From Candidatus Thiodiazotropha endoloripes (GTDB taxonomy: Bacteria; Pseudomonadota; Gammaproteobacteria; Chromatiales; Chromatiaceae): a stretch of DNA of 64,000 nt. Within the stretch, counting starts at the first letter, position 1; the number at the start of each line of letters is the position of its first letter. The position numbers and the translations under genes are program-made. Under the pieces are notes generated by a model. The model searched no databases. It saw only the letters and a list, made by a program, of their open reading frames with translations, and was not told the origin of the DNA. The stretch is taken from the NCBI RefSeq assembly GCF_001708965.1, contig NZ_LVJW01000006.1, positions 1,302,001-1,366,000 of the forward strand, given 5' to 3'. Of the stretch, positions 1 to 64,000 are shown in pieces.

Positions 1-237
1 GTCGAAATGGAGGCAGATGGCATAATTTCCCACAGGTTCAATATGGGCAATATTCACCTCTTCCTTGCCAACCTGCAACACTTCTTGTCCCGGACCATGG
101 CCCTGAACCTCTGCTGAGGGGGAGAAGACCCGCAGATACTCAGCGGGATAGCTGTATTTGTTACCGTCATCGAAACTGATTTCCAGGACACGGGACTGCT
201 TATGCAGGTGGATCTCTGTCGGATTGGGGTGTGACAT
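1..237 (-). CDS. DUF971 family protein (partial, 3' end outside window)
   Basis: The ATG on the minus strand at 237 opens a frame that runs off the window edge, giving 79 residues beginning MSHPNPTEIHLHKQSRVLEI. The residues SFDDGNKYSYPAEYLRVFSPSAE (here split: SFDDGNKYSYPAE, then YLRVFSPSAE) and the later IEPVGNYAICLHFD match the DUF971 domain, a small fold also found at the N-terminus of gamma-butyrobetaine hydroxylases. Its function in bacteria is not established. It lies directly downstream of hslU, a common arrangement in gammaproteobacteria, and was probably co-transcribed with hslVU. The C-terminus cannot be judged. Confidence 0.85.
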   Translation of the reverse strand, partial: MSHPNPTEIHLHKQSRVLEISFDDGNKYSYPAEYLRVFSPSAEVQGHGPGQEVLQVGKEEVNIAHIEPVGNYAICLHFD

Positions 238-368
238 GGTTTTCTCTCAATTCATCTGTTATTCAATTGTTGGGCGCGGCCACTTTATATCGGATCCGGT
301 GACCCATAAGCAGGCTTTAAACAGGGTTTGTCCCAGTCAAGCAGCTGTCGATCGCCTGTTGCTGGTCG

Positions 369-1706
369 CTAAAGGATATATTGGCTCAGGTCCTCATCCG
401 CCACCAGCTGGGAGAGCTGACTGTCGACATAGGCCTCATCGATGACGATGGTTTTGCCGCACTGCTCCGAAGCTTCATAGGAGATGCTCTCCAGCAGTCG
501 CTCCATGACCGTGTGCAATCGCCGGGCGCCGATGTTCTCGGTTCGCTCATTGACCTGCCAGGCGGTCTCCGCGATCCGCTTGATTCCTCCCTCGGTGAAC
601 TCCAGGCGTACCTGTTCCGTATCCAGCAGGGCCTGGTACTGTTCGGTGAGCGAGGCATCGGGTTCGGTCAGAATGCGGGTGAAGTCATCGGTGTTGAGGG
701 CCGACAGTTCCACCCGGATCGGCAACCGTCCCTGCAGCTCCGGAATCAGGTCCGAGGGCTTGCTGAGGTGGAAAGCGCCGGAAGCGATGAACAGGATATG
801 ATCGGTCTTCACCATGCCGTGCTTGGTGGAGATGGTGCAGCCTTCCACCAGCGGCAGCAGGTCCCGCTGTACCCCCTCACGGGATACGTCGGCGCCACTG
901 GCCTCTGCCCGGCTGGTGACCTTGTCCAGCTCGTCGATGAACACGATGCCATGCTGCTCCACGGTCTCCAGGGCGCGTAGCTTGAGGTCCTCCTCATTGA
1001 TCCGCTTTGCCGCCTCTTCGTCGCTGAGCACCTTGAAGGCGTCTTTGATTCGTAACTTGCGCCGACGGGTTCTGCCGCTACCCAGATTCTGGAACATTCC
1101 CTGCAGCTGGCTGGTCATCTCTTCCATGCCGGGAGGCGCCATGATCTCAACACCCACCGGTGTGGTGTTGACCTCGATTTCGATCTCTTTGTCGTCCATC
1201 GAGCCGCTGTGCAGCTTATCGCGGAACTTCTCCCGGGTTGAGCTGGAGACGCTGCTGCCGCTCTCGTTGTCGTCCCACCCAGTGGGTTTGGGGGCCGGTA
1301 ACAGCACATCGAGTATGCGCTCTTCCGCGGCATGGCTGGCCTCTTCGGAGACCTTATCCATCTCCCCTTCGCGGACCATTTTCACCGCCGAATCGGCCAG
1401 CTCGCGAATGATTGAATCCACTTCACGACCCACATAGCCCACTTCGGTGAATTTGGTCGCTTCCACCTTGATGAAAGGTGCATTGGCCAGTTTCGCCAGG
1501 CGGCGGGCAATCTCGGTTTTTCCTACCCCGGTAGGGCCGATCATGAGGATGTTCTTGGGTGTGATTTCATTCCGCAGGGCCTCATCCACCTGGGCCCTGC
1601 GCCAGCGGTTACGCAGCGCAATAGCTACCGCGCGCTTGGCATCGTTCTGGCCGATGATATGTTTATCCAGTTCGGCAACAATCTGTTGGGGTGTGATTTG
1701 CGACAT
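369..1706 (-). CDS. hslU: ATP-dependent protease ATPase subunit HslU
   Basis: HslU is the AAA+ unfoldase of the cytoplasmic HslVU protease, feeding unfolded substrates to the HslV peptidase. The 445-residue length matches the family (E. coli 443). Walker A GPTGVGKT lies at about 57-64 and Walker B IVFIDE at about 254-259. The variable I-domain sits between them at about 110-240. The C-terminus EDLSQYIL is the typical tail that docks into HslV. hslV lies upstream on the same strand with a 176-bp gap, so the two form an operon, followed by the DUF971 gene. Nothing looks broken. Confidence 0.98.
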
Positions 1707-1882
1707 GAAATAAAGCCTGTTTTTACTCCGCCTTGGTTTATCTACAGTATCCTCAAGGCGACTTATCGAATATGGTTTTTAAGCGCTGTCGCGGCTGATC
1801 AACACAGTTTCCGCCCCGCTGCCTGTCGACAGGGGTGTGCTTGATTCTGCCGACCACGCAGCTCGGTTCGGGCTCATCTGGA

Positions 1883-2428
1883 TTAAGTTTCGCTATCCAG
1901 CTCTTCGAGCACCCGGTTGTGGTTGGTATAGATGCAGATGTCAGCGGCTATACCAAGCCCTTTTTCGACGATCTCACGGGCACTGAGTTCCGTGTTTTCC
2001 AATAAGGCACGGGCGGCTGCCTGGGCAAAGCTGCCGCCGGAACCGATCGCCATCAGACTCTGTTCCGGTTCAATCACGTCGCCGGTGCCCGAGATGATCA
2101 GAGAGGCCTTGGTGTCTGCCACGCAGAGCAGTGCCTCCAATCGACGCAGTGCCCGGTCGGTTCGCCAATCCTTGGCCATTTCAACCGCTGCACGGGTCAG
2201 ATGGCCCTGGTGTTTCTCCAGTTTACCCTCAAACCGCTCAAACAGGGTGAATGCATCAGCCGTGGCGCCGGCGAACCCGGCAATCACCTGGCCTTTGTGC
2301 AGCTGACGGACTTTGCGGGCATTGCCCTTCATGACCGTATTGCCCAGGGAGACCTGGCCGTCACCGCCGATCACGACTTTACCGCCGCGTCTGACGGAGA
2401 GAATTGTGGTGCCTCTGAAATTTTCCAC
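1883..2428 (-). CDS. hslV: ATP-dependent protease peptidase subunit HslV
   Basis: HslV is the proteasome-like threonine peptidase of the HslVU complex. The 181-residue protein begins [14 protein letters not shown]. Removal of a short propeptide would expose the catalytic Thr7 (the TT of [10 protein letters not shown]), consistent with longer-leader HslV proteins in many gammaproteobacteria. Conserved blocks [32 protein letters not shown] and [16 protein letters not shown] are all present. It is the first gene of the hslVU operon, with a promoter-like region directly upstream (2462-2501). Confidence 0.98.
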
Positions 2429-2461
2429 TTCTATCCTGAATGCTTGACTAGAGAGCCGGCA

Positions 2462-2501
2462 ATTGTACCTGAGGGGCGGGCCGGTGAAAAATCGGTTTCA
2501 A
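2462..2501 (-). promoter_or_regulatory. Candidate hslV promoter with sigma70- and sigma32-like elements
   Basis: Reading the minus strand, TTTTCA (2485-2490) and TACAAT (2462-2467) are separated by 17 bp, a good sigma70 layout ending about 34 bp before the hslV start. Overlapping it, TTGAAA (2496-2501) and CCCGCCCC (2473-2480) are 15 bp apart, resembling a heat-shock sigma32 promoter. HslVU is a heat-shock protease in E. coli, so dual control is plausible. Both are inferred from sequence only. Confidence 0.45.
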
Positions 2502-2609
2502 TTGTGATTAGCCATTGCGTGATCGCTGTTCGGTTTGTTTCTATCCACGCTCTGGCGGGATTCAAGGTCTACCTTTCGGCTGTGCAATGGATTGTTAGAG
2601 GGAAGCAAC

Positions 2610-3626
2610 ATGATTAGGGATTTCACTCGCTTGTCTGCTGTGGTCATCCATGGCAGAGTCAGGACCATGTATCGAAAATGCCCATATTGTCTTCTGGCAG
2701 GTCTGATCTGGCTGTTTGGTGATCGACTCTTGGCTGCTGATTTCGTGCCTCAATCGGAGCCGCTGAACGATGCGGATGAGATTGCGCAGCAGGCCTATAC
2801 CGCCGCCCATGGTGGCCTGCTGGACAATGCCCTCAGCCGGCGTCAGGGCCGGGATGTTTCCGTGGTGGTCAATCGGGCACCACTGGCGATGCGTACCCAG
2901 GGACGCAAGCCCGGCGTCCAGACCTTCGATACCTATGTCAACAATTCGCCTTCCGATCCGGCGATCAAATCCCTGCAGATGGCGATATTGACCTCCGGCA
3001 AGACCAAGGGGACCGGTGTGCTGTTGACCCGCTATGCAGACCCGCAGAAGAGTGCGACTCTGTCGATGTGGCTGCCCGCATTGCGCAAGATCCGGCGCAT
3101 CAATGAGCCCTCCTATGAAGACGTCTGGTTCGGCACCAACCTGACCTATGGTGAGCTGGTTTTGCGCACCCCGGAGGATGAGATTCATGAACTGCTCGGG
3201 CTGGGCAGGATTGAGAACTGCCTGGAGGTGATGCAGCTGGAGCCCTGGGAGAGGAGCCGCTACACCCTGAGACTGCCCGGACCCCAGTGCGCCCACATCG
3301 GCAAACCGGTCTATCGATTGAAAAGCACAACCCGGTTCAAGAACTGGTGGTACGACTACCACATCAGCGATATCGATCAGCGAACCTTTGCGGTCTATCG
3401 CACGGTCTATTACAAGAAGGGCGAAAAGATAAAAACCGTCTCGGTGGATTGGCAATCGCTTGATCAGCCGGATCCACGTATCAGCTATCCCCGTTATATC
3501 TATGCCATCAGCCATCAGGATGGCAAGGACAGTATGGTCTTCGTTCCGCGCAACACCATCTCCCTGAATGTTGAGCTGGACGACAGCTACTGGTCTGAAG
3601 AGACCCTGCAGGGTTATGCAAAATAG
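2610..3626 (+). CDS. LolA-like outer membrane lipoprotein-sorting-type protein
   Basis: This is a probable secreted periplasmic protein of the LolA-like family (annotated in many genomes as outer membrane lipoprotein-sorting protein). Members often accompany MMPL exporters and may carry hydrophobic cargo for them; that role is inference. The ATG at 2610 follows a strong AGAGGGAAG ribosome site. A second ATG at 2667 would give a more compact signal peptide (MYRKCPYCLLAGLIWLF, cleavage near LLA-ADF) but has a poor ribosome site. Family-like blocks include LLTRYADPQKSATLSMWLPA and RRINEPSYEDVWFGTNLTYG. The MMPL gene follows after 51 bp. Confidence 0.75.
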   Translation: MIRDFTRLSAVVIHGRVRTMYRKCPYCLLAGLIWLFGDRLLAADFVPQSEPLNDADEIAQQAYTAAHGGLLDNALSRRQGRDVSVVVNRAPLAMRTQGRKPGVQTFDTYVNNSPSDPAIKSLQMAILTSGKTKGTGVLLTRYADPQKSATLSMWLPALRKIRRINEPSYEDVWFGTNLTYGELVLRTPEDEIHELLGLGRIENCLEVMQLEPWERSRYTLRLPGPQCAHIGKPVYRLKSTTRFKNWWYDYHISDIDQRTFAVYRTVYYKKGEKIKTVSVDWQSLDQPDPRISYPRYIYAISHQDGKDSMVFVPRNTISLNVELDDSYWSEETLQGYAK

Positions 3627-3677
3627 TCTTGGATCGAGCGGCTACCGGGCTGCAGCAATGCGAGAGGTTGTGAGTCG

Positions 3678-6581
3678 ATGAGTGCCAGGCGGCGGGACTA
3701 CGCTGCAGACTACGCCAGGTTCGTGCTCAGACATCGCCGTTTGACCATTCTGCTGCTGTTTGCGGCAACCCTGACAGCCCTGTTTTATGTCGATCAGGTC
3801 AATCTGCGCAACGACCCGGATTCACTGCTGCCCCTCTCCAATCCCTATATCGCGACCAATCTCTACAGCGATCAGACCTATGGCATGGGCAATCTGATGG
3901 TCTGGGGTATGAAGCTGAAACAGGGGGATATCTATCAGCCCTGGTTCATCAAGATGGTTGAGGACTTCTATCGGGATGTCAGCGAACTGCCGTTTGCCAA
4001 TGTGGCCAACTTTGTCGGCCTGCCCTCATCCAAACTGCGCAATCTGGGCATCACCCCAAACGGCAGTCTCGATTTCAGTCGGCTGCTGCCGGCGGCCGGT
4101 TTATCGGATGATCCGCGACTGCAGCAGCACCAGATCAACTATCTGCGTGCCGGTCTTGAGAAACACATTGTGCTCGAGCCACTGCTGGTCTACTACCAGG
4201 ATGGCCAGGGTCGGAAGTGCGACATCCTCGGTGAGGACGGCCTGATCTCGAACGCCTCGATCGGCCGGGTACATGAGCGCTGCCGGGCAACGGGTACCTT
4301 TATCATCGGTGATTTCAGCAATCAGTTGAAACAATACCATCTCGATTGGATTGCCGACGTTCGCCAGCTGATGGAGGATTACGAGACCCGTTATGGGGAG
4401 CGGGTGGAGTTCTACATCTCGGGTGAGCCCTACTTTCTGGCCTCGATGGTCGAGGAGTTGTGGGACAAGGCCTGGCTGTTCGCCATTTCCCTGCTGATCA
4501 TTCTGCTGGTGCTCTGGTATGAGTTCCGCCATTGGAGTTGTGCCGTACTGCCACTGGTGGGGGTGGGGATGACCATCATTCTGACCCTCGGACTGATGGG
4601 CTATACCCAGTTCAAGCTCACCACCATGATGGCCCTGACGCCGATGCTGTTGCTGGCGATCGGCATCGGCCACTCGATGCAGATCACCCGACGCTTCATG
4701 CAGGAGCTGCACGCCACCCAGGACCCGGAGCAGGCGGCATTCACCTCGATCCGCCATACCGTGGTGCCGGCAGTGCTCTCCATCGGTACCGATCTGCACG
4801 GTTTCTTTGCCATCTCATTCATCGATATCTCTTTCTACAAAGCCTATGCCTACTTCGGCATCTTCGGTATGTCGACCCTGATTCTCACCACCACCACTCT
4901 GATTCCCCTGATGATGGTGAGTTTCCCGCCCAAGCTGCGTGACAGAAAACATGAGCGGGGTTGGGAGCTGCGGCTGGCCAAAGGAGTAACCGGCCTGCTC
5001 ACCGGACCAATGAAATGGCTGCCGCTGGTGGGTGTGATCGGGCTCTGGCTGGCATCCGCATCGATGGCTGAGCTCGACAAAGGCTTCTCAGCTCTGTTGT
5101 CCGGTGAGGCGGGCCGGGCCGATCCGGAAGTGGCCCGCATTCAGGATGAGTTCGATATCATGCCGGGGGTTGAGAAGGGCATTCACTACCCCAGGGCGGC
5201 CTACAAGGATTACTACCTGCTTGGTGAGCTGACGGAAGCGGGGGGTGAGGTTGAAGCGATCTCCGATCTGCAGATCCTGTCGCAGATGATGCCCGGGGTG
5301 ATTACCGCCAATATCGTGATTCGCTCGAAGGCGGGAACTCTGCCCCATTGTGGCCTGGATGCCTGGAATCTACGGGGTGAACGGGTGATCGGGCCTGACC
5401 GCTGCTACGATGAGATGATCGATCCGCCCCAGGGTATTTTCAATAATGCGGAAGTGGTGCGGGCCCTGTCGGAGTTCGAGGATTGGCTGCGTGCCCATCC
5501 CCATATCGGTTATACCACCTCCTATGTGCAGTTCGTGAAAACCCTGAACATGATGCTGAATGCCCCGTTCGGGGCGCTGCCGATGGCGCATATGAATCTC
5601 TATGCGATCCCTGATCTGCAGCATATGCAGCAGAACCGCTATGCCTACCGGGCCGGGCCGGATGGTCGTCTGCCGGATCCACAGGAGATCATCCCCCTCT
5701 ATAACGGCATGCTGCAGGTGAGTGCGGCGACCGGTGAGCTGGATGCCTTCGTCAACACCCGTACCTGGGATGAGGGGATCATCGTTGGATTTGTTAATAC
5801 CATGGATCCGAAACTGACCCATCAGACCATCCTCGATATACAGGGCTACCTGAAGAGGCACCAGGATGATCCGGGGATGGCGCTGATTACCGTCGGTGTG
5901 AAGCCCGGGGAAGAGGTTGTCCTGAAGGGTAGCGGGGATCAACCGGAGGAGCGGGTTGTGACCGATCGTTCCATGTCCGACAAAGCGCCCATAGGCGGTT
6001 TTCTCGGGGTAACTGAAGCGACCCGTGACGTGGCGTTCAAAGAGTGGCTGAACGCTCCGGTTGCCACTTCGCTGACGGTGTTTCTGATGACCCTGATCAT
6101 GTTTCGCTCCTGGACCATCGCCCTGATTCTGATCAGTCTCTGCTTTATCACCCTGATGACCCAGTATGGCCTGGGGGCCTACATGACCTCGATCAAGGAG
6201 TGGTCGGCCAATCTTGCCTTCCATGTCCAGGTCGCATTGAGTATCGCCATGGGGCTCGGGGTGGATTACGGGGTCTACATGGTCTCCCGCCTGCGGGAGG
6301 AGGTTCAGGCATCGGCCAGGGACTGGCAGCAGGCTCTGCAGAAAACCCTGGAGACCACAGGCTCTGCGATTGTGATCTCCATGGTGGTGCTGCTGGGCAG
6401 TTTCATCCCGCTGATGAATACCGAGCTGGCCAATCTCTGGTCGGTCAGTCTCTATATCTCAGAGGCGTTGATCATGGACGTGCTGATCGCCTTGATGGTG
6501 TTGCCTCTGGTGGTCTACTGGTTGAGACCCGATTTTGTCTTCAAGACTGATTCGCAAACCCGGACTGAAGACCGTGATTGA
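3678..6581 (+). CDS. MMPL/RND-superfamily transporter
   Basis: A 967-residue inner-membrane exporter of the RND superfamily (MMPL branch). The topology is the classical duplicated one: a first membrane helix at about 25-45, a large periplasmic loop, helices clustered at about 265-420, a second large loop, and a final helix block at about 795-955. In the second block the segment HVQVALSIAMGLGVDYGVYM carries the helix-4-like GxxxDY motif. Substrate is unknown; relatives move lipids, hopanoids or other hydrophobic molecules. It is paired with the LolA-like gene upstream. The gene ends one base before the convergent xerC stop. Confidence 0.85.
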   Translation: MSARRRDYAADYARFVLRHRRLTILLLFAATLTALFYVDQVNLRNDPDSLLPLSNPYIATNLYSDQTYGMGNLMVWGMKLKQGDIYQPWFIKMVEDFYRDVSELPFANVANFVGLPSSKLRNLGITPNGSLDFSRLLPAAGLSDDPRLQQHQINYLRAGLEKHIVLEPLLVYYQDGQGRKCDILGEDGLISNASIGRVHERCRATGTFIIGDFSNQLKQYHLDWIADVRQLMEDYETRYGERVEFYISGEPYFLASMVEELWDKAWLFAISLLIILLVLWYEFRHWSCAVLPLVGVGMTIILTLGLMGYTQFKLTTMMALTPMLLLAIGIGHSMQITRRFMQELHATQDPEQAAFTSIRHTVVPAVLSIGTDLHGFFAISFIDISFYKAYAYFGIFGMSTLILTTTTLIPLMMVSFPPKLRDRKHERGWELRLAKGVTGLLTGPMKWLPLVGVIGLWLASASMAELDKGFSALLSGEAGRADPEVARIQDEFDIMPGVEKGIHYPRAAYKDYYLLGELTEAGGEVEAISDLQILSQMMPGVITANIVIRSKAGTLPHCGLDAWNLRGERVIGPDRCYDEMIDPPQGIFNNAEVVRALSEFEDWLRAHPHIGYTTSYVQFVKTLNMMLNAPFGALPMAHMNLYAIPDLQHMQQNRYAYRAGPDGRLPDPQEIIPLYNGMLQVSAATGELDAFVNTRTWDEGIIVGFVNTMDPKLTHQTILDIQGYLKRHQDDPGMALITVGVKPGEEVVLKGSGDQPEERVVTDRSMSDKAPIGGFLGVTEATRDVAFKEWLNAPVATSLTVFLMTLIMFRSWTIALILISLCFITLMTQYGLGAYMTSIKEWSANLAFHVQVALSIAMGLGVDYGVYMVSRLREEVQASARDWQQALQKTLETTGSAIVISMVVLLGSFIPLMNTELANLWSVSLYISEALIMDVLIALMVLPLVVYWLRPDFVFKTDSQTRTEDRD

Positions 6582-6582
6582 T

Positions 6583-7500
6583 TCAGTCTGAGCGCTTTTT
6601 AGCCCTTGGGTGGGCCTTGTCATAGACCTCACTCAGATGCTGAAAATCCAGGTGTGTGTAGATCTGGGTGGTGCTGATATTGGCATGGCCCAGCAGCTCC
6701 TGTACTGCGCGCAGATCCCCTGAGGATTCCAAAAGATGGCTGGCAAAAGAGTGGCGCAGCAGGTGGGGGTGGACGTTTCTCGGCGCTCCCTGACGAACCG
6801 ACCACTCATGCAGCTGCTTCTGGATGGTGCTGCGGCTGATGCGTCTGCCCCGTACACCGACGAACAGGGCGGTCTCCTCATCCCTGGCAAGCTCGCCACG
6901 CACTTTCAGCCACGCGCGAATTGCCTCGACTGCCTTTCGGCCCACTGGCAGCAGACGTGTTTTCGCCCCCTTGCCGGTCACCTCCACGATCTGTTCATTC
7001 AGGTCGAGATGGTTGATATCCAGTGCAATCAGTTCGGCAAGCCTCACCCCGGAAGAGTAGAACAGCTCCATGATCGCCAGATCCCTGAGGCCGATGGGTG
7101 AGTTGTCATCAATGGACAGCAGCTGGTTGAGCTGGTCAACATCCAGGGTGGTGGGCAGCTTGCGGCGTACCTTGGGGGCCCTGACGCCCAGTGCGGGATT
7201 GGCCTCTACCCGATTCTCCCTGAGCAGATAGTTGTACAAGGATCTCAGACTGGAGAGCTCCCGATGCAGGCTCTTGGGGGAGTACCCCTGGCGATGCCGG
7301 CTGGCGATATAGTGGCGTACCTGCTGCTGGGTGAAGTGACCCCAGCTGGCGATCTTCTGCTGTGCCAGCCAGGCTGCGGCAGCACGCAGATCCCGGGCAT
7401 AGCTTTCACGGGTTCGGGGAGAGAGACGGCGCTCGTGAGTCAGGTGGTCGAGAAACGACTCGACCGATTCGCTTATCTGCTGGCTATTCGGCACAGCCAT
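6583..7500 (-). CDS. xerC: Tyrosine recombinase XerC
   Basis: XerC acts with XerD at dif to resolve chromosome dimers. The 305-residue protein has the N-terminal SAM-like domain (SVESFLDHLTHERRLSPRTR) and the C-terminal catalytic domain. Catalytic residues are visible: Arg in SSGVRLAEL, Lys in TGKGAKTRLLP, HLLRHSFASHLL for the His-x-x-Arg pair, LGHANISTTQIY for the final His and the nucleophile Tyr near 281. The gene starts six bases after the DUF484 stop, within the lptM-dapF-DUF484-xerC block, the order known from E. coli. No mobile-element signs surround it, so this is the housekeeping enzyme. Confidence 0.95.
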   Translation of the reverse strand: MAVPNSQQISESVESFLDHLTHERRLSPRTRESYARDLRAAAAWLAQQKIASWGHFTQQQVRHYIASRHRQGYSPKSLHRELSSLRSLYNYLLRENRVEANPALGVRAPKVRRKLPTTLDVDQLNQLLSIDDNSPIGLRDLAIMELFYSSGVRLAELIALDINHLDLNEQIVEVTGKGAKTRLLPVGRKAVEAIRAWLKVRGELARDEETALFVGVRGRRISRSTIQKQLHEWSVRQGAPRNVHPHLLRHSFASHLLESSGDLRAVQELLGHANISTTQIYTHLDFQHLSEVYDKAHPRAKKRSD

Positions 7501-7506
7501 GCGGGC

Positions 7507-8202
7507 TCAGATTCCGGGCAGGGATACTGCCTGAAGCGTCCTGCTGATGATCTCACCCAGGCGGGTGAGGAACTCTGTACCATGGTCCGGAGCAAACCGT
7601 TCAGGATCACAGCTACCGATTGCCAGCAGTCCGAGTACCCCTTCGCTCTTCAACGGGATCAGCGCGGTCGAAGCGATGCGATCACCTTCGGTGCCGAAGA
7701 TATAGTCAAGCTGCTGCTGATCCATCTTGCCGCAGATCGGCTGGTTCTGATTGAAAAACTGCTCAAATGTGGCGACCTGCCCGTTGAGGGAGTCCTGCAG
7801 GTGGTCATCGAGCTGGCTTGAGGAGAAGAGTCTCAACTCCACGGCGTCAGCCTTGAAGTCATCATGCAGCTCGTCCTCCAGGGCATTCAGCACCTCCTCA
7901 AAGGTGGCGGCATCGATCAGTTCCAGGGTCAATCGATGCATGCGGGCCTGCAGTTGATCGTTGGTTCTGGCGACCTCGACCAGATTGGCCAGTTGCTGCT
8001 GGGTATCTTTCAGCTGCTTGCGTAACGCATCCACCTGGCGCTCGATCAGCGAGACGGCATCACCACTTGCATGAGGGATCTCCATCTCAGCCAGTAGCTC
8101 GGGGTGGCGCAGCAGAAAACCTGGATTGTCACGTAGATAGTCAGCAATCTGCTGATCGGTGCCATCAACCTTGATGGGGTCGTTAGGGGCTTTATGGCTC
8201 AT
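7507..8202 (-). CDS. DUF484 family protein
   Basis: A 231-residue member of the DUF484 family (E. coli YigA), with a GAF-like C-terminal half whose function is not settled. The N-terminus IADYLRDNPGFLLRHPELLA is the family signature; a short coiled coil (about 45-75, rich in Gln and Lys) follows. The GAF-like part (about 95-225) includes TEGDRIASTALIPLKSEGV and LLAIGSCDPERFAPDHGTEF. The ATG overlaps the dapF stop by four bases (ATGA), indicating translational coupling, and xerC follows after six bases. Confidence 0.93.
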   Translation of the reverse strand: MSHKAPNDPIKVDGTDQQIADYLRDNPGFLLRHPELLAEMEIPHASGDAVSLIERQVDALRKQLKDTQQQLANLVEVARTNDQLQARMHRLTLELIDAATFEEVLNALEDELHDDFKADAVELRLFSSSQLDDHLQDSLNGQVATFEQFFNQNQPICGKMDQQQLDYIFGTEGDRIASTALIPLKSEGVLGLLAIGSCDPERFAPDHGTEFLTRLGEIISRTLQAVSLPGI

Positions 8203-9029
8203 ATTTCGATGGCTCCTTCATACACAGTTTCCGCTGGACCTCGCATGAGTACGGTGCTGCCTTGTCCGCTCCACTTTATCACAAGATCGCCTCCGCGTAG
8301 GTGCACAACCACCTCCTCCTCCAGCAGCCCGAGCAGACGACCTGCGGCAACAGCCGCGCAGGCGCCACTGCCGCAGGCCAGGGTTTCACCGCTGCCCCGT
8401 TCGAAAACCCGCAGTTTGGTCTCGTTGGGACTGATCACCTGAAGAAATCCAACATTGGTGCGTTGGGGAAATCGTTCGTGTCTCTCGATCAATGGACCGA
8501 GCCGCTCCACCGGGGCGAGATCGGTATCACCGACCATCAGCACGGCGTGGGGATTACCCATCGACACGGCGCAGATGGCGTATTGTTCGCCATTGATCTG
8601 CAGTGGGTATTGATCAGCCTGCTGTTCTGCGACAAACGGGATGGTCGCCGGATCGAATGAGGGTACGCCCATATCGACCTCGATCTGATTGTCATCCAAA
8701 TACCGCAGAATGATGATTGCCGTGCTGGTGCCGACACGGACAGATTGTAACTCGCTGAGCCCTTTGCGTCTGATGAACTGGGCAAAGCATCGGGCGCCAT
8801 TGCCACAGGCGCCGGCCTCGCTGCCGTCGGCATTGAAGATGCGAAAATGAAAATCGGTTTCGGGCAGTTTTGCCGGTTCCACCAACAGAATCTGATCGCA
8901 ACCTATGCCAAAGCGTCTGTCGGCAAAATGGCGGCAGATATCCTCGCTTAAAGTAAATTGCTGGTTAACCGCATCGATAACCACAAAATCATTGCCGAGG
9001 CCATGCATTTTGGTGAATTTGATTATCAT
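8199..9029 (-). CDS. dapF: Diaminopimelate epimerase
   Basis: DapF interconverts LL- and meso-diaminopimelate in lysine and peptidoglycan synthesis in the cytoplasm. The 276-residue length is typical. Both catalytic cysteines are in place: GACGNGARCFAQF near residue 73 and LACGSGACAAVAAG near 217. The start MIIKFTKMHGLGNDFVVID is the family start. The ATG overlaps the lptM stop by four bases and the stop overlaps the DUF484 start by four bases. Confidence 0.98.
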   Translation of the reverse strand: MIIKFTKMHGLGNDFVVIDAVNQQFTLSEDICRHFADRRFGIGCDQILLVEPAKLPETDFHFRIFNADGSEAGACGNGARCFAQFIRRKGLSELQSVRVGTSTAIIILRYLDDNQIEVDMGVPSFDPATIPFVAEQQADQYPLQINGEQYAICAVSMGNPHAVLMVGDTDLAPVERLGPLIERHERFPQRTNVGFLQVISPNETKLRVFERGSGETLACGSGACAAVAAGRLLGLLEEEVVVHLRGGDLVIKWSGQGSTVLMRGPAETVYEGAIEI

Positions 9030-9163
9030 GATGACCCGTTCTCAGCAGAAGGTTGTGATGATTGATCAGCCGGGTGATGCAGCGGACCTTTCTGACCGCA
9101 GGCGGAGAGGGTCAGAATGATAAGCAGTGCCATCAGGGTTGGCTGGGTTAGTCCTAATTTCAT
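9026..9163 (-). CDS. lptM: LptM-type small lipoprotein
   Basis: A 45-residue lipoprotein translated from the minus strand. It starts MKLGLTQPTLMALLIILTLS and continues ACGQKGPLHHP. The lipobox LSA-C places the lipidated Cys at position 22, followed by GQKGPL, the signature of LptM (YifL) proteins. In E. coli LptM helps the LptD-LptE outer-membrane lipopolysaccharide translocon to mature. The gene sits directly before dapF with a four-base overlap, exactly as in E. coli. The sequence after the lipobox is short and hydrophilic (ADQSSQPSAENGSS), as in the family. Confidence 0.92.
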   Translation of the reverse strand: MKLGLTQPTLMALLIILTLSACGQKGPLHHPADQSSQPSAENGSS

Positions 9164-9311
9164 ATGTTGATGAGTTGAATCGTCATTCAATTACAATCGC
9201 ACACCACGGCTGGCCCGAAGATTCGAGGCAAATTGCACTATATCAAACAACAGCCCAAAGGTGAGCTGTTATTTGTGTTTGCCGGAATAGAGGCTGTCGA
9301 TCGACCAGGCC

Positions 9312-11765
9312 TCACTGTTTTCTGTAACGGTAGGCGAGAAACAGAACCAGACCCAGGGATGTCAGGCTTAAAAGTGATAATAGATAGAACGGTCGTGGTT
9401 TATATCGATAGCTGACCTTTGCCCCAGGGGTGACCTTTATCGCAGGGAGCATATCCATGAAAGTTTCAACCTCAACGGGTTGGTTGTCGATGGTTGCCTG
9501 CCAATAAGGGTAGTAGCGGATCGGTAACACCATCCAGGCGGGTTCACGGCCGGTATATTCAAGCTCGTAGGAAGTGGCACTGCCAGCCAGCAGATTCACT
9601 TGACTGAAATCCGGTTGCAGATCTTCATCCAGGCTGGGAAGAGTGTAGCCGCTGCCAATGATATTGTTGTTTTCAAGTAGGACCAGATTGGCTTCGATTC
9701 GATGAGATACAATCGAATCCGGCAGTTGTATTGTTCTGAAAAACTTTGCTGCCATCATGGCAGACCGATGATTCCCATTATGCTCAATGAATACGTCATC
9801 AGCCTGTATCGGATAGAGCCAGGCGCTGAGTTTACCCTTTTGTTCAGTTGTTTCGGCATGCAGCTCAAGGCGATTGTTTTGTGTCTCCAGTTCAATCATT
9901 CTGGGAAAGAAGAACTCCACCCAACTGTTGTCGGAAATAGCTGTTGATTTAACCATTGATTCTGCCAGCAGTTGATCGTCATGATAGAGACGCAGTTTTA
10001 AATCTGTGTGTCCTTCTGCACGACCATGTGTGGCCAGTTTGAGTGAAATCACATCGAACTGCAGAACCTTGGGTAGTGCGAAGTGTTGTATCAGAGGTTT
10101 CTCGGGTGTGATTAAGCCGGAAGCTTTGGGCCTTGGTCCTGAGGTGGCCAGCACGGTCCGTTGCATACCGCCTGTGGAAATGGGTTTATGACAGGCAATG
10201 TATTTGATAGCAAGCAGGTTGAGTATATTGGAGTCAATAAAGATGTCTTCGCAATAGACGGCAGCTGCAGTTCTGCTGCGGTGCGCATTGGGAGCCAGTT
10301 TGCTTTCCATCAGCGCGCGTTCGGATTGCGTCTTGAAGCCATGGGCGAACCACTCCGGAATACCATAGTTGCTGAATATACCGGAAACCATGTAGGAGCG
10401 ATCGGCAATGGTACTTTGCATCGGTTGCAGATTATCCTGAAGATATTCAATGGTGGGTGTGGAGGCAAAAAATGACTCTGCCGGTACCGGTCCGTTGAAT
10501 TCACGGAAGAACCATCTCATGTCGAATAGCTGAATCACAATGAACAGCACAACCAGGCTGCCAATCAGTTTCGATTTTTGCTTGCCAATCTCGGAACGCA
10601 AAAGCAGGGAGATCAATTCGGCTGAAATCACAGCAAATGCCAGTGCGGACAAGATGGTCATTCTTCCCCAGTTGTTGCTGCTGAATGTCGGTATGATGGT
10701 GATCAGGCCCTTGGGGAGTATGGCAAAAGCTATCAAGGTTGAGAGAGCCAGCAGGACGATGGCATAGATCAGGTTTGTGGTGGATTTACGCCAGATAAGA
10801 AGCAATATGGAGAGCGTTAAAAACACTAATGGAAGAACGCCGATATAGGTTGACCTTTCCACATCCGCATAGTCTCTGAATATTGGTTTTATATAGTTGA
10901 GAATGTGGTGGGGTCTAAGCGGTGTACCGCCATGGCGGGTCTCCATGCTCTGAGTGAACTGCAGCATTTCATAGAGTGAATGGGTGGCAAATGAGCTGAT
11001 CAGAAAAGCCATCACTATTGCCAGTCCCAGGTGTACTGCCTGGCGGGTAGCCGTGGCGATGCTCTGCTTCCATGGGGTATGCACGGCAAACAGAATTGCC
11101 ATAGCCATAAAGCCATACACGGCAATACTTGGAAATCCACCAAATATCATCAGTGCGGCAATAATCGAGAGCCAGGGCAGATAGACGAGTTTGTGGTTCG
11201 TCAGATAGTTGTAACTTAACCAAAGAAGCCATGGTATCCATATACTTGTCGTTACATGAGCCCAAAAGAACCAGGCGGCATGAAAGCCGGAGTAGGCAAA
11301 AACCATGGCGCCAAAGATTGCGGCCAATCGATGCTTTGTCATCGACACCAGTAGCAGGTACATGCCGATTGCCGCAATCACCAGATTGGTGAGCATGGCG
11401 AAATAGTAGCCAGTTGCGTTGTCTTCAATGGAGGCGAACACGGCGAACGCCGGGGTGATGATCGCAGCAGGAAGCCATTGCATGCCGGGAATACCATTGA
11501 TCGGACTTGGGTTCCAGATTGGCAGGTTACCGTTTCGTAGCTCCTGCTTGGCATGTATCCATCTGGGCATTCTGGCGTCGAGAATGTCGGTTCGTGCCGG
11601 GTGTCTTGTTGGTACCCGGATATCGAGATTCTGCCAGCCCGGTTGATTGGTTAGTATATCCGTCGGAGCGACAGTTTCGCCGGCAAATGGATTGGCGCCC
11701 AGAATCACCACCGAACTGATGATCAGGAAAAGATAGGGTGCCAGCTTTTGGGAGATACTGCTCAT
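9312..11765 (-). CDS. YfhO-like polytopic membrane protein
   Basis: An 817-residue protein with one N-terminal helix (about 8-26), then an extracytoplasmic loop (TDILTNQPGWQNLD) and some ten more helices up to about 420, then a long soluble region (about 430-780) and a last helix (about 793-811). This layout and the segment NGNLPIWNPSPINGIPGMQW resemble the YfhO family, membrane proteins linked to GT-C-fold glycosyltransferases and to glycosylation of surface polymers. It is last in a four-gene minus-strand unit and overlaps the flippase-like gene by four bases. Donor and acceptor cannot be told from sequence. Confidence 0.75.
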   Translation of the reverse strand: MSSISQKLAPYLFLIISSVVILGANPFAGETVAPTDILTNQPGWQNLDIRVPTRHPARTDILDARMPRWIHAKQELRNGNLPIWNPSPINGIPGMQWLPAAIITPAFAVFASIEDNATGYYFAMLTNLVIAAIGMYLLLVSMTKHRLAAIFGAMVFAYSGFHAAWFFWAHVTTSIWIPWLLWLSYNYLTNHKLVYLPWLSIIAALMIFGGFPSIAVYGFMAMAILFAVHTPWKQSIATATRQAVHLGLAIVMAFLISSFATHSLYEMLQFTQSMETRHGGTPLRPHHILNYIKPIFRDYADVERSTYIGVLPLVFLTLSILLLIWRKSTTNLIYAIVLLALSTLIAFAILPKGLITIIPTFSSNNWGRMTILSALAFAVISAELISLLLRSEIGKQKSKLIGSLVVLFIVIQLFDMRWFFREFNGPVPAESFFASTPTIEYLQDNLQPMQSTIADRSYMVSGIFSNYGIPEWFAHGFKTQSERALMESKLAPNAHRSRTAAAVYCEDIFIDSNILNLLAIKYIACHKPISTGGMQRTVLATSGPRPKASGLITPEKPLIQHFALPKVLQFDVISLKLATHGRAEGHTDLKLRLYHDDQLLAESMVKSTAISDNSWVEFFFPRMIELETQNNRLELHAETTEQKGKLSAWLYPIQADDVFIEHNGNHRSAMMAAKFFRTIQLPDSIVSHRIEANLVLLENNNIIGSGYTLPSLDEDLQPDFSQVNLLAGSATSYELEYTGREPAWMVLPIRYYPYWQATIDNQPVEVETFMDMLPAIKVTPGAKVSYRYKPRPFYLLSLLSLTSLGLVLFLAYRYRKQ

Positions 11766-12673
11766 GAAGTCAAACCTTCCTTAGTTATACGGGCCGTCAG
11801 GTGATTGGATATCAACACCAGCAGGATTTCCGAAATGATATAGAAGAGGCGATTGATCGTTGCCAGAACAATGGCCGTATTGGCATCGAGATAGGGTAGA
11901 AGTCCCATCACCAGAAGTGCTTCTCTGACACCGATGCCGGCCGGTGCAAAGGGTACTGCGAAACCGAGTGCATAACTCAAGGCATAGAGGCCGACAATAT
12001 AGATGAAAGAGATTTCCTGCGAGGTGTAGGGTAACAGGGTAATCCAGAAGGAGAAGCCGAGACATAACCAGAGAGTACTGACCACCAGAGCGGCGATGGG
12101 GCTGAACATGAACTGTTTTGCATAGTGCTGTACTGTTTTCCGAAACGACGCAGCCAGCAAGATGATCAGTGCGGCAAACAAACCGAGGGTTAGCGGATGG
12201 GTCAGATATCCCGGCAGTTTTTCGATCAACTCGATGATCAGACTGTGCTGGGTAAGCAGTATCAGGCAGACGCCGATCATCAATGCACTGAATACCACCC
12301 AGAAAGTCTCGAGCAGCAAGGTGTCTCGGATATCGGCATTATCGATCTTCGCCTCTTTGTAGAGTGTGATCCGGCCAACATACTGCCAGATGGAGCCGGG
12401 AATATATTTTCCCAGCTGGGTGATGTTATAGATGGTGAAGCAGCGAAGATAGCCGAGGTCGATCCGATAGCGGGAGAGTGCCAGATGCATCACCAGGACC
12501 AGTAGCACCTTAGCAACAACAATGGCCAGGAATGCAACCGTGATAACCATCAGTGGCAATTTGCTGACAATCTCCAAGGTGGCGTTGAGGTTCTTATAAA
12601 GAAACAGGCTGACAAAGGTGAGTACCAGAAGCCACCAGATCAACTTCAATAGGGATTTGACTCTCTGTTGCAC
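11762..12673 (-). CDS. Flippase-like membrane protein (LPG synthase TM / UPF0104 type)
   Basis: A membrane protein of about 303 residues with eight or so predicted helices, of the family with the flippase-like domain shared by the membrane half of lysylphosphatidylglycerol synthase and by AglD-like proteins. Supporting segments are LGKYIPGSIWQYVGRITLY and AVPFAPAGIGVREALLVMGL. I place the start at the GTG at 12673, five bases after the upstream stop; an ATG at 12835 would force a 158-base overlap with the pyruvyl transferase gene. The role in glycan-lipid transfer is inferred from the neighbours. Confidence 0.75.
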   Translation of the reverse strand: MQQRVKSLLKLIWWLLVLTFVSLFLYKNLNATLEIVSKLPLMVITVAFLAIVVAKVLLVLVMHLALSRYRIDLGYLRCFTIYNITQLGKYIPGSIWQYVGRITLYKEAKIDNADIRDTLLLETFWVVFSALMIGVCLILLTQHSLIIELIEKLPGYLTHPLTLGLFAALIILLAASFRKTVQHYAKQFMFSPIAALVVSTLWLCLGFSFWITLLPYTSQEISFIYIVGLYALSYALGFAVPFAPAGIGVREALLVMGLLPYLDANTAIVLATINRLFYIISEILLVLISNHLTARITKEGLTS

Positions 12674-12677
12674 AGCC

Positions 12678-13934
12678 TTAGTCCAGATGGGTAAACAGAT
12701 ACTCGAACTGTTGTGCTGAAGATTCAGTGATGCCGGGCAGGTGTTGGTGAAGCTTCTCTCTGACCTCCCCGTCATCTTCCGTAATCGTGACGATCGATTG
12801 TAAAATCCTGGCCATCTCTGCCTGTTTGAAGTCATACACCTGATCGCCCAACTCGAATGAGTCCATCACTTCCTTATATTTGTGGCTCCAGCCGATCACG
12901 ATAACCGGCTGTTTCGCTGAGAGTGCCGCGATCATGGCATGAAATCTTGAAACCAGTACGATCCGGCAGGCGGACATCAGACATTTGATGCCATTGGTAT
13001 TGATATCGAAATCCACTGCATAGAGAGACCCGGCCCGATTACTGTTGTGGGCAAGCTGTTGGGCGATGCGCTGAATCACCGGTAGATCGTTGTTCCTCAG
13101 TTTTTCTCCCTGTTGCTTGCGGGTGGCATTCGGAAACAGCAGGATTGCGTAACCTCTATCCAGAAGCTGTTGACAGAGATCGGTCAGGCTCTGCGTATAG
13201 TCGGCTTCATCTGGGGCCTGTTTTGCAGCCAGTACACTGCTGGGGCAGACGCCGATCAATGGCCGCTGTTCTGCTTTGAGCTGTTCGCCCAGCTCCGCCA
13301 CATCACGCTCACTCTCTTCGGAGAGAGTGTAGTCGGACTGATGGCGGAAGGCCACGTCGGCAACCGGTGAGGCAAACAGATTGCTCAGCTTCAGCTTCTG
13401 CAAGTGTTGATGTGTCCCCTGACCCCTGGCGAAGATCTGCTTGCACTGTTTCAAGGTGGCCAGTGCCAGAATCCGGTTGAGTGGATTTTCGAACGGGCCG
13501 AGTGCCTGGGAAAATTTTACAACTGGTGTATTCAATAGAAATGCGGGCACCAGAGTCAGTACATTGTAGGGGAGAAATTTCTCCCGTCCGTCTATGAAGG
13601 CAACTCCGGCGAGATCGATCAAGACATCGGATTGGTTGAGTGCCTGCAGGGGGGCAGGAAACAAACCTAACAGCTTGTTGAGCAAAGGCAGTTTGAACAG
13701 CGCAAACAGAATCGAAAACGGAAACAGCAGGACGACGATGGAGAGGGGTGTGGCACTGTAGACCGTTACCCGTTCATCCCGGTTGAGGTGCCTGTCCTGT
13801 TCGGGATAGTAAGAGAAGACATTGAATCGGCAGTAAGGATAACGCTGGCGTATCTCTCCGATGGTGGTGCACAGCATGGCTTCGGCGCCGCGGTTACCAC
13901 TGATTGTGGCGGCGATGATTGAAACAGACTTCAT
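12678..13934 (-). CDS. Polysaccharide pyruvyl transferase family protein
   Basis: A 418-residue member of the polysaccharide pyruvyl transferase family (CsaB/WcaK type), which places pyruvate ketals on sugars of exopolysaccharides. The start has the family glycine-rich strand IIAATISGNRGAEAMLCTTI. Later blocks are PLIGVCPSSVLAAK, SRFHAMIAALSAKQPVIVIG and WSHKYKEVMDSF, with the conserved Arg-Phe-His. It overlaps the upstream FrhB-like gene by four bases (ATGA). Such FrhB and pyruvyl-transferase pairs occur in surface-polymer clusters. The acceptor sugar is unknown. Confidence 0.9.
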   Translation of the reverse strand: MKSVSIIAATISGNRGAEAMLCTTIGEIRQRYPYCRFNVFSYYPEQDRHLNRDERVTVYSATPLSIVVLLFPFSILFALFKLPLLNKLLGLFPAPLQALNQSDVLIDLAGVAFIDGREKFLPYNVLTLVPAFLLNTPVVKFSQALGPFENPLNRILALATLKQCKQIFARGQGTHQHLQKLKLSNLFASPVADVAFRHQSDYTLSEESERDVAELGEQLKAEQRPLIGVCPSSVLAAKQAPDEADYTQSLTDLCQQLLDRGYAILLFPNATRKQQGEKLRNNDLPVIQRIAQQLAHNSNRAGSLYAVDFDINTNGIKCLMSACRIVLVSRFHAMIAALSAKQPVIVIGWSHKYKEVMDSFELGDQVYDFKQAEMARILQSIVTITEDDGEVREKLHQHLPGITESSAQQFEYLFTHLD

Positions 13935-15094
13935 GGTAGGGATTCGAGTCCTTTGCGAAAGTAGAGCAGGAGTTTGAGAATCGGTCTGGGCAGTTTGAAA
14001 ATTAGACCCTGCCAGCGTTTGTTTTCACTCCAGCGCATGTTGAACAGTGCCATGAAGGCACTGAGCCACTGGTGCCAGGAGACCTGGCTGTTTGTCTTGT
14101 CCGGCACCTTGTAGCCAAGCAGGTGGGCCACCCGGCTTCGTGCACTGACGTTGTAGTGGTATGGGGCTGCTCTGGCCTGACCGTCAAGGATGTCGGTAAT
14201 GTCGAGATCTGTGCTGTTGATCTGCTGGCTCTGCAGAGCGGCGGACCAGGCCTCTTCCCCGGCGGCGGTGCGAACGATCACGCCGGTCTTTTTGATCGGA
14301 TCGTCTTTGAAACGGTAGGCCCAGACATCCCCCAGTGAGATGTCGGCCTGATAACCGAAATGGTCATGACAGACCAGGCACTTCTTTTCGGAATAGAAGA
14401 ACAGATTCTGATAGAGGCTGAAATAGGAGAAGGGTTTCTGAATGGTTGCGCCGTTGTCGAAAGCGGCCTCCAGCTGGCCACGCCAGTGGCCGCGGCGGAA
14501 GCGATAGCTTTGCAGTTTTCCACCGGCCAGATTCTCCAGCTTGACGGTAATGCCGTCGACCAGTTGGGTTCTCGAATTGTGTCCGCAGACCAGGGCGATG
14601 GTGAGTCTGACCTTGACGGCCAAAACCTCGTCCTTCTGCAGCCAGCGGCGCAGGTTGGTGATGTCGCAGGGCAGTCCGACCACGGCCACCCTGCCATCGA
14701 ACTCGCGGATCAGGGGTAGCGCCTCTTTCATGAAGGCGGTTTCCACATACTTGCTGCCTTGGGCCTCGAGTATCTCCTGTTCGGTGGTGGCGATGGTGAA
14801 ATGCGCCCTTACCTTGCCGGCCTCGATGCGGCTATTGCAGACCAGAGCACCGTCGATCTCTCCGGCCTTGATCAGTTCGATCAGCAGGGCGGATCCAACC
14901 CCTCCGGATGCCGCGTTGCGCCGTACTTGTGGATCTTCGGCATAGGCGTGATAGAGATGGAGATAATCACCGACGAGCTGCTCTATCGTCTCTTCAGACC
15001 ATTCTTTTTTCAGCAATCTGTCGGTCAGTTGATTGAGCATGTCGGTTGATAAAAAGGGGTTGTTGCACCTGTTGGGATCGAAGCGCGTGATCAT
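13931..15094 (-). CDS. Coenzyme F420 hydrogenase/dehydrogenase beta-subunit (FrhB) family protein
   Basis: A 387-residue FrhB-family protein. Family blocks are RRNAASGGVGSALLIELIKAG, AQGSKYVETAFMKEALPLI split by the family pattern, GLPCDITNLRRWL and the C-terminal-domain residues YQADISLGDVWAYRF. The Cys pairs (LPCDITNL, CLVCHDHFG) could bind an iron-sulfur cluster. In polysaccharide clusters such proteins are annotated beside pyruvyl transferases and probably do redox or reductive ketal chemistry, but the exact reaction is not known. It is first in the four-gene minus-strand unit. I see no F420-biosynthesis genes nearby. Confidence 0.85.
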   Translation of the reverse strand: MITRFDPNRCNNPFLSTDMLNQLTDRLLKKEWSEETIEQLVGDYLHLYHAYAEDPQVRRNAASGGVGSALLIELIKAGEIDGALVCNSRIEAGKVRAHFTIATTEQEILEAQGSKYVETAFMKEALPLIREFDGRVAVVGLPCDITNLRRWLQKDEVLAVKVRLTIALVCGHNSRTQLVDGITVKLENLAGGKLQSYRFRRGHWRGQLEAAFDNGATIQKPFSYFSLYQNLFFYSEKKCLVCHDHFGYQADISLGDVWAYRFKDDPIKKTGVIVRTAAGEEAWSAALQSQQINSTDLDITDILDGQARAAPYHYNVSARSRVAHLLGYKVPDKTNSQVSWHQWLSAFMALFNMRWSENKRWQGLIFKLPRPILKLLLYFRKGLESLP

Positions 15095-15399
15095 AGCATA
15101 GAATTCGATTTAGACTCCCTGATTGATTCGAAACTCTAGGAAAATCAGTTGGCTATATCGGGTGGCCCAGGTGGTTGTCGTGCTTTATCTAGCATTTTAC
15201 AGGCCAGGTGTCGATGTGAATAATTCTCTGGTAGGAACTAAAAAACTATTCTAATTCTATAGTCATGAGGACGGTAAAGAGTCGATGTTTGCCTTTATCA
15301 GGCAACCTGGGCTGAAAAATAAAAAAGTTTTGAAGCAGTAGAACCATAAATGGATTTTTACACCGGTTTACCTCTGTCCATCTGATACGGAGAACTGCA
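15095..15399. other. Divergent intergenic region (305 bp)
   Basis: AT-rich region between two divergently read genes, so promoters for both are expected here. A hairpin of TTGCCT (15289-15294) and AGGCAA (15300-15305) around a five-base loop lies about 95 bases before the plus-strand start. An A/T-rich run follows it. I see no protein-coding frame and no known riboswitch that I can defend. Confidence 0.5.
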
Positions 15400-16119
15400 A
15401 TGACTCGGGAACAAAAAATTGGTTGCACCATTGGTGCACTCGCAGGAATCACACCGTTGCTGGTGAGTCTGGTCAGTGTGGATGCCTCGCTGATCGTCAA
15501 GGTGCTTGTTCCGGCGATTATTATCGGATATGTGATCAAGGCGGCCGGTCTGATGGCGTTGGGGGCGTTTGTGGTGTTTGTCAATTCAGAGCGTGATTAC
15601 AAGAAGGCCTTTCAGCTGGGTCTGATGGCCCCGGCCCTGGTGGTCGGTGCATTGAATGCGAATAATTTCAACGAGGCGAATCTGGAGATCAATGAACTGC
15701 AGACTGAGCTGGGTGAGCGTGAGTCGGTTGCCATCGAGCCGCCACAGAGCACCTCCTCCATGATTGAGGGCGTACTGTCATTCTTTATCGGCAGCGCCCA
15801 CGCCGATGAACACATGATGATCGGTAGACACGACAGCCCCTCCACCGGCAACCTGATCTGGTACGGAATCTCCGGAAAGATCTCAAACGCCTGGTTTGTG
15901 ATTGTCGGTTCCCATGATCAACAAAGGGATGCGGTAAGACAGGCGGAGGGCCTTAAGAAACGGGGCTACAACGCAAGGGTGGTGCCGGATGTGAAAGACG
16001 AGGAGAGTTTTGTTGTCTCAATCGGCTCCTATCTGAATATCAAAGAGGCCAAGGCGCTGCACAAAACCGCCATCCGGGAGAACCTGGCGAGACATCCCTA
16101 TTTGTGGAAGTGGAAATAA
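15400..16119 (+). CDS. Membrane protein with SPOR-like C-terminal domain
   Basis: A 239-residue protein of unrecognised family, start ATG with a GGAGAA ribosome site. The first 95 residues hold three hydrophobic segments (about 10-32, 36-60, 70-85), then a region rich in Glu and Asn and a second hydrophobic stretch near SFFIGSAHA at about 128. The C-terminal part (about 160-235) resembles a SPOR fold: AWFVIVGSHDQQRDAVRQAE, KKRGYNARVV, then SFVVSIGSYLNIKEAKAL. SPOR domains bind denuded peptidoglycan glycans at the septum. That function is inferred here. The gene stands alone between divergent and convergent neighbours. Confidence 0.55.
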   Translation: MTREQKIGCTIGALAGITPLLVSLVSVDASLIVKVLVPAIIIGYVIKAAGLMALGAFVVFVNSERDYKKAFQLGLMAPALVVGALNANNFNEANLEINELQTELGERESVAIEPPQSTSSMIEGVLSFFIGSAHADEHMMIGRHDSPSTGNLIWYGISGKISNAWFVIVGSHDQQRDAVRQAEGLKKRGYNARVVPDVKDEESFVVSIGSYLNIKEAKALHKTAIRENLARHPYLWKWK

Positions 16120-16123
16120 GCCC

Positions 16124-16185
16124 GCCAATCGCCGCAAAAGAGGCTTTATTGCTAAAGCAATTTGCCTCAATTCGCGGTGATTGGC
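16124..16185. terminator. Nested hairpin between convergent genes
   Basis: Between the stops of two convergent genes lies a 62-base nested inverted repeat. The outer arms 16124-16135 and 16174-16185 match at 11 of 12 positions. Inside are GAGGC/GCCTC (16140-16144, 16164-16168) and ATTGCT/AGCAAT (16148-16153, 16156-16161). It is symmetric and could serve as a two-way terminator, though no long T-run follows directly. Confidence 0.5.
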
Positions 16186-16207
16186 ACTCTTTTGTGGTTG
16201 TCTTCAC

Positions 16208-19200
16208 TTATGGCCGGTTAACAACAAGTCTTGATGCGGCAATCATCCCCAGCAGCGCAGCCATCAACAGCAGACCCCAGTGAGGCATCACCGGGATCGC
16301 GACCGGTTCGTAGGTGACATTCAGATCCGCCGTACCGGGAGTTGGATTACTGCCGAGATCGGTGGTCAGCCCGCCAACCGGGATGGTGTTGGTATAGAGG
16401 TTGACCACGCTCGAGGTGACATCGACAGCGATGGTGCAGCCGCCGGGCTGTATACTTGCCCCATTCTGATAGACCAGGCTGTTGCCACCGGCAATCGCCA
16501 CCACGTTGGCCAGGGTGCAGCCTGCACTGACCTGTATGTTGGGTACCGGAGCCACCAGCAGATCCGCAGGAAAGCTATCGGTCAGATCACCGGTCAATAC
16601 GGCCGCGACCGCATTGCTGTTGCTCAGCGTGATGGTCAGAGTAGCGATCCCATCCGGTCTGATGCTGTTCGGTGTGATGCTCTTGCTCAGTCCCGGCAGT
16701 ATCGGTGTCACCGTCAGATCGCTGGAGCTGGCGACAATGTTGTTGCCAATATCGGTCTGCAGACCATTGATCGGAATCGTGTTGGTGTGAGTGGCCAGTG
16801 CAACGGAGGTGACGTCCACACTGATCGAACAACCGCCGTTGGCGGGAATGGTTGCACCACTGAGATAGGTCAGGGTATTGCCGCCCGGTGCAGCCACCAC
16901 ACTGCCCAGATCGCAACCGGCGGATGCCTGGATATTGGGGGTGGCGGCGATCTCCACCCCAGCCGGCAGGTTATCTACCAGATCGGCGGTCAAGGTGGCC
17001 ACCGTTGCATTGCCGTTGCCGAAGGCGATCGACAGGGTCGACAGGCCGCCGGAAGAGATGGTGGTCGGTGAGAACTGCTTACTGACACTCGGCGGCTGGG
17101 GCGGATTGACGAACAGATCGGCGCTGCTGGGCGCTCCGTTGTTACCCAGATCGGTCTGCAGGTCACCCGCAGCGAATGTGTTGGTCCAGGGGCCGCCGGA
17201 GACACTTGAGGAGATATCCACCGCAATCGAACAGCCGCCGGAAGGTATTGTCGAGCCATTGGTATAGGTAACGCTGCTGACGGTGGTCTGAACCGTTCCC
17301 GGGCAGTCGGTGAGCAGATTGACCGGGGTGGCCAGCTCGGTGTTGGCCGGCAGGTTGTCGACCAGGTCGGCCCCCAGGGTTGCCGCCATGGCGTTGTCGT
17401 TACCCAGGGTGATGGTCAGTCTCGAGGCCTCACCCGGATTGATGGTGATCGGCGTGATCGATTTGCTCAGGGTGGGTGGCATCGGTGCAGTGACAATCAG
17501 GCTGGCGGTTGCCGGTTGGGGATTGCTGCCACCGGTGGCCGTGGAGAGGTCCCCTGCCGCGATGGTGTTGTTGTAGCTGCCCGCGCTGGCCGAAGTGACA
17601 TCCACCACGATGCTACAGCTGACCGGAGGGATGAGGGCACCATTGGCGTAGATGACCTGACTGCTGCCGGGTGTGGCGGTGACACTGCCCAGCACACAAC
17701 TGCCTGCCAGGTTGTTGGGATTGGCGATCACTACGCCGGCTGGCAGGTTGTCGGTGAAATCCGCATCCAGGGTCAGATCGGTGGCGTTCGGGTTCTCCAG
17801 GGTCAGGGTCAGGGTGGAGATGCCGTTGACGTCGATGGTGGTCGGTGCAAAGGCTTTGGTGATTCCCGGTGCGGCATCGAACAGCGCGCCGACCCCGAGG
17901 GTAGCGACCGCAGGCTGAGGGTTGTTGCCGGCGGAAGTCGTCATCTGCCCGGCGGCGATGGTGTTGACGTAGCTACCATCCAGTGCCGAGGTGACATCCA
18001 CCGAAATGGTACAGCCTCCGGCCGGAATCGTGGCGCCATTGGCATAACTGATCTGGATGTCTCCCGGGGTGGCGGTGACCACACCCGGACAGGTGGTGAC
18101 CAGGCCGTTCGGGGTCTCCACCAACACATCCCCGGGTAGCGCATCCACCAGTTCACTGGTGAGGGTGATCGGGTCGGTGTTGGCGTTACCCAGAGAGATG
18201 GTCAGGGTCGAAGTGCCGTTGGTATTGATCGATGCAGGTGCGAAAGCCTTGCTGACAGACGGTGCCGAGAGTACTTCCAGGTCCGCATTGGCCGGTGCCG
18301 GATTGCTCACGCCCTGATCGGTGGTGATGGCATTGGCGCCAACCGTATTGGTCAACGTGCCGGTGGTATTCGCAGCCACATCGGCACTGAAGGTACAGCT
18401 GCCACTGGCGGGTATGGTGGCGCCGGTGATGGTAATTTCGTTGTCACCCGCGGTGGCCAGTACGCTGGCATCGGCACAGGTGGTCGCCGTACTCGGGGCT
18501 GAATAGACTGTTACACCGGTGGGTAGCGTATCGGTGAGTGACGTACCGGTGAGATCGATCGCCGAGTTGTTGGTGATCGTCACCGTCAGGGTGGAGCGTT
18601 CACCGATCGTCACCGTAGCCGGAGCAAAGGCTTTTGCCACCGTCGGCTCAAGAATCACATTCAATTCCGCAGAGACATCCTCGCCATTGGTCACGCCCTG
18701 ATCGGTGGTGATCGCATTCTGCAGAATCAGATTGTCATAGACACCCACCAGAGGTGCAGTGACATCCACTTCGATCAGACAGGCGGTACCTGGCAGCAGG
18801 GTGCCGCCGGAGATGGTCAGTGCCTGGGTGGTGGTGTTGACTGTCAGTGTGGCATCGGCACAGGTGGTGGCGGCATTGGGTACAGCCGCGAACTCCAGGC
18901 CTGCTGGCAATGGATCGGTAAAACTGACGCTGGTCAGGGTGACCGGCGAGACCGCATTCGGATCGAAGGTACTGATCAGTTCCAGGATCAGACGGGCCGT
19001 GCCGCCTGGCGGGATATAGGCAGGCGCGAAGCCTTTGGTCAGTCCCAGGCCCTGCAGGGTGGAGAGGGAGGCCTGGGTTCCCAGGGCATTGGTATAGCCC
19101 TCTTCACTGGAGATCACCCCGGCGGGAATGAAGTTGGTCAGATTGAGAAAGCGTAACGATGTGGTGGTGACAAACACCTGACAGATGTCATTGGGCTGCA

Positions 19201-22123
19201 GGGTGGCGCCTACCATGGAGACGCTGCCCGCACCAGCGACCGCAGTCACCGTGCCGCCGAGACAGTTGGTGCTGGCATCCGGTACCGGATAGACCACGAT
19301 GCCTTCGGGGAAGATGTCGGTAAAGGCCACATCGTGGATGGTTGCGCCGGAGCTGTTGATCACATCGATGGTCAGTAGTGAGGGCTGACCGCCGGTGACG
19401 ATGATTGGATTGAAGGCCTTGTTGATGCCGATATCGGCAACCGCCGAGGTCAGCGTGGCGGTGATCGGTGAACTGTTGGACGAGCCTTCCGCACTACTTA
19501 TGTTGCCGGCCGGAATGGTGTTGCTCCAGGGACCAGCACCACTGGTGGTGACATCGAAGGCAAAGTCACAGTTGGCCCCGGCCGGCAGGGTAACGCCCTG
19601 CAGCTGAGCGCTGCTGGCGCCCGGATTGACGATCAGGGTGGTGGCGCCGCCACAGGAGGTGCTGGCATTGGCCGGATTGGCCACGCTCAGACCGGCGGAG
19701 AAGGTGCTGTCGTCGATGCTGACGTTGGTCAGCTCACCGGAGGAGATATTGACCACGTTGATGGTGACCCGGGAGCGGCCTCCGGAGCTCACGCTGGTCG
19801 GACTGAAACTCTTGCTGCCAGTGATCCCCGCCGTGATGGTCAGGGTATCGGATACCGCAGAAGGAATGGTGCCGCCACTGCTGCTGAAATCTGCCGGATT
19901 GATGGTGTTCAGGTAAGTGTTTGGGGTGGAGCCGGTGACTTGCACGCGGATCTGACAGGTGGCCTGAATCTGGTCATCGGGTCGCGGACTGAGGCTGCCG
20001 CCGGTGAGGATCAGTGTCGTATCCCCGGGGAAAGCCTGCAACGTGCCGCCGCACTCATTGACGGCGGCCGGATTGGCCGCCAGGGCGAGACCGGCGGGTA
20101 GGTTGTCTGTCAGATTGACTGCAGTAAGCGGATTCAGGGTACGGTTGCGGATACGCAGTCTGAGGGTGGATGTCTGGCCCTCAGCAATGGGGTTCTGGAG
20201 GAAATTTTTGGTCACCTCCACAGAATCGAGTGTCGCCACATTGACCGCCGGGCTGGGGGATGGATTGACCACATTGCCGCCTGGGCCATTACCCGTTCCG
20301 CCAACCCCGTTGACGCCGTCCCAACTGGGGATCTGGTTGGTGAAGATCATGCCCAGGGTGGCGGTGACCGGCAGTCGTGCCCGGAAGACCAGGGTACAGG
20401 TACCCGGTGTGGCGCCGACACCGGCGGGTACCGTGCCGCCGCTCCAGAGCAGTTCGCTGTCTCCGTCCACACCGGTGTAGACACCGCCGGCACAGGTGTT
20501 GGAGACTGGTATGCCGGCCGAATCGTCGAGTACCATCTGGTTGCCCGCGTTGTTGGGCAGGGTGTCGCGGAAACTCAGGTTGGTGACATCCGCACCGGAC
20601 CAGTTGTTGACGGTGACACTGAAATCGGTCCACTGACCCGGTGCAACCTCGTTGATGGATACGGTTTTATCCACCGTCAGCTGAGCATTGATGTTGATCA
20701 CATCACTGGCTGTCGGACTCGCGTGGCCGGTTGGATTGACCACTGCATCAGCCGGGATGGTGTTGGTGTGGGCGCCATCGGTGGTGGAGGTCACATAGGC
20801 AGTGATCGTACATTTGCCGTTGACCCCGGAGCGCACACCCGCCACGGCGCCACTCAGCAGAATGCCGGTGTCGCCCTGATCCAGGGGGTTGCTGCCCGCA
20901 TCGGTCAAGCTGCCATTGACGGAACCGGTCCCATCACAGACCACCGTTGGGTCTGCCGGTGCAACGGTGGAGGTATCGACAATCGACAAGGTGGTGGCGG
21001 TGAGGTCGTCGAGAAAGCTGGTGATCGGCAGTGTGTTGTCGGTGCTGTTGTTGTTGATGACGATGGTCAGCAGAGAGGGCTGCCCGGCTGGAATGGTATC
21101 CGGGTTGAAGGTTTTCGAGAGCGAAATCGGGGTGTTGACGGTCAGGTCCCGGTTGAAAGCAGGGCTGGTCAGGCCACGGGTATTGCCGATCGATCCCAGC
21201 GGCAGGGTATTGCTGAACAACTGGCTGGTGCCGGCGATGGTGGGCACCACCACATCCACCCCGATGGTGCAGTTGCCCGATTCTCCGATGATTCCGCCGG
21301 TCAGGGTTACCGTGTCCGTCCCCGGTGTTGCGGTAACCGCACCATTGGAAGCCCCGGTACCGCTGCAGGCGATCGAGGTATTGGCCGGCGTGGCCACCAC
21401 CATGCCGGCAGGCAAGGTGTCGGTAAATGTGGTCAGTGGCAGGGTTGCGCCGGCATTGGGATTGCTCAGTACGATGCTCAGGGTCGTGGCATCACCGGCG
21501 ATGGCCGGAGATGGGCTGAATGTCTTGTTGCCGGTGGGGTTGAGCAGTGTGCTGACCACCAGGGTGGCGTTGGCCGGAGTCGCATTGGAGACCCGCACGC
21601 CATTTTCAAGTGCCGAATAGCCGGCGGTCACCGCATCGGGTCTGGCTGGCGGCAGCAGCGCGGGAATATTGTTGATGTAGGTGCCTGGCGTGGTGGAGGT
21701 AACGGAGAGTTCGAAAAAGCACTGGCCATCGGTCAGTCCCACCCGTGCCGGGATGGTGCCGTTGGTCAAGACGATGCTCGAAGTGCCTGGCACGGCGGTG
21801 ATCCCGGTAAAACCACAGGTGTTGGTGATGTTGGCCGGGTTGGCGATGGTGATCTGGGGCAGCAGCAGCGAAGTGACTTCCGCCTCGGTCAGGCTGACCA
21901 GGGCGTCGTTGGCAATCTCGATGCGGTAGGTCGGCGTGTCGCCCGGATTGATGGTCGCCGGGTTGAACAGATGGTTGATGGTGGTGGTGGCGGTTGCCAG
22001 ACCAGGCAGCATCAACAGAGTGAGTGCCAAGTAGGCTGGGGGTATCTGGGCGCGGTATCTGTTATGGGATGTTCTGAGGCGATCTATCAGGGCAGAGACG
22101 AAAGACAGGGTGTTTAGATTCAT
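16208..22123 (-). CDS. Giant repeat surface protein with IPTL-CTERM-like sorting tail
   Basis: A 1971-residue secreted protein. An extended N-terminal signal (about 1-46, ending LPGLATATTTINHLF) precedes 14 tandem repeats of about 115-145 residues. Each repeat opens with a motif like SKAFAPATI--G--STLTI-L-N, continues through L-D-LP-GV, has paired Cys, and ends with N-TI-AG-L-T--G--NP-PA. They resemble DUF11-type repeats of cell-surface proteins (DUF7933-like); exact family assignment needs a profile search. The C-terminus VAIPVMPHWGLLLMAALLGM is a hydrophobic helix preceded by IP-x-x-x-HWG and followed by basic residues, close to the IPTLxxWG signal used by exosortase H. The xrtH gene is divergent, 365 bp away, so this is probably its substrate. 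Confidence 0.85.
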   Translation of the reverse strand: MNLNTLSFVSALIDRLRTSHNRYRAQIPPAYLALTLLMLPGLATATTTINHLFNPATINPGDTPTYRIEIANDALVSLTEAEVTSLLLPQITIANPANITNTCGFTGITAVPGTSSIVLTNGTIPARVGLTDGQCFFELSVTSTTPGTYINNIPALLPPARPDAVTAGYSALENGVRVSNATPANATLVVSTLLNPTGNKTFSPSPAIAGDATTLSIVLSNPNAGATLPLTTFTDTLPAGMVVATPANTSIACSGTGASNGAVTATPGTDTVTLTGGIIGESGNCTIGVDVVVPTIAGTSQLFSNTLPLGSIGNTRGLTSPAFNRDLTVNTPISLSKTFNPDTIPAGQPSLLTIVINNNSTDNTLPITSFLDDLTATTLSIVDTSTVAPADPTVVCDGTGSVNGSLTDAGSNPLDQGDTGILLSGAVAGVRSGVNGKCTITAYVTSTTDGAHTNTIPADAVVNPTGHASPTASDVININAQLTVDKTVSINEVAPGQWTDFSVTVNNWSGADVTNLSFRDTLPNNAGNQMVLDDSAGIPVSNTCAGGVYTGVDGDSELLWSGGTVPAGVGATPGTCTLVFRARLPVTATLGMIFTNQIPSWDGVNGVGGTGNGPGGNVVNPSPSPAVNVATLDSVEVTKNFLQNPIAEGQTSTLRLRIRNRTLNPLTAVNLTDNLPAGLALAANPAAVNECGGTLQAFPGDTTLILTGGSLSPRPDDQIQATCQIRVQVTGSTPNTYLNTINPADFSSSGGTIPSAVSDTLTITAGITGSKSFSPTSVSSGGRSRVTINVVNISSGELTNVSIDDSTFSAGLSVANPANASTSCGGATTLIVNPGASSAQLQGVTLPAGANCDFAFDVTTSGAGPWSNTIPAGNISSAEGSSNSSPITATLTSAVADIGINKAFNPIIVTGGQPSLLTIDVINSSGATIHDVAFTDIFPEGIVVYPVPDASTNCLGGTVTAVAGAGSVSMVGATLQPNDICQVFVTTTSLRFLNLTNFIPAGVISSEEGYTNALGTQASLSTLQGLGLTKGFAPAYIPPGGTARLILELISTFDPNAVSPVTLTSVSFTDPLPAGLEFAAVPNAATTCADATLTVNTTTQALTISGGTLLPGTACLIEVDVTAPLVGVYDNLILQNAITTDQGVTNGEDVSAELNVILEPTVAKAFAPATVTIGERSTLTVTITNNSAIDLTGTSLTDTLPTGVTVYSAPSTATTCADASVLATAGDNEITITGATIPASGSCTFSADVAANTTGTLTNTVGANAITTDQGVSNPAPANADLEVLSAPSVSKAFAPASINTNGTSTLTISLGNANTDPITLTSELVDALPGDVLVETPNGLVTTCPGVVTATPGDIQISYANGATIPAGGCTISVDVTSALDGSYVNTIAAGQMTTSAGNNPQPAVATLGVGALFDAAPGITKAFAPTTIDVNGISTLTLTLENPNATDLTLDADFTDNLPAGVVIANPNNLAGSCVLGSVTATPGSSQVIYANGALIPPVSCSIVVDVTSASAGSYNNTIAAGDLSTATGGSNPQPATASLIVTAPMPPTLSKSITPITINPGEASRLTITLGNDNAMAATLGADLVDNLPANTELATPVNLLTDCPGTVQTTVSSVTYTNGSTIPSGGCSIAVDISSSVSGGPWTNTFAAGDLQTDLGNNGAPSSADLFVNPPQPPSVSKQFSPTTISSGGLSTLSIAFGNGNATVATLTADLVDNLPAGVEIAATPNIQASAGCDLGSVVAAPGGNTLTYLSGATIPANGGCSISVDVTSVALATHTNTIPINGLQTDIGNNIVASSSDLTVTPILPGLSKSITPNSIRPDGIATLTITLSNSNAVAAVLTGDLTDSFPADLLVAPVPNIQVSAGCTLANVVAIAGGNSLVYQNGASIQPGGCTIAVDVTSSVVNLYTNTIPVGGLTTDLGSNPTPGTADLNVTYEPVAIPVMPHWGLLLMAALLGMIAASRLVVNRP

Positions 22124-22488
22124 ACAGGATACTCATTTGAACATCCCTGCTATAGATCGTTATTTGGTATTGATGCTTGTGAGCGTCCCAGTCCCTCGAT
22201 TTACCGTGCAAGCAACATGCTAATCGAGCAATATTAAACATCGTAAGAGTGGTTTGCAAAAGCTTAAAATTGTAAATTGTTTTCGGCTTGCCGATCGTGG
22301 CACTCTTGTGTTGAACCCCTGATCGGTTGAAACTGAACAGACCGGCATTCATGGTCTTGCTTCATTCGCTAACAATGTGATCAGCTAGTCATGACAGAAC
22401 CCGCTAGTATGGCTTGTCTCCCGGATGGCCGGACTGACATTGAATAGAGTACATGTTAATACCTTCATTCGATGAAGGCATTTGAATA
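22124..22488. other. Divergent regulatory region for the repeat protein and xrtH (365 bp)
   Basis: This interval must hold promoters for the repeat-protein gene (minus) and for xrtH (plus). A-rich and T-rich runs occur near 22225-22280. The minus strand carries GCTTG and CAAGC arms around a GGGACGC string near 22175-22212, which is only loosely riboswitch-like. I could not define -35/-10 boxes with confidence. A short perfect hairpin lies at its xrtH end (22462-22478). Confidence 0.5.
22462..22478 (+). promoter_or_regulatory. Hairpin overlapping the xrtH ribosome-binding site
   Basis: CCTTCAT (22462-22468) and ATGAAGG (22472-22478) form a perfect 7-bp stem around TCG. The GAAGG at its 3' side is the only Shine-Dalgarno-like string before the xrtH ATG at 22489, so the stem would hide it. 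Control of xrtH translation is inference. Confidence 0.45.
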
Positions 22489-23001
22489 ATGCTTCGATTT
22501 GCACTGCTTTTTACCGCCATTCTCATCGGCCTGTTTACCTTGGAACTGATGCCTTTCGGGCAGCAGTGGGTGGTCATTCCCTTCACCGCCTTTATTGCGA
22601 AAATCAGTGCCTGGCTGATTCAGCTGTTTGATCATGGGGTGCACGCCTACGGGATTGTGCTGCTGGACAAGGCGAGTGGTTTTGCGGTCTCCATCGAGGC
22701 GGGATGCAATGGTATCGAGGCGAGTATCGTACTGATTGCGGCGATGTTCGCCTTCCCAGCGAGTTTGCGGATGAAACTGATCGGGATCGCGATCGGAATC
22801 CTGGCAATCCAGGCGATGAACCTGCTCAGAATCATCAGTCTCTTCTATCTGGGGCAGTGGAATCAGACCGCGTTTGAGTGGGCCCATCTCTACATCTGGC
22901 AGTCACTGATCATACTCGATGTGCTGGTGGTGTTTCTGATCTGGTTGCGCTACCTGCCGAGAGTGAAGCCGCATCACGGGCCTGAGCATGCTTCGGCTTA
23001 G
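22489..23001 (+). CDS. xrtH: Exosortase H
   Basis: A 170-residue polytopic inner-membrane transpeptidase of the exosortase family, matching exosortase H, the short type that pairs with IPTLxxWG-CTERM proteins. Catalytic residues are seen in order: Cys in SIEAGCNGIEASIVL (about residue 69), Arg in AMNLLRIISLFYLG and His in AFEWAHLYIWQSL. About six helices are predicted. It is expected to cut the sorting tail of its substrate at the outer face of the inner membrane. The next gene overlaps its end by 14 bases. The probable substrate gene lies divergently upstream. Confidence 0.88.
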   Translation: MLRFALLFTAILIGLFTLELMPFGQQWVVIPFTAFIAKISAWLIQLFDHGVHAYGIVLLDKASGFAVSIEAGCNGIEASIVLIAAMFAFPASLRMKLIGIAIGILAIQAMNLLRIISLFYLGQWNQTAFEWAHLYIWQSLIILDVLVVFLIWLRYLPRVKPHHGPEHASA

Positions 23002-23611
23002 CTCGATCAACCCGGTCGCCGCCTTCATTATCAAGGTGGTGTTCTGGCTGCCGGTCTGCCTGGCGGGCTGGTACTATCTGGCGCCGAGTCTGGTCTGGCC
23101 TGTGGGGCTACTCAGCGACTGGATTCTGACTGTACTGTTTCCGCAGATCTTCCAGGGGGTCGAGCAGCAGGGGGATCGTCTCGACTTCGTCACCCTGCTG
23201 GCGATGCCGGCTGAGCTGCTGAGAGGTCAGCAGCCCGGGGTCAGCGGTGACCTGGTCTTTACCGTCAATCCACTGCTCTACAGCTACGGTCTACCCCTCT
23301 ATACCGCGCTTTCGATTGCAACACCCGGAGATGCCAGGGATGAGGATCTCAAATGGAACAAATGGCTGTGGGGATTGCCGCTGCTGTTTCTGTTCCAGGT
23401 GTGGGGCGTCTGTTTCGATGGCCTGAAGACACTGCTCTTCACCCTGGGACCGGACGTTTCGGCACAGCTGGCGTTTACCCCCTTGGCGATGGATGGTGTC
23501 GCCCTTGGCTATCAGCTGGGCTATCTGATTCTGCCATCCGTATTGCCGTTGGTGATCTGGGTCGTACAATACCGGGCCTATCTGACCGAGATGGTCTGGG
23601 CCACGGAGTGA
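22988..23611 (+). CDS. Exosortase H-associated membrane protein (putative)
   Basis: A 207-residue membrane protein with about four helices (around 12-34, 40-55, 122-147, 178-198). Its start overlaps xrtH by 14 bases, indicating coupled translation. Its position, length and helix pattern match the membrane protein annotated beside xrtH in several genomes. I do not recognise a catalytic motif. The segment between helices 2 and 3 (QQGDRLDFVTLLAMPAELLR) may lie in the periplasm. A role as accessory partner of the exosortase is inferred from position only. Confidence 0.6.
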   Translation: MLRLSSINPVAAFIIKVVFWLPVCLAGWYYLAPSLVWPVGLLSDWILTVLFPQIFQGVEQQGDRLDFVTLLAMPAELLRGQQPGVSGDLVFTVNPLLYSYGLPLYTALSIATPGDARDEDLKWNKWLWGLPLLFLFQVWGVCFDGLKTLLFTLGPDVSAQLAFTPLAMDGVALGYQLGYLILPSVLPLVIWVVQYRAYLTEMVWATE

Positions 23612-23687
23612 TCGGTCTGTCCCTCTGGATAGGTCGATAGGCGAACGGCATCCCGCGCCTAAAGGATTAGTCAAAAGGGGCTTTGAA

Positions 23688-23716
23688 TTGATCTAATGTG
23701 GGCTGTCTGCTAAAAA
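23688..23716 (+). promoter_or_regulatory. Candidate promoter before the metal-efflux operon
   Basis: TTGATC (23688-23693) and TAAAAA (23711-23716) are 17 bp apart, with TGC directly before the second box (an extended -10 form). It lies about 92 bp before the Cys/His/Met-rich gene and would serve the operon. No copper-regulator operator could be recognised. Confidence 0.35.
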
Positions 23717-23808
23717 TGAATGAACGCAACGCCGAGTTTGCAGTCTATCTCGTGGATTGTTTAAATGTTTTAACGACGTTCCGATAGCTAACCCGTACGC
23801 TTAACCAG

Positions 23809-24159
23809 ATGGCTCAAAGGCATAACACCGTCAAAATCCTGATGCTGGTCCTGTTGCTGATCCAGGCGCCGCTGGTGATGGCCTGGTCAATGGCCTGTGC
23901 GAAATCGGGTGATTCCCCGATGAGCGGGATGAGTGAGACGATGCAGCACCACTGTCATGATATGGATGCTGCTGTCGAACTGGCCGATTGTGAGTCGATG
24001 CACTGCATGTTCTGCGGTTTTACCGTCCAGCTCCAGGTGCAGCCTGTCACCTTTACCGTCTCTCACATCCTCTATATCGGTGAGGGTCGGGTTCCAGCCC
24101 CCCCAAGGCCTGAACAGCCGGTTGAATTACAACCTCCCATCAACTCCCTCCTCGTTTAG
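23809..24159 (+). CDS. Small Cys/His/Met-rich protein (DUF2946-like)
   Basis: A 116-residue secreted or membrane-anchored protein. After a hydrophobic N-terminus (about 8-26) comes a metal-rich stretch: MACAKSGDSPMSGMSETMQH, then HCHDMDAAVEL, ADCESMHCMFCGF. Such clusters of Met, His and Cys suit copper(I) or silver(I). Similar small proteins (DUF2946-like) often precede copper-efflux genes. The ATG at 23809 has no clear ribosome site; a later ATG at about 23839 would shorten the N-terminus. Metal-binding is inferred. It lies 80 bp ahead of the CusC-like gene. Confidence 0.55.
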   Translation: MAQRHNTVKILMLVLLLIQAPLVMAWSMACAKSGDSPMSGMSETMQHHCHDMDAAVELADCESMHCMFCGFTVQLQVQPVTFTVSHILYIGEGRVPAPPRPEQPVELQPPINSLLV

Positions 24160-24214
24160 GCCGTTTCCGGCCTGATTGGATATTTTTTATTTGCATCGGC
24201 CTTGGTCTAGGCCG
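24158..24214 (+). promoter_or_regulatory. Tandem hairpins between the small metal-rich gene and cusC-like gene
   Basis: AGGCCG (24158-24163) pairs with CGGCCT (24168-24173), and CGGCCT (24197-24202) pairs with AGGCCG (24209-24214). A T-run at 24183-24188 lies between them. The two stems use the same sequence, so alternative pairing between them is possible. Attenuation or processing between the two genes is inference. Confidence 0.4.
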
Positions 24215-24239
24215 TTGATCTGGCTGTGGGAGTTTTTTC

Positions 24240-25499
24240 ATGGTTCGCCGATTAGTTGGGAGCGTCCGGTCATTTACCGGGCGACTCTTACCGTTGTGGA
24301 TAATTGCGTTGGGAGAGATCTGTGCGACTGAACAGATCACTTCGCCGGCTTTTCAGAATCTGCTGCTTCGTCTGCAGCAGCATCCAACCCTCAGGGTATC
24401 GATGGCGGAGCGTTCCCATTGGCAGGCCAATGCGGATGGCTCAATGGGTCTGCCCGATCCCAACATCACACTGGGTTTGAATAATCTGCCGGTGAATGAA
24501 CCGACCAGCTTCGACCGCTATCTGCCGAGTAGCCGCAGCCTGGAATTCAAGCAGATGATACCCGGTTTGAGCACTCGAGAAACACGGCGGGATAGCCATC
24601 TTGCGCGGGCGGCGCTGGCTGATCTGCAGCGTCAACTGGCGTTCGCTGAACTGGAGTTGAGGTTGGTCACCGCACTGGCGCAACGGCGCAGAATCCATGC
24701 AGCCAATGAGGCGCTGGATCAGCAGATGGCATTGCTGATGGAGCGGGAGCGCTGGTTGAGGGGGGAGATGGCCTCGGGGGCTGCCGTCTACGGCCGGTTC
24801 GATGAGCTGGATGTGAAGCGGGCGGAGATCGATGAACAGAAAATCAGCCTCGCCGGTGAGGCTGAGCGCTGGCAGGCCGAACTGAGATCGTTGATCGATC
24901 TGGTTCCGCCCGAGGGGATTCTGCCGGAGATTCAACCGAAACGCTGGTCGGGTGACCCGCAGGCACTGCTGAAGATTCAGATCGAACTGGGCAGGCTGGC
25001 TGTAGCCAACTCCGAGGTGGCGGAGCGGAATGCCGCTTTCGATTCGGACTATGCGATCAGCGCTGCCTGGCAACAGCGGGAGTCGGGTGAGAATTTCGAT
25101 GGGGATGATTGGTTCACATTGAAATTCAGTGCCACCCTGCCACTCTGGTCCACTGCCAATCAGACGCCGAAACTGAAAGCGGCAGAGGCCAACGTCACCA
25201 AACTGATGGCCCAGCAGGAGCAGCAGCTGAGGGAGCTCACCAGTGACTATCAGAGTGCCCTGTCCAACTACCAAACGGCGCAACGGCTACTCGCTGCCAT
25301 GGCACGGCGTCAGGAGCGCCTTAAGGCCTTGGAAGCTGCCAACCGGCGTCGCTATGAAGCGGGAGACCTGGATCTTGACGGTGTCATCCGACCGGCCCTG
25401 AAACTGGCTGAAGTGGAGCTGGATCTGGCCCGGACAGAGCTGCAGCGAACCATCGCCGCAGCACGTATCAACGCCATGTTTGTGGAGGAGGACCGATGA
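24240..25499 (+). CDS. CusC-like outer membrane efflux protein (TolC family)
   Basis: A 419-residue TolC-family outer-membrane channel component. The N-terminus has a signal region (about 1-33) after a long basic start. The helical segments that form the periplasmic barrel are evident as Ala- and Gln-rich repeats, e.g. QQHPTLRVSMAERSHWQANA and DYQSALSNYQTAQRLLAAMA. The stop overlaps the next gene by four bases (ATGA). Together with the CusB- and CusA-like genes it makes a heavy-metal efflux tripartite system. The protein is shorter than E. coli CusC (about 457). Confidence 0.85.
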   Translation: MVRRLVGSVRSFTGRLLPLWIIALGEICATEQITSPAFQNLLLRLQQHPTLRVSMAERSHWQANADGSMGLPDPNITLGLNNLPVNEPTSFDRYLPSSRSLEFKQMIPGLSTRETRRDSHLARAALADLQRQLAFAELELRLVTALAQRRRIHAANEALDQQMALLMERERWLRGEMASGAAVYGRFDELDVKRAEIDEQKISLAGEAERWQAELRSLIDLVPPEGILPEIQPKRWSGDPQALLKIQIELGRLAVANSEVAERNAAFDSDYAISAAWQQRESGENFDGDDWFTLKFSATLPLWSTANQTPKLKAAEANVTKLMAQQEQQLRELTSDYQSALSNYQTAQRLLAAMARRQERLKALEAANRRRYEAGDLDLDGVIRPALKLAEVELDLARTELQRTIAAARINAMFVEEDR

Positions 25500-27109
25500 G
25501 TTCCATCCGTACAAAAGCAATCTATCCATTACTGCTGTTGATTCTGTTCAGCCACTACAGCTGGGCGGAAGAGGCCACTCAGTACACCTGCCCGATGCAC
25601 CCCCACTACATCGCCACAGACATGGGCAGTTGCCCAATCTGCGGGATGGATCTGGTCGCGCTGGAGACGGCTGGATCGATGCCGTCGGCAGAGACTGAAG
25701 CCGGAGAGCGGGTCGTGGTAACCATTGCCCCGGAAACGATACAGAACATGGGGGTGCGGTACGGCCGGGCGGAGATGACAGCTTTTGGCAGTCGGGTGCG
25801 AGCCTATGGGGTGGTGGCAGAGAGTGAGCGGTTGCGCAGTGAAGTCTCCAGCCGGGTGGCTGGCTGGTTGGAGAGATTGTCGGTCACGGCCGTCGGTGAT
25901 CCGATCAAAAAGGGTGATCTGCTCTATCAACTGTTCAGTCCCGATCTGGTGGCTGCCCAGCGGGACTATGTCAGTGCCTTACAGGGTGGCAACCAACAAC
26001 GTATCCGTTCTGCCGCGGTTCGTCTCGAGGCATTGGGAGTCTCCAAAGGTTTTATAAAGAGTCTGCGCAAGCAGGGCAAGGTTGTCGACCGGGTGCCGTT
26101 TTACGCGGTGACCGATGGTACCTTGAGCGAGCTGCGGGTCAGAGAGGGGGCCTATGTTCGACCGGGTGAGACGTTGGCGGTAATACAGGACTACAGCACC
26201 GTGTGGATCAATGCGGCGGTGGCGGAAAAGGATCTGTCTGAGGTCAGCATGGAAACACCGGTGCAGGTGATTCTGCCAAATCTGCCGGGTCAGGTGATCG
26301 AGAGTCAGATCGACTATATCCACCCCACCGTCGATCCGGACAGCCGCACCGGCCGGGTTCGGCTGGCCCTGTCGAATCAAGCGGGACGGCTGCGCCCCGG
26401 CGCCTATGCGGATGTTCTGTTTGAGATCGATCTGGCGCGTCGGCTGGCTGTTGAGGAGAGTGCTCTGTTGATTGGTGAGACAGGTCCCTATCTGGTGGTG
26501 GCACTGGGTGATGGACGGTTTCAACCCCGCTCGGTTCGAACCGGACGGAGCAGTGGGGGATTTACCGAGATCCTTGAAGGTGTCGACAGTGAGGATCTGA
26601 TCGTTGTCTCAGGGCAATTTCTGATCGACTCCGAAAGTGCCCTCAGGGAGTCGTTTCAAAAGTTGCAGCGTATCAAGTTGGGCTTGGATCAGTTGCCCCT
26701 GAGTCAGCAGCAGCTGGCGATGCTGGATCACATGATCGATGCGGCGCTCTACATCCATGAAGCACTGGTGGATGGCTACGATATCAGCCCGGATCAGCTG
26801 CAACCGGCGCGTGAGATTCGTGATCTGTTATGGCCCGGTTTCGGCGCCACTCGCCTGGGTCCAATCATGCAGGGTGCTGCCGAGGCAATTGAACTGGCCC
26901 AACAGGCACGCACCGAGAGTGCCCTACAGCAGGCGTTGCATCAGTTGGTGAGTGAGCTTCAACCCTGGGTGCTCAACGGTCGTCGGGATCACTATCAACA
27001 GCAGGGTGTGCGGCTCTATCAGGATCAACAGGCGCAACAGCTCTGGCTGCAGCTGGCGGGTGAGCCGGTCAACCCCTATGGTGCTGCTGACGGCGAGTTG
27101 GTCGAGTGA
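25496..27109 (+). CDS. CusB-like RND periplasmic adaptor with heavy-metal-binding domain and C-terminal extension
   Basis: A 537-residue periplasmic adaptor for copper/silver efflux. After a signal peptide (about 1-24) comes a heavy-metal-binding domain with CPMHP and CPICGMDLV (about 33-58), typical of CusB-type adaptors. The adaptor core follows: VSSRVAGWLERLSVTAVGDP (lipoyl-like), an alpha-hairpin, a beta-barrel and a membrane-proximal domain to about 395. Residues about 400-537 form an extra mostly helical region (starting near LPLSQQQLAMLDHMIDAALY), not part of E. coli CusB and reminiscent of DUF3347-type extensions. The gene is coupled to cusC-like by a four-base overlap; the CusA-like gene follows after 30 bp. 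Confidence 0.85.
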   Translation: MSSIRTKAIYPLLLLILFSHYSWAEEATQYTCPMHPHYIATDMGSCPICGMDLVALETAGSMPSAETEAGERVVVTIAPETIQNMGVRYGRAEMTAFGSRVRAYGVVAESERLRSEVSSRVAGWLERLSVTAVGDPIKKGDLLYQLFSPDLVAAQRDYVSALQGGNQQRIRSAAVRLEALGVSKGFIKSLRKQGKVVDRVPFYAVTDGTLSELRVREGAYVRPGETLAVIQDYSTVWINAAVAEKDLSEVSMETPVQVILPNLPGQVIESQIDYIHPTVDPDSRTGRVRLALSNQAGRLRPGAYADVLFEIDLARRLAVEESALLIGETGPYLVVALGDGRFQPRSVRTGRSSGGFTEILEGVDSEDLIVVSGQFLIDSESALRESFQKLQRIKLGLDQLPLSQQQLAMLDHMIDAALYIHEALVDGYDISPDQLQPAREIRDLLWPGFGATRLGPIMQGAAEAIELAQQARTESALQQALHQLVSELQPWVLNGRRDHYQQQGVRLYQDQQAQQLWLQLAGEPVNPYGAADGELVE

Positions 27110-27139
27110 GGTTGTTGAAGATGAATAGAGGAATTACCC

Positions 27140-30100
27140 ATGTCTGAACAGCAATCCATCGTCGGGGATGATCCCGCCCGCTCGTTTGTCGCCAAGGTGA
27201 TCGCCTGGTCGGTGCGGAATCAGTTGATCGTAATGATCTTTACTGCGGGTCTGGCGGTAGCCGGGCTGCTCGCCCTGCAGCGCACCCCGCTCGATGCGAT
27301 ACCCGATCTATCGGATACCCAGGTGATCATTCGCACCGACTTTGCCGGTCAGGCGCCACAGATCGTTGAAGACCTGGTCACCTACCCCCTCTCAGCAACC
27401 TTGTTGGGATTGCCGAAAACCGAGGCGGTGAGGGGATTCTCCATGTTCGGCACCAGCTTCGTCTATGTGATCTTTCAGGATGGGGTTGATGACTACTGGG
27501 CCCGGAGCCGAGTTGCTGAAGCGCTGGCCACGGTGCAGAAGGATCTGCCGCAGAACGCCACCCCGAGACTGGGGCCGGATGCCACCGGGGTGGGCTGGAT
27601 CTACCAATATGCGCTGCTGGATCGTAGCGGCCGACATGACCTGGCGGAGCTGCGTGCCCTGCAGGACTGGTTTCTGCGCTTTGAGCTGGCGACGGTAGCC
27701 GGGGTCTCGGAGGTGGCTTCGGTGGGTGGGTTCGTACGTGAGTATCAGGTGTTGATCGACCCCAACAGACTACGCGCCTTCGATATTCCCCTGGTGCGGG
27801 TGCGCCAGGCGGTTCAGGCAGCCAGTATGGAGGTCGGTGGGCGAGTGATCGAACGGGCCGAGACCGAGCTGATGATCCGCTCCCGGGGCTACATCACTTC
27901 GCTGCAGGATCTTCAGCGGGTGGTGGTGCAGGCGAGAAACGGCACCCCGGTACTGCTGACCGATGTGGCGCGGGTGATCGAAGGTCCGGAGCTGCGCCGG
28001 GGACTGGTGGAGCTGAATGGTGAGGGGGAGGTGGTCGGCGGTATCGTGGTGATGCGCTCCGGTGAGAATGCGCTGAATGTGATCAAGGCTCTGGAGCAGA
28101 AGCTGCAGGCCCTGCAGCAGGGGCTGCCGGCCGGGGTGGAGATTCAGACCGTTTACGATCGAGCGCCACTGATCCGGGGTGCGGTCGACTACCTGAACCA
28201 TAAACTGCTGGAAGAGGGGTTGGTGGTAGCCCTGGTCTGCTTCATCTTTCTGCTCCATGTGCGTTCCGCTTTTGTCGCCATAATCACCTTGCCGCTGGGA
28301 GTGCTGGGGGCGTTCATGGTGATGTCGGCGCAGGGTATCACGGCCAATATCATGTCGCTCGGCGGTATCGCCATCGCGATCGGGGCGATGGTGGATGCCT
28401 CCATTGTGATGGTGGAGAATGCCCACCGGCGGTTGAGCGATATGCCCGGGTCGGTTGGACGCAAAGCGCAAAATGCCGCCATCCTGCAGTCGGCCAAGGA
28501 GGTGGGGCCAGGGCTGTTTTTCAGCCTGCTGATCATTACCGTATCCTTCCTGCCGGTGTTTGCGCTCACCGGTGAAAGTTATCGGTTGTTCTCCCCTCTG
28601 GCCTACACCAAAACCTATGCGATGGCCTTTGCTTCCCTGCTCTCGGTCACCCTGGTGCCGATCCTGATGTTGTGGCTGATCCGAGGACGGATCTTCCGCG
28701 AGGAGAGTAATCCACTGAATCGTTTCTTTGTCGCGCTCTACAAGCCGATTCTGGAGTTTTCCATGAAATGGCGTGTTTTTACCCTGGCCGTTGCCATCGC
28801 CGGTATCGCCAGTCTCTGGTACCCCTACAACAAGCTGGGTACCGAGTTCATGCCGGCGCTGTATGAGGGTGAGCTGCTCTACATGCCCACCACCCTGCCG
28901 GGAGTCTCCATCTCCAAGGCAAAAGAGATTCTGGCCCAGACCAACCGGTTGATCCTTACGCTGCCTGAGGTCGATCAGGTATTCGGCAAGGTGGGTCGGG
29001 CCGATACGGCGACTGATCCGGCACCGATTTCGATGATCGAGAGTTGGATACGCTTGAAACCGAAGCCTGAGTGGCGGCCAGGGATGACTGTGGGGTCGCT
29101 GACCAAGCAGCTTGACGAGCGGGTCAATCTGCCCGGGCTGGTCAACAGCTGGGGTTATCCGATCAAAATCCGCATGGATATGATCTCAACCGGTATCCGC
29201 ACCCCGGTGGGGATTAAGATCTCCGGTCAGGATCTGAATCAGATCGGACGTATCGCACTGGATGTGGAAGCCGTGGTGAAGCAGGTGCCGGGCACCCGCA
29301 GCGCCTTTGCCGACCGGGTCACCGGGGGCAAGTATCTGGAGATCATCCCCAACCGTGATGAGCTGGCGCGACGCAATATCGATCTTGGTCTGTTCCAATC
29401 CATTATCCAGACCGCGCTCGGCGGTATGAAGGTTGCGGAAAGCGTACAGGGAAGGGAGCGTTACAACATCATGTTGCGCTACGACCGGCCATTCCGGGAA
29501 TCGATACATCAGCTCTCGGACATCCTGGTACCAACCCCGGGTGGTATGCACATTCCGCTGGGGGAAGTGGCTACCATCGAATATGCCCCGGGACCGCCGA
29601 TGATCAAATCGGAGGATGCCCGATTGACCGGCTGGGTGTTTGTCGATATCGACGAGCGGGATATCGGCAGTTATGTGGATGAGGCGCGAATGCGGGTTGC
29701 CGAGCAGGTCGACCTGCCACCGGGCTATGCCATCACCTGGTCCGGGCAGTATGAGCAGATGCTTGAAGCGCGGGAACGACTGCAGGTTGCGATACCTGCA
29801 GCCGTTGCGATCATCCTGGTGCTGCTGATGATCCATTTTGGCCGCACCGACCGAACGGTGATGGTGATGACGGCGTTGCCGTTCGGCTTGGTGGGTGGCC
29901 TGTGGGCGGTCTATCTGGCCGGCTACAACCTCTCAGTCGCCGTTGCTGTGGGTTTCATCGCACTGGGAGGCATTGCGGTGGAGACGGCGGTGGTGATGTT
30001 GATCTACATCGATCAGCAGGTACGCCAGCTTCCTCCGGTCGACCATAAAACCCTGTTTGCCGCCATCATGGCGGGCGCGGTACGGCGGGTGCGTCCGAAA

Positions 30101-30340
30101 CTGATGACCGTTTCGGTGATCATCGCCGGTCTGTTACCCATCTTCTTTACCGAGGGGCCCGGTTCGGATGTGATGCGCCGTATTGCCCTGCCGATGGTGG
30201 GCGGGATGCTCAGTACCACCGTCATGACCCTGATCGTGATTCCGGTCATCTATCTGATCTGGGAGTCACGCAGGCTACCCCTCTCGACTGAAAATTCCAC
30301 TGGGGATAACGATCTATCCCAACAACCACAAGAGGTATGA
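27140..30340 (+). CDS. CusA-like heavy-metal efflux RND transporter
   Basis: A 1066-residue proton-driven inner-membrane RND pump of the HME subfamily, expected to export copper(I)/silver(I). It has the family signature at the N-terminus (RTPLDAIPDLSDTQVIIRTD, near residue 50), the GGIAIAIGAMVDASIVMVEN helix-4 segment with the proton-relay Asp, and the second-half equivalent near VAVGFIALGGIAVETAVVML, in which Glu takes the acidic position. The pore domain contains Met residues, but I did not map the three-Met site. Twelve helices and two periplasmic loops are as expected. The stop overlaps the CusF-like gene by four bases. Confidence 0.95.
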   Translation: MSEQQSIVGDDPARSFVAKVIAWSVRNQLIVMIFTAGLAVAGLLALQRTPLDAIPDLSDTQVIIRTDFAGQAPQIVEDLVTYPLSATLLGLPKTEAVRGFSMFGTSFVYVIFQDGVDDYWARSRVAEALATVQKDLPQNATPRLGPDATGVGWIYQYALLDRSGRHDLAELRALQDWFLRFELATVAGVSEVASVGGFVREYQVLIDPNRLRAFDIPLVRVRQAVQAASMEVGGRVIERAETELMIRSRGYITSLQDLQRVVVQARNGTPVLLTDVARVIEGPELRRGLVELNGEGEVVGGIVVMRSGENALNVIKALEQKLQALQQGLPAGVEIQTVYDRAPLIRGAVDYLNHKLLEEGLVVALVCFIFLLHVRSAFVAIITLPLGVLGAFMVMSAQGITANIMSLGGIAIAIGAMVDASIVMVENAHRRLSDMPGSVGRKAQNAAILQSAKEVGPGLFFSLLIITVSFLPVFALTGESYRLFSPLAYTKTYAMAFASLLSVTLVPILMLWLIRGRIFREESNPLNRFFVALYKPILEFSMKWRVFTLAVAIAGIASLWYPYNKLGTEFMPALYEGELLYMPTTLPGVSISKAKEILAQTNRLILTLPEVDQVFGKVGRADTATDPAPISMIESWIRLKPKPEWRPGMTVGSLTKQLDERVNLPGLVNSWGYPIKIRMDMISTGIRTPVGIKISGQDLNQIGRIALDVEAVVKQVPGTRSAFADRVTGGKYLEIIPNRDELARRNIDLGLFQSIIQTALGGMKVAESVQGRERYNIMLRYDRPFRESIHQLSDILVPTPGGMHIPLGEVATIEYAPGPPMIKSEDARLTGWVFVDIDERDIGSYVDEARMRVAEQVDLPPGYAITWSGQYEQMLEARERLQVAIPAAVAIILVLLMIHFGRTDRTVMVMTALPFGLVGGLWAVYLAGYNLSVAVAVGFIALGGIAVETAVVMLIYIDQQVRQLPPVDHKTLFAAIMAGAVRRVRPKLMTVSVIIAGLLPIFFTEGPGSDVMRRIALPMVGGMLSTTVMTLIVIPVIYLIWESRRLPLSTENSTGDNDLSQQPQEV

Positions 30341-30690
30341 AAATGTCTGTTAGAAAACTTACTGTATTGATCTTCGGGCTGCTGATCCAGGCAGCTGCGT
30401 ATGGGGCCAGCCATCAGGGCCACAACATGCATGACCATTCGATGATGGGTGGCGATGCCAATCAGGCGATGGGTAGCGGTGTTCTGCATCAAGTGGATGC
30501 GGATAAAAAGATGGTCAACCTCACTCATCAGCCTATCCCGACACTGAACTGGCCGGAGATGACCATGGATCTGCCGGTCACCAAACGGGTTGATCTGACT
30601 CGGTTCAAGGCTGGAGACCAGGTGCATTTCACCCTCAAGAAGGGACGGGACAACCATTTCAGGATCATCTCCATGGAGCCTCATCAATAG
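30337..30690 (+). CDS. CusF-like periplasmic copper-binding protein
   Basis: A 117-residue protein with a signal peptide (about 1-24, cut near AYGASHQGHN). The mature part contains a His/Met-rich region HNMHDHSMMGGDANQ and a core like CusF: VDADKKMVNLTHQPIPTLNW and PEMTMDLPV, including the Trp and Met residues that bind copper(I) in CusF. It would pass periplasmic copper to the efflux pump. It overlaps the CusA-like gene by four bases and ends the operon. Confidence 0.9.
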   Translation: MKMSVRKLTVLIFGLLIQAAAYGASHQGHNMHDHSMMGGDANQAMGSGVLHQVDADKKMVNLTHQPIPTLNWPEMTMDLPVTKRVDLTRFKAGDQVHFTLKKGRDNHFRIISMEPHQ

Positions 30691-30747
30691 ACCGGAAGAG
30701 CGGTCGTTTGGCGGGGGAGGGTCGAGTCGCTCCTGGCTTGTGGCCGC

Positions 30748-33708
30748 TCAGGTCGGGATGCCGTTCACCACCAGTTTGGGTATCGCTTCAGCAGACACCG
30801 GTCTGCTGAACAGATATCCCTGTGCGGTGTCGCAATTGAGCCGTTTCAGCAACTCCAGTTGTGCTTTGGTCTCGATGCCTTCAGCGACAATGGTGTGGCC
30901 AAGATTGTGACCCATCTCGATCATCGTATTGACCAGGTACTGGGTCTTCTTATCCAGCAGCATATCGTTGATGAAGTATTTGTCGATTTTGAGGCTGTCC
31001 ACTTTCAGATGTTTCAGTGAGGCGATGGAGGAGTAGCCGGTACCGAAGTCATCGATGGCGATCTGAATGCCCGACTCTTTGAGGTGGCTGAAGATGGCGA
31101 TGTTTTTCCGATCTGTCTGAACGGCGGTCTCGGTGACCTCCAGTTCGAGCAGTGTGGGATCCATCTCTGTCTCTTCCAGCACCTGATCGATCAGGGTCAC
31201 CAGTTGTTCGTCGAGAAAGTGGGAGGGGGAAATATTGACGGACATGCGCAACAGGGGCAGGCCTTGCTGCTGCCAACTGACAGCCTGTCTGCAGGCGTTG
31301 CAGAGGATGGTTTTGGTGAGTGGCTTGATCATGCCGATCTGTTCCGCAACCTGGATGAACTCGGTTGGTGGAACCTGCCCCATGACCGGGTGATGCCAGC
31401 GGGAGAGCGCCTCGACACCAATGATCTGTCCGGTGGCCAGATGGAGTTGTGGCTGATAGACCAGGGTCAGTTGTTCAGACTCTATGGCTTCACGAAGATA
31501 CTGTTCAAACTGGAAACGGTACTCGGCCTTGCGCGTCAGCTCCTGATTGTAGAACGCAAAGCGATTCTTTCCATGCTCCTTGGCTGCATACAGGGAGGTG
31601 TCTGCAGCCTTCAGCAGTTGCGAGGCATCTGTGCCGTCATCCGGATAGTGGGCGATACCGATACTGCAGGCCGGTGTATGCCAGCGGGATGATAATTCAA
31701 GCGGTTGAGCGATCAGCTCCAGGCAGCGTTTGGCCAGGTTGGCGGTGATGTAATCATCGGATACATCATCCATTAGGATGCAGAATTCATCACCACTCAG
31801 GCGGGCGACAAAATCCACATCCCGGCCAAACTTCTTCAGCCTCTTTGCGATCACCTTGAGTAACTGGTCGCCCACGTCATGCCCCAGGGTGTCGTTGACA
31901 TTCTTGAAGTTGTCCAGGTCGATGTAGAGCAGACTGAAACGACGCTGATGCCGTTTCGATGTTTTGATCAATTCATCCAGGCTTTGAAAGAAGTGGGGTC
32001 GGCTGGCCAGGCCGGTCAATTCATCGGTGTAGGCCAGTTGATGAATCCTTTTTTGATTCTGGTCCCGCTCCATCACGATACTGGCGAGCCGTGCGGCCGC
32101 TTTCAGGTCGTTGGACTCTTCCTCATTCGGGGTCGCCGGGTAGTCATAGTACATGCCGAATGCGCCCAATACCTTTCCGGTGGAGCTTTTGATCGGCTCG
32201 GACCAGCAGCAACGCATACCATGGGGCAGGGCCGCATCCTTGATGGTTGCCCACTTCGGGTCGGTTTCAATGTTCTCCACAATGACCCGATGGCCGGTAT
32301 AGGTGGAGGTACCGCAGGAGCCGATGTCCGGGCCGAATTCCAGGCCGTGCACCGCATCGCAGTAGGCCTTCGGCATGCTTGGTGCGCCGCCATGCAGGAG
32401 TCTGCCTTTGTGCAGTTCCAGCAGAGAGCAGCGCATCCCCGGATGCCGCGCTTCATACATCAGCGCGATGGCATCGTAGATCTCTGCGGCCGGTCTGCCG
32501 ATTGCGATCATCTCGAGGATTTCGGCGTTTCTTTCGTCGTGTCTTTCCACACGCTTGCGCTCGGTAATGTCGACATGGGTACCGACCAGGCGTACCGGTT
32601 TTCCGTCAGGCTCCTGGAAGAGACGAATCGCACGGGACAGCACATGCACATCATGACCGGCCTTGTGGTGCATGCGCATTTCGATCTCCAGTGAATCCGA
32701 ACTGCCATTGATATAGTCTGTAACCTCTTTCAGCACCCGATCCCTATCCTCGGCATGGACCAGCTGTTTCCAGGTCTCCAGGTGGTTCGGCAATTCATCA
32801 TTCTGATAACCGAGCATCTCTTTCCAGCGAGGTGAGTAGTAGGCCTCATCGTTGACCAGGTTCCAGTCCCAGAGGCCGTCATTCGTGCCACGCATGGCGA
32901 GTGACAAACGCTCCTCACTCTCCCTGAGCCGCTCTTCAGCCGCTCTTCTTTCGGTGATGTCGTGGCCGATACCGAGGATGCCGATGAGTTTTTTCTGGTG
33001 GTCGTAGAGCGGCGTCTTGGTGGTCTCCAACAGCTCTTTGTGTCCATCATTGGCGAAGGATATCCACTCCTCATTGACTGAGGGGCCACCCTTTTCCATC
33101 GACTTTTTGTCATGCGCCCGGAAAAAATCCGCCAATTCCGAATCGACAAAATCGTAATCACTCTTGCCGATGATCTCGATCTCCTTGGCGCCGAAGAAAT
33201 CCTCAAATCTGTCATTGCAGGCGAGGTAGACACCTTGTGTGTCTTTCAACCAGATCAGATCGGGCAGGGTATTCAGTATCGCAACACGAAAACTGGTCTC
33301 TTTATAGAGCTCTTTCTGCAGCCGTTCAGCCAGGGTGAAATCCCTGAAGCTCCAGACCTGGGCAGTGACCTCCCCATTGCGATACATCGGTTGGCTGAAT
33401 TGTTCGTAGACACGGCCATCTTTCAGATAGAGGGTCTCAAAACCTTTTGTCTCCGGTTGATTTCGGTAGAGCGCCAGATTGTTCAGGAAACTTTGCTGAT
33501 CGGTTAGCTGACCCAGCATATGATCCTGAAAATCGTCAAGGGTTGTCTCCTCGCTGAGTTCCCAGGGTAAGCGCCACAGTTCAGTAAAACGCCGGTTGTA
33601 TTTGACCACCAGGCCTGAGTTGTCCGTTATCAGGATGCCATCTTCTGTGGTGTGCAGAATGGCTTCAGCCAAATCGTTATCGAGTATGTCGTTTATCCGG
33701 CTATCCAT
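30748..33708 (-). CDS. PAS-GAF-GGDEF-EAL bifunctional cyclic-di-GMP protein
   Basis: A cytoplasmic 986-residue sensor with no membrane helix. Three PAS domains (about 15-115, 140-250, 265-385) and a GAF domain (about 400-550) precede GGDEF and EAL. The GGDEF motif is SGDEF (about 638-642), with an RDVD inhibitory site five residues before it. The EAL motif is VEALSRW (about 766), and the other catalytic residues are present: Asn in SVNIS, ELEVTE, DDFGTGYS, KIDK and the later EGIE. Both activities are possible. I start at the ATG at 33708, since the ATG at 33750 lacks a ribosome site. The gene stands alone and converges on the CusF-like gene. Confidence 0.9.
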   Translation of the reverse strand: MDSRINDILDNDLAEAILHTTEDGILITDNSGLVVKYNRRFTELWRLPWELSEETTLDDFQDHMLGQLTDQQSFLNNLALYRNQPETKGFETLYLKDGRVYEQFSQPMYRNGEVTAQVWSFRDFTLAERLQKELYKETSFRVAILNTLPDLIWLKDTQGVYLACNDRFEDFFGAKEIEIIGKSDYDFVDSELADFFRAHDKKSMEKGGPSVNEEWISFANDGHKELLETTKTPLYDHQKKLIGILGIGHDITERRAAEERLRESEERLSLAMRGTNDGLWDWNLVNDEAYYSPRWKEMLGYQNDELPNHLETWKQLVHAEDRDRVLKEVTDYINGSSDSLEIEMRMHHKAGHDVHVLSRAIRLFQEPDGKPVRLVGTHVDITERKRVERHDERNAEILEMIAIGRPAAEIYDAIALMYEARHPGMRCSLLELHKGRLLHGGAPSMPKAYCDAVHGLEFGPDIGSCGTSTYTGHRVIVENIETDPKWATIKDAALPHGMRCCWSEPIKSSTGKVLGAFGMYYDYPATPNEEESNDLKAAARLASIVMERDQNQKRIHQLAYTDELTGLASRPHFFQSLDELIKTSKRHQRRFSLLYIDLDNFKNVNDTLGHDVGDQLLKVIAKRLKKFGRDVDFVARLSGDEFCILMDDVSDDYITANLAKRCLELIAQPLELSSRWHTPACSIGIAHYPDDGTDASQLLKAADTSLYAAKEHGKNRFAFYNQELTRKAEYRFQFEQYLREAIESEQLTLVYQPQLHLATGQIIGVEALSRWHHPVMGQVPPTEFIQVAEQIGMIKPLTKTILCNACRQAVSWQQQGLPLLRMSVNISPSHFLDEQLVTLIDQVLEETEMDPTLLELEVTETAVQTDRKNIAIFSHLKESGIQIAIDDFGTGYSSIASLKHLKVDSLKIDKYFINDMLLDKKTQYLVNTMIEMGHNLGHTIVAEGIETKAQLELLKRLNCDTAQGYLFSRPVSAEAIPKLVVNGIPT

Positions 33709-33856
33709 GGTGATTGCCTGCTGAGTCAGGCCTGGCTGGCCTGCGCCCATTGGAGTTGTCGCTCAGTCAGGGTTAGCGACTGGGTTTGTGAAATCTTGAT
33801 GGTTTGGGGTCGTTCCTAGGCGGCATTCTACTCATTAACTAACTGTTTTGTTTGTA

Positions 33857-33873
33857 AATATTTATTAAATATT
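33857..33873. repeat. Short AT-rich palindrome upstream of the GGDEF-EAL gene
   Basis: A perfect palindrome of eight-base arms (AATATTTA and TAAATATT) with one central T lies in an AT-rich stretch, about 150 bases before the GGDEF-EAL start. Regulators often bind such sites, but nothing identifies one here. Confidence 0.35.
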
Positions 33874-33901
33874 GTTCAGTTTTGTCTCTGGTTCTGTGTT
33901 G

Positions 33902-34426
33902 TCAGTGGCCTAGAGTATGGATGAACTCCTCATAACTCGTCCCCTTGCTCTGCAATACTCCCTGCAACCACTCCAGTGAGGCGTCGGGGGCATTACCGGG
34001 GCCTGCCTGCTGCTCGATTCGCATCATTTCCTGGTAGATCGGGGTGATGACTTCGATGCCGGAACGGCTGGGTTTGCGGCGTACCGAAAAATAGCCGATG
34101 GGTTTGCCATCTTGGCCATAGTCGGCTGTAACATTGGCAAACACCCAATAGTAGTCACCGCTCTTGGCCATGTTCTTGACATAGGCGAAGCACTCCTGGC
34201 CCGTTTCTATCACGTTCCAGAGCAGCCGGAATACCCCGCGCGGCATGTCGGGATGGCGGATGATATTGTGCTGAACATTCAACAGCTCATGTTCGGCATA
34301 ACCGGCGATCTTCATAAAGATCCGGTTGGCGTAGGTGATCCGTCCCTTGAGGTCTGTCTTTGAGACGATGAAATCGTTCTCATCCATGATGATTTCCCTG
34401 TTCGTCGGTGTGACATTGGGTTTCAT
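33902..34426 (-). CDS. Stand-alone Aer-like PAS domain protein
   Basis: A 174-residue soluble protein composed mostly of one PAS domain (about 10-130) of the Aer type. Matching blocks are [34 protein letters not shown] and SGDYYWVFANV. In E. coli Aer this domain binds FAD and senses redox state; FAD-binding here is inferred. The C-terminal tail (about 130-174) is helical. The start has a GGGGAG ribosome site. It is close in sequence to the protein at 35916-36443. It lies 69 bp downstream of the CZB receptor gene on the same strand. Confidence 0.85.
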   Translation of the reverse strand: MKPNVTPTNREIIMDENDFIVSKTDLKGRITYANRIFMKIAGYAEHELLNVQHNIIRHPDMPRGVFRLLWNVIETGQECFAYVKNMAKSGDYYWVFANVTADYGQDGKPIGYFSVRRKPSRSGIEVITPIYQEMMRIEQQAGPGNAPDASLEWLQGVLQSKGTSYEEFIHTLGH

Positions 34427-34495
34427 GGAAACTCCCCGCGCCTAGTCAGGCGCATTTCAGACACAGCGGGGTTATCGGGTTAGTCAACTCTGGCC

Positions 34496-35947
34496 CTAGC
34501 TATGTTTTTCAGTGATCATGGCGTCTATGCGGTCCATCACGCGGTCACTGGCGTCCTCCATATGCCGGTAATTTTCGAGAATATTCTGTAACAGTGTGCG
34601 GTCTTTCTCCCAGTCTTTGGAAAGGAGTTCCAGTGCTTTATGGCCAGCGTTGTGAACCTGGCTATGGGGCTCTTCCAGCTCTCTGAATGCGATCAGATGG
34701 CCAAACGACTCTTTACCAAAGCCTTCGTAATACCATTTACCCAAACGGCAGCTGTGATGATCGACCTTGACCGCCCTGGCGTCATCGTTGTCGGTGCCGG
34801 CATGGAAGGATTTGTAGGCCTTCTGTTTATAGATCATATGGTCGACCTTGATCAACGAGGCGTAGCAGATGTCATGGGCAAAATCGACGGAGGTGTAGGT
34901 GTCCTGTGCGTGTTGGGCAAATTGATTGAAGTTGCTGCTCATCGCTTCCACTGAGGTCTGAACGTCATTCGCCATGTCGAGCATTTCGTTGGAGTTGCTC
35001 TGCATGACCTCGGTCTCCTTCTGGAAGGTATTGACCACATCGCGAATCTCATCGGTGGCTTTTTTTGTGCTTTCCGCCAGTTTTTTCACCTCATCCGCCA
35101 CCACCGCAAAGCCTCTGCCATGTTCCCCTGCCCGAGCGGCTTCGATCGAAGCGTTGAGTGCCAGCAGATTGGTTTTGTCTGCAATCTCGCTGATCATCCC
35201 CAGGATACCGGTGATCTCATCGCTCATGGTGTTGAGCTGCCGCATGGTCTGATGGCTCTGTTCGATCATCCCCAGGGTGCGGTTTTGCGCTTCTACCACT
35301 TGCGATACGGAGACCTGACTGCTCTTGGCCTTCTCCATATTGTCGGTGGCGATATGGGAGACCTTCTGCATTTCGTCGGTGATGCGGGTCAGGTCGTGCT
35401 GGCTGAGCAGCAGGTTGCTCATGGTCTGGCTGGTATTGAGCGCCTGCAGCTCGGCCGCCTTTTCGTTGCGCATGATATAGGCGGCGTTGTCTGCCATCGC
35501 ATCCAGCGATTTATTGATCCGCTCCAGGGTTTTCGCCAGTTCGCCATGCAGGCCGGTGGGCATGGTGCGCCGATAGTAGCGGCCACGGGATACCAGTTCG
35601 AAACTGGTTTTGACCTCGCGAAAGAAGGTCTCAAGCTGGTCCAGGGATTCATTCAGATTCCAGGCGATGTGTCCGGCTTCCCCCATCCAGGGGACTTCGG
35701 TGATGCGTGAGGTGAACTGGCCGTCGAGCATTTCGTCGAGTACCTGTTCGGTCTGTTTCATCACCCGGAATGGCATTTTCATGCGCTGAGAGATGATGCC
35801 GGCAATGATCAGGGTGCCCAGGGGGAACAGCCACTGCCAGTGGTGATAACCCTCGCTCAACCATGAGGAGAAGACAGATGCGATGCTCAGCAGAACAAAT
35901 ATCAGAACATAGATCTTAAGTCTGGTGGCCAAATACAAACGTTTCAT
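34496..35947 (-). CDS. Methyl-accepting chemotaxis protein with C-terminal CZB domain
   Basis: A 483-residue receptor with two helices near the N-terminus (about 10-30 and 37-53) and only a very short loop between them, so it has little or no periplasmic sensor. Two HAMP-like regions follow. The signalling hairpin tip [20 protein letters not shown] and then [13 protein letters not shown] are typical. The C-terminus (about 355-445) is a CZB domain, with [32 protein letters not shown] and [13 protein letters not shown] domains bind zinc and can sense it or hypochlorite. It starts within the end of the upstream PAS gene, and a second PAS gene follows. Confidence 0.9.
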
Positions 35948-36443
35948 AGTTCTCGAAGCCTTGGTCGTTTATGGCTTGGTTCAAAAGCTCAGTTGAGGCG
36001 GTAACCGCGTTTTTCGGCCCGGCACGGGTCTCTGTGCTCAGCATCTGCTGATAGAGTCCGTTGAAGTAATCCACCGCCTCTCTGCTCGGTTTACGTCGTA
36101 CCGAAAAATACCCGATGATCTGATCCATTGGATCGTAGTCCGGTGTGACGTTGGCCAGTACCCAGTAGTGATCGCCGTTTTTGCAGAGATTCTTTATATA
36201 GGCAAAACACTCATGGCCCTGCATGATTTTGCTCCACAACAGATGGAACACACCACGGGGCATATCCGGGTGACGCAACAGATTGTGTTGCTTGCCAAGC
36301 AACTCTGCTTCCCGATAGCCACTGATCTTCATGAACAGCCTGTTCGCGTAGACGATTCTCCCCTTGGTATCGGTTTTTGAGACGATAAAATCGCGCTCAC
36401 TGACCAATACCTCCCTGTTCGTCGGTTGTATCCCGTTTTTCAT
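35916..36443 (-). CDS. Stand-alone Aer-like PAS domain protein
   Basis: A 175-residue soluble PAS protein, paralogous to that at 33902-34426: both share TNRE, FIVSKTD-KGRI-YANR-FMKI-GY and [13 protein letters not shown]. Its Aer-like features include [15 protein letters not shown] (the Trp region near FAD in Aer). I use the ATG at 36443, which has upstream GGAGG and AGGG; a GTG at 36449 is the alternative. The stop lies 32 bases inside the next gene, so it is co-translated with the CZB receptor. A FliA-type promoter candidate precedes it. Confidence 0.85.
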
Positions 36444-36485
36444 AACCACCCTGCCTCCATCAGATTCCCTGGTTGTCTCTACTGT

Positions 36486-36512
36486 TGATCGACAGAGGGG
36501 GCTATTTCTTTA
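36486..36512 (-). promoter_or_regulatory. Candidate FliA (sigma28) promoter for the PAS-MCP-PAS cluster
   Basis: Reading the minus strand, TAAAGAAA (36505-36512) and GTCGATCA (36486-36493) are separated by exactly 11 bp. The FliA consensus is TAAAGTTT-N11-GCCGATAA; the matches are 5-6 of 8 in each box and the spacing is exact. It lies 43 bp before the PAS-gene start, fitting transcription with motility genes. Confidence 0.5.
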
Positions 36513-36737
36513 CAGCTGATTGTACAGCTTGTAATCAAATAATGAGTATTACTTTTTGTTTCATATCTCTATTCGATATGGCTGGTATATTTAAGCCTGT
36601 CTATTTTCTGCCTATGGTTTATTCTGATTCAGAAATGATGAGTTCAGTCGATGTAGTGAGCATTAAAACCTCTATTGTTCAGTGAAAATCCCGTCCCAAT
36701 AACCCAACTTCGCAGAGATTTTGAGGGCCTCAACGTA

Positions 36738-38306
36738 ATGAAGATCAATCACCCTGTGACCAACCGGGAAAAGGAAGTTCAACAACATCAAAACATTCTC
36801 TCGACCACCGACCTGAAAGGCGCCATCACCTACGTCAATCAGGATTTTATTGAGATCAGCGGCTTCGACAATGGTGAGCTGTGTGGTCACAATCATAATA
36901 TTGTACGTCACCCCGATATGCCTCCTGTGGCCTTTGAAAGCCTTTGGGATACGGTTAAAAAGGGCAATCCCTGGATGGGAATCGTTAAAAACCGTTGTAA
37001 GAATGGTGATCACTACTGGGTGGACGCTTTTGTGATGCCGATCCTGAAAGGCGGTGAGACCTTCGAGTATCAATCGGTCAGATACAAACCGAAACGTGAG
37101 TGGATTGAGCGGGCCGAGCGGATCTATCAGCGACTGCAGCAGGGCAAGGGGTTGAAGACCAGCCTGTTGGCGCGTATTGGAGTGCGTCAAAAATTGATTC
37201 TGGGTAATCTGCTGGCGCTGCTGCCTGCCCTGGTGCTTGGCCTGTCGGCCGAGACGGAGGCCCTCGGTCTGCTCGGTTTTGCCATCACCGGGCTGTTGAT
37301 GATCGGGGTAAACTCTCTGCTGTTGAGTCCCCTGCAAAAACTGGCAAGCCAGGCAGCCGAGGTCTACGATCAGCCAGCCATGCGTCAGGTCTATACCGGC
37401 CGGGATGATGAGTTCGGTCAGATTCAGCTGGCACTGAAAATGCAATCGTCACAGATCAATGCGATTGTCGGCCGCCTCTCGGACACCACATCCAAACTGT
37501 CGGATCTGGCCCAGGTGAACTACGGTACTTCGGTGCAGGCCAACCAGGGGGTTGAGAAGCAGCAACAGGAGCTCTCCATGGTGGCCACTGCCATGACACA
37601 GATGGTGGCAACCGTTCAAGAGATTGCCCGCAATACTGTGCTTGCCGCAGAAGCCACCCGCTCTGGCCAGAAAAAGAGTGGTTCCGGGCAGGAGGTTGTG
37701 CAGCAGACGGTCGATTCGATCAATGCCCTCTCCGGGGATGTTCAGCAGGCGGCGGGTGTGATCAATCGACTTTCAAAACAGAGTGCGGATATCGTGGGTG
37801 TGCTTGAAGTGATCAAAGACATTGCGGAGCAGACCAATCTGCTGGCGCTGAATGCAGCGATCGAGGCCGCCCGGGCGGGAGAGAACGGCCGGGGTTTTGC
37901 GGTAGTCGCCGATGAGGTGCGTAACCTGGCCAGCAGAACCACCCAGTCTGCCAAGGAGATCGAAGAGATGATCGAGCGTCTGCAGGCTGGCAGCAGTCAG
38001 GCTGTCGGGGTGATGGAACAGAGTCGTTCGCAGGCAGAGTCCTGTGTCACGTTGGCGGCCAAGGCTGGCGATGCGCTGCAGAGCATCTCCGGGGTGATCG
38101 ATAGCATTACCGATATGAATCACCATATCGCCACCGCTTCAGAGCAGCAGAGTTCGGTGGCTGAGGAGATCAATCAGAATATCGTCAATATCAACCAGGT
38201 GGCTGACAGCACCTCCGAGGGTGCGCACAAGAGTGTGCAGGCCACAGAAGAGATGGCGGAAGCAATTGAGCGTCTCGATAATCTGGTGATGCAGTTCAAG
38301 CGCTGA
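36738..38306 (+). CDS. Aer-like methyl-accepting chemotaxis protein
   Basis: A 522-residue receptor with an N-terminal Aer-type PAS (about 10-115): [33 protein letters not shown] and [16 protein letters not shown] membrane hairpin follows (about 155-205), then a HAMP and a signalling domain with [20 protein letters not shown] and [14 protein letters not shown]. There is no periplasmic domain. By analogy with Aer it would mediate energy or redox taxis through FAD. I use the ATG at 36738 with GAGGG upstream; a TTG at 36675 would add 21 residues. It diverges from the PAS-MCP-PAS genes. Confidence 0.9.
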
Positions 38307-38353
38307 ACGGATGGCTGGCTTGTAACCGACTTGAATGGCTGAGTGGTGCTGTG

Positions 38354-40228
38354 TCAGGCGCTGGCCTTGTTCGACGCTTCCGGCTTGCTCTGATTTTCAT
38401 GCTCCGGAACCAGCAGACCCAGTAACGCCCGCAACTGCTGACTGTCGAGCGCCTCTGTGGCAGTGGTCATCTGTTGCATGACACCGTTCAGCCACTCCCA
38501 GTCGACCTGACGGTGGTGGGCCAGCAGGACCTTTTCATGGCTGGTCTTGGCGAGCTCTTCCTTCTCGTGAAACAGCTCCTCGTAGAGCTTTTCTCCAGGT
38601 CGCAGGCCGATGTACTCAATTTGAATATCCTGCCCCAGGGTGCGCCCCGAGAGGTGGATCATCTGCTCGGCCAGGTAGCTGATCTTGATCGGCTCTCCCA
38701 TATCGAGAACAAAGATCTCGCCCCCATCCCCCATCACCACGGTCTGCATGATCAGCTGACAGGCCTCCGGGATGGTCATGAAATAGCGCTCCATTCTGGG
38801 GTCGGTGACGGTCACCGGCCCACCCTCTTCGATCTGCTTGCGAAACAGCGGAATCACACTCCCTGCAGAGCCCAGTACATTGCCGAAACGGACCGTAATG
38901 AAGCGGGTATCTGAATGGGCATTGAGATTCTGGCAAAAGATCTCCGCTCCGCGCTTGCTGGCCCCCATCACATTGGCCGGATTGACTGCTTTGTCGGTGG
39001 AGACCAGGACGAACACGCCCGTCGCGTATCGGTTTGCCATTTCAGCCACCACCCGGGTACCGAGCACATTGTTGCGCACTGCCTGACGAATCCGGTTTTC
39101 AAGCATCGGCACATGTTTGTAGGCTGCCGCGTGAAACACCACTTCAGGCCGGTATTCATCGAACAGGTTTTCCACGTAGACCTGGTCGGTGATGTCGCCG
39201 AGATGACAGTCCAGGTTCAACTCCGGATAGCTGTTCAATAGCTCCATCTCGATGGAGTAGAGGTTGAATTCACTGTTTTCCAATAGCACCAGCTTGGCGG
39301 GCTTGAGCTTGGCAAGCTGTCTGCAGAGCTCAGAACCGATCGAGCCACCGGCGCCGGTGACCAGGATCACCTTGCCGGCCAGTGTGGCATCGATCGCCTG
39401 CCAGTCGAGGGAGACCGGGTTGCGGCCCAGCAGATCCTCGATCGAGACCTGCCTCAGGTGGTTGATCTGTACATTCCCCGACATCAGGTCGTTGAGCTGG
39501 GGTACAGATCGGAAAGGCACGCCGGCGGATTCACAAAACTCGACCACCCGTCGCATCTGTGAGGATGAGGCGGAAGGGATCGCCAGCATGATGATATCGA
39601 TACTCAGCTCTTCACAGAGTGCCGGGATATCCTCACTGGTGCCGGCCACCGGCAGGCCGTGAATCTCCCGCCCCTGGCGTCGCTGTTTGTCATCGACAAA
39701 GGCCACCGGTCTGAAGTCACCGCGCCGGTTGCGCAGGATGTCTCTGGCCAGCATCTCGCCGGCTTTGCCGGAACCGACGATCAGTACCCGTTTACCCGGC
39801 GCCAGATCCAGGTGTCTGTCCTTGAGCAGACGATAGATCAAGCGCGGTCCGCTCAGCAGCATCACCAGCAGAATGGCATGAATCACCGGGACTGAACGGG
39901 GCACGCCGCCGGCCCGGGTAAAGACGAACAGTAACGCCACCCCGACCACGGTACCGACCAGCACCGCTTTGAGAATCCGCATGATGTCGGGCAGGGAGGC
40001 AAATCGCCAGATGCCCCGGTAGAGGCCGAACAGCAGAAACGCGGCCAGCTGAACCGGGAGTATGTAGAGCAGGGCCTGCAGTGCATCCTGATAGAAAGAG
40101 ACAGGCACAACCTCCAGGTTGTAGCGGAACCAGAAGGCCAGAAACCAGGCGACCGGCACCATCAGCACGTCATGAGCCAGGGCGACCCCCTGGGATCGTA
40201 AATGACGCGGTAAGATCTGTCGGCTCAT
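38354..40228 (-). CDS. WbpM/CapD-type nucleoside-diphosphate sugar 4,6-dehydratase
   Basis: A 624-residue membrane protein. N-terminal helices (four, about 15-140) precede a first Rossmann domain (KRVLIVGSGKAGEM, near 165) and a second SDR domain with VTGAGGSIGSELC (near 300). The active-site trio is STDKAV and MGASK, the S-M-K arrangement of WbpM/FlaA1-type UDP-GlcNAc 4,6-dehydratases rather than the Tyr form. The start ATG at 40228 follows AGGAGTGG; the longer frame to 40447 is not needed. It makes a precursor for rare deoxy sugars in surface polysaccharides. The sugar product cannot be named. Confidence 0.9.
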   Translation of the reverse strand: MSRQILPRHLRSQGVALAHDVLMVPVAWFLAFWFRYNLEVVPVSFYQDALQALLYILPVQLAAFLLFGLYRGIWRFASLPDIMRILKAVLVGTVVGVALLFVFTRAGGVPRSVPVIHAILLVMLLSGPRLIYRLLKDRHLDLAPGKRVLIVGSGKAGEMLARDILRNRRGDFRPVAFVDDKQRRQGREIHGLPVAGTSEDIPALCEELSIDIIMLAIPSASSSQMRRVVEFCESAGVPFRSVPQLNDLMSGNVQINHLRQVSIEDLLGRNPVSLDWQAIDATLAGKVILVTGAGGSIGSELCRQLAKLKPAKLVLLENSEFNLYSIEMELLNSYPELNLDCHLGDITDQVYVENLFDEYRPEVVFHAAAYKHVPMLENRIRQAVRNNVLGTRVVAEMANRYATGVFVLVSTDKAVNPANVMGASKRGAEIFCQNLNAHSDTRFITVRFGNVLGSAGSVIPLFRKQIEEGGPVTVTDPRMERYFMTIPEACQLIMQTVVMGDGGEIFVLDMGEPIKISYLAEQMIHLSGRTLGQDIQIEYIGLRPGEKLYEELFHEKEELAKTSHEKVLLAHHRQVDWEWLNGVMQQMTTATEALDSQQLRALLGLLVPEHENQSKPEASNKASA

Positions 40229-40819
40229 GCAACCACTCCTGGGGCCCTCTGCACAAATTGCTGGTTTAGGGCCTGTTAACACTAATCCAATACGCCCTGC
40301 TGGGTCTGGATTAGTGTTAACAGGCCCTAGTTCGCCGGGCATTCTAACCCATTCTGCCGGCTGTGCTGAGGTTGAAGAACGAAGTGAGTTGGCAGAATCG
40401 GGTATTGTGTCCCCTGCAAGCTCCTGCCTGATCAGGTTGGGCAGCATGTAACAAGCTGATTTGAAGGCATAAATTCTTTGTTTGCGGTATTGTGTCAGCA
40501 GCTGTGGGGGCTATTGTGGGGGGACAAGCGGATGATCCGTCGGTCGTATCAAGACTGCCTGGGTGTTTGATTAGCTTTGGCTATTATTCCTGTTACGGTT
40601 TCTTTAGAATGCGCCAACTGCTTTGCTGAGCAACCTGTGTACAGGCCCTGGATTGAATCTCAGTCAACGCCGCTCAGTGCCAGAAGCCTGCTTTAAAAGC
40701 GCTACAATTCCGGGCAGCGATAGAGCATCGATCACCGGGTGCGGCTCAATTCACAATACCGGTGAACTATTGTTGAGTAACAGAGAATTATTAAAGTTTG
40801 ATCCGGTCTCATAGAGTCA
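40229..40819. other. Intergenic region between dehydratase gene and gspE (591 bp)
   Basis: It contains a perfect 23-bp inverted repeat (40267-40329; separate entry) and a second hairpin with arms ATTCTGCC (40351-40358) and GGCAGAAT (40391-40398). TACAAT at about 40704 may be part of a promoter for gspE. A 63-residue frame at 40623-40814 is unlike any family and lacks support. I see no other gene. Confidence 0.5.
40267..40329. repeat. Perfect 23-bp inverted repeat, dispersed element
   Basis: The arms 40267-40289 and 40307-40329 are perfect inverted copies around a 17-base loop, each with TGTTAACA inside. Near-identical right-arm sequence recurs at 63642-63665 (one mismatch in 24), and the 12-base core TGTTAACAGGCC at 43850-43861. 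This makes it a dispersed palindromic repeat. Confidence 0.75.
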
Positions 40820-42547
40820 ATGTCGTCACTATCCACAATCGATCAAGAGTTTCAGCCTGGTGATACCGGCGTATTGACCTACCTCAGGGGTACAGGTCGT
40901 CTGACTCCGCAAGATCATGGCCGGGCTGAGAATTTTTCCCGCGAGACCGGTGAGAGTGAAGCCGAGACATTGATCCATCTGGGTTTGATCTCTGAGAGCG
41001 ACCTGGTGCAGGTGCTGACTGAGATCTATGATCTGTCAGCCGTCATGGATGCCGCTGAGTACCCGGAAGAGCCGGTTCACAGCCAGGCGATCACTTTTCG
41101 CTTTCTGAAAGAGGCCAAAGCCATACCCCTTGTCGTGGAGGCGGAGCGGATGGTTGTGGCGGTGGCCGACCCCGGACAGTCCTACATCAGTCGAGGTCTG
41201 CAGTTGATCACCGACCGTCCGGTCACGCTGAAAGTGGGGCGCCTGTCAGAGATCGAGTCGGCCCTGGAGCGGGCCTATGGGGCCGGACGCAGCGCGATGG
41301 GTGAGATCGTCGATGACCTGGACGATGCGCAGGAGTCGGAAGAGAGCATCGAGCATTTGAAGGATCTGGCCAGTGAAGCGCCGATCATCCGCCTGGTGAA
41401 CCATATCCTGCAACGGGCGGTTGAGGCGGATGCCTCGGATATCCATATCGAGCCGTTCGAGGAGACCCTGATGGTGCGCTATCGGATCGATGGCATTCTC
41501 TCCGAGGCCGAATCCCCGCCGGCCCACTCCACGGCGGCGATCATCTCCCGGATCAAGATCATGGCCAAGCTCAATATCGCTGAACAGCGGGTGCCTCAGG
41601 ATGGGCGGATTTCGGTAAAGATCCAGGGTAACGAGCTGGAGCTACGTGTCTCAACCGTACCCACCCTCTACGGCGAGAGTCTGGTTATCCGGCTGCTCAA
41701 CAAAAAGAGCATCAGTTTCGAGTTCGACCGGCTCGGCTTCGGTAACACTTCGTTGACCCGGCTGCAGCAATCCCTGCAGCAACCGAATGGCATCATTCTG
41801 GTTACCGGTCCCACCGGCAGTGGTAAGAGCACCACGCTCTACACCGCCCTCAGTCAGCTCAACCGACCCGGGGTGAAGATCATCACGGTTGAGGATCCGG
41901 TCGAGTACAAACTGGAGGGGATCAATCAGATCCAGGTCAAACCGCAGGTGGGGATGGATTTTGCCAATGCCCTGCGGGCCATCGTACGGCAGGATCCGGA
42001 CATCATCATGGTGGGTGAGATGCGTGATGCGGAGACGGTGCGTATTGCGGTGCAGGCCGCGCTGACCGGACATCTGGTGCTCTCCACCCTGCATACCAAT
42101 GACGCGGCTGGAACTGTCAGCCGGTTGTTGGACATGGGGGTCGAGCCCTACCTGCTGGCCTCCACGGTCAATGCCATCGTGGCACAACGTCTCGCCCGGC
42201 GACTCTGTAACCATTGTAAAAAATCCTATCTCGCCGATCAGACCCTGGCGCAACGTTTTATCCAGGCCGGACTGGTCAATGAGGGGGAGCCGGTCACGCT
42301 CTATCATCCGACAGGCTGTGAAAGCTGTGCGCAAACCGGCTACAGCGGTCGGATGAATATTGCCGAGGTGCTGCTGATCAGTGAACAGGTGCGACAGCTG
42401 GTGACTCAACGGGCCACCGCATCCACCATCCAGCAGCAGGGGATCGAGGAGGGGATGGATACCATGTATCGCGACGGTCTGGCCAAGGTGCTGCAGGGGC
42501 TGACCTCCTATGAAGAGTTGATGCGGGTCAGCGAAGAGGATGAGTAA
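40820..42547 (+). CDS. gspE: Type II secretion system ATPase GspE
   Basis: GspE is the hexameric cytoplasmic ATPase that powers pseudopilus assembly. The 575-residue protein has an N-terminal T2SSE_N domain, then the AAA-like core with Walker A GPTGSGKST (about 331-339), an Asp box and the conserved RAIVRQDPDIIMVGEMRDAE. Two Cys pairs in the tail (LCNHCKKSY and CESCAQTGYSGR) form the zinc-binding domain found in GspE. It starts a long operon. Its stop overlaps the gspF start by one base. Confidence 0.95.
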   Translation: MSSLSTIDQEFQPGDTGVLTYLRGTGRLTPQDHGRAENFSRETGESEAETLIHLGLISESDLVQVLTEIYDLSAVMDAAEYPEEPVHSQAITFRFLKEAKAIPLVVEAERMVVAVADPGQSYISRGLQLITDRPVTLKVGRLSEIESALERAYGAGRSAMGEIVDDLDDAQESEESIEHLKDLASEAPIIRLVNHILQRAVEADASDIHIEPFEETLMVRYRIDGILSEAESPPAHSTAAIISRIKIMAKLNIAEQRVPQDGRISVKIQGNELELRVSTVPTLYGESLVIRLLNKKSISFEFDRLGFGNTSLTRLQQSLQQPNGIILVTGPTGSGKSTTLYTALSQLNRPGVKIITVEDPVEYKLEGINQIQVKPQVGMDFANALRAIVRQDPDIIMVGEMRDAETVRIAVQAALTGHLVLSTLHTNDAAGTVSRLLDMGVEPYLLASTVNAIVAQRLARRLCNHCKKSYLADQTLAQRFIQAGLVNEGEPVTLYHPTGCESCAQTGYSGRMNIAEVLLISEQVRQLVTQRATASTIQQQGIEEGMDTMYRDGLAKVLQGLTSYEELMRVSEEDE

Positions 42548-43761
42548 TGGCGCTGTTCAGCTATCGGGCGAGTAATTCGCTGGGAGAGACCCTGCAGGGT
42601 GAGATGGAGGCTGAAGAGAGCCGCCAGGTGATCATCGAGCTGCAGCGTGAACAGCTGATACCGATTGAGGTGAAGCGGGTCACCGGACTGCGAGGATTGC
42701 TTGGTTACCGCAGCGGCCAGGAGAAGAAGGTCGGCCAAAAACAGATTCTTGCCTTTGCCAAAGAGCTGGCAACCCTGCTCAAGGCAGGTATGCCGCTGGA
42801 GGGAGCACTCTCCCTGATGGCCCGTTTGAACAGCGACCAGAAGATGGCCAATGTGATCGATGAGCTGAATGATTCGATCAAAGGCGGCGCCACCTTCTCC
42901 CGGGCGTTGGAGAGACAGCGCGATATCTTCCCCAGGCTGTTTGTCAGCATGATCAAGGCGGGTGAGGCCGGCGGCATGCTGGGGGAGGCCCTGGAGCGCA
43001 TCACTGACTATATGGAGCGCTCTCAGGCGCTGCGTGAGAGTGTCCGGTCGGCGCTGATCTACCCGACCATTCTGCTGCTGGTGGCAGTCGTCTCCATCAT
43101 GGTGCTGCTGGTGTTTGTGGTACCCCAGTTCAGTCAGATGTTCGAGGACATGGGGCGGGAACTCCCGGTGGCCACTCAAATCATACTAGCTGCAGGAGAG
43201 TTTCTGACCAGCTACTGGTGGCTGCTGCTGGCCCTGGTTTTCCTCGGCATCGCCCTGTTCCGTATCTGGCTGGAGAAGGGGGATAACCAATACCGTCTGG
43301 ATCGCTGGCTGCTCGGCCTGCCCCTGATTGGCGATCTGCTGCTGAAGGTGGAGACCGCACGCCTCTCCCGGACTCTGGCCTCGCTGCTGAACAATGGTCT
43401 GACCCTGCTGAATGCGGTAAAGCTCTCCCAGGAGGTGCTGAACAATAGCTATCTTGCCCAGGGTATCGAGCAGGCGGCTCAGCAGTTGAAGCAGGGTAAG
43501 GGTCTGTCGGCGCCGCTGATCGAGCAGAAGCTGTTGCCGGAGCTGGCGATAAGAATGCTCCAGGTTGGTGAGGAGTCCGGTGAAATCGATACCATGCTGA
43601 CGGATGTGGCGGATGTCTATGATCGCGAGGTGCGCGAGAGCGTGCAGCGTTTGCTGACCCTGGTCGAGCCTGTGCTGATTGTCGGCTTGGGATTGATCGT
43701 CGCGGGTATTATCATCTCCATCCTGCTGGCGATGCTGAGTGTCAACGATCTGGCTTTCTGA
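42547..43761 (+). CDS. gspF: Type II secretion system inner-membrane protein GspF
   Basis: A 404-residue polytopic protein that joins GspE to the pseudopilus assembly platform. It consists of two related cytoplasmic T2SSF domains (about 65-190 and 270-390) and three helices: near 165-190, 220-240 and 375-400. The N-terminus MALFSYRASNSLGETLQGEM is typical. It overlaps gspE by one base, and a 114-bp gap separates it from gspG. That gap contains a copy of the TGTTAACAGGCC element (43850-43861). Confidence 0.95.
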   Translation: MALFSYRASNSLGETLQGEMEAEESRQVIIELQREQLIPIEVKRVTGLRGLLGYRSGQEKKVGQKQILAFAKELATLLKAGMPLEGALSLMARLNSDQKMANVIDELNDSIKGGATFSRALERQRDIFPRLFVSMIKAGEAGGMLGEALERITDYMERSQALRESVRSALIYPTILLLVAVVSIMVLLVFVVPQFSQMFEDMGRELPVATQIILAAGEFLTSYWWLLLALVFLGIALFRIWLEKGDNQYRLDRWLLGLPLIGDLLLKVETARLSRTLASLLNNGLTLLNAVKLSQEVLNNSYLAQGIEQAAQQLKQGKGLSAPLIEQKLLPELAIRMLQVGEESGEIDTMLTDVADVYDREVRESVQRLLTLVEPVLIVGLGLIVAGIIISILLAMLSVNDLAF

Positions 43762-43875
43762 TCGATGTGAGGCAGCAAATGGTTGTGCTGCCCGTGGATA
43801 GTGATTAACGTGGGGGGATTCAGAGCGACTCAATCCCTCTGTCAGAAAATGTTAACAGGCCGCAAGAGAAATTGA

Positions 43876-44310
43876 ATGATGAATGTTAAGAATCAACGCG
43901 CTTCTGCAAGAGGCTTTACCCTGATCGAACTGCTGGTGGTGATGGCGATTCTTGCCATGCTGGCCGGTCTGGTGGGGCCCAGGGTAATGAGTGCACTCGG
44001 TGAGTCGAAGAGTAAAACCGCCCGGGTTCAGATCGAAGAGCTTTCGGCGGCCCTCGATATCTACCGTCTCGACACGGGTAACTACCCCCGGGGCGAGCAG
44101 GGGCTGGAAGCGCTGGTACAGCGTGTGGACGGTCTGGATAACTGGAACGGCCCCTACCTGAAAAAAACCAAACTGCCGAAAGATCCCTGGGGTGCTGCCT
44201 ACATCTATCGCTATCCCGGTGAGCATGGTGACTATGACCTCTACTCCCTCGGTGCGGATGGGGTTGAAGGGGGAGAGGGAGAGTCCAAGGATATCAATGG
44301 TTGGGAGTGA
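43876..44310 (+). CDS. gspG: Major pseudopilin GspG
   Basis: GspG is the main subunit of the secretion pseudopilus. The prepilin leader ends at Gly before FTLIELLVVMAILAML, which is cut and N-methylated by a prepilin peptidase. The 144-residue size and LDTGNYPRGEQGLEALV and KDPWGAAYIYRYPGEHGDYD are diagnostic for GspG. Tandem ATGs exist at 43876 and 43879. Its last codons overlap gspH by 14 bases. Confidence 0.97.
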   Translation: MMNVKNQRASARGFTLIELLVVMAILAMLAGLVGPRVMSALGESKSKTARVQIEELSAALDIYRLDTGNYPRGEQGLEALVQRVDGLDNWNGPYLKKTKLPKDPWGAAYIYRYPGEHGDYDLYSLGADGVEGGEGESKDINGWE

Positions 44311-44764
44311 GCGGGCAGGGTCATCCCTGAAACCGGCAGGCTTCACCCTGCTGGAGTTGCTGATCGTGCTGGTTATCGCTGCGGCTCTGGTGGCGCTGGT
44401 TCCCCCGGCGATCAATCGAGTGTTGCCTGGCGTGAAGCTGAAAGGGGCCAGTCAGGAGATGGCCTCGGCGATCAGATTTCTTCGTGGCTGGTCTGTGTCA
44501 CAGGGTGAGCAGGGCGTGTTTCTACTCGACCTGGAACAGAAGCACTACACCATCACACCCAGAGAGAAGGTCTACGAGATTCCCCAGGATGCCGAGTTGA
44601 AATTGGTTGCCGCCAGTGATGAAGCAGATGGCGAGCAACAGGGCGGCATCCGCTTTTTTCCCGATGGTAGCTCCAGCGGTGGCAGAATCACACTCAGCGA
44701 CGCTGGTAGATCCCATCGGATCGATGTGGACTGGCTGACTGGCAGGGTCTCTCTTGTCCATTAG
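44297..44764 (+). CDS. gspH: Minor pseudopilin GspH
   Basis: A 155-residue minor pseudopilin. The leader ends at Gly in KPAGFTLLELLIVLVIAAAL, followed by the transmembrane helix. The start ATG at 44297 has AAGGA upstream and overlaps gspG by 14 bases; the frame is open to 44192 but that would add residues within gspG. The globular part (SAIRFLRGWSVSQGEQGVFL) fits the GspH family. The start of gspI overlaps its end by 11 bases. Confidence 0.9.
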   Translation: MVGSERAGSSLKPAGFTLLELLIVLVIAAALVALVPPAINRVLPGVKLKGASQEMASAIRFLRGWSVSQGEQGVFLLDLEQKHYTITPREKVYEIPQDAELKLVAASDEADGEQQGGIRFFPDGSSSGGRITLSDAGRSHRIDVDWLTGRVSLVH

Positions 44765-45128
44765 CTTTCGACAGAAGGGCTTTTCACTGCTGGAGGTTCT
44801 GGTCGCCTTCACCCTGCTGGCGGTCACGCTGGGGGTGATGATGCAAACCCTCTCCAGCAACAGCCGTGGTCTGGCGATCGCGGCACAGCACTCCCATGCC
44901 GCCACCCTGGCGGAGTCGCTGATCGCGCAAGCGGGGGTGACGATCCCGTTACAAGTCTCCAGCACCGAAGGTATCTCTGAGAGCGGTTACGAGTGGCAAC
45001 TTAAGATTGAAGAGAATTCACTGGAGACTGGTGTCTACCAGGAGTCCTCTTTTCTGGTTACAGCTGAGGTCTCCTGGGGGGAGACCGCAACCGGCAGACG
45101 CTATGTGTTGTCCAGTTTGCGCTACTGA
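44754..45128 (+). CDS. gspI: Minor pseudopilin GspI
   Basis: A 124-residue minor pseudopilin with leader ending at Gly before FSLLEVLVAFTLLAVTLGV. It starts with TTG at 44754, 11 bases inside gspH, and no better start is in frame. The size and the sequence after the helix (SSNSRGLAIAAQHSHAATLA) match GspI. Between this gene and gspJ the reading frames overlap by 26 bases. Confidence 0.88.
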   Translation: MSISFRQKGFSLLEVLVAFTLLAVTLGVMMQTLSSNSRGLAIAAQHSHAATLAESLIAQAGVTIPLQVSSTEGISESGYEWQLKIEENSLETGVYQESSFLVTAEVSWGETATGRRYVLSSLRY

Positions 45129-45816
45129 ACGGCCAGCAGCAGGCTCTCCCAGTCGCGGGTTCACCCTGGTTGAATTGCTCATCGCCCTGGTGCTGATGAG
45201 CCTGATCATGGTGCTGCTCTTCTCCGGTCTGGACCTGGGGCGACGCAGCTGGCATTCAACCGCCGAAGCCACCACACGGCAATCCGATCAAAGACTGGCG
45301 TTCGACTATCTGAAGCAGAGTCTCGGCGGCATGCTCAATGAACGCTTCGATACGGAGGATGGGCCGGAGCCGCTCTTTTACGGCGATCAAAAGCTGCTCC
45401 GCTGGGTTGCTCCCACCGCATCCCAGGCCGGTCTGGGTGGGGCCTCCCTGTTTCGCCTGGAACTGCTGGGGGAAGCTGAGCAAAAGGTGTTGCTGTTGAA
45501 GCGCTGGCTCTACCATCCGGAGGTGCTGGAACAGGAGCCCGAGGCGGGGCGGGACTGGCGTGCAGCGCTGTCGGAGGTGTGGCAACCGGCTGATCAGGAG
45601 GTTGATCCTATCCGTTACAGTGAGCATCTGCTGCTGCCTGAATTGAGCGATCTGCAGCTCTCCTACTATGGCTCGCTTCAACGCGGGGTGCCGGATGAGT
45701 GGCATAGCGAGTGGCAGGAGAGTGAAAAACTGCCGCAGATGATCCGCCTGGTTCTGCGCGGCAAGCAACAGAACTACCCGCCGTTGACCGTGATGGTTCG
45801 GGGGGCGCAGCGATGA
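45103..45816 (+). CDS. gspJ: Minor pseudopilin GspJ
   Basis: A 237-residue minor pseudopilin. The leader MCCPVCATERPAAGSPSRG precedes FTLVELLIALVLMSLIMVL. I use the ATG at 45103, which overlaps gspI by 26 bases; an ATG at 45007 would make a leader of over 50 residues. The large globular domain (about 40-237) fits GspJ. The stop overlaps the gspK start by four bases (ATGA). Confidence 0.88.
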   Translation: MCCPVCATERPAAGSPSRGFTLVELLIALVLMSLIMVLLFSGLDLGRRSWHSTAEATTRQSDQRLAFDYLKQSLGGMLNERFDTEDGPEPLFYGDQKLLRWVAPTASQAGLGGASLFRLELLGEAEQKVLLLKRWLYHPEVLEQEPEAGRDWRAALSEVWQPADQEVDPIRYSEHLLLPELSDLQLSYYGSLQRGVPDEWHSEWQESEKLPQMIRLVLRGKQQNYPPLTVMVRGAQR

Positions 45817-46601
45817 GGCGCAGACAGCGGGGATTGGTGCTGGTACTGGTGCTCTGGGCACTGGTGCTGTTACTGGTGATCGTCTCTGCGGTCTCATCCT
45901 CAGTGCATACCGAGACCACACTGGCTCACCATCAACTGGATCAGACCCGTTTGCGTGCCTTGACCGATGCGGCATTCCACTATGGCGCTGCCCGGGGATA
46001 CGATCCCGATGTGGAGACCGCCTGGCTCACCGATGGGATTACCTATGAGTGGCAGTTTGAAGGGGTCGAGATGGAAATCAGACTGCTCAAGGAGCGGATC
46101 AGACTCGACCTGAACCGTGCGACAGGCCAACAGCTGAAGTCGGTTCTGGAAGCGCTCGAACTGGATACCGAGCACTATGCTCATGTGGTTGATGCCATTC
46201 TCGACTGGCGGGACAGGGACTCCCTGCATCGGCTCAATGGTGCGGAAGATGAACACTATGAGCGGGCCGGAATGCCTTATGGGGCTAAAGACGCCCCCTT
46301 CAGCAGCGTGGATGAGATCGGTCTGATCCTCGGTATCGATGCGGACCTGAAAACAAGCCTGTTGCCATATCTCTCTGTCGGCAGCGTTGCAGGGGGAGGG
46401 ATTGCCTCGCCCCTCTCCAGTGGTTTCGGTAAATCGTCCGGTCTGAATCAGGGCCGTAGGCTCTGGGTGTTGGTAAAAGTGCTGAGAGAGAAACAGCCTT
46501 TCTATGCGCAAGCACTGGTCAGACAATCTAAGGACAGACTGAGGCTGGATAAGATAAACTACGGGGTTTCGTCGGCCGCGTGGCCGCTTGATGATGAGTG
46601 A
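45813..46601 (+). CDS. gspK: Minor pseudopilin GspK
   Basis: A 262-residue pseudopilin, somewhat shorter than typical GspK (about 320). The leader lacks the Glu5-type pseudopilin helix of GspG-J, as is usual for GspK: GLVLVLVLWALVLLLVIVSA. The rest contains the DLNRATGQQLKSVLEALELD and DAILDWRDRDSLHRLNGAED blocks of the family, the latter with acidic residues around WRD. GspK caps the pseudopilus tip with GspI and GspJ. Confidence 0.9.
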   Translation: MRRRQRGLVLVLVLWALVLLLVIVSAVSSSVHTETTLAHHQLDQTRLRALTDAAFHYGAARGYDPDVETAWLTDGITYEWQFEGVEMEIRLLKERIRLDLNRATGQQLKSVLEALELDTEHYAHVVDAILDWRDRDSLHRLNGAEDEHYERAGMPYGAKDAPFSSVDEIGLILGIDADLKTSLLPYLSVGSVAGGGIASPLSSGFGKSSGLNQGRRLWVLVKVLREKQPFYAQALVRQSKDRLRLDKINYGVSSAAWPLDDE

Positions 46602-46613
46602 GGAGTAAGCGAC

Positions 46614-47663
46614 TTGGCGGCACTGGCTGGGGCGGATGTTTTCAGGCGATTGCAGGATCAATTCATTGATCCCGTGAAATCCTGCCTGGCTGCCCGCTTC
46701 GGCGGGGCAGCCAGGAGCGGCGGTAAGCTCAGGTTGACACCCGGTGGCGCCGAGTTCTTTTCGACGGATGGTGAATTGACCATCGAGCTCACTTCACCAA
46801 AACAGGATGGGGCCAAGCTTAATGCCCTCCTGCATCGCGACAACCTTGGTGACAAACCCGAGCTGCAGATCGAAATCGATCCTCGGCTGGTGATGTCACG
46901 TCAGGTTCGATTGCCGTCGGCGGCGAAACGGAATCTTGTTGACGTGCTTGGTTATGAAATGGACCGCCTGTCACCCTTTGAGGCGGATCAGGTCTATTAC
47001 CATTTCACCCCGCAAACAGAACAACAGGGGACGGAGTGGCTGGCAGGAGAGCTTACCGTGGTACAAAAACAGCGGCTGGACCCCTGGTACCGGATGCTCT
47101 CAGAGCTGGGCTTGGCGATTGGCCGGGTGAGCCTGGTCGGTGAGAGTCTGCCGATGATGCTGAAACCGCGCCAGAGCGGTGTCACCCGTAGTGGCGGAAG
47201 CGCCGCTATGCTGCTCTGGGCGGCTGTGTTGCTGCTCTCGGTGGTGACTGCCGGCGGTGTTGTATGGCAGCAGCGACAGATTGCCATCGATCTGCAGCAT
47301 AAAATGCAGGCGGCCCGGGAGCAGGCTGCGCAGAGTATGCGTCTTGAAGAGCAACTGACAGCCCGGCGCAAGGCGATCGGAATGGTCTCTGCCCAGCGTC
47401 AGGACTACCTGGCCGTATCCGACATTCTGCTGGAGCTGACCCGTCTGATCCCGGACGGAAGCTGGTTGCAGCGAGTCAATCTTAACTCAGACAGCCTGAT
47501 CGTCAGTGGTGTGTCGGACCAGGCTTCGGCACTGATTGCCCGGCTAGAGGCCTCACCGATGTTTGTCTCTGTACGCTTTAAATCTCCGGTGGTGAGGGAC
47601 AGAAGATCCGGTAAGGAGAAGTTCGATCTCACCATGGATCTGATCCAAGGGCCAGAGTCATGA
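46614..47663 (+). CDS. gspL: GspL/PilN-like type II secretion assembly protein
   Basis: A 349-residue protein that begins with TTG at 46614, seven bases after GAGGAGT. The N-terminal part (about 1-175) looks like the cytoplasmic actin-like half of GspL, with one helix at about 194-217 (SAAMLLWAAVLLLSVVTAGG) and a periplasmic PilN-like part. It sits where GspL belongs, between gspK and gspM. The family match is moderate, since the N-terminal half is short compared with E. coli GspL (about 390). It overlaps gspM by four bases. Confidence 0.75.
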   Translation: MAALAGADVFRRLQDQFIDPVKSCLAARFGGAARSGGKLRLTPGGAEFFSTDGELTIELTSPKQDGAKLNALLHRDNLGDKPELQIEIDPRLVMSRQVRLPSAAKRNLVDVLGYEMDRLSPFEADQVYYHFTPQTEQQGTEWLAGELTVVQKQRLDPWYRMLSELGLAIGRVSLVGESLPMMLKPRQSGVTRSGGSAAMLLWAAVLLLSVVTAGGVVWQQRQIAIDLQHKMQAAREQAAQSMRLEEQLTARRKAIGMVSAQRQDYLAVSDILLELTRLIPDGSWLQRVNLNSDSLIVSGVSDQASALIARLEASPMFVSVRFKSPVVRDRRSGKEKFDLTMDLIQGPES

Positions 47664-48235
47664 CCCCGCCGGTGTGGAGTAACAGGCAGTGCAACCTGGT
47701 GTTGCTGGGCAGTTTTCTGCTGATGCTGCTGGTGCTGCTGACACTCTATCTGAGCTGGCAGGGTCTGATGAGCCGCTATCAGGAGGTGGCGGAGGATGCC
47801 CGCCATCGAACGGCGCACTATCTGCGGGTGGCTGAACGTAAGACAACGGCACGATCGGAGTTGGGATCGGCCAAGCTGACGGCGCTGATCAAGCAGAACT
47901 ATCTGACTGCGGAGGCGCCGGGAATCGCCTATGCGGAGTTACAGCAGCAGATCAAAGAGATCATCGGTTCGGCTGGCGGTGTCGCCCTCAGTACCCAGTT
48001 GGTTCAGGAGCCTCAGTCGGAACAGGAGTCGGCGGAAAAAATTATTGTCAGAGTGCGGATGCAGGGTGACAGCTACAGCCTGCAGAAGCTGGTACAGGCG
48101 ATTGAGCAGCGCAATCCTCTGCTGTTTTTTGAGCGCCTGACCATTGCTGCCCCGGCCAAGTCCAAGTCCGATAAGGCAGAACAGCTTGATATCCGTTTTG
48201 ACGTTTACGGCTACTTCTGGAAAGAGACGTCATGA
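47660..48235 (+). CDS. gspM: GspM-like type II secretion assembly protein
   Basis: A 191-residue bitopic protein. One helix near 15-33 (LGSFLLMLLVLLTLYLSWQG) is followed by a coiled coil (about 40-95) and a C-terminal ferredoxin-like domain (about 100-190) of the GspM type. It probably partners with the GspL-like protein in the inner-membrane platform. The gene overlaps both neighbours by four bases. Sequence similarity of GspM proteins is low, so position carries weight. Confidence 0.75.
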   Translation: MTPPVWSNRQCNLVLLGSFLLMLLVLLTLYLSWQGLMSRYQEVAEDARHRTAHYLRVAERKTTARSELGSAKLTALIKQNYLTAEAPGIAYAELQQQIKEIIGSAGGVALSTQLVQEPQSEQESAEKIIVRVRMQGDSYSLQKLVQAIEQRNPLLFFERLTIAAPAKSKSDKAEQLDIRFDVYGYFWKETS

Positions 48236-48708
48236 AAATGTTGGCTGGCGCTCTGGTGCTACTTCTGCTCGGTTCGATTGCTTACACATGGCTCAGTTGG
48301 CCTGAGCGCCATCAACAGGCGGTGAGGGTAACCGCGGCTGAAGGCATACAGAGTCAGCCGGGTCTCGAGCGTGACGGTGGACCGGTATTGAGGCAGCAGG
48401 CGGAACAGTATCGGCTGATCGCACAGCACACCCTGTTCCGTTCCGACCGGCAGGGTTTTGAGACCCAGGTGACGCAGGCAACCAATCAGCGCAGCCGCCC
48501 GGCCGTACCGAAAATCAGACTGCTTGGAGTGATCCTCACGGAGGGTCAGCCAGCTTCCGCAATGATCATGGAAGAGAAGAGCAAAAAGAGCCGGCTGTTG
48601 GTTATCGGTGATCAGCTGGGTCAGTGGAAAATCCAGGCAATCGCCTCGGATCATCTGCTTTTGGGCTGGGAAGATCAGCAGCAGAAGATTCAACTGCGGA
48701 AATATTAG
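48232..48708 (+). CDS. GspC-like HR-domain protein (no PDZ)
   Basis: A 158-residue protein with one N-terminal helix (about 4-20) and an HR domain typical of GspC: PKIRLLGVILTEGQPASAMI and LLVIGDQLGQWKIQAIASDH. GspC normally has a C-terminal PDZ or coiled-coil domain, which is missing here; the protein ends soon after the HR domain. It could be a short GspC or a GspN/PulC-related variant. It overlaps gspM by four bases and is the last gene of the operon. Confidence 0.65.
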   Translation: MKMLAGALVLLLLGSIAYTWLSWPERHQQAVRVTAAEGIQSQPGLERDGGPVLRQQAEQYRLIAQHTLFRSDRQGFETQVTQATNQRSRPAVPKIRLLGVILTEGQPASAMIMEEKSKKSRLLVIGDQLGQWKIQAIASDHLLLGWEDQQQKIQLRKY

Positions 48709-48722
48709 GCTGTTGACACGAG

Positions 48723-50633
48723 ATGCTGCGTTTTAATCAACTTGCAATACGGCGGGGCAGCAAGCTGCTGTTTGAGGGTGCTGACTTCATCCTGCATGCT
48801 GGCTGGAAGGTTGGCGTCACCGGTGGAAACGGTACCGGCAAATCGACTCTTTTCAGCCTGATCATCGGTGATCTACAGGCCGATCACGGCGATCTGAGCC
48901 AGCCGCCAGGTCTGGCCATCGCCCATGTGGCTCAGGAGACACCGGCACTCTCACGCAGCGCCATCGACTATGTCATCGATGGGGATTCCGAATACCGAAA
49001 ACTTGAAGCTGAGCTGAATCAGGCCGAGGCTGATGGTGACGGCGTGGCGGTCGCCAGGCTGCACGATGCGATGCATGCGGTGGATGGTTACCGGGCCAAC
49101 TCCAGGGCTGGTGAATTGATGCACGGTCTGGGCTTTTCCAGTGAGGATTTCGAGCTGCCGGTGAGCCAGTTTTCCGGTGGTTGGCGAATACGACTCAATC
49201 TTGCTCAGGCCTTGATGTGTCGCTCCGATCTGTTGCTGCTGGATGAACCTACCAATCACCTGGATCTTGATGCGGTGATCTGGCTGGAGAGCTGGTTACG
49301 CAACTATCAAGGCACCTTGTTGATGATCTCCCATGATCGGGATTTTCTCGATCAGGTAACGGACCATATTGTCCATCTGGAACAGCAGAAGGCAGAGCTC
49401 TACAACGGCAACTACAGCGGCTTCGAGCAGATTCGGGCGGCCCGACTGGCGAATCAGCAGCAGGCCTATGAAAAGCAGCAGCGAGAGATTGCCCATATCG
49501 AGAGCTATGTGAACCGGTTTCGCGCCAAGGCGACCAAGGCGAGACAGGCGCAGAGTCGATTGAAGGCACTGCAGCGTATGGTTCAGATCGGTCCGGCCCA
49601 TGTGGACTCGCCTTTCCATTTCGAGTTCGCCGAGCCTGAGAAGAATCCCCATCCGCTACTCAAGTTGAATCTGGTCGCTGCCGGTTATGCGGACAGACCG
49701 ATTCTGGATGGTGTCAGTCTGATACTGGAACCCGGACACCGGATCGGCTTGCTGGGGCCCAATGGGGCGGGCAAGTCGACCCTGATTAAAATCCTCGCGG
49801 GCAGTTTGAAACCGCTCAGTGGTGAATATGATCAGGCGCAAGGGTTGCGTGTCGGTTATTTCGCTCAGCACCAGTTGGAGCAGTTGGATGCACAAGCCAG
49901 CCCACTGCTGCATCTGCAACGGCTGGATCCGGCGGCGAGTGAACAGGCACTGCGGAACCATCTGGGGGGGTTCGGTTTTCACGGTGACCAGGCGCTCGAT
50001 CCTGTGGCCCCATTCTCCGGAGGGGAGAAGGCGCGTCTGGTGCTGGCTCTGTTGGTCTATCAAAAGCCGAATCTGCTGCTGTTGGATGAACCCACCAACC
50101 ATCTTGATCTGGAGATGCGTCATGCGGTTGGGCAGGCACTGCAGGATTTTCAGGGAGCGATGGTGATCGTCTCTCATGATCGCCATCTGTTGCGAATTAC
50201 AACGGATGAGCTCTGGCTGGTACATCAGAATCGGGTCGGCTTGTTTGATGGTGACCTGGATGCATACCCGAACTGGTTGGCTTCAGAGCGGCGGGAAGTA
50301 AACAGTCGGTCGCAACAGACCACATCCAGTGATCACAGCGCCGTCACCCGAAAAGAGCGTAAACGGCAGGAGGCCGAGCAGCGTAAGCGGTTGCAGCCAC
50401 TCAGGCAGGCCTTGGGGAAATATGAAGATCAAATTGAACAATTGCAACAAAAGCAAAAGGATATCGAACTCATGTTGGGCGATAATTCGCTCTACGATGA
50501 GTCGCGTAAAGAGGAATTGAAACGTTGGCTAGCGGAAAAACGCGATGTAGACAGTAAATTGAACGATTGTGAAGAACGCTGGCTCGAGACCAGTGAGCAA
50601 TTAGAGGCTGTACAAAGCGAAGAAAAGGACTAA
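48723..50633 (+). CDS. yheS: YheS-like ABC-F ATPase
   Basis: A 636-residue cytoplasmic ABC-F protein with two ATPase cassettes and no membrane part. The first has GGNGTGKST (near 36-44) and FSGGWRIRLNLAQAL. The second has GPNGAGKST (near 346) and FSGGEKARLVLALLVYQKPN. The sequence matches E. coli YheS along its full length, including DYVIDGDSEYRKLEAELNQA near the start and the charged coiled-coil C-terminus. ABC-F proteins act on ribosomes. It lies 14 bp after the secretion operon on the same strand, perhaps co-transcribed. Confidence 0.93.
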   Translation: MLRFNQLAIRRGSKLLFEGADFILHAGWKVGVTGGNGTGKSTLFSLIIGDLQADHGDLSQPPGLAIAHVAQETPALSRSAIDYVIDGDSEYRKLEAELNQAEADGDGVAVARLHDAMHAVDGYRANSRAGELMHGLGFSSEDFELPVSQFSGGWRIRLNLAQALMCRSDLLLLDEPTNHLDLDAVIWLESWLRNYQGTLLMISHDRDFLDQVTDHIVHLEQQKAELYNGNYSGFEQIRAARLANQQQAYEKQQREIAHIESYVNRFRAKATKARQAQSRLKALQRMVQIGPAHVDSPFHFEFAEPEKNPHPLLKLNLVAAGYADRPILDGVSLILEPGHRIGLLGPNGAGKSTLIKILAGSLKPLSGEYDQAQGLRVGYFAQHQLEQLDAQASPLLHLQRLDPAASEQALRNHLGGFGFHGDQALDPVAPFSGGEKARLVLALLVYQKPNLLLLDEPTNHLDLEMRHAVGQALQDFQGAMVIVSHDRHLLRITTDELWLVHQNRVGLFDGDLDAYPNWLASERREVNSRSQQTTSSDHSAVTRKERKRQEAEQRKRLQPLRQALGKYEDQIEQLQQKQKDIELMLGDNSLYDESRKEELKRWLAEKRDVDSKLNDCEERWLETSEQLEAVQSEEKD

Positions 50634-50654
50634 AGTGTCACTCAGAAAGGAAGG

Positions 50655-50691
50655 GTTTCTGTTCAAATACTCGGTTTTTTTTGACAGAAAC
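50655..50691. terminator. Hairpin between yheS and the RRM gene
   Basis: GTTTCTG (50655-50661) and TCAAA (50663-50667) pair with TTTGA (50680-50684) and CAGAAAC (50685-50691), giving a 12-bp stem with one bulged base. The T-run sits in the loop side rather than after the stem, so it is not a textbook Rho-independent terminator in the plus direction. Confidence 0.4.
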
Positions 50692-50787
50692 ATGGTCAGT
50701 GATTGACCCCACGCCCCGGTTGTTTTAGTGCATGGTATGGCCGCTGCGCGTAGATTTTGATACATGCACGTTTTTTGAGAGTTGATG

Positions 50788-51063
50788 ATGAACATCTATG
50801 TTGGAAATCTGCCTTGGAGCGTTAAGGATGACGAATTGAGAACGCTGTTCTCAGAGTTTGGTGATGTTTCAGCCGCCAATGTCATTATGGATAAGTTTTC
50901 AGGCCGCTCAAGAGGATTTGGTTTTGTTGAAATGCCAAATACAGACCATGCGGAAACAGCGATCAAATCGCTGAACGATAAAGAGATGGGGGGACGCAGT
51001 CTGCGCGTCAATGAGGCGAAGCCTCGTGAGGAACGACCTCAGCGCAGTCATCAGAAGCATTAG
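50788..51063 (+). CDS. RNA-binding protein with RRM
   Basis: A 91-residue protein made of one RNA-recognition motif: RNP2 is IYVGNL (about 3-8) and RNP1 is RGFGFVEM (about 42-49). Basic residues in the tail (KPREERPQRSHQKH) would help RNA binding. Proteins of this type in bacteria resemble cold-induced RNA-binding proteins. I take the ATG at 50788, six bases after GAGAG; ATG at 50785 is an alternative. The target RNAs are unknown. Confidence 0.9.
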   Translation: MNIYVGNLPWSVKDDELRTLFSEFGDVSAANVIMDKFSGRSRGFGFVEMPNTDHAETAIKSLNDKEMGGRSLRVNEAKPREERPQRSHQKH

Positions 51064-51406
51064 TTATACATAATGCCTGATGTCTGGCCTCGTCAGGCTC
51101 AGGCCGGTTTCATGGATTCGGTGAATTACAGCGGTTGATGTGACACTGATTCGGCCCTGGTTGATTCGTGTCGATCCGCTGAAGCCGCTAGATCCGCTGA
51201 CTTTTGGGCAAAGAGTCTATGGCTTTGCTCCAAGTGGATGCTGCGTCCGTTTTCAGGGGCGTGCAAGCCGACTCTGATCAATTTCCGGGTTGATTATCCA
51301 GCAGCAGGTTTCGTTGGGTCTGAGCCCCGTCCTTGCCAGATACTGATCCATATGCACTATAATTAGCCGCTGCAGTTTTTCGTGCAGGATTTGGATCGGT
51401 ATTATC
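51064..51406. other. Intergenic region (343 bp)
   Basis: It carries short inverted parts after the RRM gene (GCCTGA at 51074-51079 with TCAGGC near 51099) and two direct copies of GATCCGCTGA (51173-51182, 51191-51200). A short frame on the minus strand at 51253-51468 overlaps the next gene and shows no family features. I see no gene here. Confidence 0.45.
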
Positions 51407-51877
51407 ATGAAAGCGTTACTCCTATTTATCACTTTGATTCTGGGCGTCTTCCTGGCCTGGCCATACACGGCGGTCTATCGTCTGGAACAGGCACTGGTTC
51501 ATGATGACCATCAGGCGCTGCAGCAGATGATCGATGTGGCGGCGGTACGGGAGCAGATCAAGCGGAAGCTCAACAAGAACGTTGAAAGCAATATCGGGGA
51601 TGTCTCCAACGGCTTCATCGATTGGTTGCAGAGCGGGATTCAGCGTCTGGGTTCAAATGCTGTGGATGAAATGGTCGATCTGGATTGGGTTGTCAGGCAG
51701 TTACGAACCCACAATCCCCGATATGACAAGGGGGGCGTCTACGATAAGCTGACATACGCTTTTTTTGACGGCCCCGACAGATTGCTTCTGCGCATCGGTG
51801 AGTTGGATGAGAGCCCGGTTCATGCCCACTTGAGCCTGCAGGGTACCAACTGGCGTATCACCGCGGTCTATAACTGA
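51407..51877 (+). CDS. DUF2939 family protein
   Basis: A 156-residue protein with a signal or membrane anchor (about 1-25) followed by a DUF2939 domain. Family-type segments include YTAVYRLEQALVHDDHQALQ, DWVVRQLRTHNPRYDKGG and TNWRITAVYN. The function is unknown. It begins with ATG about 15 bases after a weak AGGA string and has no close operon partner. Confidence 0.85.
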   Translation: MKALLLFITLILGVFLAWPYTAVYRLEQALVHDDHQALQQMIDVAAVREQIKRKLNKNVESNIGDVSNGFIDWLQSGIQRLGSNAVDEMVDLDWVVRQLRTHNPRYDKGGVYDKLTYAFFDGPDRLLLRIGELDESPVHAHLSLQGTNWRITAVYN

Positions 51878-52193
51878 TCCTTATTACCCATCATCGGCCC
51901 CACCCGGGTGCGCTAAGATTGATCCCTGACACTCTTTGTGGTGGCGCGCTATCGTGTTGATTTTCTAGGTTTATATTGAAGCTTTGTCAGTTCTGTCATG
52001 GGCTGACGGAGGTCCCTCTGTCCCAGCTCGCTATCTACCCCCCTCTGAATTGCAAAATCACTAAAGAAATTGTGAAACCGGTCGCTGTTACAGGCTGTAG
52101 CATGGCTCTGCCATCGTAAACATCAGAGAGACCGATAATAATGGTATGTCGCTCTTTAGAGCGTCTATCATGGAGAATCTAGGGAATCGAAAA
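51878..52193. other. Intergenic region (316 bp)
   Basis: It contains a stem GTCAG/CTGAC near 51985-52007 and a short hairpin GCTC-TTTA-GAGC just before the next start. The string ACCGATAA at about 52131 resembles a FliA -10 box, but no -35 at the required spacing was found. No gene is visible. Confidence 0.4.
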
Positions 52194-52991
52194 ATGGCTG
52201 AAATCAGTTTCAATCAAGCCCTTTTTGAAGCTTGTCCGACCGGGATGTTGGCAATCGATGAGGATGTCTGTATACGCTGGATGAATCCTGCGTTGGAGAC
52301 GATGCTAAACCTCTCGGTTGATGAGCTCGTGGGAAAAGATAAAAACACGCTGCCCGAGGGGCTGCATGCTCTGTTCGATGAGACAGATATGCTGCATCTC
52401 TCTCTCAACGGTGATGGTGAGCGATGGTTGCGACGGGATGTCCGGCAGGTGGAAGACGGCTCACAAGCGACCCTCTGGCTCCATTTCTATCAGGATGTCA
52501 GTCAGCAGGTCATGGCCCAACGTGAGAGTGAGGAGCTGCGGAAGCAGGTCGAGGATCTCACCATCACTGACGAACTGACCCGGATGTCCAACCGCAGAGC
52601 CATCATTCAGGCTCTGGATGCACAGGTAACCCGCAGCCGGCGCTATGGCAATCTCCTTACCCTCAGTGCGATGCGTTTGACTCATCCGGATGGTGCGGAT
52701 CAGTCTCTACCGGATCAATCGATACTGGTGATGTCACAATATCTGCGCGAGCGGCTGAGATGGGCTGACGTGATCGGTCGTTTTGAGAACCAGCTGTTTC
52801 TGCTGGTGATGCCGGAAACCAGTATTGAAGATGCCGAAAACCTACTTCAGCAGATCGTCCAGGAGTGTCAGGAAGGCGCGCTCAAGGATCTGGCCGGTCA
52901 TCCTGTGCCGGTTTTGAAATTCGGTGTCTCCGAATGGATGAAGGGTGATGATCCGCAACGCCTGATTACCCGTACGATTGAATCGATCTGA
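52194..52991 (+). CDS. PAS protein with degenerate GGDEF domain
   Basis: A 265-residue soluble protein. A PAS domain (about 1-115) precedes a GGDEF-like domain (about 125-265) that begins with the usual LTITDELTRMSNRRAI. The catalytic motif is GRFENQLF where RxGGDEF would be, and the metal-binding Asp-x-Asp region is absent, so it should have no cyclase activity. It may instead bind a nucleotide or act as a docking module. I start at 52194, which has AGGGAA upstream; 52146 is an alternative. cyaA follows after 67 bp. Confidence 0.75.
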   Translation: MAEISFNQALFEACPTGMLAIDEDVCIRWMNPALETMLNLSVDELVGKDKNTLPEGLHALFDETDMLHLSLNGDGERWLRRDVRQVEDGSQATLWLHFYQDVSQQVMAQRESEELRKQVEDLTITDELTRMSNRRAIIQALDAQVTRSRRYGNLLTLSAMRLTHPDGADQSLPDQSILVMSQYLRERLRWADVIGRFENQLFLLVMPETSIEDAENLLQQIVQECQEGALKDLAGHPVPVLKFGVSEWMKGDDPQRLITRTIESI

Positions 52992-53058
52992 ATGGTAGTG
53001 AACTGACGGGCCTTAAGTGATTGAGGGTTCAGGCAGGGCAGGTTGCAACGGAGGTTGA

Positions 53059-55869
53059 ATGCCTGATACTCAAGCAATCAGTTTCGACAACGGCATTAGC
53101 CGGAAAGAGCTCAATGAGGTGCGGCAACGTTTCATGCGTCTGCACCGGGCACGTCTGAGGCGGATTCATCTGGAGTTACGACCCAGTCAGCAGGAGTTTC
53201 TCGATCTGCTGCCGCTGCTGTTCCACATCAATCATCCCATGTTGCCGGGTTTTGTCAGCAGTGACACGGTAACCGGCATACCCGACTACAGTCCCTCGAA
53301 AAAATCCCTGGATGCGGCGGCAAAACTGAGCCGCAGTTTTAAATACAAAAAGCGGGCCCAGCGGGTCTACCGTATCCATGGGCTCTATCTGATGGGCAGC
53401 ACCGGGACCATTGGCCAATCGTTTGGCAGTGATTTCGATCTCTGGCTCTGTCACGATCCGGCTTTGAATAAACATCAGCGGGATCAACTGCAGCAGAAGG
53501 TAAAGCTGATCGAAAAGGAGGCGGCTGAACTGAGCCTGGAGCTGCATATCTTTCTGATCGATCCGGAGCGTTTCCGGCGCGGCGAGAAGTCCCGCTTGTC
53601 CCGGGAGAGCACTGGTACAACCCAGCACCACCTGCTACTCGAAGAGTTCTATCGCAGTGCGGTACTGTTGGCTGGACGTTACCCACTCTGGTGGCTGGTG
53701 CCGCCTGAACAGGAGGAGGAGTATCAAACCTATGTCGAGTACCTGCTGTCCCATCGTTTCGTCAAGGCCACAGAGGTGTTTGACCTGGGAGGTTTGAATC
53801 GGGTTCAGGCTGGGGAGTTCTTCGGCGCTGCGCTGTGGCAGCTCTATAAAGGCATCGATTCTCCCTACAAATCGATCCTGAAGATTTTTCTCATGGAGGC
53901 GTACAGCCACCACTATCCCCATCCGAAATGGCTGGCCCAGCAGGCAAAAGAGGCGATCTATGCCGGTGAAACCGATATCGATATGCTGGATGCCTATATC
54001 CTGCTCTATCAGAAGGTCGAAGAATTTTTAAAGGCTAACAAAGATACCGACAGGTTGGAGTTGGCCCGTCGCTGTTTCTATTTCAAGGTTGGAGAGCATC
54101 TGAGTCAGGTCAGGAAGGGGCAGGGTAACTGGCGCGGTCGCATGATGCTCAAACTGACCCGGCAGTGGGGCTGGAGTCAGACTCAACTGCAGATGCTCGA
54201 CACCCGGTCGGAATGGAAAATTGACCGAGTGATCAAAGAGCGGAATGCACTGGTCAGTGTATTGACCCGCAGCTATCGGTTGCTTACCGACTTCGCCAGA
54301 AAATTTGCCAAAGAGAGTCATATTGACCCCCATGAACTCAATCTGCTGGGGCGAAAACTCTATACAGCCCTGGATCATCGACCGGGTAAAATTGATCATA
54401 TCAATCCGGGTATCTCGAAGAATCTTTCTGAGGATTATCTCACGCTCAGTTACCGGCCTGCCCGGGATGGCAGTACGGCCTGGATGCTCTATCGCGGTAA
54501 TATCGAAGATGAGCATCTGTTTGAACAGCGGCCGATCAAAATCTCCACCAATCTGATAGAAATTCTGGTGTGGAGTCATGTCAATCAGGTCTGGTCAAAG
54601 CATACCCGAATTGTTCTGGTATCAGGAGACTCCGAGCTGACAAGAAAAGAACTGCTCTCTCTGCAACGCAGTATTGCCAAACTGTTTCCTGACCTGATGC
54701 CGCCTTCAGCGGGGATGAAAACACTAGCGATGCCTGCCCATGCGGTTTCCGTAGGATTGTTTCTCAATATCGGTACCGATCCCATGGAGTTTTTAACCAG
54801 AGAGGGCAAACAGCTGACCAGTGAGCGTCACGATCCTCTGAGCTTTGCCTCTGCCAGGTCCAATCTGGTGATCAATCTTGAAAAGATGGTGTTGACCAGC
54901 TGGGGGGAAATCCTGGTAACCCGGCATGAGGGACCGGAAGGATTGATGGATGCGCTGTGCAGCGTGTTGAATATGCCGAGCAATGAGATGGATAAACTGC
55001 CAACAATAAGCGCCTTCAGTTTTTCTGGTGTGCGTGGCAGTCAGATCGGCTACCGGGTCAATGAACTGTTTGAACATGTCATAAAAAAATTCAGGCAGGA
55101 GTCTTTCAGTTATGGTCGTTACCTTTTCAGAATGGGTTCGGATTTCTACATAGTTCAGAAAAAACAGAAAGAGTTTATCTGGCGCAGTGTTGAGTCGTTT
55201 GAGAGTCTGTTGGAGGAGTTGATGCAGCCACAACAGGTATTCCGCCCTCTGGGGTTCGATGCGGAAGTGCTTGAGGAGAGTCCCTATCCACTACTCTATG
55301 AATGTAACAAACCGGATTTGATTCAGCTCTTTTTTCAGGTCACACCTCATGGCATCGATATCCATATTCTTGATGAGCAAGGCTCTCTGTTTAAACAGTC
55401 CCTGAAAGCCGACAGCCCGCGCTTTTTGATGTTGCAGCAGCGGCGTTTTCTGAATAGCCTGCAACAGCTCAGAAATCTGGTACTAAGCAGCGAGAGTGAT
55501 CTGCTGGCTGAACCGGAGTTCTATGAGTTGATTCTGGGAAAAAGCGGTCAGTGGCGGATCAATCAGCGCCGTGTACCGCTGAAGAGCTCGGATGATTACA
55601 TGGAGGTTGTATTGGTGGCTGACGGCACCGATGCGGATGCAAAACTGGTCTCACTGATCTGTGGTGAACGGGAGTTCACTCATATGGAGTATGGTGATGC
55701 GCTCTATACGGTAGTCGCTGAGTACATCAACAGTTTAAGAAAAAGCGACAGTAAATATCCAATCTACATGACATCAATCCGTCTCAGTGGTTTGCAGATC
55801 ATGCCGACACTGGAGACAGTCAATCTACTCAATCTGAAAAAACGGGTTGAAAAGAGAATCAACCAATAA
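53059..55869 (+). CDS. cyaA: Class I adenylate cyclase
   Basis: CyaA makes cAMP from ATP, feeding CRP-type regulation. The 936-residue length is a little longer than E. coli (848). The catalytic nucleotidyltransferase motif is seen as MGSTGTIGQSFGSDFDLWLC (about 112-131), with the acidic DFD pair that binds metal. The rest follows the class I enzyme along its length. The C-terminal half should be regulatory. No membrane helix was seen. It lies after the degenerate GGDEF gene. Confidence 0.95.
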   Translation: MPDTQAISFDNGISRKELNEVRQRFMRLHRARLRRIHLELRPSQQEFLDLLPLLFHINHPMLPGFVSSDTVTGIPDYSPSKKSLDAAAKLSRSFKYKKRAQRVYRIHGLYLMGSTGTIGQSFGSDFDLWLCHDPALNKHQRDQLQQKVKLIEKEAAELSLELHIFLIDPERFRRGEKSRLSRESTGTTQHHLLLEEFYRSAVLLAGRYPLWWLVPPEQEEEYQTYVEYLLSHRFVKATEVFDLGGLNRVQAGEFFGAALWQLYKGIDSPYKSILKIFLMEAYSHHYPHPKWLAQQAKEAIYAGETDIDMLDAYILLYQKVEEFLKANKDTDRLELARRCFYFKVGEHLSQVRKGQGNWRGRMMLKLTRQWGWSQTQLQMLDTRSEWKIDRVIKERNALVSVLTRSYRLLTDFARKFAKESHIDPHELNLLGRKLYTALDHRPGKIDHINPGISKNLSEDYLTLSYRPARDGSTAWMLYRGNIEDEHLFEQRPIKISTNLIEILVWSHVNQVWSKHTRIVLVSGDSELTRKELLSLQRSIAKLFPDLMPPSAGMKTLAMPAHAVSVGLFLNIGTDPMEFLTREGKQLTSERHDPLSFASARSNLVINLEKMVLTSWGEILVTRHEGPEGLMDALCSVLNMPSNEMDKLPTISAFSFSGVRGSQIGYRVNELFEHVIKKFRQESFSYGRYLFRMGSDFYIVQKKQKEFIWRSVESFESLLEELMQPQQVFRPLGFDAEVLEESPYPLLYECNKPDLIQLFFQVTPHGIDIHILDEQGSLFKQSLKADSPRFLMLQQRRFLNSLQQLRNLVLSSESDLLAEPEFYELILGKSGQWRINQRRVPLKSSDDYMEVVLVADGTDADAKLVSLICGEREFTHMEYGDALYTVVAEYINSLRKSDSKYPIYMTSIRLSGLQIMPTLETVNLLNLKKRVEKRINQ

Positions 55870-56151
55870 CCGGACATGGTCAGTCAGATTACTGGACTCC
55901 TGGCTTTGTACTCATTGTGCGGAGCGACTTTCATCGTTTTAACGCATTGTATCTGTTTTTCGTAAAACAACCCCCTCTACAACATTGATATTTGCAGGTT
56001 TTTGCTGTGATTGGTGCCCATTTGCCGCCACTGATATGCTCATTGTCTGCAGCTGTTGGAGCTTCTATCTCACTTAAACCGGGTTTGCTGCTGGAGCGTA
56101 TGCTTAACTGGTAGTAGTTGTTACTCAAGATGATCACTAATGGAGAGCGCT

Positions 56152-57156
56152 ATGGCCACAGTATTGATTGTGATATTTGTCGTTATTCTCGCTGTTCCCC
56201 TGATCTATCTGTCAACCTTGAAAGGTGAATTTATTGTGAGTCGAAGTCTGGCGATCGGGGTTGCTCGGGAGCAGGTTTTTGAAAAAATAAAAGACTTCAA
56301 AAGTTGGCCGGAATGGAGTCCCTGGTTGATGCATGAACCTGAGACCCGTCTTGAGTATTCAGATGCACCGAATCAACAGGGTGGTTGGTACAGCTGGGAT
56401 GGCGAGACGGTTGGCGCCGGGCGTTTGACCCATTTGAAGTTTTCAGACTCAAACAGAATAGAGCAGAAGATTGAGTTCCTGCGCCCGTTTAAATCGGTCA
56501 GTCAGGTCTGGTGGGAACTGGAACAACTGGATGATAGCAACACACTGGTACGTTGGAATATGTCTGGCAGTATGCCTTTTCTGTTCCGCTTCATGACAAA
56601 AAAAATCGCTGAATATGTGGGCAAGGATTACGATACCGGCCTGGCGATGTTACGTGGCGTACTTGAGCCTGGTGCGGAGTATCCCAGTTTCAGCTTTGAA
56701 GGTATTGTCGAATTGCCTGCACAAACGGCCTTGACCATTCCATTTGAAGGTGACCTGGAGACGATGAAAACCGCGATGGCGGAAGGATTCTCGAAGCTGG
56801 GTGAATTTGCTGCGGAGAATCAGCAGTTGATCAGCGGCTGTCCCTTCACCTGTTACCATGAAGTTGACTTGCAGACGATCTATTTCAAGTGTGATATGGC
56901 TCTGCCGGTCAAGCAGGAAGTGACTCAATCCGGGTTCAAGCAGAAACATTTTCCGGCTGGCCGCTATTATAAAACCAGTATGAAAGGGAGTTATCAGTTT
57001 CTTGAGCTGGCTTGGTATCAAGCCTATAGCCACCTGCAGATGCAGAAGATCAAGCCACAGAAGAAGGCCGCCTCTTTTGAATTCTATGAGAATGATCCAA
57101 ACGAAGTCGGTCACACAAATGAAATAGTAACTTCGATCTATGTGCCGGTTAAGTAA
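56152..57156 (+). CDS. SRPBCC and GyrI-like two-domain protein
   Basis: A 334-residue protein with one N-terminal helix (VLIVIFVVILAVPLIYLSTL), an SRPBCC/polyketide-cyclase-like domain (about 25-165; FEKIKDFKSWPEWSPWLMHE) and a GyrI-like small-molecule binding domain (about 170-334). The GyrI fold is also the AraC effector-binding domain. Ligand unknown. I use the ATG at 56152, with GGAGAG before it; an ATG at 56140 adds four residues. The pairing recurs in uncharacterised proteins. Confidence 0.8.
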   Translation: MATVLIVIFVVILAVPLIYLSTLKGEFIVSRSLAIGVAREQVFEKIKDFKSWPEWSPWLMHEPETRLEYSDAPNQQGGWYSWDGETVGAGRLTHLKFSDSNRIEQKIEFLRPFKSVSQVWWELEQLDDSNTLVRWNMSGSMPFLFRFMTKKIAEYVGKDYDTGLAMLRGVLEPGAEYPSFSFEGIVELPAQTALTIPFEGDLETMKTAMAEGFSKLGEFAAENQQLISGCPFTCYHEVDLQTIYFKCDMALPVKQEVTQSGFKQKHFPAGRYYKTSMKGSYQFLELAWYQAYSHLQMQKIKPQKKAASFEFYENDPNEVGHTNEIVTSIYVPVK

Positions 57157-57193
57157 GCAAGAGGCTGTAGATGACTTGACCGTTGATCGACCA

Positions 57194-57262
57194 GGTTGTA
57201 CTCAGTGGTGTATTGTCAGTGAGCCAAAGCTCGTTGAGAAATACAACGCACTGAGTACAACC
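57194..57262. terminator. Long inverted repeat between convergent genes
   Basis: The arms 57194-57207 and 57249-57262 are perfect 14-base inverted copies. Inside, TGTATT pairs with AATACA (57209-57214, 57240-57245) and GAGC with GCTC (57221-57224, 57229-57232). It sits between stops of convergent genes and could serve both as a terminator or be a repetitive element. Confidence 0.55.
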
Positions 57263-57283
57263 CGATAGATTATGACTGAGTCA

Positions 57284-57976
57284 TTATTTCGGCTGAGCTG
57301 CAGCAACCGGGCCGATATACTCGATCTCGAAAGTCAGGGTTTCATTGGGGCCGATCTTTTTGCCGGCACCTTTCTCGCCATAGGCCAGCTCCGGTGGCAT
57401 CACAACAATCCACTTCCCACCAGGCTGCATTCTGGTGATGGCTTCACGGAATCCCGGCACAACACTGTTGAGATTGAACTGCGTCGGTTTTCCTCTTGAG
57501 TGGGAGCTGTCGAAGACGGTGCCGTCGATCAGTTTGCCTGTGTAGTGTACCTCGACCCGCTGATCCCCACTCGGGTGTGCCCCATTGCCCGGGGACATTA
57601 CCTCATACTGAAGACCGTTTTTGAGGACCGTCACACCCTGACGCTTGGCGTGCTCCTCACGAAATTTGGCACCTTTGGCAAGATTCTCCTTGGCCAGTTC
57701 CGCGCGAGCCGCTTTGGCATCCGCATAGAATTTTCTGAGTGCGCCCTGCATCTCTTCCTGGCTGAGTTGAGGCTGCTTTTTTTCCAGAAAGTCGGTTACG
57801 GCTGCGGCAAAAGCATCCGCATCGACTTCGCGAATGTCCTGAGCCGTCAGCATCTGTCCGATTTGAAGTCCAATGGCATAACTGTACTTCTGTTTATGGG
57901 TGTTCAGTTCGACAGCAAATCCGGTCTGTGCAAAGCAGAGTAGTAAACTGAAGAAGATCAGAAACTTGTTTTTCAT
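57284..57976 (-). CDS. FKBP-type peptidyl-prolyl isomerase (FkpA/Mip type)
   Basis: A 230-residue exported prolyl isomerase. The signal peptide is about 1-22 (LLLCFAQTGFAVELN). Its N-terminal helical dimer part (about 25-115) is FKBP-N type: YSYAIGLQIGQMLTAQDIRE. The FKBP domain (about 125-222) has VEVHYTGKLIDGTVFDSSHS and FNLNSVVPGFREAITRM, GGKWIVVMPPELAYGEKG. It should act in the periplasm on folding proteins. It stands alone and converges on the SRPBCC gene. Confidence 0.95.
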   Translation of the reverse strand: MKNKFLIFFSLLLCFAQTGFAVELNTHKQKYSYAIGLQIGQMLTAQDIREVDADAFAAAVTDFLEKKQPQLSQEEMQGALRKFYADAKAARAELAKENLAKGAKFREEHAKRQGVTVLKNGLQYEVMSPGNGAHPSGDQRVEVHYTGKLIDGTVFDSSHSRGKPTQFNLNSVVPGFREAITRMQPGGKWIVVMPPELAYGEKGAGKKIGPNETLTFEIEYIGPVAAAQPK

Positions 57977-58024
57977 AGTCTTGAAATTTTACCTGTTTGG
58001 ATTTAAGGATCCTCTGATGAGTCT

Positions 58025-58091
58025 GTCATTGTGGCGAATTTCGGAATCCATCGGCTTGATTTTCCTGGATTCCGGCATTCGTCGGAGTGAC
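58025..58091. repeat. Degenerate palindromic intergenic repeat
   Basis: The arm 58025-58050 and its inverted partner 58066-58091 match at 20 of 26 positions. The right arm reads GGATTCCGGCATTCGTCGGA, a form seen in intergenic palindromes of several proteobacteria. It lies between the FKBP and glycosyltransferase genes. Confidence 0.6.
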
Positions 58092-58173
58092 GAAAATGGG
58101 AATACTCAGAGGCTCATTGGTTATAAAGCGTCTACTCAGACAGTCTGATGATAACAATAGTTCGATAGTGCCA

Positions 58174-59133
58174 TCATCCCTGTTTTCTGTCTGTGTCGTC
58201 GATATCTCCTGGGGATGGGAGTGATTGGGCAATGATATAGAGTGGCCGTCGTTTAACCTCTCTGTAGATCTCTGCAATGTACTCTCCGATCAGTCCCAGC
58301 CCAAGCAGAATCATACTGCCCATCACCAGTATCAGCAGAATGACTGTTGGAAAACCGGCTTCGGCGTAACCCTGCCATTTATACCATAAGGTCTGTATGG
58401 TCAGTGCCAAACTGAAAATCAGGCCGGCTAATCCAAACCAGGTCACAATCCTGAGAGGTAATGAGGAGAAACTGATGATGGTGGAGCGGGCCAGCCGCAG
58501 CAAGTGTCCCGCACCCCAATGACTCTCTCCGGCATTGCGGGATGGTGGATCGAATTCGACAGCGATCGCCTCAAAGCCGAGCCAGGTTGTCAGGCCGCGA
58601 AAGTAACGGCCCACTTCCGGTAGTGCGATGTATTGATCGACTGCCGCCCGGTCGAGCAGTTTGAAGTCACTGGCTCCATCCAGTTTCATGCCACTGGAGA
58701 GATTGAACAGCCGATAGTAGAGTCGTGCACCCAGGCGTCTTAGGGCTGATTCGTCCTGGCGTTTGCGTTTCACCGCCTCAACCACTTTGATTTTTCCACT
58801 CTGCCAGTGTTCAATCATTTGCGGGATGAGGGCTGGGGGATGCTGCAAATCCGCATCCATCACGACAGCAGCCTGACCAGTTGTTGCGCGAAGGCCAGCC
58901 AGTATCGCCGCCTCCTTGCCAAAGTTTCGGCTGAATCGTATCGCTTTGATCGGAATGGTGCTGTCGTTCGCCAGACTTTTGATCGCCGCCCAACTGCTGT
59001 CTGTCGAGCCGTCATCGATCAGCACGGCCTCAAATTGCGTGTCACTGCCAGCCAGGCACTGTTCCAGGTTTTGCCAGAATCCCGACAGAGCGGATTGCTC
59101 GTTATAGATGGGAACAACCAAGGAGATCAACAT
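58174..59133 (-). CDS. Family 2 glycosyltransferase (polyprenyl-phosphate type)
   Basis: A 319-residue GT2 enzyme of the DPM1/GtrB kind. The GT-A fold begins SLVVPIYNEQSAL, with VMDADLQHPPALI carrying the DxD-like metal-binding motif. Two helices at the C-terminus (about 235-290) anchor it in the membrane. Enzymes of this type put a sugar on polyprenyl phosphate for later transfer. GtrA-type flippase and a multi-helix transferase lie directly upstream, making a three-gene set as in phage- or O-antigen-modification systems. Its stop is 197 bp after the FKBP start. Confidence 0.92.
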   Translation of the reverse strand: MLISLVVPIYNEQSALSGFWQNLEQCLAGSDTQFEAVLIDDGSTDSSWAAIKSLANDSTIPIKAIRFSRNFGKEAAILAGLRATTGQAAVVMDADLQHPPALIPQMIEHWQSGKIKVVEAVKRKRQDESALRRLGARLYYRLFNLSSGMKLDGASDFKLLDRAAVDQYIALPEVGRYFRGLTTWLGFEAIAVEFDPPSRNAGESHWGAGHLLRLARSTIISFSSLPLRIVTWFGLAGLIFSLALTIQTLWYKWQGYAEAGFPTVILLILVMGSMILLGLGLIGEYIAEIYREVKRRPLYIIAQSLPSPGDIDDTDRKQG

Positions 59134-59134
59134 G

Positions 59135-59563
59135 TCAGGCTCCGGCTTTTGAGGCGAATATGTAGCGTCTCATCGTAACAAAGTTAATCACTATGATAAT
59201 AGCCTCGGTGATCAGCTTGGCGGCCACGGGATGGAGCTGCAGCAGATCGATAAAACCCAAAAGCAGAATGATGCTGAGGGTGTACGAAACAAGCCACAGT
59301 ATCAGATATTGTATGAGTTGCTGGCGTATCGCCTGGGGGGTGAATTGCCGATCCTCGAAAACAATGAGTTTGTGCCCGGCGAATGCGACCAGAGCACCGA
59401 CAATCCTTGCCACAGTCTGTGCGGGTACGATACCGATGTGGGCGTAGGTCAGAAAGAAAACCAGGAAGTCCACCAACCAGGAGGCGCCACCCACCAGCAG
59501 ATATCTCAAAAACTGTTGGCTCAATACCTTGTTTAGCAGGGTTTTGATGAGACTGGTGGTCAT
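59135..59563 (-). CDS. GtrA family protein
   Basis: A 142-residue, four-helix membrane protein of the GtrA family, taken to flip polyprenyl-phosphate-linked sugars across the inner membrane. The start FLRYLLVGGASWLVDFLVFF matches the family. It is one base from the glycosyltransferase gene and overlaps the membrane protein gene by four bases. The flippase role is known for family members and inferred here. Confidence 0.9.
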   Translation of the reverse strand: MTTSLIKTLLNKVLSQQFLRYLLVGGASWLVDFLVFFLTYAHIGIVPAQTVARIVGALVAFAGHKLIVFEDRQFTPQAIRQQLIQYLILWLVSYTLSIILLLGFIDLLQLHPVAAKLITEAIIIVINFVTMRRYIFASKAGA

Positions 59564-61332
59564 GGTTTTATAGACAGTAAATCGTTGCAGGCGGTAGCCT
59601 GTTGATTGGGCAACAGGCGGATTGGTGAATAGGCGGAGCGGATCAGCAGGCAGCTCTGTTCGGCTGCCAGATCCCGGCTGTTGCGATCCCCATAGTCGAG
59701 CGTCAGAGTAAAGCGATAATGGTCTGCCGACCCAGCTTCAACGGCTGCGAGCTTGCTTTTGATACGTTTCGGCTTTTGCGGGGTGATGAGAATGATCTGA
59801 TGCTCAAGATCATCGGCCGGGTGAACGGAGTGCCCATGAATCTGCAAACTTTGCTCACCTGGTAACCTCATACTGATTGATCCCGGGCCTGCTTCGAACA
59901 GTGGGGGATAGGGAGGCGAGATGGCAACGGTGAGGATTTTCGGCGCTTTTGGCTTCGGCTTTTTTCCACTTTTTATCCGATCCGAAATATTGCGTACACA
60001 TTGGCAATCGGTGTCATAACGCCAGATGCTTTTCTGTTCGGTGTCGATTGACCTCAGGTTGCGGGAATCCATGAAGAGGGGAAGTTTCTCGGTCGATTCT
60101 CCCGATACTCTGGCCTGGGCGTATCTGGCGCCGTTGAGTACCGTGTCCAGATAGTAAGCGTCCTTGATCTCCTTGGCGTAAAATATCCCGCCGGTCGGCG
60201 GCTGCAGAAAGAACCCATACACAGCGTCGAACCGACTGATTCTGGATTGCATGGCCTGTTGTGCCTGCCATGCCTGAGTTCCCGCCGCAGCCATGAAGAT
60301 CAGCAGGATCACAGATTTCAAACCAATGTTCAGGGAGTCCGTGTTTGCCAGGGCGATGATCAGTGTCATCGTGAAAAGCCACCAGGGAAGCAGCAGATAG
60401 CGGTTGGCCTCGGTGATCCCGGGGTGCTGGGTCAGGGGAAGCAGAGGCAGCAGTACCGCAAGCAGCGCAACGACCATCAGTGGAATATTGAGTCGTTTTC
60501 TGAGTGCCAGGGTGGCGATCAGTGCAATGAAAATCAGACTCAGTAACCAAGGCAGGTAGGGTGTGGCAAACAGCAGTTCCGGAATGGCGCCATAGGATTG
60601 CACCGCCTTGCTCAATGAAAATGCCTGACCACCTGCATCGTATCCACCGACAAATGATCCCAGCACGGCAAGTCGCCAGAACATATAGGCGGCAGACCAG
60701 ATCAGCATCGGCAGCGCCAGTTTGAGTCGGACTGAGAGTGATTGGCCCGGCAGCAGCAACAACACGAAAGGCAGGGGGAAATAGACTTCCTTGCAGGTAG
60801 TGGCAATCACATAGAACAGAGTTGTCAGGATTGTCAGTAACCAGTGCCTTCTATTCAGATTGAGCTGAAACGCATAGATCGCAAGTATGCTAAACAGCAG
60901 TCCGCTGACATAGTGGCCGACCATCAGTTGCTGGGCGACGAACTGTGTCGGCGTGCCGATTAGAAAGAGTGCCCCGCCGATGAAGGCAAACTGGGGACTC
61001 ACCCAGCAGCGTAGCAGCAGGTAACTGGCAATTGCACAACCAGCCAGGGTGGCCAGGTGTTGGATGTAGAATCCCTTTGGATCAAACCCGAACAGCCATA
61101 GGTTGAGATCGAAAATTAGTGGATTTGTCGGGGTCAGGTTATTCAGCGAGTAACCCCGGGTGATTGCCGGGTTGAAAAAATAGTCGAAGGGGGAAAAACG
61201 GCTGGCATAGTCGAGAAGCCAGCCATCATCGAAACGCCAGTTTCCTGAAAGGGCGCTTTGATTGAGGAAAAAAGTCAGTGCCACCAGGCCGAACAGTAGG
61301 GCTGCGGTGATCAGGTTTTGTCGAACCGGCAC
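59560..61332 (-). CDS. Probable GT-C-type membrane glycosyltransferase
   Basis: A 590-residue protein with about ten helices between 8 and 365, then a soluble C-terminal part (about 370-590). The first extracytoplasmic loop holds WRFDDGWLLDY; a double Asp in this place is typical of GT-C enzymes. In a GtrA-GtrB-like set it would be the third member that moves the sugar from lipid carrier to the acceptor. I do not recognise its specific family, so donor and acceptor are open. The first gene of the unit, it overlaps gtrA-like by four bases. Confidence 0.65.
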   Translation of the reverse strand: MPVRQNLITAALLFGLVALTFFLNQSALSGNWRFDDGWLLDYASRFSPFDYFFNPAITRGYSLNNLTPTNPLIFDLNLWLFGFDPKGFYIQHLATLAGCAIASYLLLRCWVSPQFAFIGGALFLIGTPTQFVAQQLMVGHYVSGLLFSILAIYAFQLNLNRRHWLLTILTTLFYVIATTCKEVYFPLPFVLLLLPGQSLSVRLKLALPMLIWSAAYMFWRLAVLGSFVGGYDAGGQAFSLSKAVQSYGAIPELLFATPYLPWLLSLIFIALIATLALRKRLNIPLMVVALLAVLLPLLPLTQHPGITEANRYLLLPWWLFTMTLIIALANTDSLNIGLKSVILLIFMAAAGTQAWQAQQAMQSRISRFDAVYGFFLQPPTGGIFYAKEIKDAYYLDTVLNGARYAQARVSGESTEKLPLFMDSRNLRSIDTEQKSIWRYDTDCQCVRNISDRIKSGKKPKPKAPKILTVAISPPYPPLFEAGPGSISMRLPGEQSLQIHGHSVHPADDLEHQIILITPQKPKRIKSKLAAVEAGSADHYRFTLTLDYGDRNSRDLAAEQSCLLIRSAYSPIRLLPNQQATACNDLLSIKP

Positions 61333-61629
61333 AAATCAACCTTGCTAGCTGTTGTGGATAGTATTGACAGGGACAAGGGATGTTCCTGATCAATAGAGTT
61401 CTGGAACGGTAGCATGAACCGAACTGCAAAATCGACAGGCCCTGGTGGGCCATACAGTAAATTCGGTTTTGTCATTGGTGAGCATATGCGGTGATGAGCC
61501 TCCATTCACGGCCAGATGCTCGCTGCTCACTTTTGGGTTGTAAAAGGCAGTTGTGGGCCTGGCTCGGCAATCATCGGCATCTGATGTATCATAGCGCCTT
61601 TTCTTCCCTAGACTGGAAACTGAAGGCGC

Positions 61630-62421
61630 TTGTTCAAGATCTATCGAGACCTCTACCGGCATCGCCAGAGCGTCATGCTGATGGTGCGGCGCGATACCCT
61701 GCTCAGAATAAAAGGTACCCTGCTGGGGCCCTTGTGGCTGCTGGCGCAGCCCCTGTTTCTGCTGCTGGTCTACAGTTTTGTCTTTTCTGGGATTCTGAAA
61801 ATCAGCTTCCGGCCTGACGGCGGCAGTGGGGATTTTGCGCTCTATCTGTTTGCCGCGTTGATGCCCTTCAGTGCATTGCAGGATGGTCTACAGCAGGCAA
61901 GCAGCAGCCTCTCCAACAACCGCGATCTGTTGTTGAAGACCCAGATGCCGGCGATTGTGTTTCCGGCAATTGCTGCCTTTGGCACTTTGATTCAGGAAGT
62001 TCTGGGGTTGGTCATTTTGGTTTTCGCGGCCTGGATTATGGGCTATCCACCCGGTAAAACCCTGATACTGCTTCCTGCACTGATCGCCCTCCGGTTGTTG
62101 TTGACCTTCTCCCTGGCGCCCCTGGTGGCGATCCTGTCGGTCTTCATCAAGGATGTCGGTCAGGTGTTGCCGATGATCATGATGGCGCTCTTTTTCACCA
62201 CCCCGATCATCTATCCGGTGGAGATGATCCCGCAGAGTTTTCGTCCGTTGATTGAAGGAAATCCCCTGACCTGGCTGGTTGAGGCCTATCGCTCAGTCAT
62301 TCTTGAGCAGTCCTGGCCGGTGGATAATCTATTGATCGTCGGACTCTCGGCGATGATCATCATGATTGTCACAGGGGCACTGTTCAGCCGCCTACAGCAT
62401 CGGGCGAAGGATTTCCTGTGA
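61630..62421 (+). CDS. Polysaccharide ABC exporter permease (Wzm type)
   Basis: A 263-residue ABC-2 type permease with six helices. The start MFKIYRDLYRHRQSVMLMV (TTG at 61630) and LRIKGTLLGPLWLLAQPLFL are characteristic of Wzm-type permeases for O-antigen or other polysaccharides. The stop overlaps the ATPase gene by four bases. The substrate cannot be named from sequence; it depends on neighbours outside the window. Confidence 0.9.
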   Translation: MFKIYRDLYRHRQSVMLMVRRDTLLRIKGTLLGPLWLLAQPLFLLLVYSFVFSGILKISFRPDGGSGDFALYLFAALMPFSALQDGLQQASSSLSNNRDLLLKTQMPAIVFPAIAAFGTLIQEVLGLVILVFAAWIMGYPPGKTLILLPALIALRLLLTFSLAPLVAILSVFIKDVGQVLPMIMMALFFTTPIIYPVEMIPQSFRPLIEGNPLTWLVEAYRSVILEQSWPVDNLLIVGLSAMIIMIVTGALFSRLQHRAKDFL

Positions 62422-63614
62422 CTGCGATCGAAGCCCGACAGCTGTCGAAGAGCTACCGACAGTACGCCAAACCGATCGATCTCTTCAAGGAGTGGCTGCT
62501 GCGTAAGCCGTTTCATAATCAGGTCGACGCTTTGGCGCCGATCGATTTGACCATCCCCAAGGGCACAACCTTTGGTGTGATCGGCGATAACGGGGCGGGT
62601 AAATCTACGCTGCTTAAATTACTTGCGGGGACATTGACGCCAACCACCGGCAGTCTGCATATCGAAGGCAGAAAATCTGCCATCCTTGAGCTGGGATCAG
62701 GTTTTCATCCGGAGTTTTCCGGGTTGGAGAATATCCAACTGGCCTGTTCCCTGTTGGGGCTCTCTGCGGATGAAACGGCCGAAAGAACGCCGCAGATCAT
62801 TGAGTTTTCCGAGTTGGGCGTCGCCATCCATCGCCCGGTCAAATCCTACTCGTCCGGGATGTTCGTACGGCTGGCGTTTTCCGTGATCACTTCTATCGAT
62901 CCCGATGTGTTGATTGTGGACGAAGCCCTCTCCGTCGGTGATGCCCTGTTCCAGAAAAAGAGTATGGACAGAATGATGAGGTTTCGGGATCAGGGCAGAA
63001 CGCTGGTATTCTGCTCTCATAATCTCTATCAAGTGAAGGAGCTGTGTGAAAAGGCGGTCTGGTTGGAGAACGGCGTGGTGATGGGTATGGGTGAGTCTGC
63101 CAAGGTGGTGGATGACTACCAGGATTCCGTCAGACAGCGGCAAAAAGCGGGTAACAGTGATCGTACCGATCCGGATGCTGAGGCGGCCGGCGATGTCTAT
63201 CTGACAGAGGTGGTTCTGGAGGGTGGCATCGACACACCGGAAAACATACCGCTCTATCAAACCGGGGACCATTTTGCGATTCGGGTCGAGGCCGATATCG
63301 GTTCCCGGCCGGCGGATGATGTGCATATCGGTCTGGTGTTGATCCGTAATGACGGACTCCAGGTGTACGGTGTTTCAACCCTGATCGATCAATTGGCTCT
63401 CTACCCGATCGCGGATAAACGTTACGGGGTTAGGCTGGTCTTTGATCCGATCAATCTGATGTCCGGGGATTACGCCCTCGAGGCCTGGCTGATCGACCGC
63501 AGCGGACTGCATGTTTACGATTCCCGTCCGGTCTGTTGTCAATTTCGTGTGCGTCATGAGACCAGTGAGGTCGGAATCGTCAAAATGAGTCATCAGTGGG
63601 AACCTATTACATGA
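62418..63614 (+). CDS. Polysaccharide ABC exporter ATPase (Wzt type)
   Basis: A 398-residue ATPase subunit. The ATPase domain (about 1-235) has Walker A GDNGAGKST (near 55), signature YSSGMFVRLAF and Walker B VLIVDEALSVGD. After a linker, residues about 255-390 form a Wzt_C-like beta-sandwich carbohydrate-binding domain, which in O-antigen exporters recognises the end of the glycan chain. It forms a transporter with the permease before it. A dispersed repeat lies after its stop. Confidence 0.92.
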   Translation: MTAIEARQLSKSYRQYAKPIDLFKEWLLRKPFHNQVDALAPIDLTIPKGTTFGVIGDNGAGKSTLLKLLAGTLTPTTGSLHIEGRKSAILELGSGFHPEFSGLENIQLACSLLGLSADETAERTPQIIEFSELGVAIHRPVKSYSSGMFVRLAFSVITSIDPDVLIVDEALSVGDALFQKKSMDRMMRFRDQGRTLVFCSHNLYQVKELCEKAVWLENGVVMGMGESAKVVDDYQDSVRQRQKAGNSDRTDPDAEAAGDVYLTEVVLEGGIDTPENIPLYQTGDHFAIRVEADIGSRPADDVHIGLVLIRNDGLQVYGVSTLIDQLALYPIADKRYGVRLVFDPINLMSGDYALEAWLIDRSGLHVYDSRPVCCQFRVRHETSEVGIVKMSHQWEPIT

Positions 63615-63641
63615 ACCGCAATCACACCATGGTCGGTCAAT

Positions 63642-63665
63642 TGGATTCGTGTTAACAGGCCCTAG
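63642..63665. repeat. Second copy of the TGTTAACAGGCCCTAG element
   Basis: These 24 bases equal the right arm of the inverted repeat at 40307-40330 with one mismatch. No left arm is present close by, so it is a half copy. It lies in the 134-bp gap between the ABC ATPase gene and the next gene. Confidence 0.7.
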
Positions 63666-63748
63666 TGTGAATATTACCGTTTCACCGGGCCGGCGAGTTG
63701 TTATGATGTGATGGCATGTGATGATATGAATGTTGAGGTTGAATAGAG

Positions 63749-64000
63749 GTGGCTGAGAGATTGAGCCTGTGGGATCTCCGGTTCAAATACAGAGTGCTTT
63801 TCCCCGCTCTGTCTCATCTGCCCCGGTATCTCTCATATCGTCTGGCCAGCCTGTATGGCCGGGGTGAGTTTCGCCGCAATGAAGAGATGGCCACTCAGAT
63901 CGCCCATCAGATGCGACGGGGAATACCCGGCCTGGCGGATCAGGCCTATCAGCAGTGGTCCCGCTATTTCTACGCTATGCAACAGCGTGAAATACTGGAT
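63749..64000 (+). CDS. Probable lysophospholipid/lipid A acyltransferase family protein (partial, N-terminus)
   Basis: The GTG at 63749 opens a frame that reaches the window end: 84 residues starting MAERLSLWDLRFKYRVLFPA. No stop occurs in it, and it follows GAGG upstream. The segment SHLPRYLSYRLASLYGR and the following RRNEEMATQIAHQM and YFYAMQQREILD recall the N-termini of LpxL/HtrB-type acyltransferases. The catalytic HxxxxD is outside the window, so this remains a tentative call. Confidence 0.5.
   Translation, partial: MAERLSLWDLRFKYRVLFPALSHLPRYLSYRLASLYGRGEFRRNEEMATQIAHQMRRGIPGLADQAYQQWSRYFYAMQQREILD

Follow-up and report, generated by a model that had tools for sequence, protein, structure and literature searches.

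A compact exosortase H locus with a giant repeat protein as probable substrate in Candidatus Thiodiazotropha endoloripes

A probable compact exosortase H module

The window analysed here, a 64,000-nucleotide stretch of the Candidatus Thiodiazotropha endoloripes genome, contains what is probably a compact exosortase H module, in which a giant repeat protein would be processed by XrtH and displayed as a fibre, with the enzyme likely not exclusive to this one protein. The ORF positions and profile matches confirm the coordinates, strands, three parts and divergent arrangement proposed in a first-pass annotation of the same DNA. The features of the module and its immediate surroundings are as follows.

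15400-16119: SPOR-domain protein, 239 aa, just beyond the end of the giant gene (SPOR, 25 bits)
16208..22123, minus strand: gene for the giant, predicted surface protein, 1971 aa
16208..16297, minus strand: candidate sorting signal (IPVMPHWG, hydrophobic helix and basic tail), residues 1943-1971 plus the stop codon
22124..22488, no strand: 365-bp intergenic region separating the divergent giant and xrtH genes
22489..23001, plus strand: xrtH, exosortase H, 170 aa (TIGR04177)
22988..23611, plus strand: XrtH-associated membrane protein (XrtH_assoc), 207 aa (NF041730)
24240-30340: outer-membrane efflux, CusB-like and CusA/CzcA-type metal efflux genes, right of the module

The xrtH and XrtH_assoc genes overlap by 14 bases, and the intergenic region at 22124..22488 has a GC content of 43.3%, compared to 55.2% across the window; a scan of positions 22000-22600 returned no sigma-70-type site. 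The nearest XrtH sequences among the best 80 of 468 come from four loci (93-95% identical), of which two are named Candidatus Thiodiazotropha, one is a symbiont of the lucinid clam Stewartia floridana and one is a Chromatiales MAG. Together with the window, these form a five-row clade that we refer to as Thiodiazotropha-type. The window is collinear with these four at 85-87% identity, over 20 kb in two of them, with one locus (L031) carrying ~1.2 kb of extra sequence after the partner gene. Given these collinear flanks and the lack of tRNA genes in the window, we see no sign of a recent island. Purifying selection acts on all three genes, with dN/dS values of 0.05-0.10 against two relatives (0.086 and 0.097 for the giant gene).

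The enzyme and its partner

By its sequence, XrtH of the window is clearly a member of the exosortase H family: its match to TIGR04177 reaches 200.5 bits (cut-off of 86), which places it, as the first-pass annotation had supposed, among the exosortases. Exosortases use Cys, Arg and His as catalytic residues. The three that had been described as intact (Cys73, Arg114 and His133) are kept in 81/81 aligned sequences, comprising the window and 80 further loci (L029-L108, the best 80 of 468). The adjacent membrane protein matches NF041730 at 186 bits (cut-off of 35). Its structure model has a mean pLDDT of 89 and gave no Foldseek match in the PDB at E<=0.001, a result that does not imply a new fold. 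Our literature search, drawn largely from outside the subscription journals, found no functional study of XrtH.

The C-terminal sorting signal

The tail of the giant protein is a borderline case, which by its profile scores we would call IPTL-CTERM-like. Read directly, it has the order IPVMPHWG, hydrophobic stretch and basic residues. A hit to the IPTL-CTERM model, on which the first-pass annotation had staked its reading, was obtained both in the genome search (TIGR04174, 24.2 bits) and with the last 60 residues (23.9 bits), in each case over the cut-off of 20.5. A scan of the full-length protein lowers the score to 16.8 bits, under this cut-off, and the Pfam IPTL-CTERM model gives 19.9 bits against a cut-off of 20.8. 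When only the last 28 residues are scored, VPAMP_CTERM lies slightly above IPTL_CTERM (23.8 versus 23.0 bits); its scores on the tail range from 22.5 to 23.8 bits, all under its cut-off of 32, and IPTL_CTERM is the only sorting-signal model to exceed its own cut-off.

The annotation had also pointed out that V and M stand in place of the canonical T and L, and the comparison bears this out. IPVMPHWG is common to the four relatives that we read (G398-G401), whereas 26 of 28 other tails retain T and 25 retain L, in a set (35 of the 39 loci tried, with four left out) that leans toward the canonical motif as it consists mostly of each genome's best tail. The change is therefore real and common to this lineage.

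The giant protein and its repeats

The giant protein begins with a signal-peptide-like N-terminus, as judged by eye, and matches PF25564 (DUF7933) at 928.1 bits in 14 stretches. The 14 DUF7933-type repeats, whose limits were set by us, span residues 51-1937. A Lys-Asp-Asn triad has been published for DUF7933 isopeptide domains (PMC12617251), and we find this triad in 13/14 repeats, the first repeat being atypical with His and Ser in the triad. The protein contains 28 Cys, with one Cys pair in each of the 14 repeats. From the Pfam match and the triad, we assign the repeats to the intramolecular isopeptide domains, in which bond formation is predicted. No adhesive head domain was recognised among Pfam matches at E<=0.1.

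One substrate or several

The first-pass annotation proposed a dedicated single-substrate pair and suggested a scan of the genome for other tails. Opened to E<=10, this search returned eight IPTL matches, with the tail of the giant protein alone over the cut-off. Since this sole tail belongs to the gene adjoining xrtH, and assuming ~4,000 genes, we estimate the probability of such a placement by chance at roughly 1 in 2,000. Five of the other matches were rejected as XrtH substrates: L021, with a low-scoring IPTL match, is a PEP-CTERM protein (G000:C3:1381507), while L022, L024, L025 and L026 are membrane proteins that match the model through helices of their own and presumably correspond to NrfD-, NuoJ-, FlhA- and NuoN-like proteins, respectively. 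A further low-scoring match (L027) is a 31-aa frame. The genome also encodes two further exosortase-family proteins (L002 at G000:C3:979295 and L004 at G000:C3:686844).

The remaining match (L023) is a truncated second candidate of 261 aa at G000:C6:510382-511164 (L018 1633-2418, L028 5380-6165). It carries a choice-of-anchor U domain at 42.4 bits (cut-off of 32) and a PIPTLS tail that, at 13.5-14 bits, remains under the cut-off. In two relatives (L173 and L174), the same protein is whole: it is 723 aa long, has a signal-peptide-like start as judged by eye and ends in an IPTLS-type tail that scores 23.3 bits, over the cut-off. In a third relative, it is found only as two short frames (tail of 21.9 bits), while nothing in a fourth matched the choice-of-anchor U protein. 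The copy in the window genome aligns from residue 450 of 723, such that the first ~449 residues are missing, and only ~0.2 kb stands where the relative has ~2.1 kb, a stretch that comprises the start of the gene together with the sequence preceding it. Because the dN/dS of the remnant is still ~0.10, this 5' loss looks recent. With the second gene whole in two relatives and 5'-truncated here, the count of one tail likewise looks like the result of recent loss.

Counts across other genomes point in the same direction. In 50 XrtH genomes (45 loci picked from the best 80 of 468 plus 5 others, several of them incomplete assemblies), the number of tail matches per genome at E<=0.001 is 0 in 6, 1 in 11, 2 in 12 and at least 3 in 21, the highest count being 19; one of the six genomes without a tail (G402) has a weaker match that was counted over the cut-off. 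Tail matches in these multi-genome surveys are six-frame model matches whose C-terminal position was not checked singly, and for some genomes, only part of the first-look candidates was scored. With two or more matches in 33/50 genomes, XrtH as a kind does not appear to be a one-substrate enzyme, although a single target is still common enough. The proposal of a dedicated pair is thus only partly supported: the count of one tail over the cut-off in this genome agrees with it, but it is not supported for the lineage, in which a second substrate is whole in two relatives, or for XrtH generally. In our reading, XrtH is probably not exclusive to the giant protein.

Linkage and co-occurrence

The giant gene is linked to xrtH in 4 of the best 80 of 468 loci, all Thiodiazotropha-type, and this linkage is unusual and lineage-specific. 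An IPTL-type tail gene is linked in 6 of these 80 loci, namely the giant gene in L029-L031 and other proteins in L090, L095 and L107, while in L032, the contig stops within the giant gene. As many loci have short flanks, such linkage counts are lower bounds. More broadly, the IPTL tail is patchy, with a match at E<=0.01 in 45 of 194 sampled genomes of the family and in 2/12 listed members of the genus.

The partner gene lies near xrtH in 31 of the best 80 of 468 loci, and an HMM search of the loci gives the same count (31/80). In the XrtH tree, which includes 78/81 rows (three were excluded because the matched stretch runs past a stop), 47 rows without a nearby partner form one well-supported clade; one further such row (L100) has a right flank of only 163 bases. 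We considered and rejected a partnerless XrtH clade: the NF041730 family is encoded in 49/51 XrtH genomes (two gave no partner), and among 24 tested genomes without a partner at the xrtH locus, 22 encode it elsewhere, outside the fetched stretch.

Across 398 genomes of the phylum (three draws taken as one sample, since the listed genome handles agree), XrtH, XrtH_assoc and IPTL-CTERM exceed their cut-offs in the same six genomes, and none of the remaining genomes is over any of the three. Matches below cut-off occur in six more genomes for TIGR04177 and in one for NF041730, and 14 control genomes gave a single match, to TIGR04177, also below cut-off. This three-way co-occurrence points to XrtH_assoc as a necessary part of the system, including where its gene lies elsewhere.

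Proposed mechanism and alternative readings

Export followed by C-terminal cleavage is the general scheme proposed for exosortases. For this locus, Sec would export the giant protein until the helix at its C-terminus arrests it in the inner membrane, whereupon Cys73 of XrtH, helped by XrtH_assoc, would attack near IPVMPHWG and remove the helix and basic tail. The new C-terminus would then be handed to a putative acceptor, such that the protein ends up outside the cell, where its 14 beta-sandwich repeats would form a long and stiff fibre; in most repeats, a Lys-Asn isopeptide bond together with a disulfide would act as a lock. The likely role is attachment or matrix. These steps follow the current belief on exosortases (PMC12188702). 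A surface location also fits the proposal that the S-layer protein of Methylomirabilis lanthanidiphila is an IPTL-CTERM protein (PMC8671808). Large adhesins of other types have been discussed for Thiodiazotropha (PMC11171427). Points that weigh against the scheme are the borderline tail with its V and M, the absence of a recognised head domain, the six XrtH genomes with no tail match and the two with no partner, the lineage-specific linkage and the low number of genus members with a tail match.

Several other readings bear on parts of this scheme. If the pair were truly dedicated, XrtH of this lineage would have specialised on the giant protein, with a pocket fitting IPVMPHWG; this would agree with the one tail over the cut-off, the divergent adjacency and the VM motif found both here and in the four relatives that we read. 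We consider it unlikely, however, as two relatives keep an IPTLS-type tail on the 723-aa protein and the dN/dS of the remnant argues that the second gene was retained until recently. We find it more improbable again that XrtH does not act on the giant protein, which would then be handled by one of the genome's two other exosortases or by none and lie beside xrtH by accident. The borderline tail score, the near-equal VPAMP_CTERM match and the presence of two other exosortase-family proteins and a PEP-CTERM protein are what such a reading would draw on, but among sorting-signal models, IPTL_CTERM alone exceeds its cut-off, relatives also have the giant gene next to xrtH, and the tail, on direct reading, contains no Pro-Glu-Pro.

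A reading that we take more seriously, while still not favouring it, is that the action of XrtH ends with cleavage, the fibre being set free into the medium or matrix instead of anchored. No acceptor was identified in our analysis, and a PEP-CTERM protein becomes less abundant in the exoproteome when cyanoexosortase B is lost (PMC12188702). Tandem isopeptide repeats, by contrast, are often found in surface-anchored fibrillar adhesins (PMC12617251), and the S-layer proposal for Methylomirabilis (PMC8671808) likewise speaks for anchoring. We retain processing by a non-exclusive XrtH followed by display as a fibre as the probable reading. More tentatively, XrtH and its partner may, together with a single giant fibre locked by isopeptide bonds and disulfides, constitute a minimal, self-contained surface-display module of this lineage, in which the only whole substrate is encoded next to the enzyme, perhaps for contact with an animal host.

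Comparison with known systems

As judged from its profile matches, every part of the locus belongs to a described family, and it is the assembly that appears unusually compact. Worth noting are the placement of enzyme and partner beside the giant substrate gene, an apparent recent loss that leaves a single whole substrate, the three-way co-occurrence, which is exact, and the interpretation of the fibre as isopeptide-locked. Having a single XrtH and a single partner next to the one candidate substrate that is whole, the genome would offer a simple case for studying how an exosortase acts on its target.

When compared to the exosortase H/IPTL-CTERM system, the window shares the three components (TIGR04177, NF041730 and, by a borderline tail match, TIGR04174), the catalytic residues and the layout of the tail, and differs in having a divergent giant substrate gene, VM in place of TL and one tail over the cut-off. 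The midcut-by-XrtH model (NF033207) is matched in part by the last 60 residues of the giant protein at 28.4 bits, under the cut-off of 45, and the signal of the giant protein lies at the extreme C-terminus. With the CLIPPER/DUF11-type isopeptide fibrillar adhesins (9ifr, B9T28_05395), the giant protein has in common a tandem beta-sandwich stalk, Lys-Asp-Asn triads and cysteine pairs, while its main repeat is DUF7933 rather than DUF11, and it carries an exosortase-type tail in place of an OmpA-like anchor and has no recognised head domain.
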